A stretch of 44,475 bases of DNA from Bacteroidota bacterium. Lineage in GTDB: Bacteria; Bacteroidota; Bacteroidia; B-17B0; Aurantibacillaceae. The notes under the pieces were generated by a model. It was given only the letters and a program-made list of their open reading frames with translations. It was not told where the DNA came from and made no database searches. Positions 1-44,475 of the stretch are shown piece after piece. Within the stretch, counting starts at the first letter, position 1; every line of letters starts with the position of its first letter. Location of the stretch: NCBI GenBank assembly GCA_021323535.1, contig JAJONO010000042.1, positions 1 to 44,475 on the forward strand, written 5' to 3'. The position numbers were made by a program, and so were the translations under genes.

Positions 1-99
1 ACCTCGTCTACCGGCTATTACGGCAAAGACGATTACGAACAGAAAATCACTTCTATAAACCTGGAATTAGGGTTGAATGTGATTATTGGGAGGAAGTAA
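1..99 (+). CDS. C-terminal end of a probable outer-membrane beta-barrel protein (partial)
   Basis: An open frame enters from the left edge and ends at TAA 97-99, giving 32 residues. The last residues alternate hydrophobic and polar positions (INLELGLNVIIGRK), like the closing strand of an outer-membrane beta-barrel. The upstream part lies outside the window, so the family cannot be named. The barrel reading is inferred from the last strand only. Confidence 0.5.
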   Translation, partial: TSSTGYYGKDDYEQKITSINLELGLNVIIGRK

Positions 100-303
100 C
101 TTTGAGTTTCCTATTTAAGGTTTCTGGTTATTTGTTATTCGTTTCGGCTGACTCAGGTTTATTTCTGCGATCGCAAAATTTTTCCCTGGTATTATCCATA
201 ATAGTATCATTTCCTGATTTAACTATTACAGCGTCGTGCGGACCAATAAAAATAGAATCCCCAATTGCAAAACAGGAACGCCCCTTGCGGAGCATCTCTT
301 AAC

Positions 304-435
304 TTATTTAGGTTTTTTCTTTTTAGCAGGATAAGGTTTTGTAAACTTAAGCGCATTTATTTGTTTGTACTGTGGTGAGCGTGGACCGTAAAGTTGTTTT
401 ACGTAAGACTTTACTTTATTAGCTACATCGTACAT
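304..435 (-). pseudogene. 43-codon remnant, C-terminal end of a hypothetical protein
   Basis: A short minus-strand frame runs from ATG at 435 to TAA at 304-306. The protein has a core YVKQLYGPRSPQYKQINALK and a very basic tail (KKKKPK). Only three in-frame codons precede the ATG before a stop at 445-447. From memory, motifs of the form YVK-x2-(F/Y)G-x2-SP-x-(Y/F)KQ-x3-(L/I)KFT end longer Bacteroidota hypothetical proteins, so this looks like a truncated tail rather than a whole gene. It could instead be a genuine small basic protein. The rest of 100-491 holds no other supported gene. Confidence 0.4.
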
Positions 436-491
436 GCCAGTGTATTAATCAATTCATATTTTGTATACTTTTATTCATAAAACGTTATCAA

Positions 492-722
492 ATGGCTAAG
501 AAGAAAGCTCCCGAAAAATTAAAAATCAACAGAATAAAAGTTGTTTTAGCCGAAAAAGAAATAACCCATAAAGACCTTGCTAAAAAAGTCAAGAAAACTC
601 CTAATACAATTACAAGGATCTGCAACAATGAAAGTCAACCTACCTTAAAGCTTCTTCGTGAAATTGCAATTGCTTTGAATGTGGATATTCGTGAACTTTT
701 AATTCCTACTAAAGATAAGTAA
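492..722 (+). CDS. XRE/Cro-CI family helix-turn-helix regulator
   Basis: This 76-residue protein is a single Cro/CI-type HTH domain spanning roughly residues 12-70. It shows the expected pattern: KDLAKKVKKTPNTITRI as helices 2-3, then a helix-4/5 segment (LKLLREIAIALNVDIRELL). No sensor or protease domain is attached. It stops 7 nt before the end of the convergent membrane-protein gene. Its targets are unknown; the 8-bp palindrome at 2007-2028 in the divergent promoter region nearby is a candidate operator, by inference only. The small size and basic N-terminus fit the solo HTH regulators common in Bacteroidota accessory regions. Confidence 0.85.
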   Translation: MAKKKAPEKLKINRIKVVLAEKEITHKDLAKKVKKTPNTITRICNNESQPTLKLLREIAIALNVDIRELLIPTKDK

Positions 723-729
723 GCTTCTA

Positions 730-1995
730 TTATTCTTTTGAACTACTTGAAAAAATATTTTTAGTATTTTTTAATACAGAAATCTTTTCCCCTATTTGAG
801 GATCAAGCCAAAGAAGTAAGCATAGTATTAACCAGCCCGCACTAATTATAATTGGAATTCCTTTATAATCCTCTGGAATTAAATTCGGTGAGTACTTATA
901 AACATATACTGCACCCGTAATTGGTATTACAGCAACAAAAATACCTTTAAACGAAACAAGTAAAGACTTCTTTTTAATTCGAGATGCTGCTACAGATTCA
1001 TCTTTGAGTTCTTGGAAATTATGAAGTAATATATTCTTGAAAATATTTTCAAACCTGTCATATAATAATTTCGAAGAGTTTTCTGATGGAATAATTATCT
1101 CCCTTTTCAATCGTCTAATACTATTTGCTATCCCAGTTAAAGTTTGTCTCTTCCATTTTTCAGTTTTATCATCACCGCTTACAATATGCGAGCTCCAGTC
1201 ATTCTCGATTAGCCTAGCTAGACGTTCTATTTCACTTAAAACCTCATTTCTCTTAGATCTTTTTCTTATAACCTCAGACCAGTTAGAATTGTAAGATAGC
1301 TTATAAGTGGATTCAATAATTAATTCATCGGTCAAAACGGTCTTTTTAGAATAATAATAGATATCCACAAACATTCTTACTAAAAATGATCCAATTACCA
1401 TTCCATCAATTAAAACTAAAGATCCTAATAAACTCATTAATAACAGTATTTCAAAGTTCGTATCACAAGTATTATAAGCATGCCAGGTCAAGAAATGTAG
1501 GAGACCAAACAACATAAAATCAACACTAGAAGACCCCAGTTTTGTTATTTTAGATTCTAAATGCGAAAAATACTCAGAAAAAAATGACACCAAAAATCCT
1601 ATTCCAAGCCCAATAAATGCAGACGCAAACCACATACCTCCAAGTAATAAATAGCCATTTGATTTCAGGAAAGAAAAATTTTCAAAACAAAACCAAATAG
1701 GACAAGATACAAACACTAAGAAAAAGAAACTTGAAAGGAGATTCTCACCTAATTCCTTAACCAAGTTCTTCTTTTTCCGAAAGATGGAAGCTCTTATAAA
1801 CAAATCTATTAAACTATCTGGTAGTTCTTTTGTGGAATTTTCAAAAACTTTCTTTGCTCTAAGGTCAAATTCCTCTTTTTCACGCTGCAATGACTCTTCA
1901 GCTTCATTTATTTCTTCTCTTAACTCATTACCATCAAATCCTAAATGACTTAACATTTTAATCCACCATAAGTTAAATTGTTTTTTTTCACTCAT
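730..1995 (-). CDS. Orphan multi-pass membrane protein of unknown function
   Basis: The 421-residue protein is not recognised. It has a charged N-terminal cytoplasmic part (residues 1-80, with a Glu/Lys-rich likely coiled-coil at 22-50). About four hydrophobic segments follow, near residues 85-105, 113-138, 160-176 and 181-210. A hydrophilic helical domain (about 215-340) leads into two more hydrophobic segments near 343-365 and 378-396. No signal peptide or catalytic motif is visible. The gene is low in GC relative to neighbours, which suggests an accessory gene. It converges with the XRE regulator and diverges from the ADP-ribosylglycohydrolase. A sensor or effector role is possible but not supported by any motif. 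Confidence 0.7.
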   Translation of the reverse strand: MSEKKQFNLWWIKMLSHLGFDGNELREEINEAEESLQREKEEFDLRAKKVFENSTKELPDSLIDLFIRASIFRKKKNLVKELGENLLSSFFFLVFVSCPIWFCFENFSFLKSNGYLLLGGMWFASAFIGLGIGFLVSFFSEYFSHLESKITKLGSSSVDFMLFGLLHFLTWHAYNTCDTNFEILLLMSLLGSLVLIDGMVIGSFLVRMFVDIYYYSKKTVLTDELIIESTYKLSYNSNWSEVIRKRSKRNEVLSEIERLARLIENDWSSHIVSGDDKTEKWKRQTLTGIANSIRRLKREIIIPSENSSKLLYDRFENIFKNILLHNFQELKDESVAASRIKKKSLLVSFKGIFVAVIPITGAVYVYKYSPNLIPEDYKGIPIIISAGWLILCLLLWLDPQIGEKISVLKNTKNIFSSSSKE

Positions 1996-2006
1996 CTTTA
2001 TTGATA

Positions 2007-2028
2007 TAAGTTAGACAAACCTAACTTA
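2007..2028. promoter_or_regulatory. Perfect 8-bp inverted repeat, candidate operator
   Basis: TAAGTTAG and CTAACTTA are exact inverted repeats separated by ACAAAC. The site lies 12 nt upstream of the membrane-protein start (1995, minus) and about 100 nt upstream of the ADP-ribosylglycohydrolase (plus). The loop carries a minus-strand TTTG that could be a -33 element. There is no T-run, so a terminator is unlikely. Assignment as an operator is inference. Confidence 0.35.
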
Positions 2029-2085
2029 GTAAAATTCTTGTAAACTTGAAATCAGTAAAAACCCTGATTCCAACCCTCTTTTTTT

Positions 2086-2105
2086 GTTCATATCCTGTTC
2101 ATTTC
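2086..2105 (+). repeat. Left copy of 20-bp direct repeat flanking the ADP-ribosylglycohydrolase gene
   Basis: GTTCATATCCTGTTCATTTC here recurs with 19 of 20 positions identical at 3239-3258. The two copies bracket the gene at 2129-3070. Confidence 0.6.
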
Positions 2106-2128
2106 AACAAATTCTTTACCTTCACCCT

Positions 2129-3070
2129 ATGCCCTCCTCCAATTACATAAAAGATCTCCTCTTCGGAATAGCCATTGGTGATGCTGTGGGTGTTCCTGTT
2201 GAGTTTAAAAGCAGAGAAAAAATTAAAAAGAATCCTGTTACGGATATGATCGGTTACGGAACCTATAACCTGGAGCCGGGTACATGGTCGGATGATACCT
2301 CGCTTACTTTATGTCTTGCTTACTCTTTAACCAAAGAGTTTAATCTGCAAACCATTGCCAATTCGTTTGTGAAGTGGCGCTATCATAATTCATGGACAGC
2401 AAGAGGACATGTTTTTGATGTGGGTATTGCCACGCAACAAGCGATTGACAATATTAAGCGTGGGCACAAACCCGAACTTGCCGGAGGAATGGATGTTTAT
2501 TCGAATGGAAATGGTTCGCTGATGAGAATTCTTCCTCTGCTTCCCTATATCAAAAATAAATCGCTTAAAGAACGTTACGAGATCACCAAACTGGTTTCTT
2601 CTATTACGCACGCGCACATTCGTTCCGTCATAGCCTGTTTTTATTACCTGGAATTCGCCAAAAAGATTTTAGAAGGAAAAGATAAGTTCAAAGCTTACGA
2701 AGAATTAAAAAAAGAAGTGAGCGATTTTTTACATCAGTCTAAAATAAATCCTTCTGAAATTGATCTCTACCAGAATCTTTTAATCCTGGACATTCATCTC
2801 TTCGAAGAAAACGATATTAAAAGCAGTGGCTATGTATTACATACGCTTGAAGCAAGCATGTGGTGCATTCTTACAACCGATAATTACAGAGACGCTGTTC
2901 TTAAAGCCGTAAACCTTGGCGAAGATACTGATACCACCGCCGCTGTTACTGGAGGATTAGCTGGATCACTCTATGGCTTCGAAAGTATTCCACCTACATG
3001 GATTGAACAATTGGCGAGAGCTAAGGATATTGAAGAACTCTCGCGTACGCTTCTCCATAAATATCCATAG
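2129..3070 (+). CDS. ADP-ribosylglycohydrolase family protein (DraG-like)
   Basis: This 313-residue all-helical hydrolase belongs to the family that removes ADP-ribose from modified proteins or small molecules using a di-metal centre. The N-terminal motif FGIAIGDAVGVPVEF, the metal-binding GTWSDDTS (Asp55, Asp56) and the C-terminal GEDTDT (Asp266, Asp268) are all present, as is a GNGSLMR loop. Length and intact ligands indicate an active enzyme. The ATG at 2129 starts directly on the conserved domain; the frame is open back to 2084, but those residues are not family-like. The substrate cannot be read from the sequence. No ADP-ribosyltransferase lies nearby, so it is not an obvious toxin-antitoxin pair. 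A 20-bp direct repeat flanks the gene. Confidence 0.92.
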   Translation: MPSSNYIKDLLFGIAIGDAVGVPVEFKSREKIKKNPVTDMIGYGTYNLEPGTWSDDTSLTLCLAYSLTKEFNLQTIANSFVKWRYHNSWTARGHVFDVGIATQQAIDNIKRGHKPELAGGMDVYSNGNGSLMRILPLLPYIKNKSLKERYEITKLVSSITHAHIRSVIACFYYLEFAKKILEGKDKFKAYEELKKEVSDFLHQSKINPSEIDLYQNLLILDIHLFEENDIKSSGYVLHTLEASMWCILTTDNYRDAVLKAVNLGEDTDTTAAVTGGLAGSLYGFESIPPTWIEQLARAKDIEELSRTLLHKYP

Positions 3071-3238
3071 ATTATTCAACCCCTTCAGGGTTGTAACTGT
3101 TTTGTTTTACTCGTCTATTCATATTGAACTCCTTTGGAGTTCCGCATAATTACAAGACGCTCCTACCTTGAAGATATATTTGCTTGAAAATTTTGTGAAA
3201 CAAAATCTCCTCTGTGCACTGTGTGAAATTAAAGCATA

Positions 3239-3258
3239 GTTCATATCCTGTTTATTTC
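3239..3258 (+). repeat. Right copy of 20-bp direct repeat flanking the ADP-ribosylglycohydrolase gene
   Basis: GTTCATATCCTGTTTATTTC differs at one position from the copy at 2086-2105. A further partial copy (CCTGTTCAT) follows immediately. Confidence 0.6.
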
Positions 3259-3474
3259 CTGTTCATAAAGCACGAACATATTGAACCAATGGAAGATGGA
3301 AAATTGTTGTGGCACACCAATCCATTTTCCCTTTTACATCTTACATTTTAAGTCCGGCTATAAAATCCCGGTTTCTAACCACAGGATTAAATGCTTTATC
3401 AATTAATGATTATGATCCGCGGAAAAAGTATGTAGTTTTACAATAAGAAAAGAAACTAACTAAACACAAAGACA

Positions 3475-3956
3475 AACCCCGCATCGCCTTCGCATAAAGC
3501 TCCGGCGAACACGGTAAGATTCAAATTAAGCTAAAGACGGACTCCGTAAAGTCCGCAAACACAAAACTAAAACGCATCCCGCATCGCCTTCACTAAGCTT
3601 TAGCGGAGCGAGGTAAGATGCGCAGTAAACTAAAAGACGGACCCTGCGTGTCCCACGAAGCTTTAGCAAAGTGGGATAAGGTTCCAAAGAACTAAAGACG
3701 AATCCCGCATCGCCTCCGCGAAGCTTCAGCAGAGCGAGGTAAGATTCGCAGTAAGCTAAAGACGCACCCTGTAAGGTGCGCAAATGAGCCCCGCTCGCCT
3801 CCGCATAAAGCTCCGGCGAACACGGTAAGGCTCGCAGTAAACAAAAGACGGACCCCGTAAGGTCTGCACACAAAAGACGAGTCCCGTAAGATTCGCAAAA
3901 AAAAGAGACCCCGTTCGCCTTCGCTCAAAGCTACAGCGAACGCAGTAAGGTTTCAA
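3475..3956. repeat. Array of about nine imperfect hairpin units with covarying arms
   Basis: Units are separated by a linker resembling CTAAAAGACG. Each has a short variable left arm, CCCG or similar, then GTAAG and a right arm complementary to that unit's own left arm. Pairs visible: CGGACT/AGTCCG (3538-3543/3550-3555), CGCATC/GATGCG (3573-3578/3617-3622), CGAATC/GATTCG (3699-3704/3743-3748), CGCACC/GGTGCG (3763-3768/3775-3780), GAGCC/GGCTC (3786-3790/3829-3833), CGGACC/GGTCTG (3849-3854/3861-3866), CGAGTC/GATTCG (3878-3883/3890-3895), GAGACC/GGTTTC (3905-3910/3949-3954). One unit (about 3639-3685) instead keeps an inner stem TCCCAC/GTGGGA (3651-3656/3671-3676). Some units are short (loop CCGTAA); others carry a roughly 35-nt insert with AAGCTNC and its own inner stem. 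Confidence 0.75.
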
Positions 3957-3981
3957 AACACAACAGAAAATTGAATAAAAG

Positions 3982-4013
3982 TCCTCACTGAGAAAGTGAG
4001 GATTTTTGTTTTT
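3982..4013. terminator. Rho-independent terminator, probably bidirectional
   Basis: The 8-bp perfect stem TCCTCACT/AGTGAGGA (3982-3989/3995-4002) with loop GAGAA is followed by a T-rich run on the plus strand and preceded by AAAA, which is a T-run on the minus strand. It sits just beyond the stop of the minus-strand gene ending at 4017 and also closes any transcript crossing the hairpin array. Confidence 0.8.
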
Positions 4014-4016
4014 ATC

Positions 4017-4565
4017 TCAATCCTCGATTCTGAATTCAACAGGAAACTCTTTTTGTTTGAGGTAATGATGCAGGTCGTCAATTGTTTTTTCAGTCCAGTT
4101 TTCATCGTACGCATCCAAATCCAGTCCTACACAATAAAACATGGTTGTACTACTATTTGTTTCGATCTTCACATAGTTTCCACCAATCATTATCATCAAA
4201 CTTTGCCACCTGATTTTTTTTGTATCAATAAGGATATTCTTTATTTCATTCTTTTCAAAAACCAGTAATTTCCTGAACGGAAAATTTCCATTCACCACAA
4301 TAAACTTTTCATCCTCTATAGCAAAAGAGTTAGAATTCCTGGCATTCAAAAAATAAGAAGCAATAGCATAAGGAACTAACAACAAACTATACCATCCGGC
4401 ATAAATCATGAGTGGATATGCCGCGGAAGCTAACATGATTAAAACCATTATCCAGCTTTGAATCGGGCTATAAAAAACATCTTTTGTAGAAAATCCATGA
4501 GCACGAAGCATTTTATCAACCTGCTTATCGGTTAACTTTAGACTTACTCCAACTAGTGGTATCAT
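4017..4565 (-). CDS. Small membrane protein with two TM helices and a PH-like C-terminal domain
   Basis: The 182-residue protein is not recognised by name. A short cytoplasmic N-terminus (residues 1-35) precedes two closely spaced hydrophobic helices (about 36-52 and 55-71). A beta-rich soluble domain of about 110 residues follows, with the order expected of bacterial PH-like domains (strands FIVVNG, KLLVFEKNEIKNILID, MIMIGGNYVKIET) and a final helix (TIDDLHHYLKQK). The topology resembles YcxB/YdbT-type small membrane PH proteins, a comparison made by pattern only. It is a single gene with a terminator downstream at 3982-4013. No catalytic residues are evident. Confidence 0.65.
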   Translation of the reverse strand: MIPLVGVSLKLTDKQVDKMLRAHGFSTKDVFYSPIQSWIMVLIMLASAAYPLMIYAGWYSLLLVPYAIASYFLNARNSNSFAIEDEKFIVVNGNFPFRKLLVFEKNEIKNILIDTKKIRWQSLMIMIGGNYVKIETNSSTTMFYCVGLDLDAYDENWTEKTIDDLHHYLKQKEFPVEFRIED

Positions 4566-4949
4566 CGATTTTAATCTTTTGAAATTCTCTAATGTAAAAG
4601 TGAAAAATAAATACTTTAAAGCAAAATTAAAGATGTTTCTGGTTTAGCAATTTTTAAAATTTCTCTTATACTTATACGAGTTGATAGTCGATAGTTTATA
4701 GTCAATAGTTCTGGGCTGCCTAAACTATTGACTCGGGCTAAAAGTGTAGAGGGAGTTCTCGCAGAGGCGCGCAGAAGATTTCGCAGAGGTACGCAGAATT
4801 GTTATTCCCCGCACTCACTCTGACACTTCCTCTCAGATGTTTCTCGCAGCGCCTACGCTGAAGCTACGGCGTAGCGTCAAAGAAGCGCTAAGGTTTTCGC
4901 AAAGTTTCCAAAGCTGGATTTGGTTTCAAGCAGAGGCTCGCGATCATAT
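4566..4949. other. Intergenic region with three kinds of inverted repeat
   Basis: This 384-bp gap has no supported gene. It holds an exact 11-bp inverted repeat AGTCAATAGTT/AACTATTGACT (4700-4710/4723-4733) and a half copy of the dispersed CGCAGAGG-type repeat (4758-4797). It also holds a palindrome with arms CTACGC/GCGTAG around an AAGCT core (4853-4874). The AAGCT core resembles the inserts in the hairpin array at 3475-3956. Confidence 0.55.
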
Positions 4950-5588
4950 CTACAAACCTTCTAATTTAAAATCACCATGATCATGCAGAATACATTTCTC
5001 ATAAACATTTTTCCAGTTTTTATAAAACTCTATATGAGGTGTCCAATACAGCCAGGATTTCTTTCTTGAGCTCCAAGTAAGATGCACTACCGCGTAGTAG
5101 TTAAAATACAATTTATAAAGTACATCATCGCTCCCTCCCCTTGCCAGGGTTTTTCTAACCAAATAAAATAAAGGGTGAAAAGGGCCTACCTCTTTTCTTA
5201 ATTGACCGTTCAGGTTGTGATCATCCCAATACCAGGGAGCAGGCAGTTCTATTGTTTTATCAGGCGCTTCCTGCTTTTTATAAACCGTTATAAAGCCATC
5301 GGGGTCGTGAAACTTTGTTTCGTATCCAAGAGAATGAAAAAGGCCGCTCAGCCTTATTTTAAAATCATACCAGGCCGAACCGTTATAATGTTCCCGCGTT
5401 TTAATACTATTAAAAATTTGTTCGATCTTTTTAAGATCCTGAAATTCAAACGTTGTTTTAGAAAGGATAAACTCAAGAATTTTTTCAACTGTTTCCGCTT
5501 CAGGTTTAAATAACCCTTCACTGTTAGCAGAATAATAGTTCTTCATCTCCCGAAGATTTTTTATTCTCTTATCCAGATCCGGTGCCAT
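4950..5588 (-). CDS. Conserved hypothetical protein, unknown function
   Basis: This 212-residue soluble protein lacks a signal peptide and is rich in aromatic residues (for example NGSAWYDFKIRL and PAPWYWDDHNLNGQL). It is not recognised. The ATG at 5588 lies 7 nt after the stop of the adaptor gene on the same strand; an earlier ATG at 5624 would overlap that gene and is less likely. The spacing makes it the last gene of the export operon, though it may be a passenger. A helical N-terminal third (residues 1-70) and a mixed C-terminal part with GPFHPLFYLVRKTLARGG are the only visible structure. No catalytic motif is apparent. Confidence 0.6.
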   Translation of the reverse strand: MAPDLDKRIKNLREMKNYYSANSEGLFKPEAETVEKILEFILSKTTFEFQDLKKIEQIFNSIKTREHYNGSAWYDFKIRLSGLFHSLGYETKFHDPDGFITVYKKQEAPDKTIELPAPWYWDDHNLNGQLRKEVGPFHPLFYLVRKTLARGGSDDVLYKLYFNYYAVVHLTWSSRKKSWLYWTPHIEFYKNWKNVYEKCILHDHGDFKLEGL

Positions 5589-5595
5589 ATAATTA

Positions 5596-6705
5596 CTATC
5601 CTTCCACCGGCGGCGCTCCACCAATCTGTGGTTGTTTGATCTTGTCGGTTTTTTTTATGCCTTCTGTGATCTCTATGTTGATGCCGTCTGAAAGCCCGGT
5701 TTTAATTTTACGTTTCTCGTATTTCTGTGGGGCTACTTCTACTTCTATAAAAGGAATTTCCTTTTCAAATTGTAAAACACTTTCAGGGACAGCGAGTACC
5801 TTTTCTTTTTTAGAAAGAATGATATCCGCGTTAGCGCTGTAACCTGCTCTTAAAAACGCGCTGTTATCTTTATCTATAGAAGCGCGTATGAGAAACTGAA
5901 TGGCTCCATTTTCAGTAACACCTTTTGGAGCGATGTATTCTAATTTAGCTTTGAATTTTTCTTTGTCGATGGCGCCTATGGTGAGTACAATGTCCATTCC
6001 CGTTTGCACCTTACCTACTTCGCTTTCATCGAGTTTTCCTTCAAAGATCATTTCGCTCATGTTAGCAATCGAGGCAATGGTTGTTCCTTCGTTGAAGGTA
6101 TTGCTTTCAATGACTTGTCCGCCTTCTTTTACCGGAACATCGAGTACCATACCTGTAATTGTAGATTTTACAAATGTGTTGGAAGTGGAACCTGACGTTT
6201 TAGAGGCGCCTTCCTTAATAATCTGCAGTTGATTTTGTGATGCGGATAATTCTTCCTGCGTGGTTTTTAATCGCAATTCAAATACCTGAAAATCGGACTT
6301 TGAAATTACATTCTGATCGTGAAGAATTTTATTTCTGTCGTATTCAATTTTTGCATTGTCGTAATTGAGTTGCGCAGAATTTATTCGGTTCTCTGCATTG
6401 GCAAGATTAAGCATGTTAGGAATGATCTTGATCTTGGCGATAACATCCCCTTCTTTTACCTGTTGCCCGGCTACGATATACAATTTTTCAATGATACCGC
6501 TTACCTGTGATTTCATGTTGACTTCCTTTCTTGGAATTACAGAACCTGTGGCTACCGTTTTTTTCACAATAGTTGTATCAAAAGGCTGAACAGTAGTAAA
6601 GACGATTGGTTGTTCCTGCGATTTCTGGAAAAGGAAATAGAAGGTCCAGATGAGACCACCCAGGAGTATTACAATTAAAATAAAGTTTCTGATCTTTTTT
6701 GCCAT
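5596..6705 (-). CDS. HlyD/MacA-type periplasmic adaptor (membrane fusion protein)
   Basis: This 369-residue adaptor links an inner-membrane ABC exporter to an outer-membrane channel. One N-terminal membrane helix (residues 5-26) anchors it. The first half-lipoyl segment (VSGIIEKLYIVAGQQVKEGD, about 68-87) leads into a coiled-coil hairpin (about 100-165). The second lipoyl half (ITGMVLDVPVKEGGQV) and the beta-barrel domain with AGYSANADIIL follow. Order and length match MacA-like proteins. It follows the two permease genes, separated by 164 bp containing an inverted repeat. The C-terminus is short and Gly/Pro-rich (GGAPPVEG). The exported substrate is not evident; MacAB-type pumps move peptides, macrolides or lipids. 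Confidence 0.9.
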   Translation of the reverse strand: MAKKIRNFILIVILLGGLIWTFYFLFQKSQEQPIVFTTVQPFDTTIVKKTVATGSVIPRKEVNMKSQVSGIIEKLYIVAGQQVKEGDVIAKIKIIPNMLNLANAENRINSAQLNYDNAKIEYDRNKILHDQNVISKSDFQVFELRLKTTQEELSASQNQLQIIKEGASKTSGSTSNTFVKSTITGMVLDVPVKEGGQVIESNTFNEGTTIASIANMSEMIFEGKLDESEVGKVQTGMDIVLTIGAIDKEKFKAKLEYIAPKGVTENGAIQFLIRASIDKDNSAFLRAGYSANADIILSKKEKVLAVPESVLQFEKEIPFIEVEVAPQKYEKRKIKTGLSDGINIEITEGIKKTDKIKQPQIGGAPPVEG

Positions 6706-6746
6706 ATTATGGTTCTAAAATTAATATTTTTTGTTTACTTGTTATG

Positions 6747-6853
6747 TTTAACCGCAAAGACGCAGGTTCTTCGACTCCGCTCAGAATGACATCGCAATGG
6801 ACGCTATAGCAAATTGCGAACTTTGCGTATTCTTTGCGTCTTTGCGGTTTAAA
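6747..6853. repeat. Dispersed inverted repeat, CGCAAAG dialect, without a gene
   Basis: The left arm TTTAACCGCAAAGACGCA (6747-6764) matches the inverse of 6835-6853 with one extra T. Reading inward from the right end gives ACCGCAAAGACGCAAAGAAT, then ACGCAAAGTTCGCAA. The interior carries another common element, GTTCTTCGACTCCGCTCAG (6766-6784), whose relative occurs at 40606-40630. Confidence 0.7.
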
Positions 6854-6869
6854 TTTAGAGCCCTTCATT

Positions 6870-8123
6870 TTATTCTGCACGTAATGCTTCCACGGGTTTA
6901 ACATCTACGGCTTTCTTAGCAGGAATCAATCCTGCGAAGGCTCCGCTCACAATTAAAATTATCAGGGCCTTTACTGCCACACCAAAATCAACCGTAGGGT
7001 TCCTGAACATTTCTCCCGAATCGCCAATCATAGCATTCAATCCTTCCAGCAAAAGAATCCCCAACAGCAATCCAAAATATCCTGCAATAGCCGTAAGAAA
7101 AATAGCTTCGATCATAATTTGACCAATAATCTGTGAAGGAATTGCTCCCAACGCACGCTTCACGCCTATTTCTTTTGTACGTTCTTTTACAACAATGAGC
7201 ATAATGTTACTGATACCGATAACACCCGCGAGTAAAGTTCCTGATCCTACGATCCAGATAAGGATCTCAATTCCCATAAATAGTCCATTCAATTTGTTGT
7301 ATTCAATGGAACTGTTCCAATGACCAATCCCTTTATGATCGTCGGGAGAAATTTTATGGTGCTCTCGTAAAATAGCGAGTACTTTTTGCTCTGAAATTTC
7401 GGCCGGAACTTCTTTCACCGATTTTATTTCGAACCAGCCAACCAGATCACCAGTATGATACGCCTGTTGAAATGTTGTAAAAGGAAGATTGATACGTGTA
7501 GCTTCTTGCCTCCCTTCTCCTCCACCCGAGTTAGCAACCGTAACGCCAATCACCCTGAAATAAACACCATTGATAAGAATATATTCTCCAACAGGATTTT
7601 TTCCTTTCTCAAATAACACTTCTTCAATCCTGCTGCCAATGATGCAGACTTTTCGTTTTTCTTTTATATCAAGATCGTTGATATATCTTCCTTTACTTAA
7701 CTTTACTTTTTTAATGGATTGCGAGATCGGATAATTTGCATGTACTTCTCCCGACGTTGCTTTTAATCCGCAAATAATATTAGTCGCTGTTTCATAATCA
7801 CCAAGGGATATCATAGGTGAAATGACTTCAAGTTCTTTAATTTGTTTTAATACTTCTACATCGGCGAGATTGAAATTATAAACTCGTCCGGGTTTCATTC
7901 CCATATAAGATTTTGTAGTTGGCTGCGCCCATATAAAAAAGCTATTGGTTGCGGTTCCGCCAAATTCCTGGAGCACGCCATTACGTAAACCATTTCCTGC
8001 TCCAAGCATGATCACCAACATGAAGATGCCCCACAATACACCGAGCATGGTGAGTGTGGTCCGTAATTTATTCTTACGGATGGTTGCAAAAATTTCCTGC
8101 CAGTTATCTCTTTCAAACAACAT
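6870..8123 (-). CDS. ABC exporter permease, MacB/FtsX type (second copy)
   Basis: This 417-residue protein has the MacB-type layout. One N-terminal helix (about 20-45, LTMLGVLWGIFMLVIML) precedes a large periplasmic MacB_PCD domain (about 50-270). The C-terminal FtsX domain has three helices (about 285-310, 335-362 and 380-402). The cytoplasmic coupling motif KERTKEIGVKRALGA is present. It begins directly after the stop of the first permease gene (TAA-ATG) and is its paralogue: both start with WQEIFATI-(K/R)-KNKLRT. The two probably form a heterodimer powered by the ATPase encoded at 9447-10106, since neither contains an ATPase domain. Confidence 0.92.
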   Translation of the reverse strand: MLFERDNWQEIFATIRKNKLRTTLTMLGVLWGIFMLVIMLGAGNGLRNGVLQEFGGTATNSFFIWAQPTTKSYMGMKPGRVYNFNLADVEVLKQIKELEVISPMISLGDYETATNIICGLKATSGEVHANYPISQSIKKVKLSKGRYINDLDIKEKRKVCIIGSRIEEVLFEKGKNPVGEYILINGVYFRVIGVTVANSGGGEGRQEATRINLPFTTFQQAYHTGDLVGWFEIKSVKEVPAEISEQKVLAILREHHKISPDDHKGIGHWNSSIEYNKLNGLFMGIEILIWIVGSGTLLAGVIGISNIMLIVVKERTKEIGVKRALGAIPSQIIGQIMIEAIFLTAIAGYFGLLLGILLLEGLNAMIGDSGEMFRNPTVDFGVAVKALIILIVSGAFAGLIPAKKAVDVKPVEALRAE

Positions 8124-9350
8124 TTAATCTTCTCTTAACGCAGTTATAGGTTCAACTTTTGAAGCCTTTAATGCAGGAAACAATCCTGCCAAAGCTCCGG
8201 CGATAATAATTGTTATCACCGAAAATAATGCAATGCCAATATCTACATCAGGATCTTTAAAAAAATCTCCTTCGAGCCCTGCCTTTTTTATTATTTCCAC
8301 CACTCCGATACCAAGCATTAATCCTACATAGCCTGCAATGAATGTAATAAAAACAGATTCCTGAATGATGAGCGAAACAATGGACCATGGAGTTGCACCC
8401 AACGCTTTTCTTACGCCTATTTCTTTGGTGCGTTCTTTCACTATAATCATCATAATATTACTAACGCCTACAATTCCGGCGATGAGGGTTAGTATGCCAA
8501 TGATGTAAATAAAAATCTTAATGCCGTCGAGCATACTCATTACACGTTTAAATTCCATGTTATTGTTATAAACGCCAACGGCACTCGGATCTCTTGGATC
8601 GTAATGATACTTTTGCGCGAGCATGTTCCTGATATTGTTCGCCATTATTTCGCTTTGCTCGGCACTCACTGTTCCTGTTGTGGCCCATACTAAACGAACA
8701 TTATCTTTTCCATTGGTGATTCTTTGCGCCGTTAACAGCGGAATATAAATACGGTCGTTATCACCGCGACCGCCATCATTGAACACGCCAACAACTTTGT
8801 ATTTTGTGCCTGCTACGTCAATAAATTTGTCAATAGGATCTTCATTGCCAAATAATGTTTTTTGAACGGGTAATCCAATAGCGCAGACTTTCCTGAACTC
8901 ATTAAAATCTATTTCGTTAACGAATCGTCCTTTTACAATTTTTGCTCTTTCAAGAATACAATGTTCTGGAGCAACCGGACGAACTAAAAAACCTGCGTGT
9001 TCATTTTTATAAGAAAGAATTTTATTTCCATCACCTGAAACCGCGGAAGCATGATCCACTCCTTCAGTTTTATTTTTGATATTATAGTAATCAACATTCG
9101 TCAGCTGAATGGCTCGTCCGGGTTTATAACCTTTATATGCTATGCTTGTTTGTCCACCTTCGATCCAGATACTGTTGGCGGCATCGTTACCAAATTGTGC
9201 CTGGGCGCCGTTACGCAAACCTCTTCCTGCAGCAAGCAAAACAATAAGAATAAAAATTCCCCATGCCACGCTAAAAGCCGTGAGAATGGTGCGAAGTTTA
9301 TTCTTCTTAATGGTTGCGAATATTTCCTGCCACTTATCTAGGTCGAACAC
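8124..9350 (-). CDS. ABC exporter permease, MacB/FtsX type (first copy)
   Basis: This 408-residue paralogue of the neighbouring permease has an N-terminal helix (about 19-44), a periplasmic MacB_PCD domain and a C-terminal FtsX domain with three helices. The coupling segment KERTKEIGVRKALGATPWSI is clear. It is separated from the upstream ATPase gene by 96 bp. That gap contains AGTTCTTAGTTCTTAATTTT and, near the other end, ACTAATAACTAAAAACT, an A/T-rich inverted pair of the kind scattered between Bacteroidota genes. Despite the gap, order and strand support one operon: ATPase, permease, permease, adaptor. Confidence 0.92.
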   Translation of the reverse strand: MFDLDKWQEIFATIKKNKLRTILTAFSVAWGIFILIVLLAAGRGLRNGAQAQFGNDAANSIWIEGGQTSIAYKGYKPGRAIQLTNVDYYNIKNKTEGVDHASAVSGDGNKILSYKNEHAGFLVRPVAPEHCILERAKIVKGRFVNEIDFNEFRKVCAIGLPVQKTLFGNEDPIDKFIDVAGTKYKVVGVFNDGGRGDNDRIYIPLLTAQRITNGKDNVRLVWATTGTVSAEQSEIMANNIRNMLAQKYHYDPRDPSAVGVYNNNMEFKRVMSMLDGIKIFIYIIGILTLIAGIVGVSNIMMIIVKERTKEIGVRKALGATPWSIVSLIIQESVFITFIAGYVGLMLGIGVVEIIKKAGLEGDFFKDPDVDIGIALFSVITIIIAGALAGLFPALKASKVEPITALRED

Positions 9351-9446
9351 GTTCGAAGTTTTGAGTTCTTAGTTCTTAATTTTTAGCATTGTCAATTATT
9401 TTTACGTACAGTTCGTTATTAAGCACTAAACACTAATAACTAAAAA

Positions 9447-10106
9447 CTATATAATAAGTCCGTCTTTTAATCTAATTGTCCTGTCCGTTAAAGCTGCAAT
9501 ATCATTTTCGTGGGTAACAAGTACTATTGTTTTTCCCTGCTGGTTTATTTCTTTGAAAATTTCCATCACTTCTAACGACGTTTGAGAATCGAGTGCTCCG
9601 GTTGGTTCATCAGCAAAAATAACTTTAGGGTTTCCTATCAAAGCCCTGGCAATAGCAACACGCTGCTTTTGCCCGCCGCTCATTTCAGCCGGCGTATGAT
9701 TGGCCCAATCTTTCAGTCCCATACGATCGAGATATTCCAACGCTCTTTTATTTCGCTCTTTCCTTGACACTTTCTGATAGTATAATGGCAGCGCTACATT
9801 TTCCATTGCATTTTTAAAACTGAGAAGATTGAATGACTGAAAAACAAAACCAATGAACTTATTTCTAAGCTGTGCTGCTCTTTTCTGTGAAAGATCCTTG
9901 ACAATGGTATCATGAAGCTGATATTGCCCGGAGTCATAGTTATCGAGTATTCCCAGAATATTTAGAAGAGTTGATTTACCTGAACCGGAAGAGCCCATGA
10001 TGGAAACAAATTCACCTTCTTTAATATCAATATTGATTCCTTTAAGTACCTCCATGGAAGAATTTCCGAGGTGATAGGACTTGCGGATTTCAGTAAGCTT
10101 GATCAC
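9447..10106 (-). CDS. ABC transporter ATPase, MacB/LolD family
   Basis: This 219-residue nucleotide-binding subunit drives the two FtsX-type permeases encoded downstream. Walker A GSSGSGKST (residues 38-46), Q-loop FVFQS, signature MSGGQKQRVAIARAL (142-156), Walker B VIFADEPTGALDS and H-loop VLVTHE (about 195-200) are all intact. The start codon is GTG (10104-10106). A TAATTTTA -7-like element on the minus strand lies at 10111-10118, only 4 nt upstream, implying an almost leaderless transcript. It is the first gene of the export operon. Family and length match LolD/MacB-type ATPases exactly. Confidence 0.95.
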   Translation of the reverse strand: MIKLTEIRKSYHLGNSSMEVLKGINIDIKEGEFVSIMGSSGSGKSTLLNILGILDNYDSGQYQLHDTIVKDLSQKRAAQLRNKFIGFVFQSFNLLSFKNAMENVALPLYYQKVSRKERNKRALEYLDRMGLKDWANHTPAEMSGGQKQRVAIARALIGNPKVIFADEPTGALDSQTSLEVMEIFKEINQQGKTIVLVTHENDIAALTDRTIRLKDGLII

Positions 10107-10192
10107 GACTTAAAATTAAATATTAAAAGTGTATTTAGCCATAAAGTGGCATCTTTTGTTTTACCGTCTTTGGGGTGATTTCCTTTTTTGGC

Positions 10193-10260
10193 TTACCGCA
10201 GAGAGCCAAGAACACAGAAAAGGACAAGCCCTCTGCTTCTCTGTATCTCTCTGCGGTAAA
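10193..10260. repeat. Dispersed inverted repeat, CGCAGAGA dialect
   Basis: The left arm TTACCGCAGAGAGCCAAGAA (from 10193) is the inverse of the right end, which read on the minus strand is TTTACCGCAGAGAGATACAG. The arms almost touch, so the whole 68 bp can fold into one stem. It sits between the TPR-CHAT gene and the export operon and could act as a terminator-like structure. Confidence 0.65.
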
Positions 10261-10262
10261 AA

Positions 10263-13200
10263 CTAATTAAATGTTTTCAGAAGCACAAAAGCTGCCCAAT
10301 AGAAAGGATGATTATAGGTTTTCTTCACCTGGGCCTGCGCTAACTTGAAAGAAGCTTCAACATTTTGGGTTGACGCGTAGTTCTTATAAAATTCTGTCAT
10401 GAGTGTTTTGGTGGCATCATCATCCACCGGCCAAAGACTCATAATAATGTTTTTTGCCCCGGCAATCGTTAGCGAACGTTGCAATCCTGCCACACCCTGA
10501 CTACCCATTTCATCTCCGAGACCCGTTTGACAAGCCGACAAAACAACTAAATCTGTACTGGATAAATTTAAAAGCGATGCCTCATACGCCGTAACAATTC
10601 CGTCGTTCTCAGAGTTTCTGTTTGTACTGTCTGAAGTAGCTGGTCCAGCCCCCGCAAGAATAACCCCCGAGCGCAGCATGCTATGGCTTTTAATAGTTGA
10701 ACTTTCGAACCCAAGGAAAGATTTATCCTCTGTTTCAATATCACTGAGGTAAAAACCATGCGTGGCAATATGAAGTACTTTGGGTGAATTTATTTTACGC
10801 AGATTTTCTTCGCTTGCGAATTCATTCATATACACTGTAGAGCTCCATTTACCGCCGAGCAATTCTTTATTGATCTCTTCTACTTCTGTTTTTGTTCCGG
10901 GAAGCTTAGAAAGATTGGTGAGGCCAAAACGTTTTGCCACCATCGCTGTTACTTGCTTATTCTCCAATGCTTTTTTCTTTTTGAAATCATAGTCATAATC
11001 CGGGTATCCAAACAGAACCGCAGACAATGTTGACGATTTGTTTTCTTTTTTCGCGTTTACGATAGAAGCAATATTGGCTGTCTGAAAAATTTCTATGTTT
11101 TCCTGTACATATTTTTTTGAAAGCGGATCATACAGACCAAGAAGATTTACCTTTTGAAAAATCCCATCGGCCGAAACATACACGCGGTTTATATCTTTCA
11201 ACGATTTTTCAAAATTCTTAAAATAGGCCGTGTAACTTATTGTATCATGTTTCTGATTGTCGATCTTGTCAGAGTAGTTTTCGAAAGATGCGCCATCAAG
11301 TGCATTTCCATTTTCGAAGATAACAAGCTCGGGTTGATTTGAATTTTTGCGGATAACAAAAGCGCCATATTTGATCTTATGTACCGAATCATTGAGCCAT
11401 TCATTCGTTTTAAAAATTTCCACCGTAGCTTCCTTTTCACCGAGCGCCGATTTCAGCGCTTCAAAATTTACTTCAGGCTGTTTTCCAAAACCTTTGAGTT
11501 TACTTTTGAGAACGACTTCCAGATCCGATGCCTTTTTTACGAGATCATTATTTTCGTAAGCGGGTTCCGTTGATTTAAAATTATTGATCATCAGATTTTT
11601 TACGTTCATCCAGTCGCTGTACAATTTGATGAGATCCGCATTACCCGAAGCAAAAACCTCGCGTGATACTTTAGCCGACTTGCTTGTAAGAAGTGATTTT
11701 AATACAAGCTGGCAACGTAACGATCGTTTGATGTGTTCGGAAAAATCTTTACCCGGCTGCGCCAGTTTATATTTTATTAAAAACAGATTGTAGCTTTCAA
11801 AAACAGGATCCACAAATGAATAATAACTTATCTGATCTTCTTCGCTCATGGCGTCAAAAAAACTATTTAATTGAGAGAGATAATAATCCAGGCAGTCAAA
11901 ATACAAAGGTGTTGCATCTTCATAACGACCCGACAAGGAATATAATTCTGCCAGCGAGAATTCGGTACGCGCATACATTTCATGTTTCTTCCCGAAATTC
12001 TTTCCAACCAAATTAAGAGCTTCTTTCAGATTTACTTCTGCTCTCTGAAGCTGATTGGTTTTTCTGTACAGTCCACAGGTTGAAATAAGATACGACGCAT
12101 AACGGTAATGATTTTTTCCAACCGTTTTTTCAATGATCTCAAGCGCTCTTGTTTTACACTCTTCAGCCTTTTTATATTCACCAAACTGAATGTAACACAA
12201 TGAAAGGTTATTGAGACTGTTAGCGTAACCCTGGTGCATTTCTCCCGTGGTGACTTTATAAATAGCATTTGCTTCCAGATTTTTTTCCAACGCTTCTTTG
12301 TAATAGCCAGCGTCGAAATAAACTATGGCAAGATTGGATAACGCGTTGGCGTAATTCTCAGTCTGTGTACCAAACCGTTGCTTACGTATTTCAAGCGCGG
12401 TGAGAAGAAGTTGCGAGGCCTCACCTAATCGTCCGAGTTCACGATACAGATCGGCTTTGTTACTCAGCGCTGTGCAGTAACCCTCTGTATTTGCCTCGCC
12501 AATATCTTTATAAATGGCTATGGTATTGTTATAAGCGTCTTCTGCCTCTTTCACATTGCCAATAGCTTTATAACATAGCGCCAGATTATTTTCAATAGAC
12601 GCGAGCGTGCCCCGATCCTTGATCTTATACATAAAAAACATCTGTTTCGCTTTTTTCAGATTCATGATACCAAGTTCGTAATTACCCATTTCGCGGTAAA
12701 CATCACCTAGGTTGGATTGTGTTATGACATAAGAAGCCGTATCTCCAAGAGTAAGCAACGTTTTTTCTTCTACAACGCGCGACAGAATATCAATGGCTTT
12801 TTTGTATTCTCCTAAATTCTGGTAAATGATCGCCTGGTAATTCAGTAAAGTGATATACCTGAAGTTTTTTTCTCCATCGAGGGTTTTATAATAATACAGA
12901 AGTGCATCCACATAAGGTTGCGCCTGTGTATGTTTTTCAAGATTGACCAGAAGAATAGTATAATTAAAAAATATTTCAGTGTATTCTCGACTCGATTGTC
13001 CATACACTGCTGCCATCCCGGCCATGCACAATACATAATATTTCTCAGCCTCCAGGTAATTATGCTGGTTGTGATGAAACACAGCGAGATAATATTCTAC
13101 AATATGTTTGAGCGAAGTATCTCTCGCCGATTTGGCATAAGAATATGAAGTCAGATAATTTTGTTCCGCTTTCTGAAAATCGTTCTTCTCATAATTGAAA

Positions 13201-13412
13201 CTGGCGATTGAACTGTATAATTGTGTGGAATTATCGTTGTATTTGGAATGTTGTGTTTTATACTTGGTAGCAAACATTTCGAGCTCTTTCAGAGATTGTG
13301 TGCCTGCTTCCATTTTTTTCCAGAGTACGTCCCAGTCCTTTTCGTAAGTTTGAGCGTTAAGAATACCCCAAGAAATTATTACGAAAAAAAGAATTATAAT
13401 TTTTAACTTCAC
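10263..13412 (-). CDS. Secreted TPR-CHAT domain protein (caspase-like peptidase domain)
   Basis: The 1049-residue protein begins with a signal peptide (MKLKIIILFFVIISWGILNA). A long array of tetratricopeptide repeats follows (about residues 60-520, with repeated A-x3-Y-x5-G-x-(Y/L)-x2-A patterns). A linker leads to a C-terminal CHAT domain (about 740-1049). The CHAT catalytic dyad is intact: His885 in HIATHGFY and Cys961 in LSACQTG, with the usual SLWPVDDDAT strand. CHAT domains are caspase-related cysteine peptidases; the secretion signal places this one in the periplasm or outside. The start codon is GTG, 4 nt after a TAATTTTG element. The gene diverges from the ArsC-like gene with only 21 nt between them. 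Substrate and activator are unknown. Confidence 0.93.
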   Translation of the reverse strand: MKLKIIILFFVIISWGILNAQTYEKDWDVLWKKMEAGTQSLKELEMFATKYKTQHSKYNDNSTQLYSSIASFNYEKNDFQKAEQNYLTSYSYAKSARDTSLKHIVEYYLAVFHHNQHNYLEAEKYYVLCMAGMAAVYGQSSREYTEIFFNYTILLVNLEKHTQAQPYVDALLYYYKTLDGEKNFRYITLLNYQAIIYQNLGEYKKAIDILSRVVEEKTLLTLGDTASYVITQSNLGDVYREMGNYELGIMNLKKAKQMFFMYKIKDRGTLASIENNLALCYKAIGNVKEAEDAYNNTIAIYKDIGEANTEGYCTALSNKADLYRELGRLGEASQLLLTALEIRKQRFGTQTENYANALSNLAIVYFDAGYYKEALEKNLEANAIYKVTTGEMHQGYANSLNNLSLCYIQFGEYKKAEECKTRALEIIEKTVGKNHYRYASYLISTCGLYRKTNQLQRAEVNLKEALNLVGKNFGKKHEMYARTEFSLAELYSLSGRYEDATPLYFDCLDYYLSQLNSFFDAMSEEDQISYYSFVDPVFESYNLFLIKYKLAQPGKDFSEHIKRSLRCQLVLKSLLTSKSAKVSREVFASGNADLIKLYSDWMNVKNLMINNFKSTEPAYENNDLVKKASDLEVVLKSKLKGFGKQPEVNFEALKSALGEKEATVEIFKTNEWLNDSVHKIKYGAFVIRKNSNQPELVIFENGNALDGASFENYSDKIDNQKHDTISYTAYFKNFEKSLKDINRVYVSADGIFQKVNLLGLYDPLSKKYVQENIEIFQTANIASIVNAKKENKSSTLSAVLFGYPDYDYDFKKKKALENKQVTAMVAKRFGLTNLSKLPGTKTEVEEINKELLGGKWSSTVYMNEFASEENLRKINSPKVLHIATHGFYLSDIETEDKSFLGFESSTIKSHSMLRSGVILAGAGPATSDSTNRNSENDGIVTAYEASLLNLSSTDLVVLSACQTGLGDEMGSQGVAGLQRSLTIAGAKNIIMSLWPVDDDATKTLMTEFYKNYASTQNVEASFKLAQAQVKKTYNHPFYWAAFVLLKTFN

Positions 13413-13416
13413 CTAT

Positions 13417-13424
13417 CAAAATTA
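13417..13424 (-). promoter_or_regulatory. -7 promoter element of the TPR-CHAT gene
   Basis: The minus strand reads TAATTTTG, a full match to the Bacteroidota -7 consensus TAnnTTTG, ending 4 nt before the GTG start at 13412. No TTTG is found at proper -33 spacing. If it is used, transcription starts at or next to the start codon. Confidence 0.5.
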
Positions 13425-13433
13425 CGTTATTTT

Positions 13434-13784
13434 ATGAAGAAAGTATATTATTTATCTACCTGCGATACATGCGCCAGAATTATCAAAGAACTCGATCTTA
13501 AGAAAAAAGGATTTGAGTTCCAGGACATCAAAACCGAAAAAATGACGGCTGCACAAGTAGATGAAATGAAGGCTATGACCGGCTCTTATGAAAGTTTATT
13601 CAGCCGCGTGGCTTTAAAATACAAAACACTGGACCCGAAACCCTCCACTGAAAAAGAATACAGGAAGCTGATTATCGAAGAGTATACTTTCCTGAAACGC
13701 CCTGTGATCATCTCCGGTAAAAACATTTTTGTAGGTAATACAAAGAAGAATATTGAGGCGGCAAAGGAGTTTTTGGGTAAGTAA
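13434..13784 (+). CDS. ArsC/Spx-family thioredoxin-fold protein
   Basis: This 116-residue protein belongs to the arsenate reductase (ArsC)/Spx/YffB family. The N-terminal strand ends in a CxxC redox motif (STCDTCARI, cysteines at residues 10 and 13). The conserved RPVI segment (TFLKRPVIISG) lies near residues 90-100, as expected. Length fits the family. CxxC, rather than the CxxS/T typical of classical ArsC, makes true arsenate reductase activity less certain; many Bacteroidota copies are annotated only as ArsC family. It has no arsenic-resistance neighbours. Expression is divergent from the CHAT gene. Confidence 0.85.
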   Translation: MKKVYYLSTCDTCARIIKELDLKKKGFEFQDIKTEKMTAAQVDEMKAMTGSYESLFSRVALKYKTLDPKPSTEKEYRKLIIEEYTFLKRPVIISGKNIFVGNTKKNIEAAKEFLGK

Positions 13785-13838
13785 ACTCTATGTTTTAACC
13801 ATATCTTCTTTTTAGCACAACGGACAAATTACGTTTTT

Positions 13839-14358
13839 ACCACAAAGTGACGCAAAGAATTCACAAAGTGGCACAAGGGTTTTGTTAAATCCCTAAATTA
13901 CAACTGGGTTTTCTGTTTTTATTTGCTTTATGAATGAAAATGAATTATCGAAACTTGTGATTGGGATTTCAATGAAAGTACATAATGCCTTAGGACCGGG
14001 TTTACTCGAGAATGTTTATAAAGAATGTCTCTTTTATAAGCTACAAAAGGAAGGTTTATTTGTAGAAAAGGAAAAAGGATTACCTGTAGTTTTTGAAGAA
14101 GTAAAGCTTGATATTGGTTATAGAATTGATTTACTTGTAGAAAACAGATTGGTATTGGAGCTTAAAAGCGTAGAAAGCTTAAATGATGTTCATATGTCAC
14201 AAATTCTTACTTACTTAAAATTAGGTAACTACAAGCTTGGATTACTCATGAATTTTAATGTGATGCGATTAAAGTATGGAATAAAACGAGTCATTAACGG
14301 TCAATTAGATGAATCTTAGTGAACCTTTGTGAATATCCCTGTGAACCTTTGTGGTTAA
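13839..14358. mobile_element. GxxExxY gene bracketed by imperfect terminal inverted repeats (candidate mobile unit)
   Basis: The left end (about 13839-13877, starting ACCACAAAGTGACGCAAAGA) and the right end (about 14316-14358, read on the minus strand as TAACCACAAAGGTTCACAGG then ATATTCACAAAGGTTCAC) are imperfect inverted repeats of about 40 bp. The stop codon of the enclosed gene (14317-14319) lies inside the right repeat. The arms match the gene-less repeat at 6747-6853. No transposase is encoded, so mobility is inference. Confidence 0.45.
13930..14319 (+). CDS. GxxExxY protein (putative PD-(D/E)XK nuclease-like fold)
   Basis: This 129-residue protein shows the family-defining motif at residues 24-30 (GLLENVY) and the usual KVHNALGPG lead-in. 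The segment GYRIDLLVENRLVLELKSVE contains Asp67, Glu77 and Lys79 in the spacing of a PD-(D/E)XK nuclease core, and QILTYLKLGNYKLGLLMNF is the expected end. The biochemical role of the family is not established; nuclease activity is inferred from the motif. The gene fills the space between two inverted repeats, with its stop inside the right one. A TTTATTTG element lies 4 nt before the ATG. It ends about 100 bp from a convergent LTxxQ-like gene, with a bidirectional terminator between. Confidence 0.92.
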   Translation: MNENELSKLVIGISMKVHNALGPGLLENVYKECLFYKLQKEGLFVEKEKGLPVVFEEVKLDIGYRIDLLVENRLVLELKSVESLNDVHMSQILTYLKLGNYKLGLLMNFNVMRLKYGIKRVINGQLDES

Positions 14359-14374
14359 ATGACAAGAAATAAAA

Positions 14375-14405
14375 AAGGCCCTCCTTCTAAGAGAGCCTTC
14401 TTTTT
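14375..14405. terminator. Bidirectional rho-independent terminator
   Basis: AAGGCCCTC (14375-14383) pairs with GAGAGCCTT (14391-14399) with one mismatch and loop CTTCTAA. A T-run follows on the plus strand, and an A-run precedes on the left. It lies between convergent genes ending at 14319 and 14426. Confidence 0.75.
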
Positions 14406-14425
14406 ATTTGTAATTACATTAGAGC

Positions 14426-14857
14426 TTAATCCTCATCATCCAGATCATGCTTATCCTTTTTATCCTTACGGGCAGCCTTGCGTTTTTCTTTCATGGCCGT
14501 CCATTTTGTTTTTTGATCGGCAGTTAAGAAGGCGGTTACAGTAGCGTCAAATTTATCGATATTAACTTTTCCCTGCTGATGTAATGTTTTACGTTCTTCG
14601 GGCGTAGTTGATCCCTTCATTTTTTCATGAATTGGAGCGTTGGCCTTTATTCTTTCGAGGGCAGCTGCTTCCCATTTTGCTTTCTGATCGGCATTAAGTC
14701 CCAATTCTTTTTCAGCGTGAGCCGCACCTTTTTTGGCGCGTTCTTCAGGCGTCATCTTTGATTTTTCAGTTTTTGGTTTAGAACCAGCCGCATCCTGGGC
14801 GCTGATGACTCCTGTCATACCAATTACGAGGAGAAGTGATAAAATGATTTTTTTCAT
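14426..14857 (-). CDS. Small periplasmic LTxxQ/Spy-like helical protein
   Basis: This 143-residue protein has a clear signal peptide (residues 1-20, MKKIILSLLLVIGMTGVISA). The mature part is a charged helical protein with two LTxxQ-like motifs, LGLNADQKAKW and FLTADQKTKW, separated by about 55 residues, as in the CpxP/Spy fold of periplasmic chaperones. The C-terminus is strongly charged, basic then acidic (KAARKDKKDKHDLDDED). Bacteroidota encode many such proteins; a chaperone or metal-stress role is inferred only. It converges with the GxxExxY gene. Confidence 0.75.
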   Translation of the reverse strand: MKKIILSLLLVIGMTGVISAQDAAGSKPKTEKSKMTPEERAKKGAAHAEKELGLNADQKAKWEAAALERIKANAPIHEKMKGSTTPEERKTLHQQGKVNIDKFDATVTAFLTADQKTKWTAMKEKRKAARKDKKDKHDLDDED

Positions 14858-14932
14858 ACGTTTAATTTTATTGTTCGACGCTACAGATTTAATAAAGTTT
14901 AATCACAAAATTAATTTTACATTTTTTAGTAA

Positions 14933-17431
14933 TTACTCTACTATCATTTTCTTAACCACCTCATTTCCTTCAAACCTCAGCTTCATGAAATAAATTCCTG
15001 ACGCTTTTCCTCTGAGGTCGATTGACGAGTTAGTTCCGCCCGCTTTTGCTTCTTTATACACCACTTGTCCTAATGAATTAACAACTTCCACCGAAATTTC
15101 TTTCTGATCAGGATTTGTAAGATTAAACAATCCATTAGAAGGATTCGGACTCACAATAATATTTTCGTCAAACATGATGTTGCTCTTTACTCCTACAGGA
15201 ACGGAACTGATCTTTCTGATCCAGAGATCATCGAAATAAAATCCGTCTTTATTCTCGAACCCATCTGAAGTAAATGTAAATCGTACAAGGAAATTCTGCC
15301 CGATATAAGCGCTGATATCCACATCTTCTTTTACCCAACCATCCTGTAATCCATCATATTCAGGATTTGTATTTCCTGATGACGCCGGCGATGTTTGGTA
15401 TTTTGTACAAAGGGGGTTCCAGGTGGCTCCATTATTGATGCTATAAAACACTTTGGCGAAGTCGTAATTCTTTTCAGTCTCGAAGCGTGTGTAATATTGA
15501 AGACTTGCATAAAGCGCGCTATTGAGATTTGCCGCCGCGTTTAATGTAATGGACTTATTTGCGTTAGAACTGTAATTGCCAGCGGGACTTTCGGTAATAC
15601 TACTAGGCGGCGAAACAAATTTTGAAGTGCTCACTCCCCAGGTACCCGAAGTTGTAAAGTTTGTTGCTGTTGCATTCCCGTTATTATAAACAAGTGTGAT
15701 TGGGGTTCCGTAAATTTTCGAGATGGTGTCGTTCTTTACATACGTTCCATTATCTACACTAAGAATATATTTTACAACCTGTGCCGGAGATAATCCTGTA
15801 TTTAAAGTAAACGAAATAGAATCTTTTACTAATTGGTTTTGCGCGAGTGAATATGTTTTTGCAGGACCAACAGAAGAGATATCTCCTCCAACCGGAGTTA
15901 TGTTAACTGTGAAGGTTGCTCCTCCCAATCCCAAACGCTGAACAGAGTATTTAAGATAACCGCCCGCGGGAAGATACCTGTCGTGTTCATCTCTTGCTAT
16001 AGCATATTTGGCCGCAACTTTAGCGAGGTAATAATTCTGATTGAATGTTGTTTTACATATATCAATGATCCTTGATTGCGCTGGCCAGAATCCGTCACTT
16101 GCAGAACCTGCCTCTGGTGTCATGGATAAAATTTTTGGTTTTGTTCCCTGCTCACCATACATCCAGTCATCGCTATCTCCATTGGTAACATAAGCCACCG
16201 TTTGATCGCCTGTTCCATATAAGAAACGACTATCTTCAGTAAGATGAACGCCCCAGTTTACAAACGTAGCGCTGTCGGGAGTATAAAAACTCGGAAGATA
16301 TCCCCATGGATAAATTAGGAGATTGCTATAAGTGTGCGCATTTAACGCGGTGACAAAAGTTCTTGCATTACAAAAATTTCTCATCGCCTGCGTTTCCGGC
16401 TCACTGAAGCCTGCTGTTCCACGATAAGTATCGCTCGAGGGATTATTAGAAGAACCTACGTTATCGTATCCCCAGAAGTAACCGTAATTCCTGTTTAAGT
16501 CAACACCAAATGTACTTCCATTATTACGGCGGTTCTTTCTCCACATTCCTCCACCATTAGGATTCGTAGTCTGATTGTATACATAACCGTCAGGGTTTAC
16601 ACAAGGAACAAAATACATTTCGGTGCTGTTTACCGTTGCCTGGATATCGGGATTAGTTGCGTAGTTTTCGAGAATGTACCACATGTAGAAAATAAGTTGT
16701 GATAAACTGGCGGCTTCACGCGCATGGTGCAACGAGTTATAAAGCACTTCCGGCTCCGCTTCATCTACATTCGGATTATCGCTGATCTTAACCATCCATA
16801 ATTCACGGTTCTCGATACTAAGCGGACTCAAAGCTGTTTTCACGGTAATTAAATTCGGGTACAACAATGCCATACTGTCGAGGATCTGCTTCATTTCATT
16901 ATATGTGAAAAATCCACCCATGCTTCCTAAATGGAAATACGTTGGCTTTACAATCGTTGGAGCGTTACACACCGGTGGCATCATTGTTTTTCCGGCAATG
17001 TCGGCTTTGTTTCTTTTTTCGTAATAATCTGCGAGATCAGTAATAAGCACTTCGTGAGAAATATTATTCTGTTTTACGATGGCAAGTTCACTTTCGCTGA
17101 TCTCCGCAATAATTGTACCTTCGTGAGCGTCGGAGTGATCAATGGTGATTCCCAACTGCAATAGTTTTATCGCGAGATCATTTCCACCCATCATTTTTAC
17201 TTTGTAATATTTTGGTGGATTGACCGGGGTATTTCCAATCTGTTTTACAGAAGCAAACGGCTGACGAAAATCTTTAAAGTCTGCTTTATCAACCTCGATA
17301 AAATTTGAGTAACTCGTCGAGTTTGCATGAATAACTTTTATGTTATCATCTTCGATTGTTTTCTTTTTAGATGTCTGAGCATTTACAACCAAAGTTGCAA
17401 GAGACAGAACTGCTATAATTGTTTTTTTCAT
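14933..17431 (-). CDS. Secreted zinc carboxypeptidase (M14) with T9SS type A sorting domain
   Basis: This 832-residue protein has a signal peptide (residues 1-18) and an M14 carboxypeptidase domain (about 165-475). The zinc ligands are His236 and Glu239 (HARE) and His366 (NAHTYS), and the catalytic Glu440 lies in SMTPEAG. NPDGY and DLNRNYGYFWG, both typical of the family, are present. After a beta-sandwich region, a C-terminal sorting domain of about 75 residues begins at VSPNPSNGLFNL and ends in VVKKMIVE, which directs export by T9SS. It follows the prolyl oligopeptidase gene by 10 bp on the same strand. Together they suggest extracellular plus periplasmic peptide degradation. Confidence 0.95.
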   Translation of the reverse strand: MKKTIIAVLSLATLVVNAQTSKKKTIEDDNIKVIHANSTSYSNFIEVDKADFKDFRQPFASVKQIGNTPVNPPKYYKVKMMGGNDLAIKLLQLGITIDHSDAHEGTIIAEISESELAIVKQNNISHEVLITDLADYYEKRNKADIAGKTMMPPVCNAPTIVKPTYFHLGSMGGFFTYNEMKQILDSMALLYPNLITVKTALSPLSIENRELWMVKISDNPNVDEAEPEVLYNSLHHAREAASLSQLIFYMWYILENYATNPDIQATVNSTEMYFVPCVNPDGYVYNQTTNPNGGGMWRKNRRNNGSTFGVDLNRNYGYFWGYDNVGSSNNPSSDTYRGTAGFSEPETQAMRNFCNARTFVTALNAHTYSNLLIYPWGYLPSFYTPDSATFVNWGVHLTEDSRFLYGTGDQTVAYVTNGDSDDWMYGEQGTKPKILSMTPEAGSASDGFWPAQSRIIDICKTTFNQNYYLAKVAAKYAIARDEHDRYLPAGGYLKYSVQRLGLGGATFTVNITPVGGDISSVGPAKTYSLAQNQLVKDSISFTLNTGLSPAQVVKYILSVDNGTYVKNDTISKIYGTPITLVYNNGNATATNFTTSGTWGVSTSKFVSPPSSITESPAGNYSSNANKSITLNAAANLNSALYASLQYYTRFETEKNYDFAKVFYSINNGATWNPLCTKYQTSPASSGNTNPEYDGLQDGWVKEDVDISAYIGQNFLVRFTFTSDGFENKDGFYFDDLWIRKISSVPVGVKSNIMFDENIIVSPNPSNGLFNLTNPDQKEISVEVVNSLGQVVYKEAKAGGTNSSIDLRGKASGIYFMKLRFEGNEVVKKMIVE

Positions 17432-17441
17432 TTGTCAATTT

Positions 17442-19550
17442 TTAAGGATTCATTCCCAAATGATGGAACGTAAAGCTCCACATGTCCGCGAATTCATCAA
17501 TTTGTTTTGATGTGGGTTTTCCAGCGCCATGTCCTGCATTTACATCAATACGAATGAGCATAGGATCACCACTTTTATTTTTTTCCTGTAGGGCCGCTGC
17601 AAATTTGAACGAGTGCGCAGGCACAACTCTATCATCGTGATCTCCGGTTAATACCATTGTTGCCGGATAACGGTTCACCGCTACATTATGATACGGCGAA
17701 TATTTCATGAGGCAATCAAATTCGTCCTGATTCTCACTGGATCCATAATCAACTGTCCACGCTCTGCCTATAGTAAATAAATGAAAACGCAGCATATCCA
17801 ATACACCAACAGTTGGTAAAGCTACTTTGCAAATGTCGGGACGCTGTGTCATAACTGCTCCGATCAATAAACCTCCGTTGCTTCTTCCGTGAATGGCAAT
17901 TTTTTTATACGATGTGTATTTGTTTTTTACCAGGTAATCACAGGCTGATATAAAGTCATCGAACACATTTTGTTTTTTGCATTTAGTTCCTGCTTTGTGC
18001 CATTCTTCGCCGTATTCTCCGCCACCGCGTAAATTAGGAACACAATAAACTCCCCCCGCTTCAAGAAATACGGTACGGTCGATTCTGAATTCGGGAGCCA
18101 GTGAAATATTAAACCCTCCGTAACCAAATACGAAGCAAGGTGTTTCGGGAGAGATCTGTAATGTTTTTTTGTGAGTGATAAACATCGGGATCTTTGTACC
18201 ATCTTTACTTGGAAAGAAGACCTGTTTGGTAATATAATCATCCGAATTAAATTTCATATCCGATTTAAAAATGAGTTTACTTTCCCAGGTCTTAGCATCG
18301 AGATAATAACTTTGCTCAGGCGCTACAAAAGAAACCGTGCTGTATGTTGCAAAATCAAACGTTTTTTCAGTATTGAAAGAACCTAACTTGCATAATCCTG
18401 GTAATTTGATTTCTTTTTCCAGTTGCCCTTCCATGTTGTAACAATACAACTTAGAAGTTACATTCTCGAGGTAATTCGCAACGATCTTATTATTACAAAA
18501 TCTGACGCCTTCGAGTAGATTATTATTTTCAGGCAGGATCATTTTCCAACCACCCTGTTCCGCGGCATCAATCGAAAAAGAAACCAATTTGTATTTTGAC
18601 GCGTTGTTGTTCGTACGCATGTAAAATGTTCCATCAATATTATCTACAATGCTGTTCGAGAAATCAAAATTATCGGCAATGGTTACAAATTGCGCTTTTG
18701 GATCGGTAAGGCTCTTAATCATGAGTTTGTTTCCGCTCGTACTCTGGCTGGTATAAAGACATAAATAATTTTCGTCTTCAGTTACATCTGCTGAAAAATT
18801 ATAATTGCCGTGTTCTTTGTCCTCGTAAATGAGAATATCTTTTTCCTGTTTTGTTCCCAGCTTATGAAAGTACACTTTGTGAAACTGGTTCTTTTGCGAT
18901 AAAGCGCTTCCGGTTGGCTCATCGTAACGGCTGTAATAAATACCATCCCCCTTCCAGCTCATACCACTAAACTTTACCCATTTCAAAACATCCGGCAGAT
19001 CTTTTTTAGTAGCAATGTCGCGAAAATGTATTTCCACCCAATCGCTTCCCGCTTTTGAAATTCCATAAGCCAGGGTTTTTCCGTTTTTAGAAATAGATGT
19101 TTCACTCAGGGAAACCGTTCCATCTTTTGATAGGGTATTCGGGTCGAGGAGAATTTGTCCGGCATCTTCCACATTTTTTTTAATATAAAGAACGCTCTGA
19201 TTCTGGAGTCCGTTATTCTTATAGCAGAACCATGAATTTCCTTTTTTATATGGAGCCGATTGTTTGTTAAAGTTCCAAAGCTCGGTGAGTCGCGATTTTA
19301 CTTTATTACGAACCTCCACCTGCATCATGTATTTTTCGGTAATGTAATTCTGTTGTTTTACCCATTCACCGGTACGATCACTGCGATCATCTTCCAGCCA
19401 CCGGTATGGATCCTCGATCTTACGGCCAAAGTATTCATCCTTTACAGGATCCTTTTCGGTTTTGGGATAATTATACGCGTTCTGAGAATTAGAGGAAAGA
19501 GAAACAGTGAGCAGGGCAGATATAAACAATATGTTCTTATACATTTTCAA
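17442..19550 (-). CDS. Prolyl oligopeptidase family serine peptidase (S9A)
   Basis: This 702-residue peptidase cleaves short peptides after proline. It has an N-terminal signal peptide (MKMYKNILFISALLTVSLSS), a beta-propeller region (about 75-420) and a C-terminal alpha/beta-hydrolase domain. The catalytic triad is visible: Ser557 in HGRSNGG, Asp in GDHDDRV (about 638) and His674 in NAGHGAG. Length matches S9A enzymes. The signal peptide places it in the periplasm or outside. It is the first gene of a two-gene unit with the M14 carboxypeptidase. A second ATG two codons in (19544) is equally possible. Confidence 0.95.
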   Translation of the reverse strand: MKMYKNILFISALLTVSLSSNSQNAYNYPKTEKDPVKDEYFGRKIEDPYRWLEDDRSDRTGEWVKQQNYITEKYMMQVEVRNKVKSRLTELWNFNKQSAPYKKGNSWFCYKNNGLQNQSVLYIKKNVEDAGQILLDPNTLSKDGTVSLSETSISKNGKTLAYGISKAGSDWVEIHFRDIATKKDLPDVLKWVKFSGMSWKGDGIYYSRYDEPTGSALSQKNQFHKVYFHKLGTKQEKDILIYEDKEHGNYNFSADVTEDENYLCLYTSQSTSGNKLMIKSLTDPKAQFVTIADNFDFSNSIVDNIDGTFYMRTNNNASKYKLVSFSIDAAEQGGWKMILPENNNLLEGVRFCNNKIVANYLENVTSKLYCYNMEGQLEKEIKLPGLCKLGSFNTEKTFDFATYSTVSFVAPEQSYYLDAKTWESKLIFKSDMKFNSDDYITKQVFFPSKDGTKIPMFITHKKTLQISPETPCFVFGYGGFNISLAPEFRIDRTVFLEAGGVYCVPNLRGGGEYGEEWHKAGTKCKKQNVFDDFISACDYLVKNKYTSYKKIAIHGRSNGGLLIGAVMTQRPDICKVALPTVGVLDMLRFHLFTIGRAWTVDYGSSENQDEFDCLMKYSPYHNVAVNRYPATMVLTGDHDDRVVPAHSFKFAAALQEKNKSGDPMLIRIDVNAGHGAGKPTSKQIDEFADMWSFTFHHLGMNP

Positions 19551-19605
19551 AAGCGGGATGTTAATAGATTCATTAAATGCTCGAAAAATAGCTCCAAAGG
19601 GCCTA

Positions 19606-19613
19606 TATTTTTG
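19606..19613 (+). promoter_or_regulatory. -7-like element of the glucosaminidase gene
   Basis: TATTTTTG matches TAnnTTTG and ends 9 nt before the ATG at 19623. No convincing -33 TTTG is seen. Confidence 0.35.
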
Positions 19614-19622
19614 TAAATGTAA

Positions 19623-20366
19623 ATGATAAAAGTCAGAATCTCAACACCATCCCTAACAAAAAAAGCTAAGATCCTTAGCCTGGTTTTTCTGGCACTTTGC
19701 ACGTTCCGCGGCGCTTCCACCAACGATCCCATACTTTTAACAAAATCCTATATCAGTTGGTATTCCGATGAAGCCGTTAACCAAATGATAGAACATCACA
19801 TTCCTGCGTCTGTTATCCTGGCCCAGGGCATTTTTGAGAGCCGTTGCGGAAGTAGCGAGCTTGCAAAAAAATCGAACAATCATTTCGGGATCAAGTGCCA
19901 CTCTGAATGGGGCGGCGATACAGTCACTAAAACCGATGACACGCTTAATGAGTGTTTCAGAAAGTACAAAAGCGTAGAAGAATCTTACACCGACCACAGC
20001 CTGTTTTTAAAATCGCGCAGCAGATACTCTCATTTATTCAAACTCAGTATAACAGATTATAAAGGCTGGTGCCGTGGTTTAAAAGCCGCCGGATATGCCA
20101 CTTTTCCTGCCTACGCTGAAGAACTCATCCGGATCATTGAAGAAAATAAATTGTATCTTTTTGATGCTCCTGAAGCTATGGAGCCTGCCATTGTGTTGGA
20201 GAATAAACAACTTGTGAAAAGTAAATTATTATCAGGATATTTTACAATGAAAGATTTCGCAAAAGCAGGCGCTCTTTTTGTTGACGAACACAATTCGCTC
20301 ATGCGAAGCCTTGATCTTATCACTGAACCGCAGGACGACGCGACGGAGATTATTGCGGATAAATAA
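19623..20366 (+). CDS. Glucosaminidase domain protein (GH73-like peptidoglycan hydrolase)
   Basis: This 247-residue protein has a hydrophobic N-terminal signal or anchor (about 15-31). A mannosyl-glycoprotein endo-beta-N-acetylglucosaminidase domain follows (about 38-180). The catalytic Glu72 sits in LAQGIFESRCGSSELA, followed by the family hallmark NNHFGIKC and the later KGWCRGLKAAGYAT. It hydrolyses peptidoglycan glycan strands during growth or division. The usual C-terminal LysM repeats are not evident; residues 185-247 are an unassigned tail. It diverges from the prolyl oligopeptidase gene across 72 bp. Confidence 0.92.
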   Translation: MIKVRISTPSLTKKAKILSLVFLALCTFRGASTNDPILLTKSYISWYSDEAVNQMIEHHIPASVILAQGIFESRCGSSELAKKSNNHFGIKCHSEWGGDTVTKTDDTLNECFRKYKSVEESYTDHSLFLKSRSRYSHLFKLSITDYKGWCRGLKAAGYATFPAYAEELIRIIEENKLYLFDAPEAMEPAIVLENKQLVKSKLLSGYFTMKDFAKAGALFVDEHNSLMRSLDLITEPQDDATEIIADK

Positions 20367-20382
20367 TTCTATATGCTTCCTG

Positions 20383-20481
20383 TTTTTTAGCCACAGATTT
20401 CGCGGATTTTCGCGGATTTAATTTTCATTAATTTAGTTTCAAAAATCTGCGTCATCTGCGTGAATCTGCGGCTCCAAAAAA
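20383..20481. repeat. Dispersed inverted repeat, CACAGATT dialect
   Basis: TTTTTTAGCCACAGATTTCG (from 20383) faces AATCTGCGTGAATCTGCGGCT-type sequence ending at 20481, an imperfect inverted repeat of about 37 bp per arm. It lies just upstream of the fumC promoter and downstream of the glucosaminidase gene. Confidence 0.65.
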
Positions 20482-20505
20482 CGTAGAAACTGTTCATTTC
20501 TAAAA

Positions 20506-20536
20506 TTTGCTCCCGCCGTTAAAAATGTTAATTTTA
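20506..20536 (+). promoter_or_regulatory. fumC promoter (Bacteroidota type)
   Basis: TTTG (20506-20509), 19 nt, then TAATTTTA (20529-20536) fits the Bacteroidota consensus TTTG-N(17-23)-TAnnTTTG with one change. The start site should fall near 20543, so the leader is very short. Confidence 0.65.
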
Positions 20537-20550
20537 GCCATTCAATTTTT

Positions 20551-21969
20551 ATGACAATGGAAGTAAAGACTATGGATTTCAGAATAGAAAAAGACACAAT
20601 GGGCGAAGTAAAAGTTCCTGCTCATGTATATTGGGGTGCGCAAACAGAACGCAGCCGTAACAATTTTAAGATCGGTCCTGAGGCCAGCATGCCAAAGGAA
20701 ATTATTTATGCTTTTGGTTATTTGAAGAAGGCCGCTGCTCTTGCAAATGCTGAATTAGGAGTTCTTTCAAAAGAAAAATGCGAACTCATCTGCAAAGCCT
20801 GCGATGAAATTCTCGCCCATAAACTTGATGATCAGTTCCCGCTCGTTATCTGGCAAACCGGATCGGGTACACAAAGTAACATGAACGCTAATGAAGTGAT
20901 TGCTTACAGGGCCCATGTGATCAGCGGAGGGAAATTAAGCGATGAACCCAAAGTTCTTCACCCGAACGATGATGTAAACAAATCTCAAAGCAGTAACGAT
21001 ACTTATCCTACCGCTATGCATATTGCGGCTTATAAACAGGTAGTAGAAATTACAATTCCGGGAATGGAAAGACTTCGCGACAGTCTCCAGAAAAAAGCCG
21101 AATCATTTAAGAGCATTATTAAAACCGGACGTACGCACTTTATGGATGCAACACCATTATCGCTCGGACAAGAGTTCAGCGGATATGTTCAGCAGATAAA
21201 CATGAGCATTCGTGCTTTAAAAAATGCGCTCGAAGCGGTGAAAGAACTCGCCCTTGGCGGAACTGCTGTTGGTACAGGATTAAACACACCTAAAGGATAC
21301 GATGTTTTAGTTGCGAAAAAAATCGCAGAACTTACAAAACTACCTTTCGTAACTGCCCCTAATAAATTTGAAGCGCTTGCAGCACACGATGCCATGGTTG
21401 AGTTAAGCGGCGCCTTAAAACGCAGTGCAGTAGCGTTAATGAAAGTAGCAAATGACATTCGCATGTTGTCATCCGGACCACGTTGCGGAATTGGTGAGAT
21501 CGTTATTCCTGATAACGAGCCCGGAAGTTCAATTATGCCTGGAAAAGTTAACCCTACGCAGCCTGAAGCTTTAACTATGGTTTGCGCACAGGTAATTGGT
21601 AACGATGTTGCAGTGAGCATTGGCGGATCTATGGGACATTTTGAACTTAACGTATTCAAACCGCTTATTGCTTCTAACGTACTTCAATCTGCCAGATTAA
21701 TAGGCGATGCCTGTGTTTCATTCACAGAAAAATGTTCAGATGGTATCGAAGCTAATCTTCCTGAAATTAAAAAACATCTCGAAAACTCTTTAATGCTGGT
21801 AACAGCTCTAAATACTCACATTGGCTACGAAAAAGCGGCAAAAATTGCCAAAACCGCTCATAAAGGAAACAAAACTTTACGCGAAGCGGCCATCGAACTT
21901 GGTTATGTTACTAACGAACAATTTGATCTGTGGGTGAAGCCAGAGGATATGATAGGCAGTTTAAAATAA
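20551..21969 (+). CDS. fumC: Class II fumarate hydratase
   Basis: This 472-residue enzyme interconverts fumarate and malate in the TCA cycle; class II enzymes are iron-independent homotetramers. The superfamily signature [15 protein letters not shown] is exact. The substrate loop [13 protein letters not shown] and the catalytic-His region [17 protein letters not shown] are present. The first conserved residues start at about residue 10 ([20 protein letters not shown]), so ATG codons at 20557 or 20572 are also plausible; 20551 is kept as the longest frame within the promoter limits. It is monocistronic, with its own promoter and a strong terminator at 21983. Confidence 0.97.
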
Positions 21970-21982
21970 GCTAATTATTGAA

Positions 21983-22009
21983 AACCCACCCCATTAAGGT
22001 GGGTTTTTT
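21983..22009 (+). terminator. fumC terminator
   Basis: The perfect 8-bp stem AACCCACC/GGTGGGTT (21983-21990/21998-22005) with loop CCATTAA is followed by a T-run. It begins 13 nt after the fumC stop. Confidence 0.9.
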
Positions 22010-22121
22010 ATCGACCAAAAGGTATTTATAGGTTATAAACAGAATCGTCTTAACAAGTTTTAATGGGGTCTCCAACCTTTTTGCAGGAAAAAATGTTAAC
22101 TTAGTTGGAAATTAAATTACC

Positions 22122-22943
22122 ATGCTGATTAAAGAAAATGGTTCTATTTTAATTCCAATAGACTACTCCAAGCAGTCGCTTAGCGCGATTAAGCACTCAT
22201 ACTCGTTAGCTAAGCAGACCAAATCCAAGTTGATACTGATGCACGTTTTTGCAAATGCTGCAGACGAAAATAAAGCCAATCTTGAAAAACTCGCGCAGGA
22301 AACTGCTGCCGAAAGCGGACTAACGGTTGAGACATTATCTCTGAAAGGCGATATTTTTGACCAGACAGATAAAATGGCTGAAAAATTAAAAGCCACTTTA
22401 ATTGTTGCAGGTCTTGATACGCATGTGCGGTTCAGAAGTTTTATGGGTAGAAGTTCTGCTTCTAAATTTATCAAGAATGCGCCATGCCCTGTTCTTACCG
22501 TGAGGACGCTTGATCATAAAGAGACTTTCAAAAACATTGTTCTTCCTTTTGATCTTACACCTCAGTCGCGCGAAAAAGTTCCTATCGTTATCCAGGTTGC
22601 ACAGTATTACAAGGCCGATATTCGTATTGTTTCTGTATTTGATCCAAGTGATTCTAAGTACGAGAACAAACTTTTACCTTATCTGCAACAGGTTAAAAAA
22701 TACATTAAAGAAAAGAACGTGAATGCTACCAACAAATCTATCCCTGCTAAAAACGTAGCGGAAGCCATTGTTGATTATGCTAATAAAAATGAATGCGACC
22801 TGATTGTTCAGATGAATAAAACAGACACCAGCTTTGGTGAAATGTTCAGCGGAACAGCCAGCCAGGAAATGGTTGATATCAGTAACATTCCGGTATTAAC
22901 GATTAATCCTATGAAGCGTGCCGATATGCCGCTTTCGTATTAA
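22122..22943 (+). CDS. Universal stress protein with two UspA domains
   Basis: This 273-residue cytoplasmic protein is a tandem of two UspA domains (about 1-130 and 138-273). The first starts SILIPIDYSKQSLSAIKHS, the second NIVLPFDLTPQSREKVP. The ATP-binding glycine motif is recognisable at the end of domain 1 (VAGLD, later MGRSSASKFIKNAPCPVLTV) and partly in domain 2 (MFSGTASQEMVDISNIPVLTI). Such proteins modulate survival under starvation or stress. It is a single gene, ending 1 nt before a convergent gene, with no terminator visible. Confidence 0.93.
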   Translation: MLIKENGSILIPIDYSKQSLSAIKHSYSLAKQTKSKLILMHVFANAADENKANLEKLAQETAAESGLTVETLSLKGDIFDQTDKMAEKLKATLIVAGLDTHVRFRSFMGRSSASKFIKNAPCPVLTVRTLDHKETFKNIVLPFDLTPQSREKVPIVIQVAQYYKADIRIVSVFDPSDSKYENKLLPYLQQVKKYIKEKNVNATNKSIPAKNVAEAIVDYANKNECDLIVQMNKTDTSFGEMFSGTASQEMVDISNIPVLTINPMKRADMPLSY

Positions 22944-22944
22944 T

Positions 22945-23730
22945 CTATCTTATTTCTTCCCCTAGTTTTTTGAGATAAGCGGGCAGGTGTAATAACCTGC
23001 TGCCATACCAGCTGAACATCTCACCATCTACGATGATTACTTTTGTTTCAGGAAGAAATTCCTGCAATTCTTTTGCATGCTTTTCTTTAAAAGGAAAAGG
23101 TTCGCTTGATAAAAAACAATACTCAGGTTTTATTTTTTTCAGTTGCTCGATTGTAATTTCGGGGTAACGCGAAAGTCCGGATGCCGCATTGCTTAAACCA
23201 ATGTGATTGAGAACAGCATCAATATAAGTATCAGACGCCGCTAACATGTAAGGATCCTTCCAGATAAAATACGCTGTTTTCTTATTGGGAAAAATAACTT
23301 TAATGGATGGTAGAAAGCGATTTATTTCCTCTGTTATTTTTTCTGCTTCGCTTTGTTTTCCTGTGAGATCCCCAATACATTTCATCATTTCCAGAGCGTC
23401 TTCAAAATTAAAAATATCACTCATCCACACTTGGAATTCTTTTCTCAGCAATTCAATCTGTTCACGTTCGTTCTCTTCCTTATTCCCAATGATAAGATCG
23501 GGTTTTAATTCGCGGATCTTTTCAATGTCAAGTTTTTTTGTCCCTCCCACTCTTTCCACTTTTCTGAACATTTCATTTGGATGAATACAGAATTTTGTGA
23601 TGCCAATCAATTCTTCGCGCAAACCAAGATCCCACAATAACTCCGATTGCGAAGGAACTATTGAAATAATTCTCTTAGGAATTTTTTCAAGGCTAATTGT
23701 GTGTTTTGTTTGATCTGTAAAAGTTAGCAT
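22945..23730 (-). CDS. Cobalamin/heme-type substrate-binding protein (BtuF-like) lacking a signal peptide
   Basis: This 261-residue protein matches the helical-backbone metal receptor fold of BtuF/FepB-type binding proteins: RIISIVPSQSELLWDLG, then VGGTKKLDIEKIRELKPDLI, and YPEITIEQLKKIKPEYCFLS in the second lobe. No signal peptide or lipobox is visible from the ATG at 23730. The frame is open upstream to 23775, but those 15 residues are not a signal either and would overlap the divergent gene. The start at 23730 is supported by a full promoter 7 nt upstream. Family members normally act in the periplasm; a cytoplasmic binding role is inferred. No BtuCD-type transporter is adjacent. Confidence 0.85.
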   Translation of the reverse strand: MLTFTDQTKHTISLEKIPKRIISIVPSQSELLWDLGLREELIGITKFCIHPNEMFRKVERVGGTKKLDIEKIRELKPDLIIGNKEENEREQIELLRKEFQVWMSDIFNFEDALEMMKCIGDLTGKQSEAEKITEEINRFLPSIKVIFPNKKTAYFIWKDPYMLAASDTYIDAVLNHIGLSNAASGLSRYPEITIEQLKKIKPEYCFLSSEPFPFKEKHAKELQEFLPETKVIIVDGEMFSWYGSRLLHLPAYLKKLGEEIR

Positions 23731-23737
23731 ACCGCAA

Positions 23738-23770
23738 CAAAAATAAGCATATTTGTACTGTTGTGACAAA
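23738..23770 (-). promoter_or_regulatory. Promoter of the BtuF-like gene
   Basis: On the minus strand, TTTG (23770-23767), 21 nt, then TATTTTTG (23745-23738) match both Bacteroidota elements exactly. The -7 element ends 7 nt before the ATG at 23730, so the mRNA should be leaderless or nearly so. The -33 element lies inside the divergent exporter gene. Confidence 0.65.
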
Positions 23771-24656
23771 CGCACTCAAAGGACATATTGCCCTGTTCGT
23801 GGCCCAGATCATTTACGCATTGAATTATTCTATAGCAAAAGATCTCATGCCAAAGTTTATTGGTCCGCTTGCTCTTGTATTTTTACGCGTATTAGGCGCT
23901 GGACTTCTTTTCTGGTTAGTTTCCCTCTTTGTAAAAACGCAGAAAGTCGAAAAAAAGGATATGGTGAAAATGCTGTGGCTCGCCGTTTTTGGAGTGGTGA
24001 TCAACCAGGTGTTTTTTATTTACGGATTAAGCCTTACGACACCAATTAACTCCAGTATTATCATGATATCAAATCCTATCATGGTTTTTATTTTCACGCT
24101 CATCGTCCTCAAAGAAAAAATTACCGGTTTTAAAATTTCAGGACTATTGCTCGCTATTACCGGAGCATATCTTATTCTGAGATACCGTGGAAATTTTGAA
24201 GTTGGCAGTGAAACTATCGTAGGAGATTTAATGACGCTGATCAATTCAACTTCCTGGGCCATTTTTGTAGTCATGGCCAAACCAATCATGCTGAAATATA
24301 ATACCGTGACAGCAATGAAATGGATGTTTTTATTCGGAAGTATTTATATGCTTCCGATTGGTTTGAATGATACTATTCATACTGACTGGGGCGCTTTTAC
24401 GAAAGATGCCGTTTATGCTACCTGTTTTGTAGTGATAGCGACCACGTTCTTTGCATATCTTTTGAATATTTATGGGCTCCAGGAATTGAGTCCTTCTACC
24501 GTAAGTATGTATATTTACCTTCAACCGTTTCTGGCAACATTATTTGCCGTGCGATTTGGTAAAGATAGCCTTACACCAACAAAAGTGTTTGCAGGAATTT
24601 TAATCATTTGCGGATTATACCTGGTGAACATGAAACCTAAAAAGAGAGAAATATGA
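23763..24656 (+). CDS. EamA/DMT-superfamily inner-membrane transporter
   Basis: This 297-residue protein consists of about ten hydrophobic helices in two EamA repeats (about 5-140 and 150-290). It is typical of drug/metabolite exporters that move amino acids or other small metabolites. The start is GTG (23763-23765); CATATTTG, a near match to the -7 element, ends 7 nt upstream. Motifs AQIIYALNYSIAKDLMP and SPSTVSMYIYLQPFLATLFA are characteristic. It overlaps the next gene by 4 bp (ATGA), so the two are co-transcribed. The substrate cannot be read. Confidence 0.92.
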   Translation: MTNALKGHIALFVAQIIYALNYSIAKDLMPKFIGPLALVFLRVLGAGLLFWLVSLFVKTQKVEKKDMVKMLWLAVFGVVINQVFFIYGLSLTTPINSSIIMISNPIMVFIFTLIVLKEKITGFKISGLLLAITGAYLILRYRGNFEVGSETIVGDLMTLINSTSWAIFVVMAKPIMLKYNTVTAMKWMFLFGSIYMLPIGLNDTIHTDWGAFTKDAVYATCFVVIATTFFAYLLNIYGLQELSPSTVSMYIYLQPFLATLFAVRFGKDSLTPTKVFAGILIICGLYLVNMKPKKREI

Positions 24657-25522
24657 TACGATCAATGACCGGCTTCGGAAAAGCCTCAGTAGAAATTGAA
24701 AACAAAACTGTGAGTATTGAAATCCGCTCCCTGAATAGTAAAGGGGCCGATGTAAGTCTTAGAATGTCTTCTTCACTTAGGAATTATGAACTTGAATTAC
24801 GTAACGAAATTGCGCGCAGGCTCGAGAGAGGAAAAATTGAACTCAGTATTTTTATTGAATCGAAGGAAGCAGAAGCTCCGGTAGAAATCAATTCGACACT
24901 TGCCAAATCCTATTACACACAATTAAAAAAATTATCCGGTGAATTGGGCGAACAACTCCAGGATCCTTTATCACAAATACTCAAATTTCCGGACGTTATG
25001 AAAACAGAACGAAAAGAAATGGATGAGAACGAATGGAAGCAGATAAAAAAAGCAGTTGATTCGGCCATGAACGACCTTGACAAATTCAGATTAAAAGAAG
25101 GAGAATCTCTTCGGATTGATTTTGAAGAACGTCTTGGGAAAATTGCGACCTACCTGGAAGAGGTGAAAAAACTGGATGTTAATCGTGTTGGCATCATTAA
25201 AGCAAGGATAAAAAACAACATTGAAGAAATACTTGGAAAAGATAAATACGATATTAACCGGTTGGAACAGGAACTCATTTATTACATTGAGAAGCTGGAT
25301 CTGAATGAAGAGAAAGTAAGATTGAAAACACACCTTGATTATTTTATTTCCACAATGGTAGAAATTTCTGCAGGAAGAAAACTTAATTTCATCGGACAGG
25401 AAATTGGCCGCGAAATAAATACCATTGGTTCAAAAGCAAACGATGCCGGTATTCAGAAACTGGTGGTTCTGATGAAAGACGAACTCGAGAAAATAAAAGA
25501 ACAAACCAATAATGTCTTATAA
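24653..25522 (+). CDS. yicC: YicC family protein (endoribonuclease-like)
   Basis: This 289-residue protein starts with the invariant MIRSMTGFGKA and ends with the conserved DUF1732 block EISAGRKLNFIGQEIGREI and NTIGSKANDA. It is full length for the family. YicC proteins are widely conserved and have been linked to RNA turnover; the helical middle part (about 155-230) probably forms the oligomerising coiled coils. Its ATG overlaps the stop of the exporter gene. In many bacteria yicC neighbours gmk, but here the next gene is a signal-peptidase homologue. Confidence 0.94.
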   Translation: MIRSMTGFGKASVEIENKTVSIEIRSLNSKGADVSLRMSSSLRNYELELRNEIARRLERGKIELSIFIESKEAEAPVEINSTLAKSYYTQLKKLSGELGEQLQDPLSQILKFPDVMKTERKEMDENEWKQIKKAVDSAMNDLDKFRLKEGESLRIDFEERLGKIATYLEEVKKLDVNRVGIIKARIKNNIEEILGKDKYDINRLEQELIYYIEKLDLNEEKVRLKTHLDYFISTMVEISAGRKLNFIGQEIGREINTIGSKANDAGIQKLVVLMKDELEKIKEQTNNVL

Positions 25523-25528
25523 TATCCT

Positions 25529-25596
25529 TTTTTTAGCAGCAGATTTCACAGATTACCACAGATATTGGATCTCCGGAATCCGCGAAACCTGTGACA
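25529..25596. repeat. Dispersed inverted repeat, CAGATTTCACAGATT dialect (degenerate)
   Basis: The left arm AGCAGCAGATTTCACAGATT (from 25535) belongs to the same class as 20383-20481. The right arm is decayed (AATCCGCGAAACCTGTG, about 25578-25594). A GTG at 25591 lies inside the repeat, which argues against it being the start of the next gene. Confidence 0.5.
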
Positions 25597-25608
25597 GAAA
25601 TATCATGT

Positions 25609-26565
25609 ATGCGTAAACTTTTCAAATTCACTTTCTGGACAATCGCTCTCTGGATCTTCGTACGCGTTTTTTTGTTTCGTGTTTGTTCCATTCCTTCAAA
25701 CAGTATGCAGGGAAATTTATTTGAAGGGGAACGTATTATTGTAAACAAACTGGCTTACGGCGCCCGCGTTCCAATGACACCACTTTCCATTGGAAGTTCT
25801 TATCTGGGTCTGATTAAAATTCCTTACGTACGTCTCCCTGGTTTTTCAGATTTTAAGCGTAACGATCTGATCGTATTTAATTTTTCACTCAGTGATGAAG
25901 ATCCGATTGATATCCGTGAGGAAATAATTAGCCGAATTATTGCATTGCCAGGAGATTCTCTACTTATAAAAAACGGAATTGCCGAAGTAAATTCACAGAT
26001 CTCTGAACCTGCAAATATTTTTCTGCCTTACACTATTGTTTCAACTGCTGGAATTGATTCAAATCTTAACATTGTTCCAAATAAAGAAATTCAACCTACA
26101 ACTTATAATTATTTTACGTCGACAGAAAAAGCCGCTGACCTTTTAAAAACAGGAAGCGTGCGATCAGTAAGTGTAAATATTCTATCGAAGGATGAATCTC
26201 AGCAATTTATATTTCCAAATAACAACAACTATAAGTGGAACGTCGATCATTTTGGTCCGCTTTGGATACCACGGGAAGGTGACAGCATCGCTCTTACATC
26301 AAAAAATATTATTCTCTACAAAAGCACAATGGAACGTTTTGAGAAAGCAATAATAAAAGTAAAAGGCGATTCAGTCTTTGTGAACGACCGGTTTGCATCT
26401 CATTATATTTTTGAACAAAATTATTTTTTTGTGATGGGAGACAATCGTCACAATGTGATTGATAGCAGAACATGGGGATTCATTCCTGAGAGTCATATTA
26501 TTGGCAAGGTATCTGTTATTTTGTATTCTCCGAGAGAAGGAAGAAGTTTAAGTAGAGTAAAGTAA
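25609..26565 (+). CDS. Signal peptidase I homologue lacking the catalytic lysine
   Basis: This 318-residue protein is anchored by one N-terminal helix (about 5-24). It keeps the S26 family frame: nucleophile region SIPSNSMQ with Ser32, box C FKRNDLIVFNF, box D and box E GDNRHNVIDSRTWGF. In box D the usual pattern is (Y)IKR-x3-(L)PGD, but here it reads IISRIIALPGD: the general-base Lys is Ser108 (AGC, verified in the DNA). In box E the usual DNS is HNV. The residues after the nucleophile are QGN instead of the common xPT. It is therefore a degenerate or mechanistically altered paralogue. A longer frame from GTG 25591 begins inside a repeat and is rejected. The last codons run into a pentanucleotide repeat. 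Confidence 0.85.
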   Translation: MRKLFKFTFWTIALWIFVRVFLFRVCSIPSNSMQGNLFEGERIIVNKLAYGARVPMTPLSIGSSYLGLIKIPYVRLPGFSDFKRNDLIVFNFSLSDEDPIDIREEIISRIIALPGDSLLIKNGIAEVNSQISEPANIFLPYTIVSTAGIDSNLNIVPNKEIQPTTYNYFTSTEKAADLLKTGSVRSVSVNILSKDESQQFIFPNNNNYKWNVDHFGPLWIPREGDSIALTSKNIILYKSTMERFEKAIIKVKGDSVFVNDRFASHYIFEQNYFFVMGDNRHNVIDSRTWGFIPESHIIGKVSVILYSPREGRSLSRVK

Positions 26566-26580
26566 AGTAAAGTAAAGCAA
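26556..26580 (+). repeat. AGTAA pentanucleotide tandem repeat over a stop codon
   Basis: Four exact AGTAA units (26556-26575) and one AGCAA unit span the stop codon (26563-26565) of the signal-peptidase homologue. Gain or loss of units leaves the reading and stop unchanged, because the stop lies within the first two copies. Confidence 0.8.
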
Positions 26581-26698
26581 TGACAATCCTATGACATATT
26601 CTTGTCTGAAAATTTGCAAGGATTAAAAATATTTTATAAATTAGCAGTATATCTCCCCGGAACTGGCAAAAACCTGCTTAATTTTAACAACATTACTT

Positions 26699-26730
26699 TT
26701 TGATGAATTAAATTAGGATAAGTATATTTA
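26699..26730 (+). promoter_or_regulatory. Promoter of the first T9SS paralogue
   Basis: TTTG (26699-26702), 20 nt, then TATATTTA (26723-26730) fit the Bacteroidota promoter consensus. The predicted leader of about 42 nt is almost pure A/T and ends in AAAACAAGTAAC, a type linked to strong translation in this phylum. Confidence 0.7.
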
Positions 26731-26778
26731 TCCGTTATTAATTTTAATAAAATAACAAATAAAAATAAAACAAGTAAC

Positions 26779-28980
26779 ATGAAAAAACAACTACTATTGG
26801 GTTCGCTCTTATTAGCAGCAGTAAGCGCGTTTCCGCAGCAGGGTAAAACAAAACCTGCGGGCCACACGAATGTGGCAGGGAACTATTTTAAAAGAATGTT
26901 GCAGGCGAACAAGATCACTGAGTCCACTCAGGCATCAAGCGCAGCTACTAATCCACAACCACAGGTATCTTCTGTTAGTACAGCAAGTGCTTCATGGAAC
27001 ATTATTGGTGGTTCAAGAAACGCTTATGGCGTTCTTTTATCGGCTTCACAGCCGCTGCAGTACAACTCTGCATTAAATGCAGTATCATTTATTCACAGAT
27101 GTAGTGCAACATATACTGCAAATCCTGCCGATAACTCAGGCGCTATCGTAGCTGAAATTTCTACCAATTGGGGAACAACATGGGATAGCACAGCTCTCTG
27201 GAGCGATGCAGCTAACTTAGGACGTTACCCACAAGGCGCCATCTATAATCCTAGTGGTAACACCAATATCAATAACGCTTATGTTGTTGGTTCAGGTTGG
27301 GTAACCGATGGTTCTGCCTGGATTGGAAACTGGTATGCTTCGAAACAATTAGGAAGCGCTAATTACAATAATACTGCCAGCTCTACTCCTGGCGCTATGC
27401 AATTTGTAAGTACACACGCTCCTTTTACACATACGGCAATTCCTAAATCAAGCGCTTCACGTCTTGGTTTCTCAAGCACGGCAGACGGAAAAATAAGATC
27501 AATGTCACAGATCGTAAATAATCCTGATGCTACAACCAATGAAGATTTTGGTTTCAGAGGACTTAATATGGTAACAGGAACTTACAATGCCGGTGTGTTC
27601 AACTGGACGTCTGACTCTTTATCATTTGATGGAGTTGTTCATAAGCATACTTCGGCTACACCAGCAACTAACGATGACTGGTACATGGTTACAGGATCTC
27701 CTGCGATAGCGTTTAACGAGGCCGGAACTCACGGTTATGCAGTAATGATCGGAGTTCGTGCAACTCCTGTTAACTCGGCAAGCTCAGGTTATCAGCCTAT
27801 CGTTTGGAAAACCGATAACTCTGGTATGTCGTGGTCTTTAATGCCTGCTATTGATTTTGCCGCTCCTACATTTTCGTGGATTCTTGGCCGCATTCCTGCA
27901 GCTGAGAATAACACCACCAGCGCAGTTACTATTCCTCAGTTTGTACCTGGTGAAGGTTTAGGAGCAGCTGTTGATGCCAACAATAAATTACACCTATTCT
28001 CTACAATCGTAGGAACTTCTAATGCTTATCAGGATTCAGTTTTCGGAGGTTACAGCTTTACACTGAGCGTTAACTCTTCAACTGCGACCTATGGTTGGGC
28101 TCACTTACCTGGCATGCGTCCTTATATTTATGATTTCATGTTAGATGGTACATCTTCTACATGGTCATATATGCGTGTTGACTCAATGTCTTCTGAAGCT
28201 CCTGGCGACGAAGCAGGTGAAGGTGGATTCTCTGAAAATCCTTTCGATGAAGATGCTGGTCTTAAATTAACTTCTGATGCCCGTATTCAGGCTTCACGTA
28301 CAGCTGACGGTAAATTCATAATGGTTTCGTGGGCTGAATCTGACACTAACTTTACTAACAGTGGCGTAAAATACAACATCATTCCTGATATTAAAGTACG
28401 TTGTATTGACGTATTAGGTCAGGGTGGCGCAGGTCCTTACTTCGTATCACCAACCGAACTTAACGCAAGTAAGTTAGGAAGCAACCTTAACGTTGAGAAA
28501 AAAGCTGTAATGCACTATATGTCTCCGGTTTCAGGAACTATGATGATCGGAACAGGAGCAACAAAAAACAGTACAGTAACTATTCCTTTAACTGTTACGC
28601 ATAGTGAAGGTCCTGGTGCACAACCAGGAACTATCTTTGCTCAGTTAACAAGCAATGCACACTGGTATGCTTCAGCATCATTGAACTTTGACCTTACTAC
28701 AGGTATCAAAGAAAATGCTTTAGGAGCAGTAAGCAGTTCTGTTGTATATCCTAACCCTGCTTCGGGTAACGCTGTTCTTTCAATTGATATGAAAGACAAC
28801 GCTACAGTAGGAATTGATGTATACAGCGCTATTGGCCAGCTTGTAAAGAGCAACAAAACAAATGCGCAGGTTGGTGAAAACAACATCAACATCGATCTTT
28901 CTAACTTAACTACAGGTATCTATTTTGTAACTGTAAAAGTTGGAGACGCTGTTAGCACTAAAAAATTAATCGTTGAATAA
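26779..28980 (+). CDS. Secreted T9SS-exported protein with Asp-box-like repeats (paralogue 1 of 3)
   Basis: This 733-residue protein has a signal peptide (residues 1-18, MKKQLLLGSLLLAAVSAF). A low-complexity linker (20-70) leads to a large beta-rich domain of unknown function. Two Asp-box-like motifs are seen, STNWGTTW (128-135) and TDNSGMSW, which suggest a beta-propeller of the sialidase/BNR type; Asn replaces the Asp in both. The T9SS type A sorting domain starts near 655 (VVYPNPASGNAVLS) and ends KKLIVE. It has its own promoter and terminator. Codons are strongly biased to a restricted A/T-ending set compared with paralogues 2 and 3, suggesting high expression. No enzymatic residues can be assigned; an adhesin or surface-layer role is possible. 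Confidence 0.9.
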   Translation: MKKQLLLGSLLLAAVSAFPQQGKTKPAGHTNVAGNYFKRMLQANKITESTQASSAATNPQPQVSSVSTASASWNIIGGSRNAYGVLLSASQPLQYNSALNAVSFIHRCSATYTANPADNSGAIVAEISTNWGTTWDSTALWSDAANLGRYPQGAIYNPSGNTNINNAYVVGSGWVTDGSAWIGNWYASKQLGSANYNNTASSTPGAMQFVSTHAPFTHTAIPKSSASRLGFSSTADGKIRSMSQIVNNPDATTNEDFGFRGLNMVTGTYNAGVFNWTSDSLSFDGVVHKHTSATPATNDDWYMVTGSPAIAFNEAGTHGYAVMIGVRATPVNSASSGYQPIVWKTDNSGMSWSLMPAIDFAAPTFSWILGRIPAAENNTTSAVTIPQFVPGEGLGAAVDANNKLHLFSTIVGTSNAYQDSVFGGYSFTLSVNSSTATYGWAHLPGMRPYIYDFMLDGTSSTWSYMRVDSMSSEAPGDEAGEGGFSENPFDEDAGLKLTSDARIQASRTADGKFIMVSWAESDTNFTNSGVKYNIIPDIKVRCIDVLGQGGAGPYFVSPTELNASKLGSNLNVEKKAVMHYMSPVSGTMMIGTGATKNSTVTIPLTVTHSEGPGAQPGTIFAQLTSNAHWYASASLNFDLTTGIKENALGAVSSSVVYPNPASGNAVLSIDMKDNATVGIDVYSAIGQLVKSNKTNAQVGENNINIDLSNLTTGIYFVTVKVGDAVSTKKLIVE

Positions 28981-29285
28981 TTAATTCTGCTATAATTTCA
29001 AAACCCCGTAGTATTTAACTACGGGGTTTTTTATTTTTGTCTATCAGAATATCACTTGCAAAACATCACTTGATATCTGATATCCACCGCATCAGATTGT
29101 GTCGTCGTCGAAAAACGACATTAAGACAATTACGGCAGTTTGTTTTCCAAAAAAAACTTCTTAAATTAGATTTACATCTCCGTGTAACTAAAGAACAATC
29201 CTTTTATTTAATGTAAAAAAAACTGTGGTTAGAATAACCCGCTAGGTTTATTTTAACTGGATTCTAAAAACTAAAACCAAAACAC
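28981..29285. other. 305-bp spacer between T9SS paralogues 1 and 2
   Basis: No gene is present. It contains the terminator at 29001-29032, a small hairpin TGTCG/CGACA (about 29099-29119) and a loose promoter candidate: TTTG 29139-29142 and TAGATTTA 29167-29174, spaced 24 nt (slightly long). Confidence 0.5.
29001..29032 (+). terminator. Terminator of T9SS paralogue 1
   Basis: The perfect 12-bp stem AAACCCCGTAGT/ACTACGGGGTTT (29001-29012/29018-29029) with loop ATTTA runs into a T-run. Confidence 0.95.
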
Positions 29286-31493
29286 ATGAAAAAACAATTA
29301 CTTCTTGGATCACTCTTATTTGTATCAATGAGTGTGTTCCCTCAACAAGGAAAATCAAAACCTGCCGGTCAGCAGGATCTTGCAGCCAAAATCAATGCGG
29401 GAATGGCAAAGATCAATTCTCTTGCCGGGCATGAATTATCCGTTACTTCTAAGGCTAACTCTACTACACCTGCCGGCAATTCCAAAAAACAAATGGCAGT
29501 GGCGCAACCCACCGCTGCCTGGAACCTTATAGCAGGTTCGCGCAATTCATATGGTATGATCGTATCGGCATCAAAACCGCTGCAATACAATGCCGAGCTT
29601 AATGCCGTTACTTTTATTCACCGTTGCAGCACAACCTACACTGCCAGTCCCGCCGATAACACCGGCGCCATGGTAGCTGAAATTACCACTAACTGGGGTG
29701 CCACCTGGGACAGTACCTGTTTTCATAGCGAATCTGTTAACCAGGGTCGTTATCCGGGCGGAGCAATTTATAATCCCGCAGGTAACAGCAATATCAATAA
29801 CGCTTACATTGTTGGTTCCGGACCTGTATTTACAACGCAATGGATCGGAAATTTCTGGGCATCGAAACAATTAGGAACAGCCAATTACAATTCAACAGCA
29901 AGTTCAACTCCGGGAGCGATGCAGTTTTTAAATAACACTTCTCCTTTAACGCATACTGCAGTAGGAAAATCTGATTTCTCGCGCTTATGTTTTACCGCTA
30001 CCAACGATGGGAAAATGCGTTCGCTGGGCATGATGCTTAAAAACGCCAACGATGTTTCTTCAGGAGCCGCCTACGGTTTCAGGGGAGTAAACATGACTAA
30101 CGGTTCGTACAATGCCGGAGTTTTCGATCTCTCCGGAGACTCCATTATGTTCGCAGGAGTTGTTAATCAGAATACATCGGGCACACCAAGCACCACCGAC
30201 GATTATTTTATGACCACAGGTTCACCCGTAATGGCGTGGAACCAATCGGGGAGCCATGGATATGTTGTGGTGATTGGCGCGCGTTCTGCCGCCAGCAACT
30301 CTGCAAGTTCAGGTTATCAGCCTATTGTTTGGAAAACCGATAATTTCGGAGCTTCGTGGTCGCTCGTTCCGGGAATTGATTTTTCATCATCAACCTACTC
30401 GAATGTACTCACTCATATTGATCCGGTTGAAACCAATACTAATTTAACCATTCCGTTCTTTAACACCAGTGAAGGCATTGGCGCCGTTGTTGACGCCAAT
30501 AACAAGCTTCATATCTTTTCAACGATTGTTGCAACCGGAAAATCTCATGCAGATTCGTTAGGCTATACCTATAGCTATACAATGAGTATTAACTCGCCCA
30601 CTGCAACCTATTCATGGCCACACACACCAGGTTACCGTGCTTATATTTATGACTTCATGCTCGACGGTGGCACATCCACCTGGGACTACATGCTTGTTGA
30701 TTCATTAGGAACAGAAGCTCCGGGCGATGAATCAGGCGAAGGTGGATACCCTGAGAACCCTTACGATGGCGACGCTGGTGTAAAACTGATCCCTGATGCT
30801 CGTATACAGGCCAGCCGCACACCAACAGGTGATCTTGTGTTTGTATCTTATGCCGAATCGGATACCAATTATGTGAACGGCCAGGTAAAATACAATGTCA
30901 TTCCCGAAATTAAATTACGTACAATCGATATACAGAATGCAGGAGGTTATGGCAATTATAAAGTATGGCCAAATGAAGTAGTTGTATCTAAACTCGGACC
31001 AGCAATCAATAACCAGGTAGACAAAAAAGCAATGATGCATTACATGTCCCCTGTAACCAGCAGCTTGTCTCTTGCAACTGGAAAACTAGGCGTTCATATT
31101 CCTTTTACAGTTTCACACAGTGAAGGACCAGGTACTGTGCCGGGTTCTATTTATGCGCAACTAGGAAGCACAGCGCATTGGTACACTTCAGCGTTTGTGG
31201 ATTTCAGTGGTGTTGGCATCAATGAAAATGCATTGGGTAGTGTAAGCGGCGCGGTGATTTATCCGAACCCTGCTTCGCGCCATGCAACTGTATTAATTGA
31301 TATGAAAAATGAAGCTGCAGTTGATATTGAAGTTTACAGCACAATTGGTCAGTTAATGAAAAGCAGTAAAACAAATACTCAGATCGGCGAAAATAATATC
31401 CGCATTGATCTCAGTAATCTTTCTACCGGAATTTACTTAGTAAGTATAAAAGCCGGAAACGCGGTGAGTACAAAAAAACTTATTGTTGAATAA
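29286..31493 (+). CDS. Secreted T9SS-exported protein with Asp-box-like repeats (paralogue 2 of 3)
   Basis: The 735-residue protein aligns end to end with its neighbours. The signal peptide (MKKQLLLGSLLFVSMSVFPQ) is followed by the shared linker start QQGKSKPAG. The beta-rich domain contains Asp-box-like TTNWGATW and TDNFGASW, and shared blocks such as SSGYQPIVWKTDN and SRNSYGMIVSASKPLQYN. The sorting domain (IYPNPASRHATVLI to KKLIVE) is almost the same as in paralogue 1. Codon use is more G/C-tolerant than in paralogue 1. Separate terminators on both sides indicate individual transcription. Function unknown. Confidence 0.9.
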   Translation: MKKQLLLGSLLFVSMSVFPQQGKSKPAGQQDLAAKINAGMAKINSLAGHELSVTSKANSTTPAGNSKKQMAVAQPTAAWNLIAGSRNSYGMIVSASKPLQYNAELNAVTFIHRCSTTYTASPADNTGAMVAEITTNWGATWDSTCFHSESVNQGRYPGGAIYNPAGNSNINNAYIVGSGPVFTTQWIGNFWASKQLGTANYNSTASSTPGAMQFLNNTSPLTHTAVGKSDFSRLCFTATNDGKMRSLGMMLKNANDVSSGAAYGFRGVNMTNGSYNAGVFDLSGDSIMFAGVVNQNTSGTPSTTDDYFMTTGSPVMAWNQSGSHGYVVVIGARSAASNSASSGYQPIVWKTDNFGASWSLVPGIDFSSSTYSNVLTHIDPVETNTNLTIPFFNTSEGIGAVVDANNKLHIFSTIVATGKSHADSLGYTYSYTMSINSPTATYSWPHTPGYRAYIYDFMLDGGTSTWDYMLVDSLGTEAPGDESGEGGYPENPYDGDAGVKLIPDARIQASRTPTGDLVFVSYAESDTNYVNGQVKYNVIPEIKLRTIDIQNAGGYGNYKVWPNEVVVSKLGPAINNQVDKKAMMHYMSPVTSSLSLATGKLGVHIPFTVSHSEGPGTVPGSIYAQLGSTAHWYTSAFVDFSGVGINENALGSVSGAVIYPNPASRHATVLIDMKNEAAVDIEVYSTIGQLMKSSKTNTQIGENNIRIDLSNLSTGIYLVSIKAGNAVSTKKLIVE

Positions 31494-31500
31494 CATAAAT

Positions 31501-31532
31501 AAAGAGCCTTCTGAATCAGAAGGCTCTTTTGT
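31501..31532 (+). terminator. Terminator of T9SS paralogue 2
   Basis: The perfect stem AAAGAGCCTTCT/AGAAGGCTCTTT (31501-31512/31518-31529) with loop GAATC is followed by a T-rich run. Confidence 0.93.
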
Positions 31533-31693
31533 TTAATCAGCCATAAACTATTTCCCGTTCGTTACATTTATTTCATTTTGTCACAAAATCCGTTTCGTGT
31601 CCCGCATATTTTTGTAATTTAGGTACTGGGTTATAACTAAACAATCCCCCTGTTTCTGTAAAGAACCTTATTGTTTAATTAATCTGATTTATT

Positions 31694-33907
31694 ATGAAAA
31701 AACAGTTATCTTTTATTTGCATTTCGCTTTTTGTGATGCCATGTTTTTCACAAAACGAAAAATTAAAACCTTCCGGTGAAATCAACCTTGCTCAAAGGAT
31801 CAACAGCAGGTTTGTTCTCTCTGAAGAAACACCATCGGCAACAAAGCTTTCAGGCAATAATTCGAACCAGGCACAATTACTTCAGCCACCTCCTACTTCC
31901 ACCGCGAGCTGGAACACGATTGCAGAATCGAGGAATGTGTATGGGGTTACACAAGCTGCTTCAAGGCCGCTTCAATATAATGCTCAGCTCAATGCTGTTT
32001 CGTTCGTACATCGCTCGGGAGTAAATTACAATGCCGCTCCTTTTAATAACACAGGAGCTCTCGTAACTACGTTCTCTTCCGATTGGGGCGCAACCTGGGA
32101 CACTACTTGTGTATGGAGCAGTAATCAGAATTCGGGAAGATATGCCAATGGAGGAATTTATAATCCTCCGGGCAATACAAACATCATTAATGGTTTTGCA
32201 GTTGTATCCAGTCCAATTGTGGATTTAAATCTCGGAGGCATTCCGGGAAGCTTATTTGCTTCAAAGCAATTAGGCGGTTCCAATAATAATTATACAGCCA
32301 GCGCTGTGCCGGGTGCAATGCAATATCAAAGTAACACTACTCCATCGATTGCCGCTCTTGGAAAAATTGATTTTTCACATTATTGTTTCACCAGTACAAA
32401 TGACGGAAAAGTAAGAACATTGGGAAAATTAACATTGACCAGTGGAGGAACCGGTATGGAAGATGTCAAATATCGCGGAATTAACATTGCAAAAGGCAAC
32501 TTTAATGCCGGAATCTTTAACTGGGTTGGAGATTCCATGATTTTTAACGGAATAGTTCACCTGAACACAAAACAAACTCCTTCCACCGCCGATGATTCTT
32601 ATATGGTAACCGGTGCGCCCATGATGGCATGGAATGAGGCCGGAACTCATGGTTATGCTTTTGTAATTGGTGTTCGCGCCGCTGCCAGTAATTCGCAGAG
32701 TGCAGGTTTTCAACCCATCGTATGGTCAACCTCCAATAGCGGCAACTCGTGGAACTTAATGCCGGGAATTGATTTTTCTGCTACAACTTATTCCGCTATT
32801 CTGTCGCACATCGCTTCTGTAAAAAACAATACTACTCTTACAATTCCTTTCTTTAACACAGGCGAAAGTGTTGGAGCGGTAGTTGACGCCAACAATAAAC
32901 TTCATATTGTTTCAACAATTGTGGGCACATCAAGAGCACACAAAGATTCCGCAGATTATGTACATACTTATACTATGAGTGTAAATTCTTCAACGGCAAC
33001 TTATATGTGGGGACATGTTCCCGGCTCGAGGCCGTATCTTTATGATTTTATGCTCGATGGATCTACAACAACCTGGAACTATAAACTGATCGATTCCTTA
33101 TCGAGCGAATCACCTGGCGCTAACGTGGGAGAAGGTGGCTATCCTGAGAATCCGTTCGATAACGGGGGCATTGGACCAAAAGTAATTTCAGACGCGAGGA
33201 TACAAGCAAGCCGTACGGAAGATGGAAAATATATTCATTACTCGTGGGCCGAATCGGATACCAATTTTGTTAGCGGGGGTTTAAAGTATAATGTGATCCC
33301 CGATATTAAAGTACGTTGCATGGACATTCAGAATCAGACAGGCTCTGGTAATTATTACCTGTTTGCTAAAAAAATAAATGTTTCACACATGTTTCCTTTT
33401 GCAAGTACCCTCATTTCAAAAAAATCGGTGTTTCATTTTATGTCACCTGTAACAGGACCTGCAACGTTTACAACTTCGCCCATGAGCCTTACCTTTAAAA
33501 TGCCTTTCACGGTTACTCATAGTCCAGATGGCCATCCTATAACCGGTTATTTCTATCAGCAAACCAGTAATCATCATTTTTACACATCAGCTCATCTCGA
33601 CTTTTTATCTCCGGCTGATTTAGGAGTACCGACCCGGTTAAATGAAAATACCGAAGAAAGTTATGTGAACCTCTTTCCTAACCCAACGAGTTCTAATGTA
33701 ACTGTTCATCTTTCTGTAAAGAAGAAAGGAACGATTTCGGTTGAAGTTTGTAATATTTTGGGCCAGCGAATTAAAACAACAAACATGGAAGTTCAGGAAG
33801 GAGAAAACAATCTACCGATAGACATCAACGATCTTTCTTCAGGAATTTATTTAGTAAATATAAAAGCAGGAAACGCGGTGAGTACGAAAAAACTGATCAT
33901 CGAATAA
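31694..33907 (+). CDS. Secreted T9SS-exported protein with Asp-box-like repeats (paralogue 3 of 3)
   Basis: The 737-residue protein is the most diverged of the three. It has a signal peptide (MKKQLSFICISLFVMPCFSQ), the linker start NEKLKPSGEINLAQR and the same beta-rich domain. One canonical Asp-box, SSDWGATW, is present (true Asp in the key position) plus a second, weaker motif TSNSGNSW. The sorting domain runs from LFPNPTSSNVTVHL to KKLIIE. A TATTTTTG -7-like element occurs at 31607-31614, about 80 nt upstream, without a well-spaced TTTG. Its own terminator follows at 33928. Function unknown. Confidence 0.9.
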   Translation: MKKQLSFICISLFVMPCFSQNEKLKPSGEINLAQRINSRFVLSEETPSATKLSGNNSNQAQLLQPPPTSTASWNTIAESRNVYGVTQAASRPLQYNAQLNAVSFVHRSGVNYNAAPFNNTGALVTTFSSDWGATWDTTCVWSSNQNSGRYANGGIYNPPGNTNIINGFAVVSSPIVDLNLGGIPGSLFASKQLGGSNNNYTASAVPGAMQYQSNTTPSIAALGKIDFSHYCFTSTNDGKVRTLGKLTLTSGGTGMEDVKYRGINIAKGNFNAGIFNWVGDSMIFNGIVHLNTKQTPSTADDSYMVTGAPMMAWNEAGTHGYAFVIGVRAAASNSQSAGFQPIVWSTSNSGNSWNLMPGIDFSATTYSAILSHIASVKNNTTLTIPFFNTGESVGAVVDANNKLHIVSTIVGTSRAHKDSADYVHTYTMSVNSSTATYMWGHVPGSRPYLYDFMLDGSTTTWNYKLIDSLSSESPGANVGEGGYPENPFDNGGIGPKVISDARIQASRTEDGKYIHYSWAESDTNFVSGGLKYNVIPDIKVRCMDIQNQTGSGNYYLFAKKINVSHMFPFASTLISKKSVFHFMSPVTGPATFTTSPMSLTFKMPFTVTHSPDGHPITGYFYQQTSNHHFYTSAHLDFLSPADLGVPTRLNENTEESYVNLFPNPTSSNVTVHLSVKKKGTISVEVCNILGQRIKTTNMEVQEGENNLPIDINDLSSGIYLVNIKAGNAVSTKKLIIE

Positions 33908-33927
33908 ACAACTAATTTCCCATTGCA

Positions 33928-33957
33928 AAAGGCTGTTTCTTATGAAGCAGCCTTTTT
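33928..33957 (+). terminator. Terminator of T9SS paralogue 3
   Basis: AAAGGCTGTTTC (33928-33939) pairs with GAAGCAGCCTTT (33944-33955) with one G-T pair, loop TTAT, then a T-run. Confidence 0.9.
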
Positions 33958-34043
33958 ATTTTAACCCCTACTAAAAAAATTATTTCCTTTTTGTATCTTT
34001 CAGTATCCTGCTCCGTTCCACGACCGGAAACCCGCAATTAAAT

Positions 34044-34574
34044 ATGCCGACTGAACAAGAACAGATCAAAGCCGCAAAGTCTGATTCCCGCGCTTTTGAA
34101 CCGCTTTACAACAAGTATTACGAGAACATTATTAAGTTCGTATATAAACGCGTTGAGGATATTGACAATTGTCGCGAGATTACCGCTATTGTATTTTCGA
34201 AAGCTCTGAACAACATTAAAAAGCATAACGACCTTGGTTTCCCTTTTTCGAGTTGGTTATATCGCATTGCCATTAATGAGATAACCCAGTTTTATCGCGA
34301 CAAAACAAAAATGCGCATTATTAGTCTGAGTGAAAAAGGAATTAAAAATATGGCTGAAGAAAGCGGCGAACATCAGGCTGAATTAATTTCTGTTCTCAAA
34401 AAAGCATTGATGTACCTCGACGAAGATGAACTCAATCTCATTGAACTCCGGTACTTTGAGGAACGTCCTTTTGCCGAAGTAGGACAAATACTTGGCATCA
34501 CAGAAAACAACGCCAAAGTAAAAACGTACAGGGTGATTGATAAACTAAAAGAAATTTATAAGAAGATCTCGTAA
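34044..34574 (+). CDS. ECF-type sigma factor
   Basis: This 176-residue sigma-70 family protein has region 2 (about 15-80, FEPLYNKYYENIIKFVYKRV, then FSSWLYRIAINEI) and region 4 (about 120-175, with ELRYFEERPFAEVGQILG and NAKVKTYRVIDKLK as the HTH). It lacks regions 1 and 3, as ECF sigma factors do. The next gene starts 1 nt after its stop and encodes a single-pass membrane protein, the usual position of an anti-sigma factor. It heads a five-gene operon of secreted proteins, so it probably controls an envelope response and perhaps its own operon. No clear target promoter motif was identified. Confidence 0.94.
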   Translation: MPTEQEQIKAAKSDSRAFEPLYNKYYENIIKFVYKRVEDIDNCREITAIVFSKALNNIKKHNDLGFPFSSWLYRIAINEITQFYRDKTKMRIISLSEKGIKNMAEESGEHQAELISVLKKALMYLDEDELNLIELRYFEERPFAEVGQILGITENNAKVKTYRVIDKLKEIYKKIS

Positions 34575-34575
34575 C

Positions 34576-35559
34576 ATGGAAAGATATAAAATCATAGAAG
34601 AGAGAAAAGACCCTTCAAGAGAAGAGATCGTTGCGGGAATGAATTTCGCCGCCATTACAAGCGGAATGGTTATTCTTCCAAAAAGATCATTTCCAAAATC
34701 ATTTTTGATCGCAGGGCTTGGTATCGTTGCAATTGCTACGTCGCTGTTTATTTACAAACAATCAAATATTCCATCCCCTATTGAAAAACCAAAAAAAGAA
34801 AAGGTGAAGTGTGCAATATCCGATACAAATTCGCAATACATTAAAAACGTAAATAAAACAGTAGGCGCCGCCACATCTGGCACAACTATTATTAAGCTGG
34901 CTCCTGGAACTCGAACAGTTTCTGATTTGGTTAAATCTATTGATAGTATTTTTTCCGAAACGCCATCTGTAATTGTCGCAGAGGAAGCGACGGTTCTTCT
35001 TCCATTTAAAAAACTGATCAATGCTGATTCGAAATACGCCATTGAACTACCAATGACTGTTTACGGGCCTGTAAATGTTTCGCAGGGATATGGCGACGTT
35101 TCAGAATACAAGGAAAAAATCACGAAGCTCTATGAAGAAACGAATTCGGCCTGGTTTAAATTTACGATACCTAAAGATACCATGCTTACATTTCACATCG
35201 TCCCGCAGCTGCAAACAGACGATTTTGATTTTATTCTTTACAAATGTACGGGAGAAGGTTGTTTAAAAGAATTTATGCCGAAAAAACTTCTTCCGGTAAA
35301 AAAATGTCTTTCATGGAACACATCACACAACTGCAACACGGGATTATCACAAACCGCGAAGGACACGCTTTATGAAGCAGTTTTTGCCAATGGAGAAAAG
35401 CAGGGACAAACCTACGCCTCCGGATTAAAAGTAAAAGCCGGAGAAACCTATTATCTGATGGTGAACACAAACATGAACAATCACCAGGAGCCAAGTGGAT
35501 TTATGATCTATTTCTTTAATCATCTTCCGAAGAAAAAAGCTAACACCTATAAAAAATAA
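34576..35559 (+). CDS. Single-pass membrane protein, candidate anti-sigma factor
   Basis: The 327-residue protein has a cytoplasmic N-terminus of about 41 residues, one membrane helix (about 42-60, FLIAGLGIVAIATSLFIY) and a long periplasmic part. The periplasmic C-terminal domain (about 155-320) contains NSAWFKFTIPKDTMLTFHIV, DDFDFILYKC and VKAGETYYLMVNTN, a beta-sandwich like the pre-peptidase C-terminal type. Such segments occur in Bacteroidota envelope proteins. Position right after an ECF sigma gene and topology suggest an anti-sigma factor. The zinc-finger HxxxCxxC motif of classical ones is absent, so this is inference. Four cysteines in the periplasmic domain could form disulfides. Confidence 0.7.
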   Translation: MERYKIIEERKDPSREEIVAGMNFAAITSGMVILPKRSFPKSFLIAGLGIVAIATSLFIYKQSNIPSPIEKPKKEKVKCAISDTNSQYIKNVNKTVGAATSGTTIIKLAPGTRTVSDLVKSIDSIFSETPSVIVAEEATVLLPFKKLINADSKYAIELPMTVYGPVNVSQGYGDVSEYKEKITKLYEETNSAWFKFTIPKDTMLTFHIVPQLQTDDFDFILYKCTGEGCLKEFMPKKLLPVKKCLSWNTSHNCNTGLSQTAKDTLYEAVFANGEKQGQTYASGLKVKAGETYYLMVNTNMNNHQEPSGFMIYFFNHLPKKKANTYKK

Positions 35560-35562
35560 ATT

Positions 35563-36156
35563 ATGAAAAAAACAATTGTAACAGCGGTTTTAATACTGAC
35601 TGTATTGGCAAACCATGCCCAGAAAAAAGACACCACACTTATTGTTGAAGGATTTTACTCGAATAAAAACATTTTTGTAAAGAACTCTTACGGTCCGGGC
35701 GGAATCGGATTCTGCGTCACCGAAGTAAAAGTAAATGGCAGGATCACCAAAGATGAAATCAATTCAAACATTTTCCAGGTTCATCTCGATGCTTTCGATT
35801 TAAAAACTGGCGACAAAATTAAAGTGGAAATAAAACACCTAAAAGGGTGCGCGCCATTAACCTCTCCTTTAGTTCTGAATCCTTCTGCGTTTTCTGATAA
35901 AGACTCTGAAATGCTTATCATGGAAGGTTTGTTCCTTTGGCAGAATGTGTTCGTATTCAATCCACGTACATCTTCCGGAAAATATTCTGTAAAAGAAGTG
36001 ATCGTGAATGGTAAACCCATTTCAGAAATCAACTCCGATATTTTTGAGATCAATCTTACTAAACTGGGATTAGAGAATGAACAAAAAATAAAAATCGAAT
36101 TCAGGCACGAAAAGCTTTATGGTCCCGTTATTCTTAATCCCGAAGCCATTCGCTGA
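35563..36156 (+). CDS. Secreted protein made of two duplicated beta domains
   Basis: The 197-residue protein has a signal peptide (MKKTIVTAVLILTVLANHA, cut after about residue 19). The mature part is an internal duplication: LIVEGFYSNKNIFVKN to PLVLNPSAF (about 28-108) and LIMEGLFLWQNVFVFN to PVILNPEAI (about 117-196). Both halves contain a VNG-x-I strand, INS-(D/N)-IF and KIK-(V/I)-E blocks. Two cysteines occur in the first half only. The family is not recognised; the repeat pattern suggests a small beta-sandwich used for binding. It starts 3 nt after the candidate anti-sigma gene, so it is co-transcribed with the ECF sigma factor. Confidence 0.8.
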   Translation: MKKTIVTAVLILTVLANHAQKKDTTLIVEGFYSNKNIFVKNSYGPGGIGFCVTEVKVNGRITKDEINSNIFQVHLDAFDLKTGDKIKVEIKHLKGCAPLTSPLVLNPSAFSDKDSEMLIMEGLFLWQNVFVFNPRTSSGKYSVKEVIVNGKPISEINSDIFEINLTKLGLENEQKIKIEFRHEKLYGPVILNPEAIR

Positions 36157-36205
36157 TATTTGAAACTTAATGTTCTTTTTTCTACCTTTAGTTAATTATC
36201 TTAAG

Positions 36206-36787
36206 ATGAAAAGAACCATAATAACATCTGCCGCGCTTCTGATAACAGCATTTATTCTTGTATCTGCCACTATCAGAAGATCGAGCAGTGGCGCGCCTCC
36301 TTCGCATACCGGGGCCCCTGATGAAGAAACCTGCGCCACATCGGGTTGCCACGACGATAACAAGATCAACTCAGGCACAGCTTCAATTGATATTTCTGTA
36401 GGAAACAACATTCACAAACTCGTTGCCGGAAAAACCTATTCTCTAAAAATAAAAATTACCGATACTGATGTTGCCCGCTTCGGCTTCCAGGTGGTGGCGA
36501 TCGATGCCAACAGCAAATCCAATATTGGTAATTTCAATATTGTTGATTCACTTCGTACCCAGCTCGTGAAAAATTCTTACAAATTCACTGAGAGAAATTA
36601 TGTGACCTATACGTTTAATGGAACCGACGCCATTTCAAAAGGGATTGGTGAATGGATCGTTAACTGGACCGCCCCTGCAGATCTTAAAACACCTGTTACC
36701 TTTTATGTAGCAGGAGTTTCGGCGAATGATGACATGTCTGACAAAGGTGACAAAGTATATACAAAACAACTAACCATTACTAATTAA
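36206..36787 (+). CDS. Secreted choice-of-anchor V/reeler-like protein with a CX4CH motif
   Basis: The 193-residue protein has a signal peptide (MKRTIITSAALLITAFILVSA). Directly after it lies SGAPPSHTGAPDEETCATSG followed by CH, the GAP...C..CH entry of choice-of-anchor V proteins. The spacing here is CX4CH rather than the usual CxxCH. A reeler-like beta-sandwich fills the rest (VAGKTYSLKIKI, FGFQVVAID, WTAPADLKTPVTFYVAG). A covalently bound heme is possible from the motif but unproven. The ATG at 36206 begins the signal peptide; the frame is open to 36170. No T9SS domain is present. It is the fourth gene of the ECF operon. Confidence 0.82.
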   Translation: MKRTIITSAALLITAFILVSATIRRSSSGAPPSHTGAPDEETCATSGCHDDNKINSGTASIDISVGNNIHKLVAGKTYSLKIKITDTDVARFGFQVVAIDANSKSNIGNFNIVDSLRTQLVKNSYKFTERNYVTYTFNGTDAISKGIGEWIVNWTAPADLKTPVTFYVAGVSANDDMSDKGDKVYTKQLTITN

Positions 36788-36788
36788 A

Positions 36789-37655
36789 ATGAGATTCAGG
36801 AAAACAACTACCCTTCTGGGATCAATGGTTTGCATTTTTGTACTTGCAAGTTACAGTGTTATAAAAACTTCGGGCGCGCATCCCGGAAGCACCGGCGCGC
36901 CTAAAGACCAAACCTGCGCGCAGCATGGTTGTCATAGCGCGCAAGTGATACAAAATCCTGTTGGAATAAATACGCTCACGTTTTCAAGTCCGGATTCTAC
37001 CTATGTGGCAGGACAGATCTATACCATTACCATACAGGTTCAGAAACCCCTTGTGGATAAATTCGGTTTTGAAGTACAGGCCATAAAAGATGCAGACAGT
37101 ACCGATATTGGTTCGTGGATAATTACAGATGTTGCAAGAACCCACATGTTAAATCACGTTGTTCCACCCGGACTAAACCGCAATTCGGTTACCCATAACG
37201 CTGCCGGAACTGTGACAACAGCGCCAAATACCAATCAGTGGACTATGAACTGGCAGGCGCCTCCTTCCAATGAAGGAAACATTACCTTTTATTACGCCAC
37301 CAATTGTACCAATAACAACGGGCTAAGCACTGGCGATATGATCTATCTTTCATCTTTTACAATCAAACCAAAAATAACTTCGGTTAAGGAATTGTCTGAT
37401 GTACACGAGCTCAAGCTGTATTACGACGTCGAAACAAAAGAACTTAATATTAATTACGATGTAAAAGGAAATAAAAACATTGGATTAAAAGTGTTTGACT
37501 GCGTTGGTAAAATGATATATGAAATGCCTGTTGTGAATTTATCCGGCAAACAAAAACAAACTGTGGCTCTTGGTAATGAACACAAGGCCGGAACTTATCT
37601 TGTTCAGCTCGGGATCAACGACCAGCAAACTTCCAGGAAGGTGGTTGTATACTAA
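36789..37655 (+). CDS. Secreted choice-of-anchor V/reeler-like protein with CX4CH motif and T9SS-like tail
   Basis: The 288-residue paralogue of the preceding protein starts 1 nt after its stop. It has a signal peptide (about 1-24), then SGAHPGSTGAPKDQTCAQHG and CH, again with CX4CH spacing. The beta-sandwich shares VAGQIYTITIQV, FGFEVQAI and NWQAPPSNEGNITFYYA. Unlike its neighbour it has a C-terminal beta domain of about 80 residues (from VKELSDVHELKLYYD to TSRKVVVY) that resembles a T9SS sorting domain but lacks the PNP signature. This suggests one of the pair is displayed outside and the other stays periplasmic. It is the last gene of the ECF operon; no terminator is evident. Confidence 0.82.
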   Translation: MRFRKTTTLLGSMVCIFVLASYSVIKTSGAHPGSTGAPKDQTCAQHGCHSAQVIQNPVGINTLTFSSPDSTYVAGQIYTITIQVQKPLVDKFGFEVQAIKDADSTDIGSWIITDVARTHMLNHVVPPGLNRNSVTHNAAGTVTTAPNTNQWTMNWQAPPSNEGNITFYYATNCTNNNGLSTGDMIYLSSFTIKPKITSVKELSDVHELKLYYDVETKELNINYDVKGNKNIGLKVFDCVGKMIYEMPVVNLSGKQKQTVALGNEHKAGTYLVQLGINDQQTSRKVVVY

Positions 37656-37776
37656 CAGGGCGGACACCGATGTACCGTTTGTATTAACATCCGTTATGCC
37701 GCAATTAACATGCAGTTTTAACAACTTACAGCATTTGGCTTTTGTGACTTAAGGTTTAAAAACTTAATTTTATTGC

Positions 37777-38121
37777 GTGAGAAAGAGTTATTTCATAAAA
37801 ACGGTCATCGTTTTATTTATCCTGGGTGCTTTTGCGGCTCTCAGTAGAAACTCTATAACTAAAACCGTTCCTCACGACTACAAAAAAAATTCCCTGAAGG
37901 AAATTGCCCTTAAAAAGGTTTCCGGAAGTCACAAAACTGAATCTCTCAGGGTTAAGCGTCTTAAAAAAGAAAAGGGAACACAGGCTCTTATTCCATGCAT
38001 ACAAGCACAGAACTTCACAGTATCTTACAATATTAAAGATTATTATATTCCAAAAAGGGAGAATACACTCATCCCGGCTCTCTTTTGCACTAAACTTAAA
38101 CGCGGTCCTCCTGCTGTTTAA
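37777..38121 (+). CDS. Small secreted or anchored basic protein, unknown
   Basis: The 114-residue frame starts at GTG (37777). It has a hydrophobic N-terminal segment (about 6-22, FIKTVIVLFILGAFAAL). The rest is a lysine-rich polar part with two cysteines (IPCIQ and LFCTK) and no recognised motif. It lies 121 bp after the ECF operon on the same strand, and its own regulation is unclear. The lack of homologous features and the many lysines leave it uncertain; it may be an under-selected orphan gene. Confidence 0.5.
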   Translation: MRKSYFIKTVIVLFILGAFAALSRNSITKTVPHDYKKNSLKEIALKKVSGSHKTESLRVKRLKKEKGTQALIPCIQAQNFTVSYNIKDYYIPKRENTLIPALFCTKLKRGPPAV

Positions 38122-38188
38122 TATTATCAATTAAAATTATTTTTTACTTATTGAAGCTTGTCAGTTGACAGGTTATTAATGCGTTTAT

Positions 38189-38335
38189 ATGAAAGACTGG
38201 AAAGTGGTACTTCTACATAACGGAAAAACTATTGAGATTATCGTTCAGGCTCAATCCTACTCCGACGCGTACATTCGAACGGAGATACAATATCCTGAAT
38301 GTATGATAAAGAGTATTAAATTAAAGAGTGAATAA
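38189..38335 (+). CDS. Small protein of 48 residues, unknown
   Basis: A compact frame runs from ATG 38189 to TAA 38333-38335. The product has a beta-beta-alpha-beta look: MKDWKVVLLHNGKTIEIIVQ gives two strands with a turn, QSYSDAYIRTEIQYP a helix, and CMIKSIKLKS a final strand. It is located 26 nt before the next gene on the same strand, which supports translation as part of that unit. I do not recognise the family. The ordered amphipathic pattern makes chance less likely. Confidence 0.55.
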   Translation: MKDWKVVLLHNGKTIEIIVQAQSYSDAYIRTEIQYPECMIKSIKLKSE

Positions 38336-38361
38336 CGGTTTCTCAGAACTTAAAAATTAAA

Positions 38362-38778
38362 ATGATCAAAACTGAAAAAATTATATATGAATGGGATCAG
38401 ATAAATTCATATGTCCCATCTTATCTCGAAGAAAATATAAGCAAACTATCACCCTCGCTTCTCATTTATCTTATTACAACATTGATGGAACAAGAGGAAT
38501 TTGAAATAGGAACATTTGAGGAAGGAAGACAAAAAGGCGCGTCAATTTGGTATACTGGTCCTGATAAAGACAAACATCTCGAATTACGGGTAAAGAAAAG
38601 TTCAACTTATGAATTTATTCTCTCTGTCATAAAACAAGAAGAAGAACCTCACTTATTCAGACACAGATTGGAGAAAGAAGAGATTGAATCGATCCCAAAG
38701 ACACTTCGGGACCGTTTAGAAAAAGTAAAGGATCTGGGCGAACCTGTATCTTTTTACTCAAGTCAGATTATATTATAA
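38362..38778 (+). CDS. Hypothetical cytoplasmic protein
   Basis: The 138-residue acidic protein has no signal peptide or membrane segment. It contains a helical N-terminal half (SPSLLIYLITTLMEQEEFEI), a strand region (GASIWYTGPDKDKHLELRVK) and a charged helical C-terminus. Family not recognised. It follows the 48-residue small protein by 26 nt, so the two probably form one transcript. The following 176 bp contain two hairpins (CTTCGT/ACGAAG at 38794-38809 and a GC-rich one at 38855-38887). Confidence 0.6.
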   Translation: MIKTEKIIYEWDQINSYVPSYLEENISKLSPSLLIYLITTLMEQEEFEIGTFEEGRQKGASIWYTGPDKDKHLELRVKKSSTYEFILSVIKQEEEPHLFRHRLEKEEIESIPKTLRDRLEKVKDLGEPVSFYSSQIIL

Positions 38779-38854
38779 TGTTCGGAAAAAAACCTTCGTT
38801 TTCACGAAGTAAATGCCGGATTTGTTTGCGGAGCAGCGTTTGTGTTGTGTGTGT

Positions 38855-38887
38855 GGGCGGACCGCCTGAACTTCGGTTCGCCTGCCC
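38855..38887. repeat. GC-rich hairpin element between genes
   Basis: GGCGG-A-CCGCC (38856-38866) is adjacent to GAAC-TTCG-GTTC (38868-38879), and the outer ends GGGC/GCCC also pair. It has no T-run and is unusually GC-rich for the region, like an imported palindromic repeat. Confidence 0.4.
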
Positions 38888-38954
38888 TGCTCTGTTATAG
38901 CCTGAGCTTTTTATCTTAAATAAAATAATTCTATCTTCATGTTAGAATTATTTT

Positions 38955-39677
38955 ATGAATAAAAATCTTTTCGGATACCTGAAAACCATCCCGGATTTTT
39001 CTTACCCGGATACGGAGTCGGATTTTGACGAATTCCATGCGGAAAAAGAATTTGGCTGTAAGTTTCCTGACGATTATAAAGATGTGATGAAGAATTGTTA
39101 TTGCTGTGAATTTTATACAGATCATAACAATATCAACATCTGGAGCAGCAACGATCTTTACAGTATCAATACCGATCCTCTCTGGATGGTTCCTTTAAGA
39201 GGACTGATATTATTTGGCGGTGATAACGGTGGAAATTTTTACGCGTTTGATCCAAAGAACAAATTGGGTCGCGGCGAATTTGCCGTGTATTATATTGGGC
39301 GCACATCTCTCCGTTTTAACGAAGCAAAATTTATTGGTAAAGACCTTACTTCAGCAGTTGACCGCATCCTAAAAGAAGAAAACGATGCATGGGACTGGCC
39401 CGATATGAAACAAGAAGGCTTTCCCCAAACCGAAAATAAAGCAACTCCTAAAGCGATGATTAATTCGATGGAGGAACTGCTTAGGGCCATTCCTTCAGAA
39501 GTGAAGAGTGAAAAACACGGAGATGGCATTCTGGAAATAAAAGAAGAGAACGGTCGTGTTTCCGGATCGTATTATATTGCAAAAACCGACATGTGTTTGT
39601 TTTATACATTCAGCCGCTCTTACCAGGGATTTTATGATGCCATTGCCCCAGCCCTCGCCATGGATGGATTACTCTGA
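38955..39677 (+). CDS. SMI1/KNR4 (SUKH) domain protein with C-terminal extension
   Basis: The 240-residue protein has an N-terminal SUKH domain (about 15-140). Typical segments are EKEFGCKFPDDYKDVMKNC (the LP-x-(D/E)-Y-like core), LRGLILFGGDNGGNFYAFDP and a later acidic helix. SUKH proteins often act as immunity proteins against contact-dependent toxins, but many are standalone. The extension (about 150-240) is unassigned and ends in a short amphipathic region. Its stop TGA overlaps the next ATG by 1 base (TGATG at 39675-39679), so it is translationally coupled to the citrulline hydrolase. No toxin gene is nearby. Confidence 0.83.
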   Translation: MNKNLFGYLKTIPDFSYPDTESDFDEFHAEKEFGCKFPDDYKDVMKNCYCCEFYTDHNNINIWSSNDLYSINTDPLWMVPLRGLILFGGDNGGNFYAFDPKNKLGRGEFAVYYIGRTSLRFNEAKFIGKDLTSAVDRILKEENDAWDWPDMKQEGFPQTENKATPKAMINSMEELLRAIPSEVKSEKHGDGILEIKEENGRVSGSYYIAKTDMCLFYTFSRSYQGFYDAIAPALAMDGLL

Positions 39678-40594
39678 TGCAAAGCGCAAAGAATATATTG
39701 CTGGTTCGTCCCGCCGCTTTCGGTTTCAATAAAGAAACTGCAGCGTCGAATGCTTTTCAGAACGAAACCAAAGAAACAGGTATTTTGAATATGGCAATTG
39801 AGGAGTTTGATAATTTCACTAATGCTTTAAGAAAAGAAGGAATCGTGGTTTATGTTTTTGATGACACTCCGGAACCAAAGAAACCCGACGCTGTTTTTCC
39901 GAATAACTGGATCAGTCTTCACTCTGATGGAACTTTAATTCTTTATCCCATGGCTGCGTCTAACCGAAGGCTGGAAAGAAGAACAGATATAGTTGAAACG
40001 CTCCGGAAAAAATTCATTGTAAAAAAAACCATCGATCTTTCGCATTACGAAAGTGAAAATAAATTTCTGGAAGGTACTGGTAGCATTGTGTTCGATCATG
40101 TGAGCAAAGTTGCTTATGCCTGCTTATCGCCGCGTACCGATAAGAGCCTTTTCATTGAACTTTGTGCTGAGATCAATTACATGCCCGTTTGTTTTTATTC
40201 GCATGACAAGAATGGGAAGGAAATTTATCACACCAATGTGATGATGTACCTGGGAGAAAAATTCGCGGTGATCTGTCTTGAAAGTATCAGTAACGCAGAC
40301 CAAAGAAAAAATGTTGAAGATCTGCTTACATCCACACAGCATGAAATTATTGATATCAGCTTTTCCCAAATGAATTCATTTGCCGGAAATATGTTATGTG
40401 TAAAAAATTCTTCGAACGAAACACTTCTGGTGATGTCGCAAAGCGCTTACGATTCGCTGAATAAGGAGCAAAAGTTGAAACTGGAAAAATATTGCCGGCT
40501 CCTTCCCATTTCTATTCCAACAATTGAAACCATTGGTGGAGGAAGCGCCCGTTGCATGATGACTGAGATCTTTTTACCAGAACAACAGATGTAA
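39677..40594 (+). CDS. ctlX: Citrulline hydrolase CtlX (arginine deiminase superfamily)
   Basis: The 305-residue enzyme belongs to the guanidine-group-modifying (pentein) superfamily, which hydrolyses or transfers amidino groups. Key elements: DAVFPNNW (71-78), His185 in YHTNVMM and the nucleophile Cys293 in GGGSARCMM near the C-terminus; the spacing is that of CtlX/amidinotransferase-like proteins. CtlX is named for citrulline utilisation, making ornithine, ammonia and CO2. It begins on the last base of the SUKH gene. The neighbouring ftcD also releases ammonia in amino-acid catabolism, but on the other strand. Confidence 0.9.
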   Translation: MQSAKNILLVRPAAFGFNKETAASNAFQNETKETGILNMAIEEFDNFTNALRKEGIVVYVFDDTPEPKKPDAVFPNNWISLHSDGTLILYPMAASNRRLERRTDIVETLRKKFIVKKTIDLSHYESENKFLEGTGSIVFDHVSKVAYACLSPRTDKSLFIELCAEINYMPVCFYSHDKNGKEIYHTNVMMYLGEKFAVICLESISNADQRKNVEDLLTSTQHEIIDISFSQMNSFAGNMLCVKNSSNETLLVMSQSAYDSLNKEQKLKLEKYCRLLPISIPTIETIGGGSARCMMTEIFLPEQQM

Positions 40595-40605
40595 AAGAAA
40601 GCGCA

Positions 40606-40630
40606 TGTCAGTTCGAGCGTAGTCGAGAAC
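40606..40630 (+). repeat. Dispersed TTCGAGCG-type intergenic element
   Basis: TGTCAGTTCGAGCGTAGTCG and AGAAC form a short element related to the inverse of 6766-6791 (TGTCATTCTGAGCGGAGTCG, then AAGAAC). Such sequences recur between genes in many Bacteroidota. Confidence 0.6.
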
Positions 40631-40654
40631 ATCCCACTCTTCATCAGTAATTCT

Positions 40655-40662
40655 TATATTTG
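40655..40662 (+). promoter_or_regulatory. -7 promoter element of the HupE/UreJ gene
   Basis: TATATTTG is a perfect TAnnTTTG match ending 7 nt before the ATG at 40670. No TTTG is found at -33 distance. Transcription would start at or within a base of the start codon. Confidence 0.5.
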
Positions 40663-40669
40663 AACCTTA

Positions 40670-41230
40670 ATGGATACTTTTCTCTTATATCTAGAATTAG
40701 GTTTTACGCATATTATTCCGTGGGGACTCGATCACATTCTTTTTATTTTATGTCTTTATTTATTAAGTCCAAAATTGAAGACCATCATCTGGCAGGCCAC
40801 GGCTTTTACAGTGGCGCATTCCATTACTTTAGGATTATCACTGATGGGGATAATTTCTATTCCTTCCAGTATTGTTGAACCCATCATTGCTTTGTCGATT
40901 TTATTTGTGGCCTTAGAAAATATTTTTACTGAAAGATTAAAACCAACGCGCATTGTTTTTATTTTTATTTTCGGATTAATGCACGGCATGGGATTCGCCG
41001 GAGTATTAAAAGATCTTGGACTTCCCGAAGGAGAATTCACTAATGCTTTGATCAGTTTTAACCTTGGCGTGGAACTCGGACAAATAAGCATTATCCTTGG
41101 AGCCTGGCTGCTCTTCGGAAAATGGTTCAGTGAAAAGATCTGGTATAGAAATTATATTATTATTCCCTTATCAGGTATCATTGCCTTTATTTCGCTTTAC
41201 TGGACGATCGAGAGGATTTTTTTCTCTTAA
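40670..41230 (+). CDS. HupE/UreJ family membrane protein
   Basis: The 186-residue protein has about six membrane helices. The family motifs are present: PWGLDHILFILCLYLL in helix 1, FTVAHSITLGLSLMG in helix 2 and FGLMHGMGFAGVLKDLGLP. The conserved His residues of these motifs bind Ni or Co in related transporters, so metal uptake or accessory function for a metalloenzyme is inferred. Its stop overlaps by 3 bp with the stop of ftcD on the opposite strand. No urease or hydrogenase genes are in the window. Confidence 0.9.
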   Translation: MDTFLLYLELGFTHIIPWGLDHILFILCLYLLSPKLKTIIWQATAFTVAHSITLGLSLMGIISIPSSIVEPIIALSILFVALENIFTERLKPTRIVFIFIFGLMHGMGFAGVLKDLGLPEGEFTNALISFNLGVELGQISIILGAWLLFGKWFSEKIWYRNYIIIPLSGIIAFISLYWTIERIFFS

Positions 41231-42915
41231 ACTCCTATTTTCTTATTTACAATTTCAAGAATCTCTTTCTCAGCCTTCACCGTTTTCTCTTCAATGGCTT
41301 TTCCCTGCGAAACGATATCGTTCACGAAATTTTTATCGTCGTATCCTGCGGCGTTAATTCTAACATTCATAAACGCACCCATCACCGCGCTCCTGGCACA
41401 CAATGCGCCAACTCCGGCATCACTCACCGAAGCAGGATTTCCGTGTTCGGCCATAGCTTTGATCAGCTCCATGCTTTCGTAACTTAACTCCATGACTTTA
41501 AAAGGAACCTGTATCGCAAATTTTGTAGCATCCTGGATTGTCTGCGTTCTTATTTTCTTTTCTTCGTCTGTGCCTTTTGGTAAACCAAACGCTGTCATGA
41601 TCTTGTTGAACGCTGCTGTATCGGCATCTACCAATCGCAACAACTCATCTTTTATTCTTTGTCCTTTATCCGCCCAGTTGCTAAACTCTTCCCAACGATC
41701 GTCCCATCCCTTTTTATGCGAGCTTAAATTGGCCACCATCGTTGCTAAAGAAGCGCCCAGGCTTCCGACATAAGCAGAAATGGAACCTCCGCCCGGGGCA
41801 GGGCTTTCGCTCGCCGTTTCATCAGCGAAGGCAACCAGATCCATGCTCACTAATTTCGAATCTGCTTTCTCTTTCAGCAAATATTCAATGATCCTTTCTT
41901 CAGGCTTAAATGGGCCGAGCTCATCCAGCCCCATCGATTTCACTGCAATTTTAATAAGCTCTTTTTCACTTATACCAGTGGAACGTTTTTGTTTGCGTAA
42001 AAAATATTTTCCTGCGTCGAGTAAAGCTTTCAACGGAATCAATCCAACCAATTCAGAACCCGTAACACGTAATCCGCGTTCTGAAGATTTATTACAAACT
42101 TCATCAAAAGCAATATGAACCGGCGTGATATTAATGTTGGTAAGATTCATAGAGATCTGGCAAACACCATATTCTTCAATGTACCAGCCAATAGCTTTCA
42201 CCGATTTTAAAGTGCCCGGAATAAATTTCGGCGTACCGTCGGCATTTGTTACAATTTTTCCGGTAACAGGATTTCCTTCTCGCATAACCCTACCCGCTTC
42301 TCGCACATCAAAAGCAATAGAATTAGCACGACGTGTTGATGTTGTATTAAGGTTGATGTTGTAGGCTACTAAAAAGTCACGTGCGCCAATAACAGTGCCG
42401 CCGCGTTTCTCATCAAATTCATCAGGACCAAAGTCCGGTTTCCAACCCGGTGTTTTTATTTTCTTGAAGAACCCTTCGTATTCACCCGCACGGATAACAG
42501 AAAGATTGCTACGGCTCTTATCGGGTTGCGCTTCTTCGTATAAGTAAACAGGAATTTTTAATTCTTCGCCAACTCTTTTAGCAAGCTTCTTTGCAAACTC
42601 GGCAGTTTCAGCCATAGATATTCCGGCGATAGGAATAAGCGGGCAAACATCGGTGGCACCCATGCGTGGATGTTCGCCTTTATGTTTGCTCATATCAATT
42701 AATTCACCTGCTCTTTTAATGGCAAGAAACGCGGCTTCAATAACGGCAGAAGGATTTCCTACGAAAGTAACCACCGTTCTGTTAGTGGCTTTACCCGGAT
42801 CTACGTTAAGAAGCTTAACGCCTTCAACACTTTCCACTTCGTTGGTGATCTGTTTTATGATATTAAGATCAACCCCTTCGCTGAAATTTGGAACACATTC
42901 GATCAATTGCTGCAT
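41227..42915 (-). CDS. ftcD: Glutamate formimidoyltransferase-formimidoyltetrahydrofolate cyclodeaminase fusion
   Basis: The 562-residue bifunctional enzyme transfers the formimino group from formiminoglutamate to tetrahydrofolate, then releases ammonia to make methenyl-THF, the last steps of histidine degradation. The N-terminal transferase (1 to about 330) begins IECVPNFSEG and carries His82 in KGEHPRMGATD. The cyclodeaminase domain (about 355-560) begins near FADETASESPAPGGGS. Fusion of both halves is the normal vertebrate-like and Bacteroidota form. No hutH, hutU or hutI is adjacent. Its end overlaps the convergent HupE/UreJ gene. Confidence 0.96.
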   Translation of the reverse strand: MQQLIECVPNFSEGVDLNIIKQITNEVESVEGVKLLNVDPGKATNRTVVTFVGNPSAVIEAAFLAIKRAGELIDMSKHKGEHPRMGATDVCPLIPIAGISMAETAEFAKKLAKRVGEELKIPVYLYEEAQPDKSRSNLSVIRAGEYEGFFKKIKTPGWKPDFGPDEFDEKRGGTVIGARDFLVAYNINLNTTSTRRANSIAFDVREAGRVMREGNPVTGKIVTNADGTPKFIPGTLKSVKAIGWYIEEYGVCQISMNLTNINITPVHIAFDEVCNKSSERGLRVTGSELVGLIPLKALLDAGKYFLRKQKRSTGISEKELIKIAVKSMGLDELGPFKPEERIIEYLLKEKADSKLVSMDLVAFADETASESPAPGGGSISAYVGSLGASLATMVANLSSHKKGWDDRWEEFSNWADKGQRIKDELLRLVDADTAAFNKIMTAFGLPKGTDEEKKIRTQTIQDATKFAIQVPFKVMELSYESMELIKAMAEHGNPASVSDAGVGALCARSAVMGAFMNVRINAAGYDDKNFVNDIVSQGKAIEEKTVKAEKEILEIVNKKIGV

Positions 42916-43113
42916 AATTCGCTGTTTTTTGTTAGATAAAATTCAATTTTTAAAGCTACCAAAATTTGCAAAAATCGCAAAACCTCTTTTTTCACCACTT
43001 AAAACCCGCAAAAAAGTGATGTGCCGGACATCCTTCGTATCCGGATTCTTAAAAACCACAAATAGCTTATAAACACAGGCGTTTCCTGATTATCATACCC
43101 CTTTTTACTGCCC

Positions 43114-43121
43114 TAACTTTG
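43114..43121 (+). promoter_or_regulatory. -7-like element of the CsgG-like gene
   Basis: TAACTTTG matches TAnnTTTG and lies 73 nt before the ATG at 43195. No TTTG at -33 distance, so confidence is low. Confidence 0.3.
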
Positions 43122-43194
43122 ACCTCATAATGAAGCAGAACAGAGTTCGCTTTATCATAAAGATCACTATTATAAACTTTTAAAACATAATAAA

Positions 43195-44337
43195 ATGAAG
43201 ACAATTATGAAATCAATCGCCACCCTTAGTTTAATAAGTATGGGCCTTATGCTAAATGCCCAGTCGGTGGTAAAAAAACAAAACTTAACAGTATTAAATA
43301 TCGACGCTAAAAATGTTGGAGCCGACGCTGTTACCATGGGAAACATGGTACGCATTGAACTCGAAAAACTCGACACCTTCGCCGTAATGGACCGTTACGA
43401 CGTTCAATACCTAGTTGAGAAAAACAAGATCAGTGTTGCTAATTGTTATGGACAAACCTGTTTAACAGAGGTTGGACAGATCATAGGCGCCGAAAAAATG
43501 TTTGGTGGTACCATTGAACAGATGGGAAAAACTATCATGGTAACCTATCGTTTAATTGACGTGAAAGAAAAACGAATCGAAAAAACGTATGTGCATGAGT
43601 TTTTAAATCTCCCTGAAGAGATCCAGAACATTGTAAAACTTTCCATTGCGGAAATGTTTGGAAGAAAATATGATAACGCTTTAATGGACAAACTTTCTAA
43701 AAAGTATGAATTTGATAACAGTAACAACAACCCTAACCAGGAGCGTTTAAGATTAGACGGGCCCCGAATGGGATTTGTTTCGTATACAGGCGGTTTATAT
43801 GACAGGATACAGGAAGGCAAAAACTCAGGAGGATTTGATGCCTTCCCGGCCATGTTCCAATTCGGTTACCAGTTCGAAAAACAATATCTCAACGAAGGTA
43901 AAGTACAGGCCCTGTTCGAATTTGTTCCAATGATCACCGGTCTCGATCAGGGATATTTTATTCCAAGCGCCACTCTTTTACACGGTATCAGAAGTAACAT
44001 TAACGGATGGGAATTTGCATTCGGACCAACATTCAATCTTATGCCTTTTGCTTATGGTTATTATGACGAAAGCGGAAACTGGAACCTGAACAGCGACTGG
44101 AACAAAAGCCCTGAAAACGCCGGGATAACAAACCCTCACGAAACCACGAAACGCCTTGATAGTCGTGGTGTGTACGAGTTACGATCGTCGTTCGTACTTG
44201 CTGCAGGAAGAACATTCAGATCAGGAAAACTGAACATCCCGGTGAACGCCTTTGTAATTCCTGGAAAAGATGGATGGAGATTTGGCCTATCGTTCGGATT
44301 CAATTCAAAAAATAAACCTGTAACTAGTACTAATTAA
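43195..44337 (+). CDS. CsgG-like/LpoB-type N-terminal domain fused to an outer-membrane beta-barrel-like domain
   Basis: The 380-residue protein has a signal peptide (MKTIMKSIATLSLISMGLML, cut near NAQ). A mixed alpha/beta domain (about 28-150) resembles the CsgG/LpoB family: LTVLNIDAKNVGADAVTMGN, DTFAVMDRYDV, then GGTIEQMGKTIMVTYRLIDV. A linker follows, then a beta-rich C-terminal part (about 190-370) with strands such as GKVQALFEFVPMI, WEFAFGPTF and WRFGLSFGFN. The final strand suggests an outer-membrane location. Function inferred: envelope protein sensing or organising secretion. It probably starts an operon with the partial gene at 44369. The second ATG at 43207 is also possible. Confidence 0.8.
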   Translation: MKTIMKSIATLSLISMGLMLNAQSVVKKQNLTVLNIDAKNVGADAVTMGNMVRIELEKLDTFAVMDRYDVQYLVEKNKISVANCYGQTCLTEVGQIIGAEKMFGGTIEQMGKTIMVTYRLIDVKEKRIEKTYVHEFLNLPEEIQNIVKLSIAEMFGRKYDNALMDKLSKKYEFDNSNNNPNQERLRLDGPRMGFVSYTGGLYDRIQEGKNSGGFDAFPAMFQFGYQFEKQYLNEGKVQALFEFVPMITGLDQGYFIPSATLLHGIRSNINGWEFAFGPTFNLMPFAYGYYDESGNWNLNSDWNKSPENAGITNPHETTKRLDSRGVYELRSSFVLAAGRTFRSGKLNIPVNAFVIPGKDGWRFGLSFGFNSKNKPVTSTN

Positions 44338-44368
44338 AAAACTAAGTCCGGGAAACCTGAATGCAGCC

Positions 44369-44475
44369 ATGAGATTTTGTCTTCATATTTTCCTTGTGTT
44401 CGCTTCAGGTCTCCTCCCGGCACAAACTGCTTCCAGATTATTCAAGGGAGCCTGGGAAAGAGATTATCTTATCAA
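44369..44475 (+). CDS. N-terminus of a secreted protein (partial)
   Basis: The frame starts at ATG 44369 and leaves the window. It begins with a signal peptide (MRFCLHIFLVFASGLLPAQ) followed by TASRLFKGAWERDYL. It lies 31 nt after the CsgG-like gene on the same strand, so they are likely co-transcribed. Too short to name. Confidence 0.7.
   Translation, partial: MRFCLHIFLVFASGLLPAQTASRLFKGAWERDYLI

Follow-up and report, generated by a model that had tools for sequence, protein, structure and literature searches.

A family of tandem hairpin arrays in Bacteroidota with a nearly fixed CYGUAA loop that recurs in queA leaders

Introduction

Small RNAs of the CsrB/RsmY type are free-standing transcripts composed of many hairpins, in which a fixed loop motif is carried on variable stems and a terminator closes the molecule. 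In autoregulation of the thrS type, a hairpin resembling an anticodon arm lies close to the start codon on the mRNA of a tRNA-handling enzyme. The substrates of QueA and Tgt are tRNAs with GUN anticodons, and the PyrR binding loop follows the consensus ARUCCNGNGAGGYU. For the TGT of E. coli, the minimal RNA substrate is a 17-nt tRNA-Tyr anticodon hairpin with a UGU loop, and in DNA hairpins with a suitable loop the sequence of the stem has far less influence (PMC10103133). Two tRNAs are bound by the dimer of this enzyme, for which hairpins joined in tandem by linkers of 10 or 20 nt compete better than single ones (PMC13416341); both sources were available in part. The small RNA Rfp18 acts by base-pairing, and nothing like the arrays treated here is described in the available part of that report (PMC9723704).

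Here, we describe an array of tandem hairpins in a contig of a member of the Aurantibacillaceae (GCA_021323535.1, contig JAJONO010000042.1; the whole stretch of 44,475 nt is called the window below), together with the family to which it belongs. Like the CsrB/RsmY RNAs, the array combines several hairpins, one conserved loop motif on variable stems and a terminator-like hairpin at its end. It differs from them in having a CYGUAA loop instead of the GGA motif, and in that single copies of the hairpin occur at queA. Since the loop motif is not GGA, the arrays are not CsrB members and would only work like them. By analogy with thrS, the queA mRNA may likewise be viewed as having an anticodon-arm-like hairpin near its start codon; queA, however, encodes a tRNA modification enzyme, and binding is putative here. 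PreQ1 riboswitches are also RNA leaders tied to queuosine genes, but no ligand-binding pseudoknot is part of the CCGUAA hairpin, the stems of which drift. A further likeness is to the tRNA-Tyr hairpin ECY-A1 and to dual TAG hairpins, whose loop C-U-G-U-A-A-A compares with C-Y-G-U-A-A on a free stem, and which the E. coli TGT dimer binds best as tandem copies with linkers of 10–20 nt (PMC10103133, PMC13416341). In the available parts of these sources such hairpins are part of a tRNA or designed constructs, whereas the arrays are natural and their loop is one nucleotide shorter, mostly C-C-G-U-A-A.

Two other known systems were rejected as candidates. The PyrR binding loop is a hexaloop hairpin of similar consensus; none of 30 pyrR upstream regions had a CYGTAA hairpin in a strand-aware scan, which returned four chance CNGNRA hairpins in three loci (positions were approximate in four loci at contig ends). 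As already noted from the window sequence alone, the array is not a CRISPR: it has no constant repeat with unique spacers, and its stems differ between units and pair within each unit.

Hairpin units in the window

Reading of the sequence combined with repeat searches resolved the array into ten tandem hairpin units, four short and six long (Table 1). The original prediction had placed at least eight units at 3538–3954; the array itself stood, whereas its extent proved larger, with a start about 65 nt before 3538. The two predicted size classes, the long one with a nested AAGCT hairpin, were both recovered. Short units are laid out as arm-CYGTAA-arm, with the core arms GGACT/AGTCC, GCACC/GGTGC, GGACC/GGTCT and GAGTC/GATTC. 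Long units contain the same loop letters, CCG...TAA (CTG in one unit), with a nested AAGCT-centred hairpin between the G and the T. Their outer arms pair well in five of six cases, the first long unit being the exception. Among the arrays scanned, the nested AAGCT hairpin in the CYGTAA loop was present only in the two arrays of the window genome, the second of which (L055) lies on contig C53 of this genome (G000). A lone AAGCT palindrome similar to the nested one was seen near 4853–4875 of the window.

Table 1. Coordinates of the window array, its units and associated features; positions refer to the window unless a locus is named
Feature	Location	Strand	Details
Promoter −7-like element	3433..3440	+	TAGTTTTA; read in the sequence
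Hairpin array	3473..3955	+	ten tandem units
Long hairpin unit 1	3473..3527	+	imperfect arms AAACC/GATTC
Short hairpin unit	3533..3561	+	loop CCGTAA, arms CGGACT/AGTCCG
Long hairpin unit	3568..3625	+	arms CGCATC/GATGCG; insert between loop G and T
Long hairpin unit	3632..3686	+	arms GGACC/GGTTC
Long hairpin unit	3693..3751	+	arms CGAATC/GATTCG
Short hairpin unit	3757..3785	+	loop CTGTAA, arms CGCACC/GGTGCG
Long hairpin unit	3787..3836	+	arms TGAGCC/GGCTCG; 5′ arm starts a few bases before 3787
Short hairpin unit	3843..3870	+	loop CCGTAA, arms GGACC/GGTCT
Short hairpin unit	3872..3899	+	loop CCGTAA, arms CGAGTC/GATTCG
Long hairpin unit	3904..3955	+	arms GAGACC/GGTTTC
Intrinsic-terminator-like hairpin with T run	3974..4012	+	inverted repeat; 3′ end of the proposed ~565-nt RNA
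Nested AAGCT inserts	window 3473–3955 and L055 5514–5560		
Two-hairpin version on IMG/VR contigs	L146, L156, L162, L168, L178, L191, L206, L223		
queA leaders with pseudoknot	L324 2495–2615, L327, L436, L437, L439–L441, L444–L447, L449, L451		
Pseudoknot pairings in queA leaders			e.g. TTGAGTC/GACTCAA, TTAAGTCG/CGACTTAA, TTGAGCC/GGCTCAA

The differing arms are self-complementary, as predicted. With G-T pairs counted, own-unit pairing extends to 48 of 50 arm positions, whereas arms shuffled among the units paired at 39.9 on average; a score of 48 was attained by one of 20,000 shuffles, the arms having been picked and typed by eye. The plus-strand RNA of 3460–4020, a stretch that takes in the terminator hairpin, folds more stably than its shuffled versions (z −5.5; none of 100 equally stable). 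The minus strand also folds above shuffles (z −3.5), which is expected because the units are palindromes.

Distribution of the arrays

The window array is a member of a family whose arrays consist of 2–21 tandem hairpins with the loop C-Y-G-U-A-A and strongly covarying stems. Fifty arrays were retrieved with their flanks, with a median linker of 18 nt between hairpins. Weak matches to the window array in two relatives of the same genus proved to be arrays that share the loop and lie at different loci. A search pattern made of two CCCGTAAG cores matched 8 of 40 genomes of the genus (one match in all for the reversed-pattern control) and 13 of 87 genomes of the family (two control matches; the match in G049 shows no array). 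At class level, a slightly stricter form matched 30 of 396 genomes and its reversed control 16 of 396. Scanning for two hairpins of at least 3 pairs within 130 nt, together with reading, confirmed arrays in 27 of these 30 (27/396 genomes); G113, G387 and G403 matched the pattern and showed no array when scanned. Four of 392 genomes sampled across the phylum matched. Two of the four lie outside the class, and their matches were read as arrays, one of eight hairpins and one of two. Six stretches from a single-unit pattern scan of genome contigs were treated as chance matches, since none had two hairpins by script.

At the curated (gathering) thresholds of Rfam 15, only tRNAs were detected in 16 array loci, and the window region gave only weak sub-threshold matches. 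The titles and abstract beginnings of the literature entries listed, with incomplete coverage of subscription journals, yielded no description of this RNA. A plasmid search with one array as the query returned no match.

The DNA of the window array is single-copy in its own genome. A covariance model of the hairpin gave at least eight matches with E up to 2 in the window genome (150 of 710 first-look candidates were scored): the two arrays account for six of them, the queA locus for one and another site for one. Outside arrays, only 10 hairpins with this loop and stems of at least 5 pairs were found on both strands of 0.64 Mb of retrieved DNA, mostly array flanks; permuted-loop controls averaged 2.9 per loop, and the 10 cover two loops.

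Stem covariation and loop conservation

Regions were selected by their core letters (C[CT]GTAA) and not by pairing. Among the 199 distinct units obtained in this way, which take in two loci that are not arrays (L141 and L142), pairing at stem positions 1–6 exceeded that of 3′-arm shuffles with z values of 8.8–12.7; a trace was left at position 7 (z 2.5) and nothing clear further out. In 102 aligned units, drawn from 157 sampled of 201 distinct units with L141 and L142 omitted, the covariation score was attained by none of 500 shuffles, and both-sided changes occurred in all six pairs (185 cells in total). Arms drifting unpaired in relatives, named beforehand as the outcome contrary to a selected structure, were not seen: the arms keep pairing.

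The loop is nearly fixed. Within array intervals, 104 of 142 distinct hairpins with a hexaloop had CCGTAA or a loop one change away from it (90 CCGTAA, 9 CTGTAA, 5 others); the hairpins were counted regardless of loop letters, within intervals that had been defined by CYGTAA hairpins. The position before the loop G ("33") was C in 182 and U in 17 of the 199 units. Free stems with a fixed loop are the pattern expected from selection by a loop-binding partner.

A nearly invariant loop in many copies per RNA would also suit a base-pairing small RNA, whose loops would be the seeds for pairing with UUACRG in mRNAs, tRNAs or a further small RNA. We give this reading very little credence: antisense seeds usually drift with their target, whereas the CYGUAA loop is constant across families, and the queA leader described below carries the same sense loop and not its complement.

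Flanking signals and neighbouring genes

Upstream of the window array lies a promoter-like element of the TAnnTTTG type, the −7 consensus of Bacteroidota (Table 1). TAnnTTT was present at most 80 nt upstream in 11 of 12 arrays of the genus (L055–L066); the twelfth begins at a contig end. Across all families, TAnnTTT[GA] occurred within this distance in 17 of 47 arrays, against 1–6 of 45 at five shifted control positions, and the strict TAnnTTTG in 6 of 47, against 0–2 of 45 in the shifted controls. A same-strand terminator followed 23 of 45 testable arrays, compared to 9 of 45 mirror-control positions and 26 of 500 windows drawn at random. In these simple tests about half of the arrays had no terminator, including the second array of the window genome (L055), and most had no promoter element. 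In some families the last array hairpin is itself terminator-like. A CGGCTTTAAAA-like stretch, a candidate element, was noticed about 70 nt before the promoter in the window (3355–3372) and in L057, L058 and L059.

The genes next to the arrays are varied, and those common to several families recur only as shared gene order. Four f59 genomes and G107 of f22 have ribBA next to the array, and one pair of proteins adjoins arrays of both f1 and f59. Because such neighbours are shared across families, inheritance of the locus looks likelier than mobility. The idea of a partner protein encoded next to the arrays was rejected, since the recurrent neighbour families listed look like shared gene order. 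One neighbour of the L122 array had a weak Pfam match to DUF772, and in the sample of neighbours put to Pfam there was no toxin family of the kind that accompanies type III toxin-antitoxin RNAs; neighbours this varied fit such a system poorly.

The original prediction had left two possibilities, a structured RNA and a REP-like mobile palindrome. The first is strongly supported by the covariation in the 199 and 102 units, the enrichment of promoter and terminator elements on the strand of the array and the neighbours shared across families. For REP-like or MITE-like palindromes amplified in tandem one may point to the palindromic units, to tandem duplications in some arrays (L060, L064, L107) and to the nested AAGCT palindrome of the window species. 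This origin appears barely credible given the single-copy array DNA, the few single hairpins elsewhere, the covarying stems and the conserved gene neighbours; nor was a transposase recognised by eye among the 14 most recurrent neighbour families listed.

The same hairpin was found in phage sequences. In 8 of 11 stretches from IMG/VR, a pair of hairpins directly follows a capsid-like gene, which we take to be T4-like; the second of the pair is terminator-like and has the same loop. The 11 stretches are the twelve requested minus L218, which was dropped by a stricter stem rule, and some of the eight are near-copies. At least two hairpins were present in 15 of 80 viral loci examined (L144–L223; at least 120 pattern matches), some of them by chance. 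Blast searches of phage collections returned either nothing or short, partial matches. The two-hairpin structures after capsid-like genes or as terminators may have a plain structural role.

These phage copies, ending in a terminator hairpin with the same loop, and the same-strand genes that lie within about 120 nt after some arrays (L057, L058, L059 and L122 among others) fit a cis-acting element, either a leader or attenuator of the next gene or a 3′-end structure protecting transcripts. This reading is very unlikely, because the next gene is on the opposite strand in the window, both nearest genes are opposite to the array in ten f59 loci, and 2–21 copies exceed what a terminator needs.

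Hairpins in queA leaders

The search of the window genome and its relatives with a covariance model, proposed at the outset, recovered more than the arrays. The model (R1), trained on array hairpins only, also found a single hairpin with a nearly constant score in the queA leader of 38 of 40 genomes of the genus (37 by script and one by reading; the matches retrieved from G033 and G034 were not queA). In most of them it reads UAAUC-CCGUAA-GAUUA and lies a few bases after a TTTGC promoter element. The gene product was identified as QueA by Pfam (PF02547, E 4e-139). The fixed loop, the wider family and the link to queA go beyond what the reading of a single sequence could see.

At class level, the queA-leader hairpin was among the R1 matches with E up to 1 in 8 of 30 genome entries. 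All of 66 class genomes, hand-picked as 30 from the array list and 36 others, contain queA. A C[CT]GTAA hairpin of at least 3 pairs was present in 23 of the 66 leaders (15 of 25 with a start located directly, 7 of 40 in a later set, and one more) and had at least 4 pairs in 21; as background, a hairpin of at least 4 pairs occurred in 447 of 20,000 random 206-nt windows of the retrieved DNA, arrays included. The queA-leader hairpins span 14 families, and in several genomes, such as G107, G394, G097, G114, G304 and G106, they abut the ATG start codon. Their stems covary as well: for 16 distinct types, typed by hand from 22 leaders, the covariation score was attained by none of 500 shuffles.

Arrays and queA hairpins were not clearly associated among these genomes (the hairpin is present in 13 of the 30 taken from the array list and in 10 of the remaining 36; Fisher p 0.21). 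In f59, f43 and f56, all genomes tested have arrays and none has the queA-leader hairpin. The leaders of tgt had no such hairpin in 29 of 30 cases, the single match being a 3-bp stem. With E values up to 1 allowed, ten queA loci contained no Rfam preQ1 family, the 14 listed matches all being below family thresholds.

Proposed function

The occurrence of the same hairpin in arrays and at the start of queA makes it look like a decoy or switch for the tRNA-modifying machinery. C-Y-G-U-A-A reads like positions 32–37 of the tRNA-Tyr loop C32-U33-G34-U35-A36-A37-A38. This likeness, together with the substrate and tandem-binding properties of the E. coli TGT as given in the available parts of PMC10103133 and PMC13416341, led us to propose that the array encodes a small RNA in which anticodon-loop mimics are repeated in tandem and which would titrate Tgt or QueA by binding, with the queA-mRNA hairpin serving as feedback. 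We give this proposal a probability of roughly 45%. The median 18-nt linker of the natural arrays would suit a dimer of this kind.

We infer that transcription of the plus strand would start at about 3445 and end at the terminator near 4012. The product would be a string of hairpins with an anticodon-like C-Y-G-U-A-A loop on stems of free sequence, and these would bind either Tgt or QueA, queuosine-pathway enzymes whose normal target is the anticodon arm of GUN tRNAs. At the single hairpin, at the 5′ end or start codon of the queA mRNA, the bound enzyme would lower queA translation, tRNA mimicry thus providing feedback. The array RNA, with its many hairpins, would titrate the enzyme in the manner of CsrB and CsrA, so that the queA feedback might be relieved or tRNA modification lowered.

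Such an assignment would add a layer of queuosine control in Bacteroidota beyond the known preQ1 riboswitches, and the arrays would be the natural counterpart of the engineered tandem TGT hairpins. With a hairpin common to arrays and queA leaders, this widespread family offers a direct and simple test of whether tRNA-modification enzymes are controlled by tRNA mimicry and RNA decoys. The phage copies suggest a viral use of the hairpins too.

The loop fits a Tgt substrate imperfectly. For the E. coli enzyme, the available part of PMC10103133 gives U33-G34-U35 in a 7-nt loop as the requirement, whereas the array loop has 6 nt and mostly C33. With the need of E. coli TGT for UGU, the hairpins would be poor Tgt substrates and perhaps only ligands; modification by the E. 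coli enzyme is not to be expected. The long units of the window, which split the loop between G and U, would spoil the anticodon mimic.

This misfit bears on a rival reading, in which the hairpins are Tgt substrates: the loop G would be swapped for preQ1 in the small RNAs and in the queA mRNA, and the modified hairpin would signal queuosine status, for instance by recruiting QueA. In its favour, the loop has G-U-A after a pyrimidine, as in tRNA-Tyr, the gene with the leader hairpin, queA, acts on the Tgt product, and the available parts of two reports describe modification of short hairpins by E. coli TGT (PMC10103133) and its preference for tandem copies (PMC13416341). The mostly C33, 6-nt loop makes it quite unlikely, with the qualification that the UGU requirement is that of the E. 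coli enzyme. A phylum-wide system, in which tRNA-guanine transglycosylase binds natural anticodon-loop mimics in small RNAs and at queA and even modifies them covalently, would be a long shot. If it were true, the reach of queuosine chemistry would extend to regulatory RNAs other than tRNA, and the capsid mRNAs of phages would bear the same decoys.

The loop misfit, the split long units, the arrays in genomes without a queA hairpin and the lack of a clear association led us to consider that another loop-binding protein is possible. Some other RNA-binding protein or factor would recognise the CYGUAA hairpin and be titrated by the arrays, with queA as one target and no tRNA mimicry involved. A fixed loop on free stems in tandem arrays is typical of protein titration, arrays persist where queA has no hairpin, and long units retain the CC/AA while splitting G-U. 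This alternative is unlikely on balance and a serious candidate nonetheless; queA was the only recurrent single-site gene recognised among the R1 matches read, which points to the queuosine enzymes, as in the proposal of Tgt or QueA titration.

Further observations on queA and CYGTAA hairpins

Beside ordinary QueA, 27 of the 66 class genomes encode a second QueA-like protein of 391–436 aa with an insertion near model position 266. CYGTAA-looped terminator-like hairpins were noticed near ordinary genes in L301, L303, L317 and L322. Many queA leaders of the genus have a second hairpin 3′ of the CCGUAA hairpin, whose loop pairs with a later stretch. An H-type pseudoknot of at least 6 pairs was present in 13 of 33 queA leaders tested (Table 1), and it is possibly a new queA leader element.
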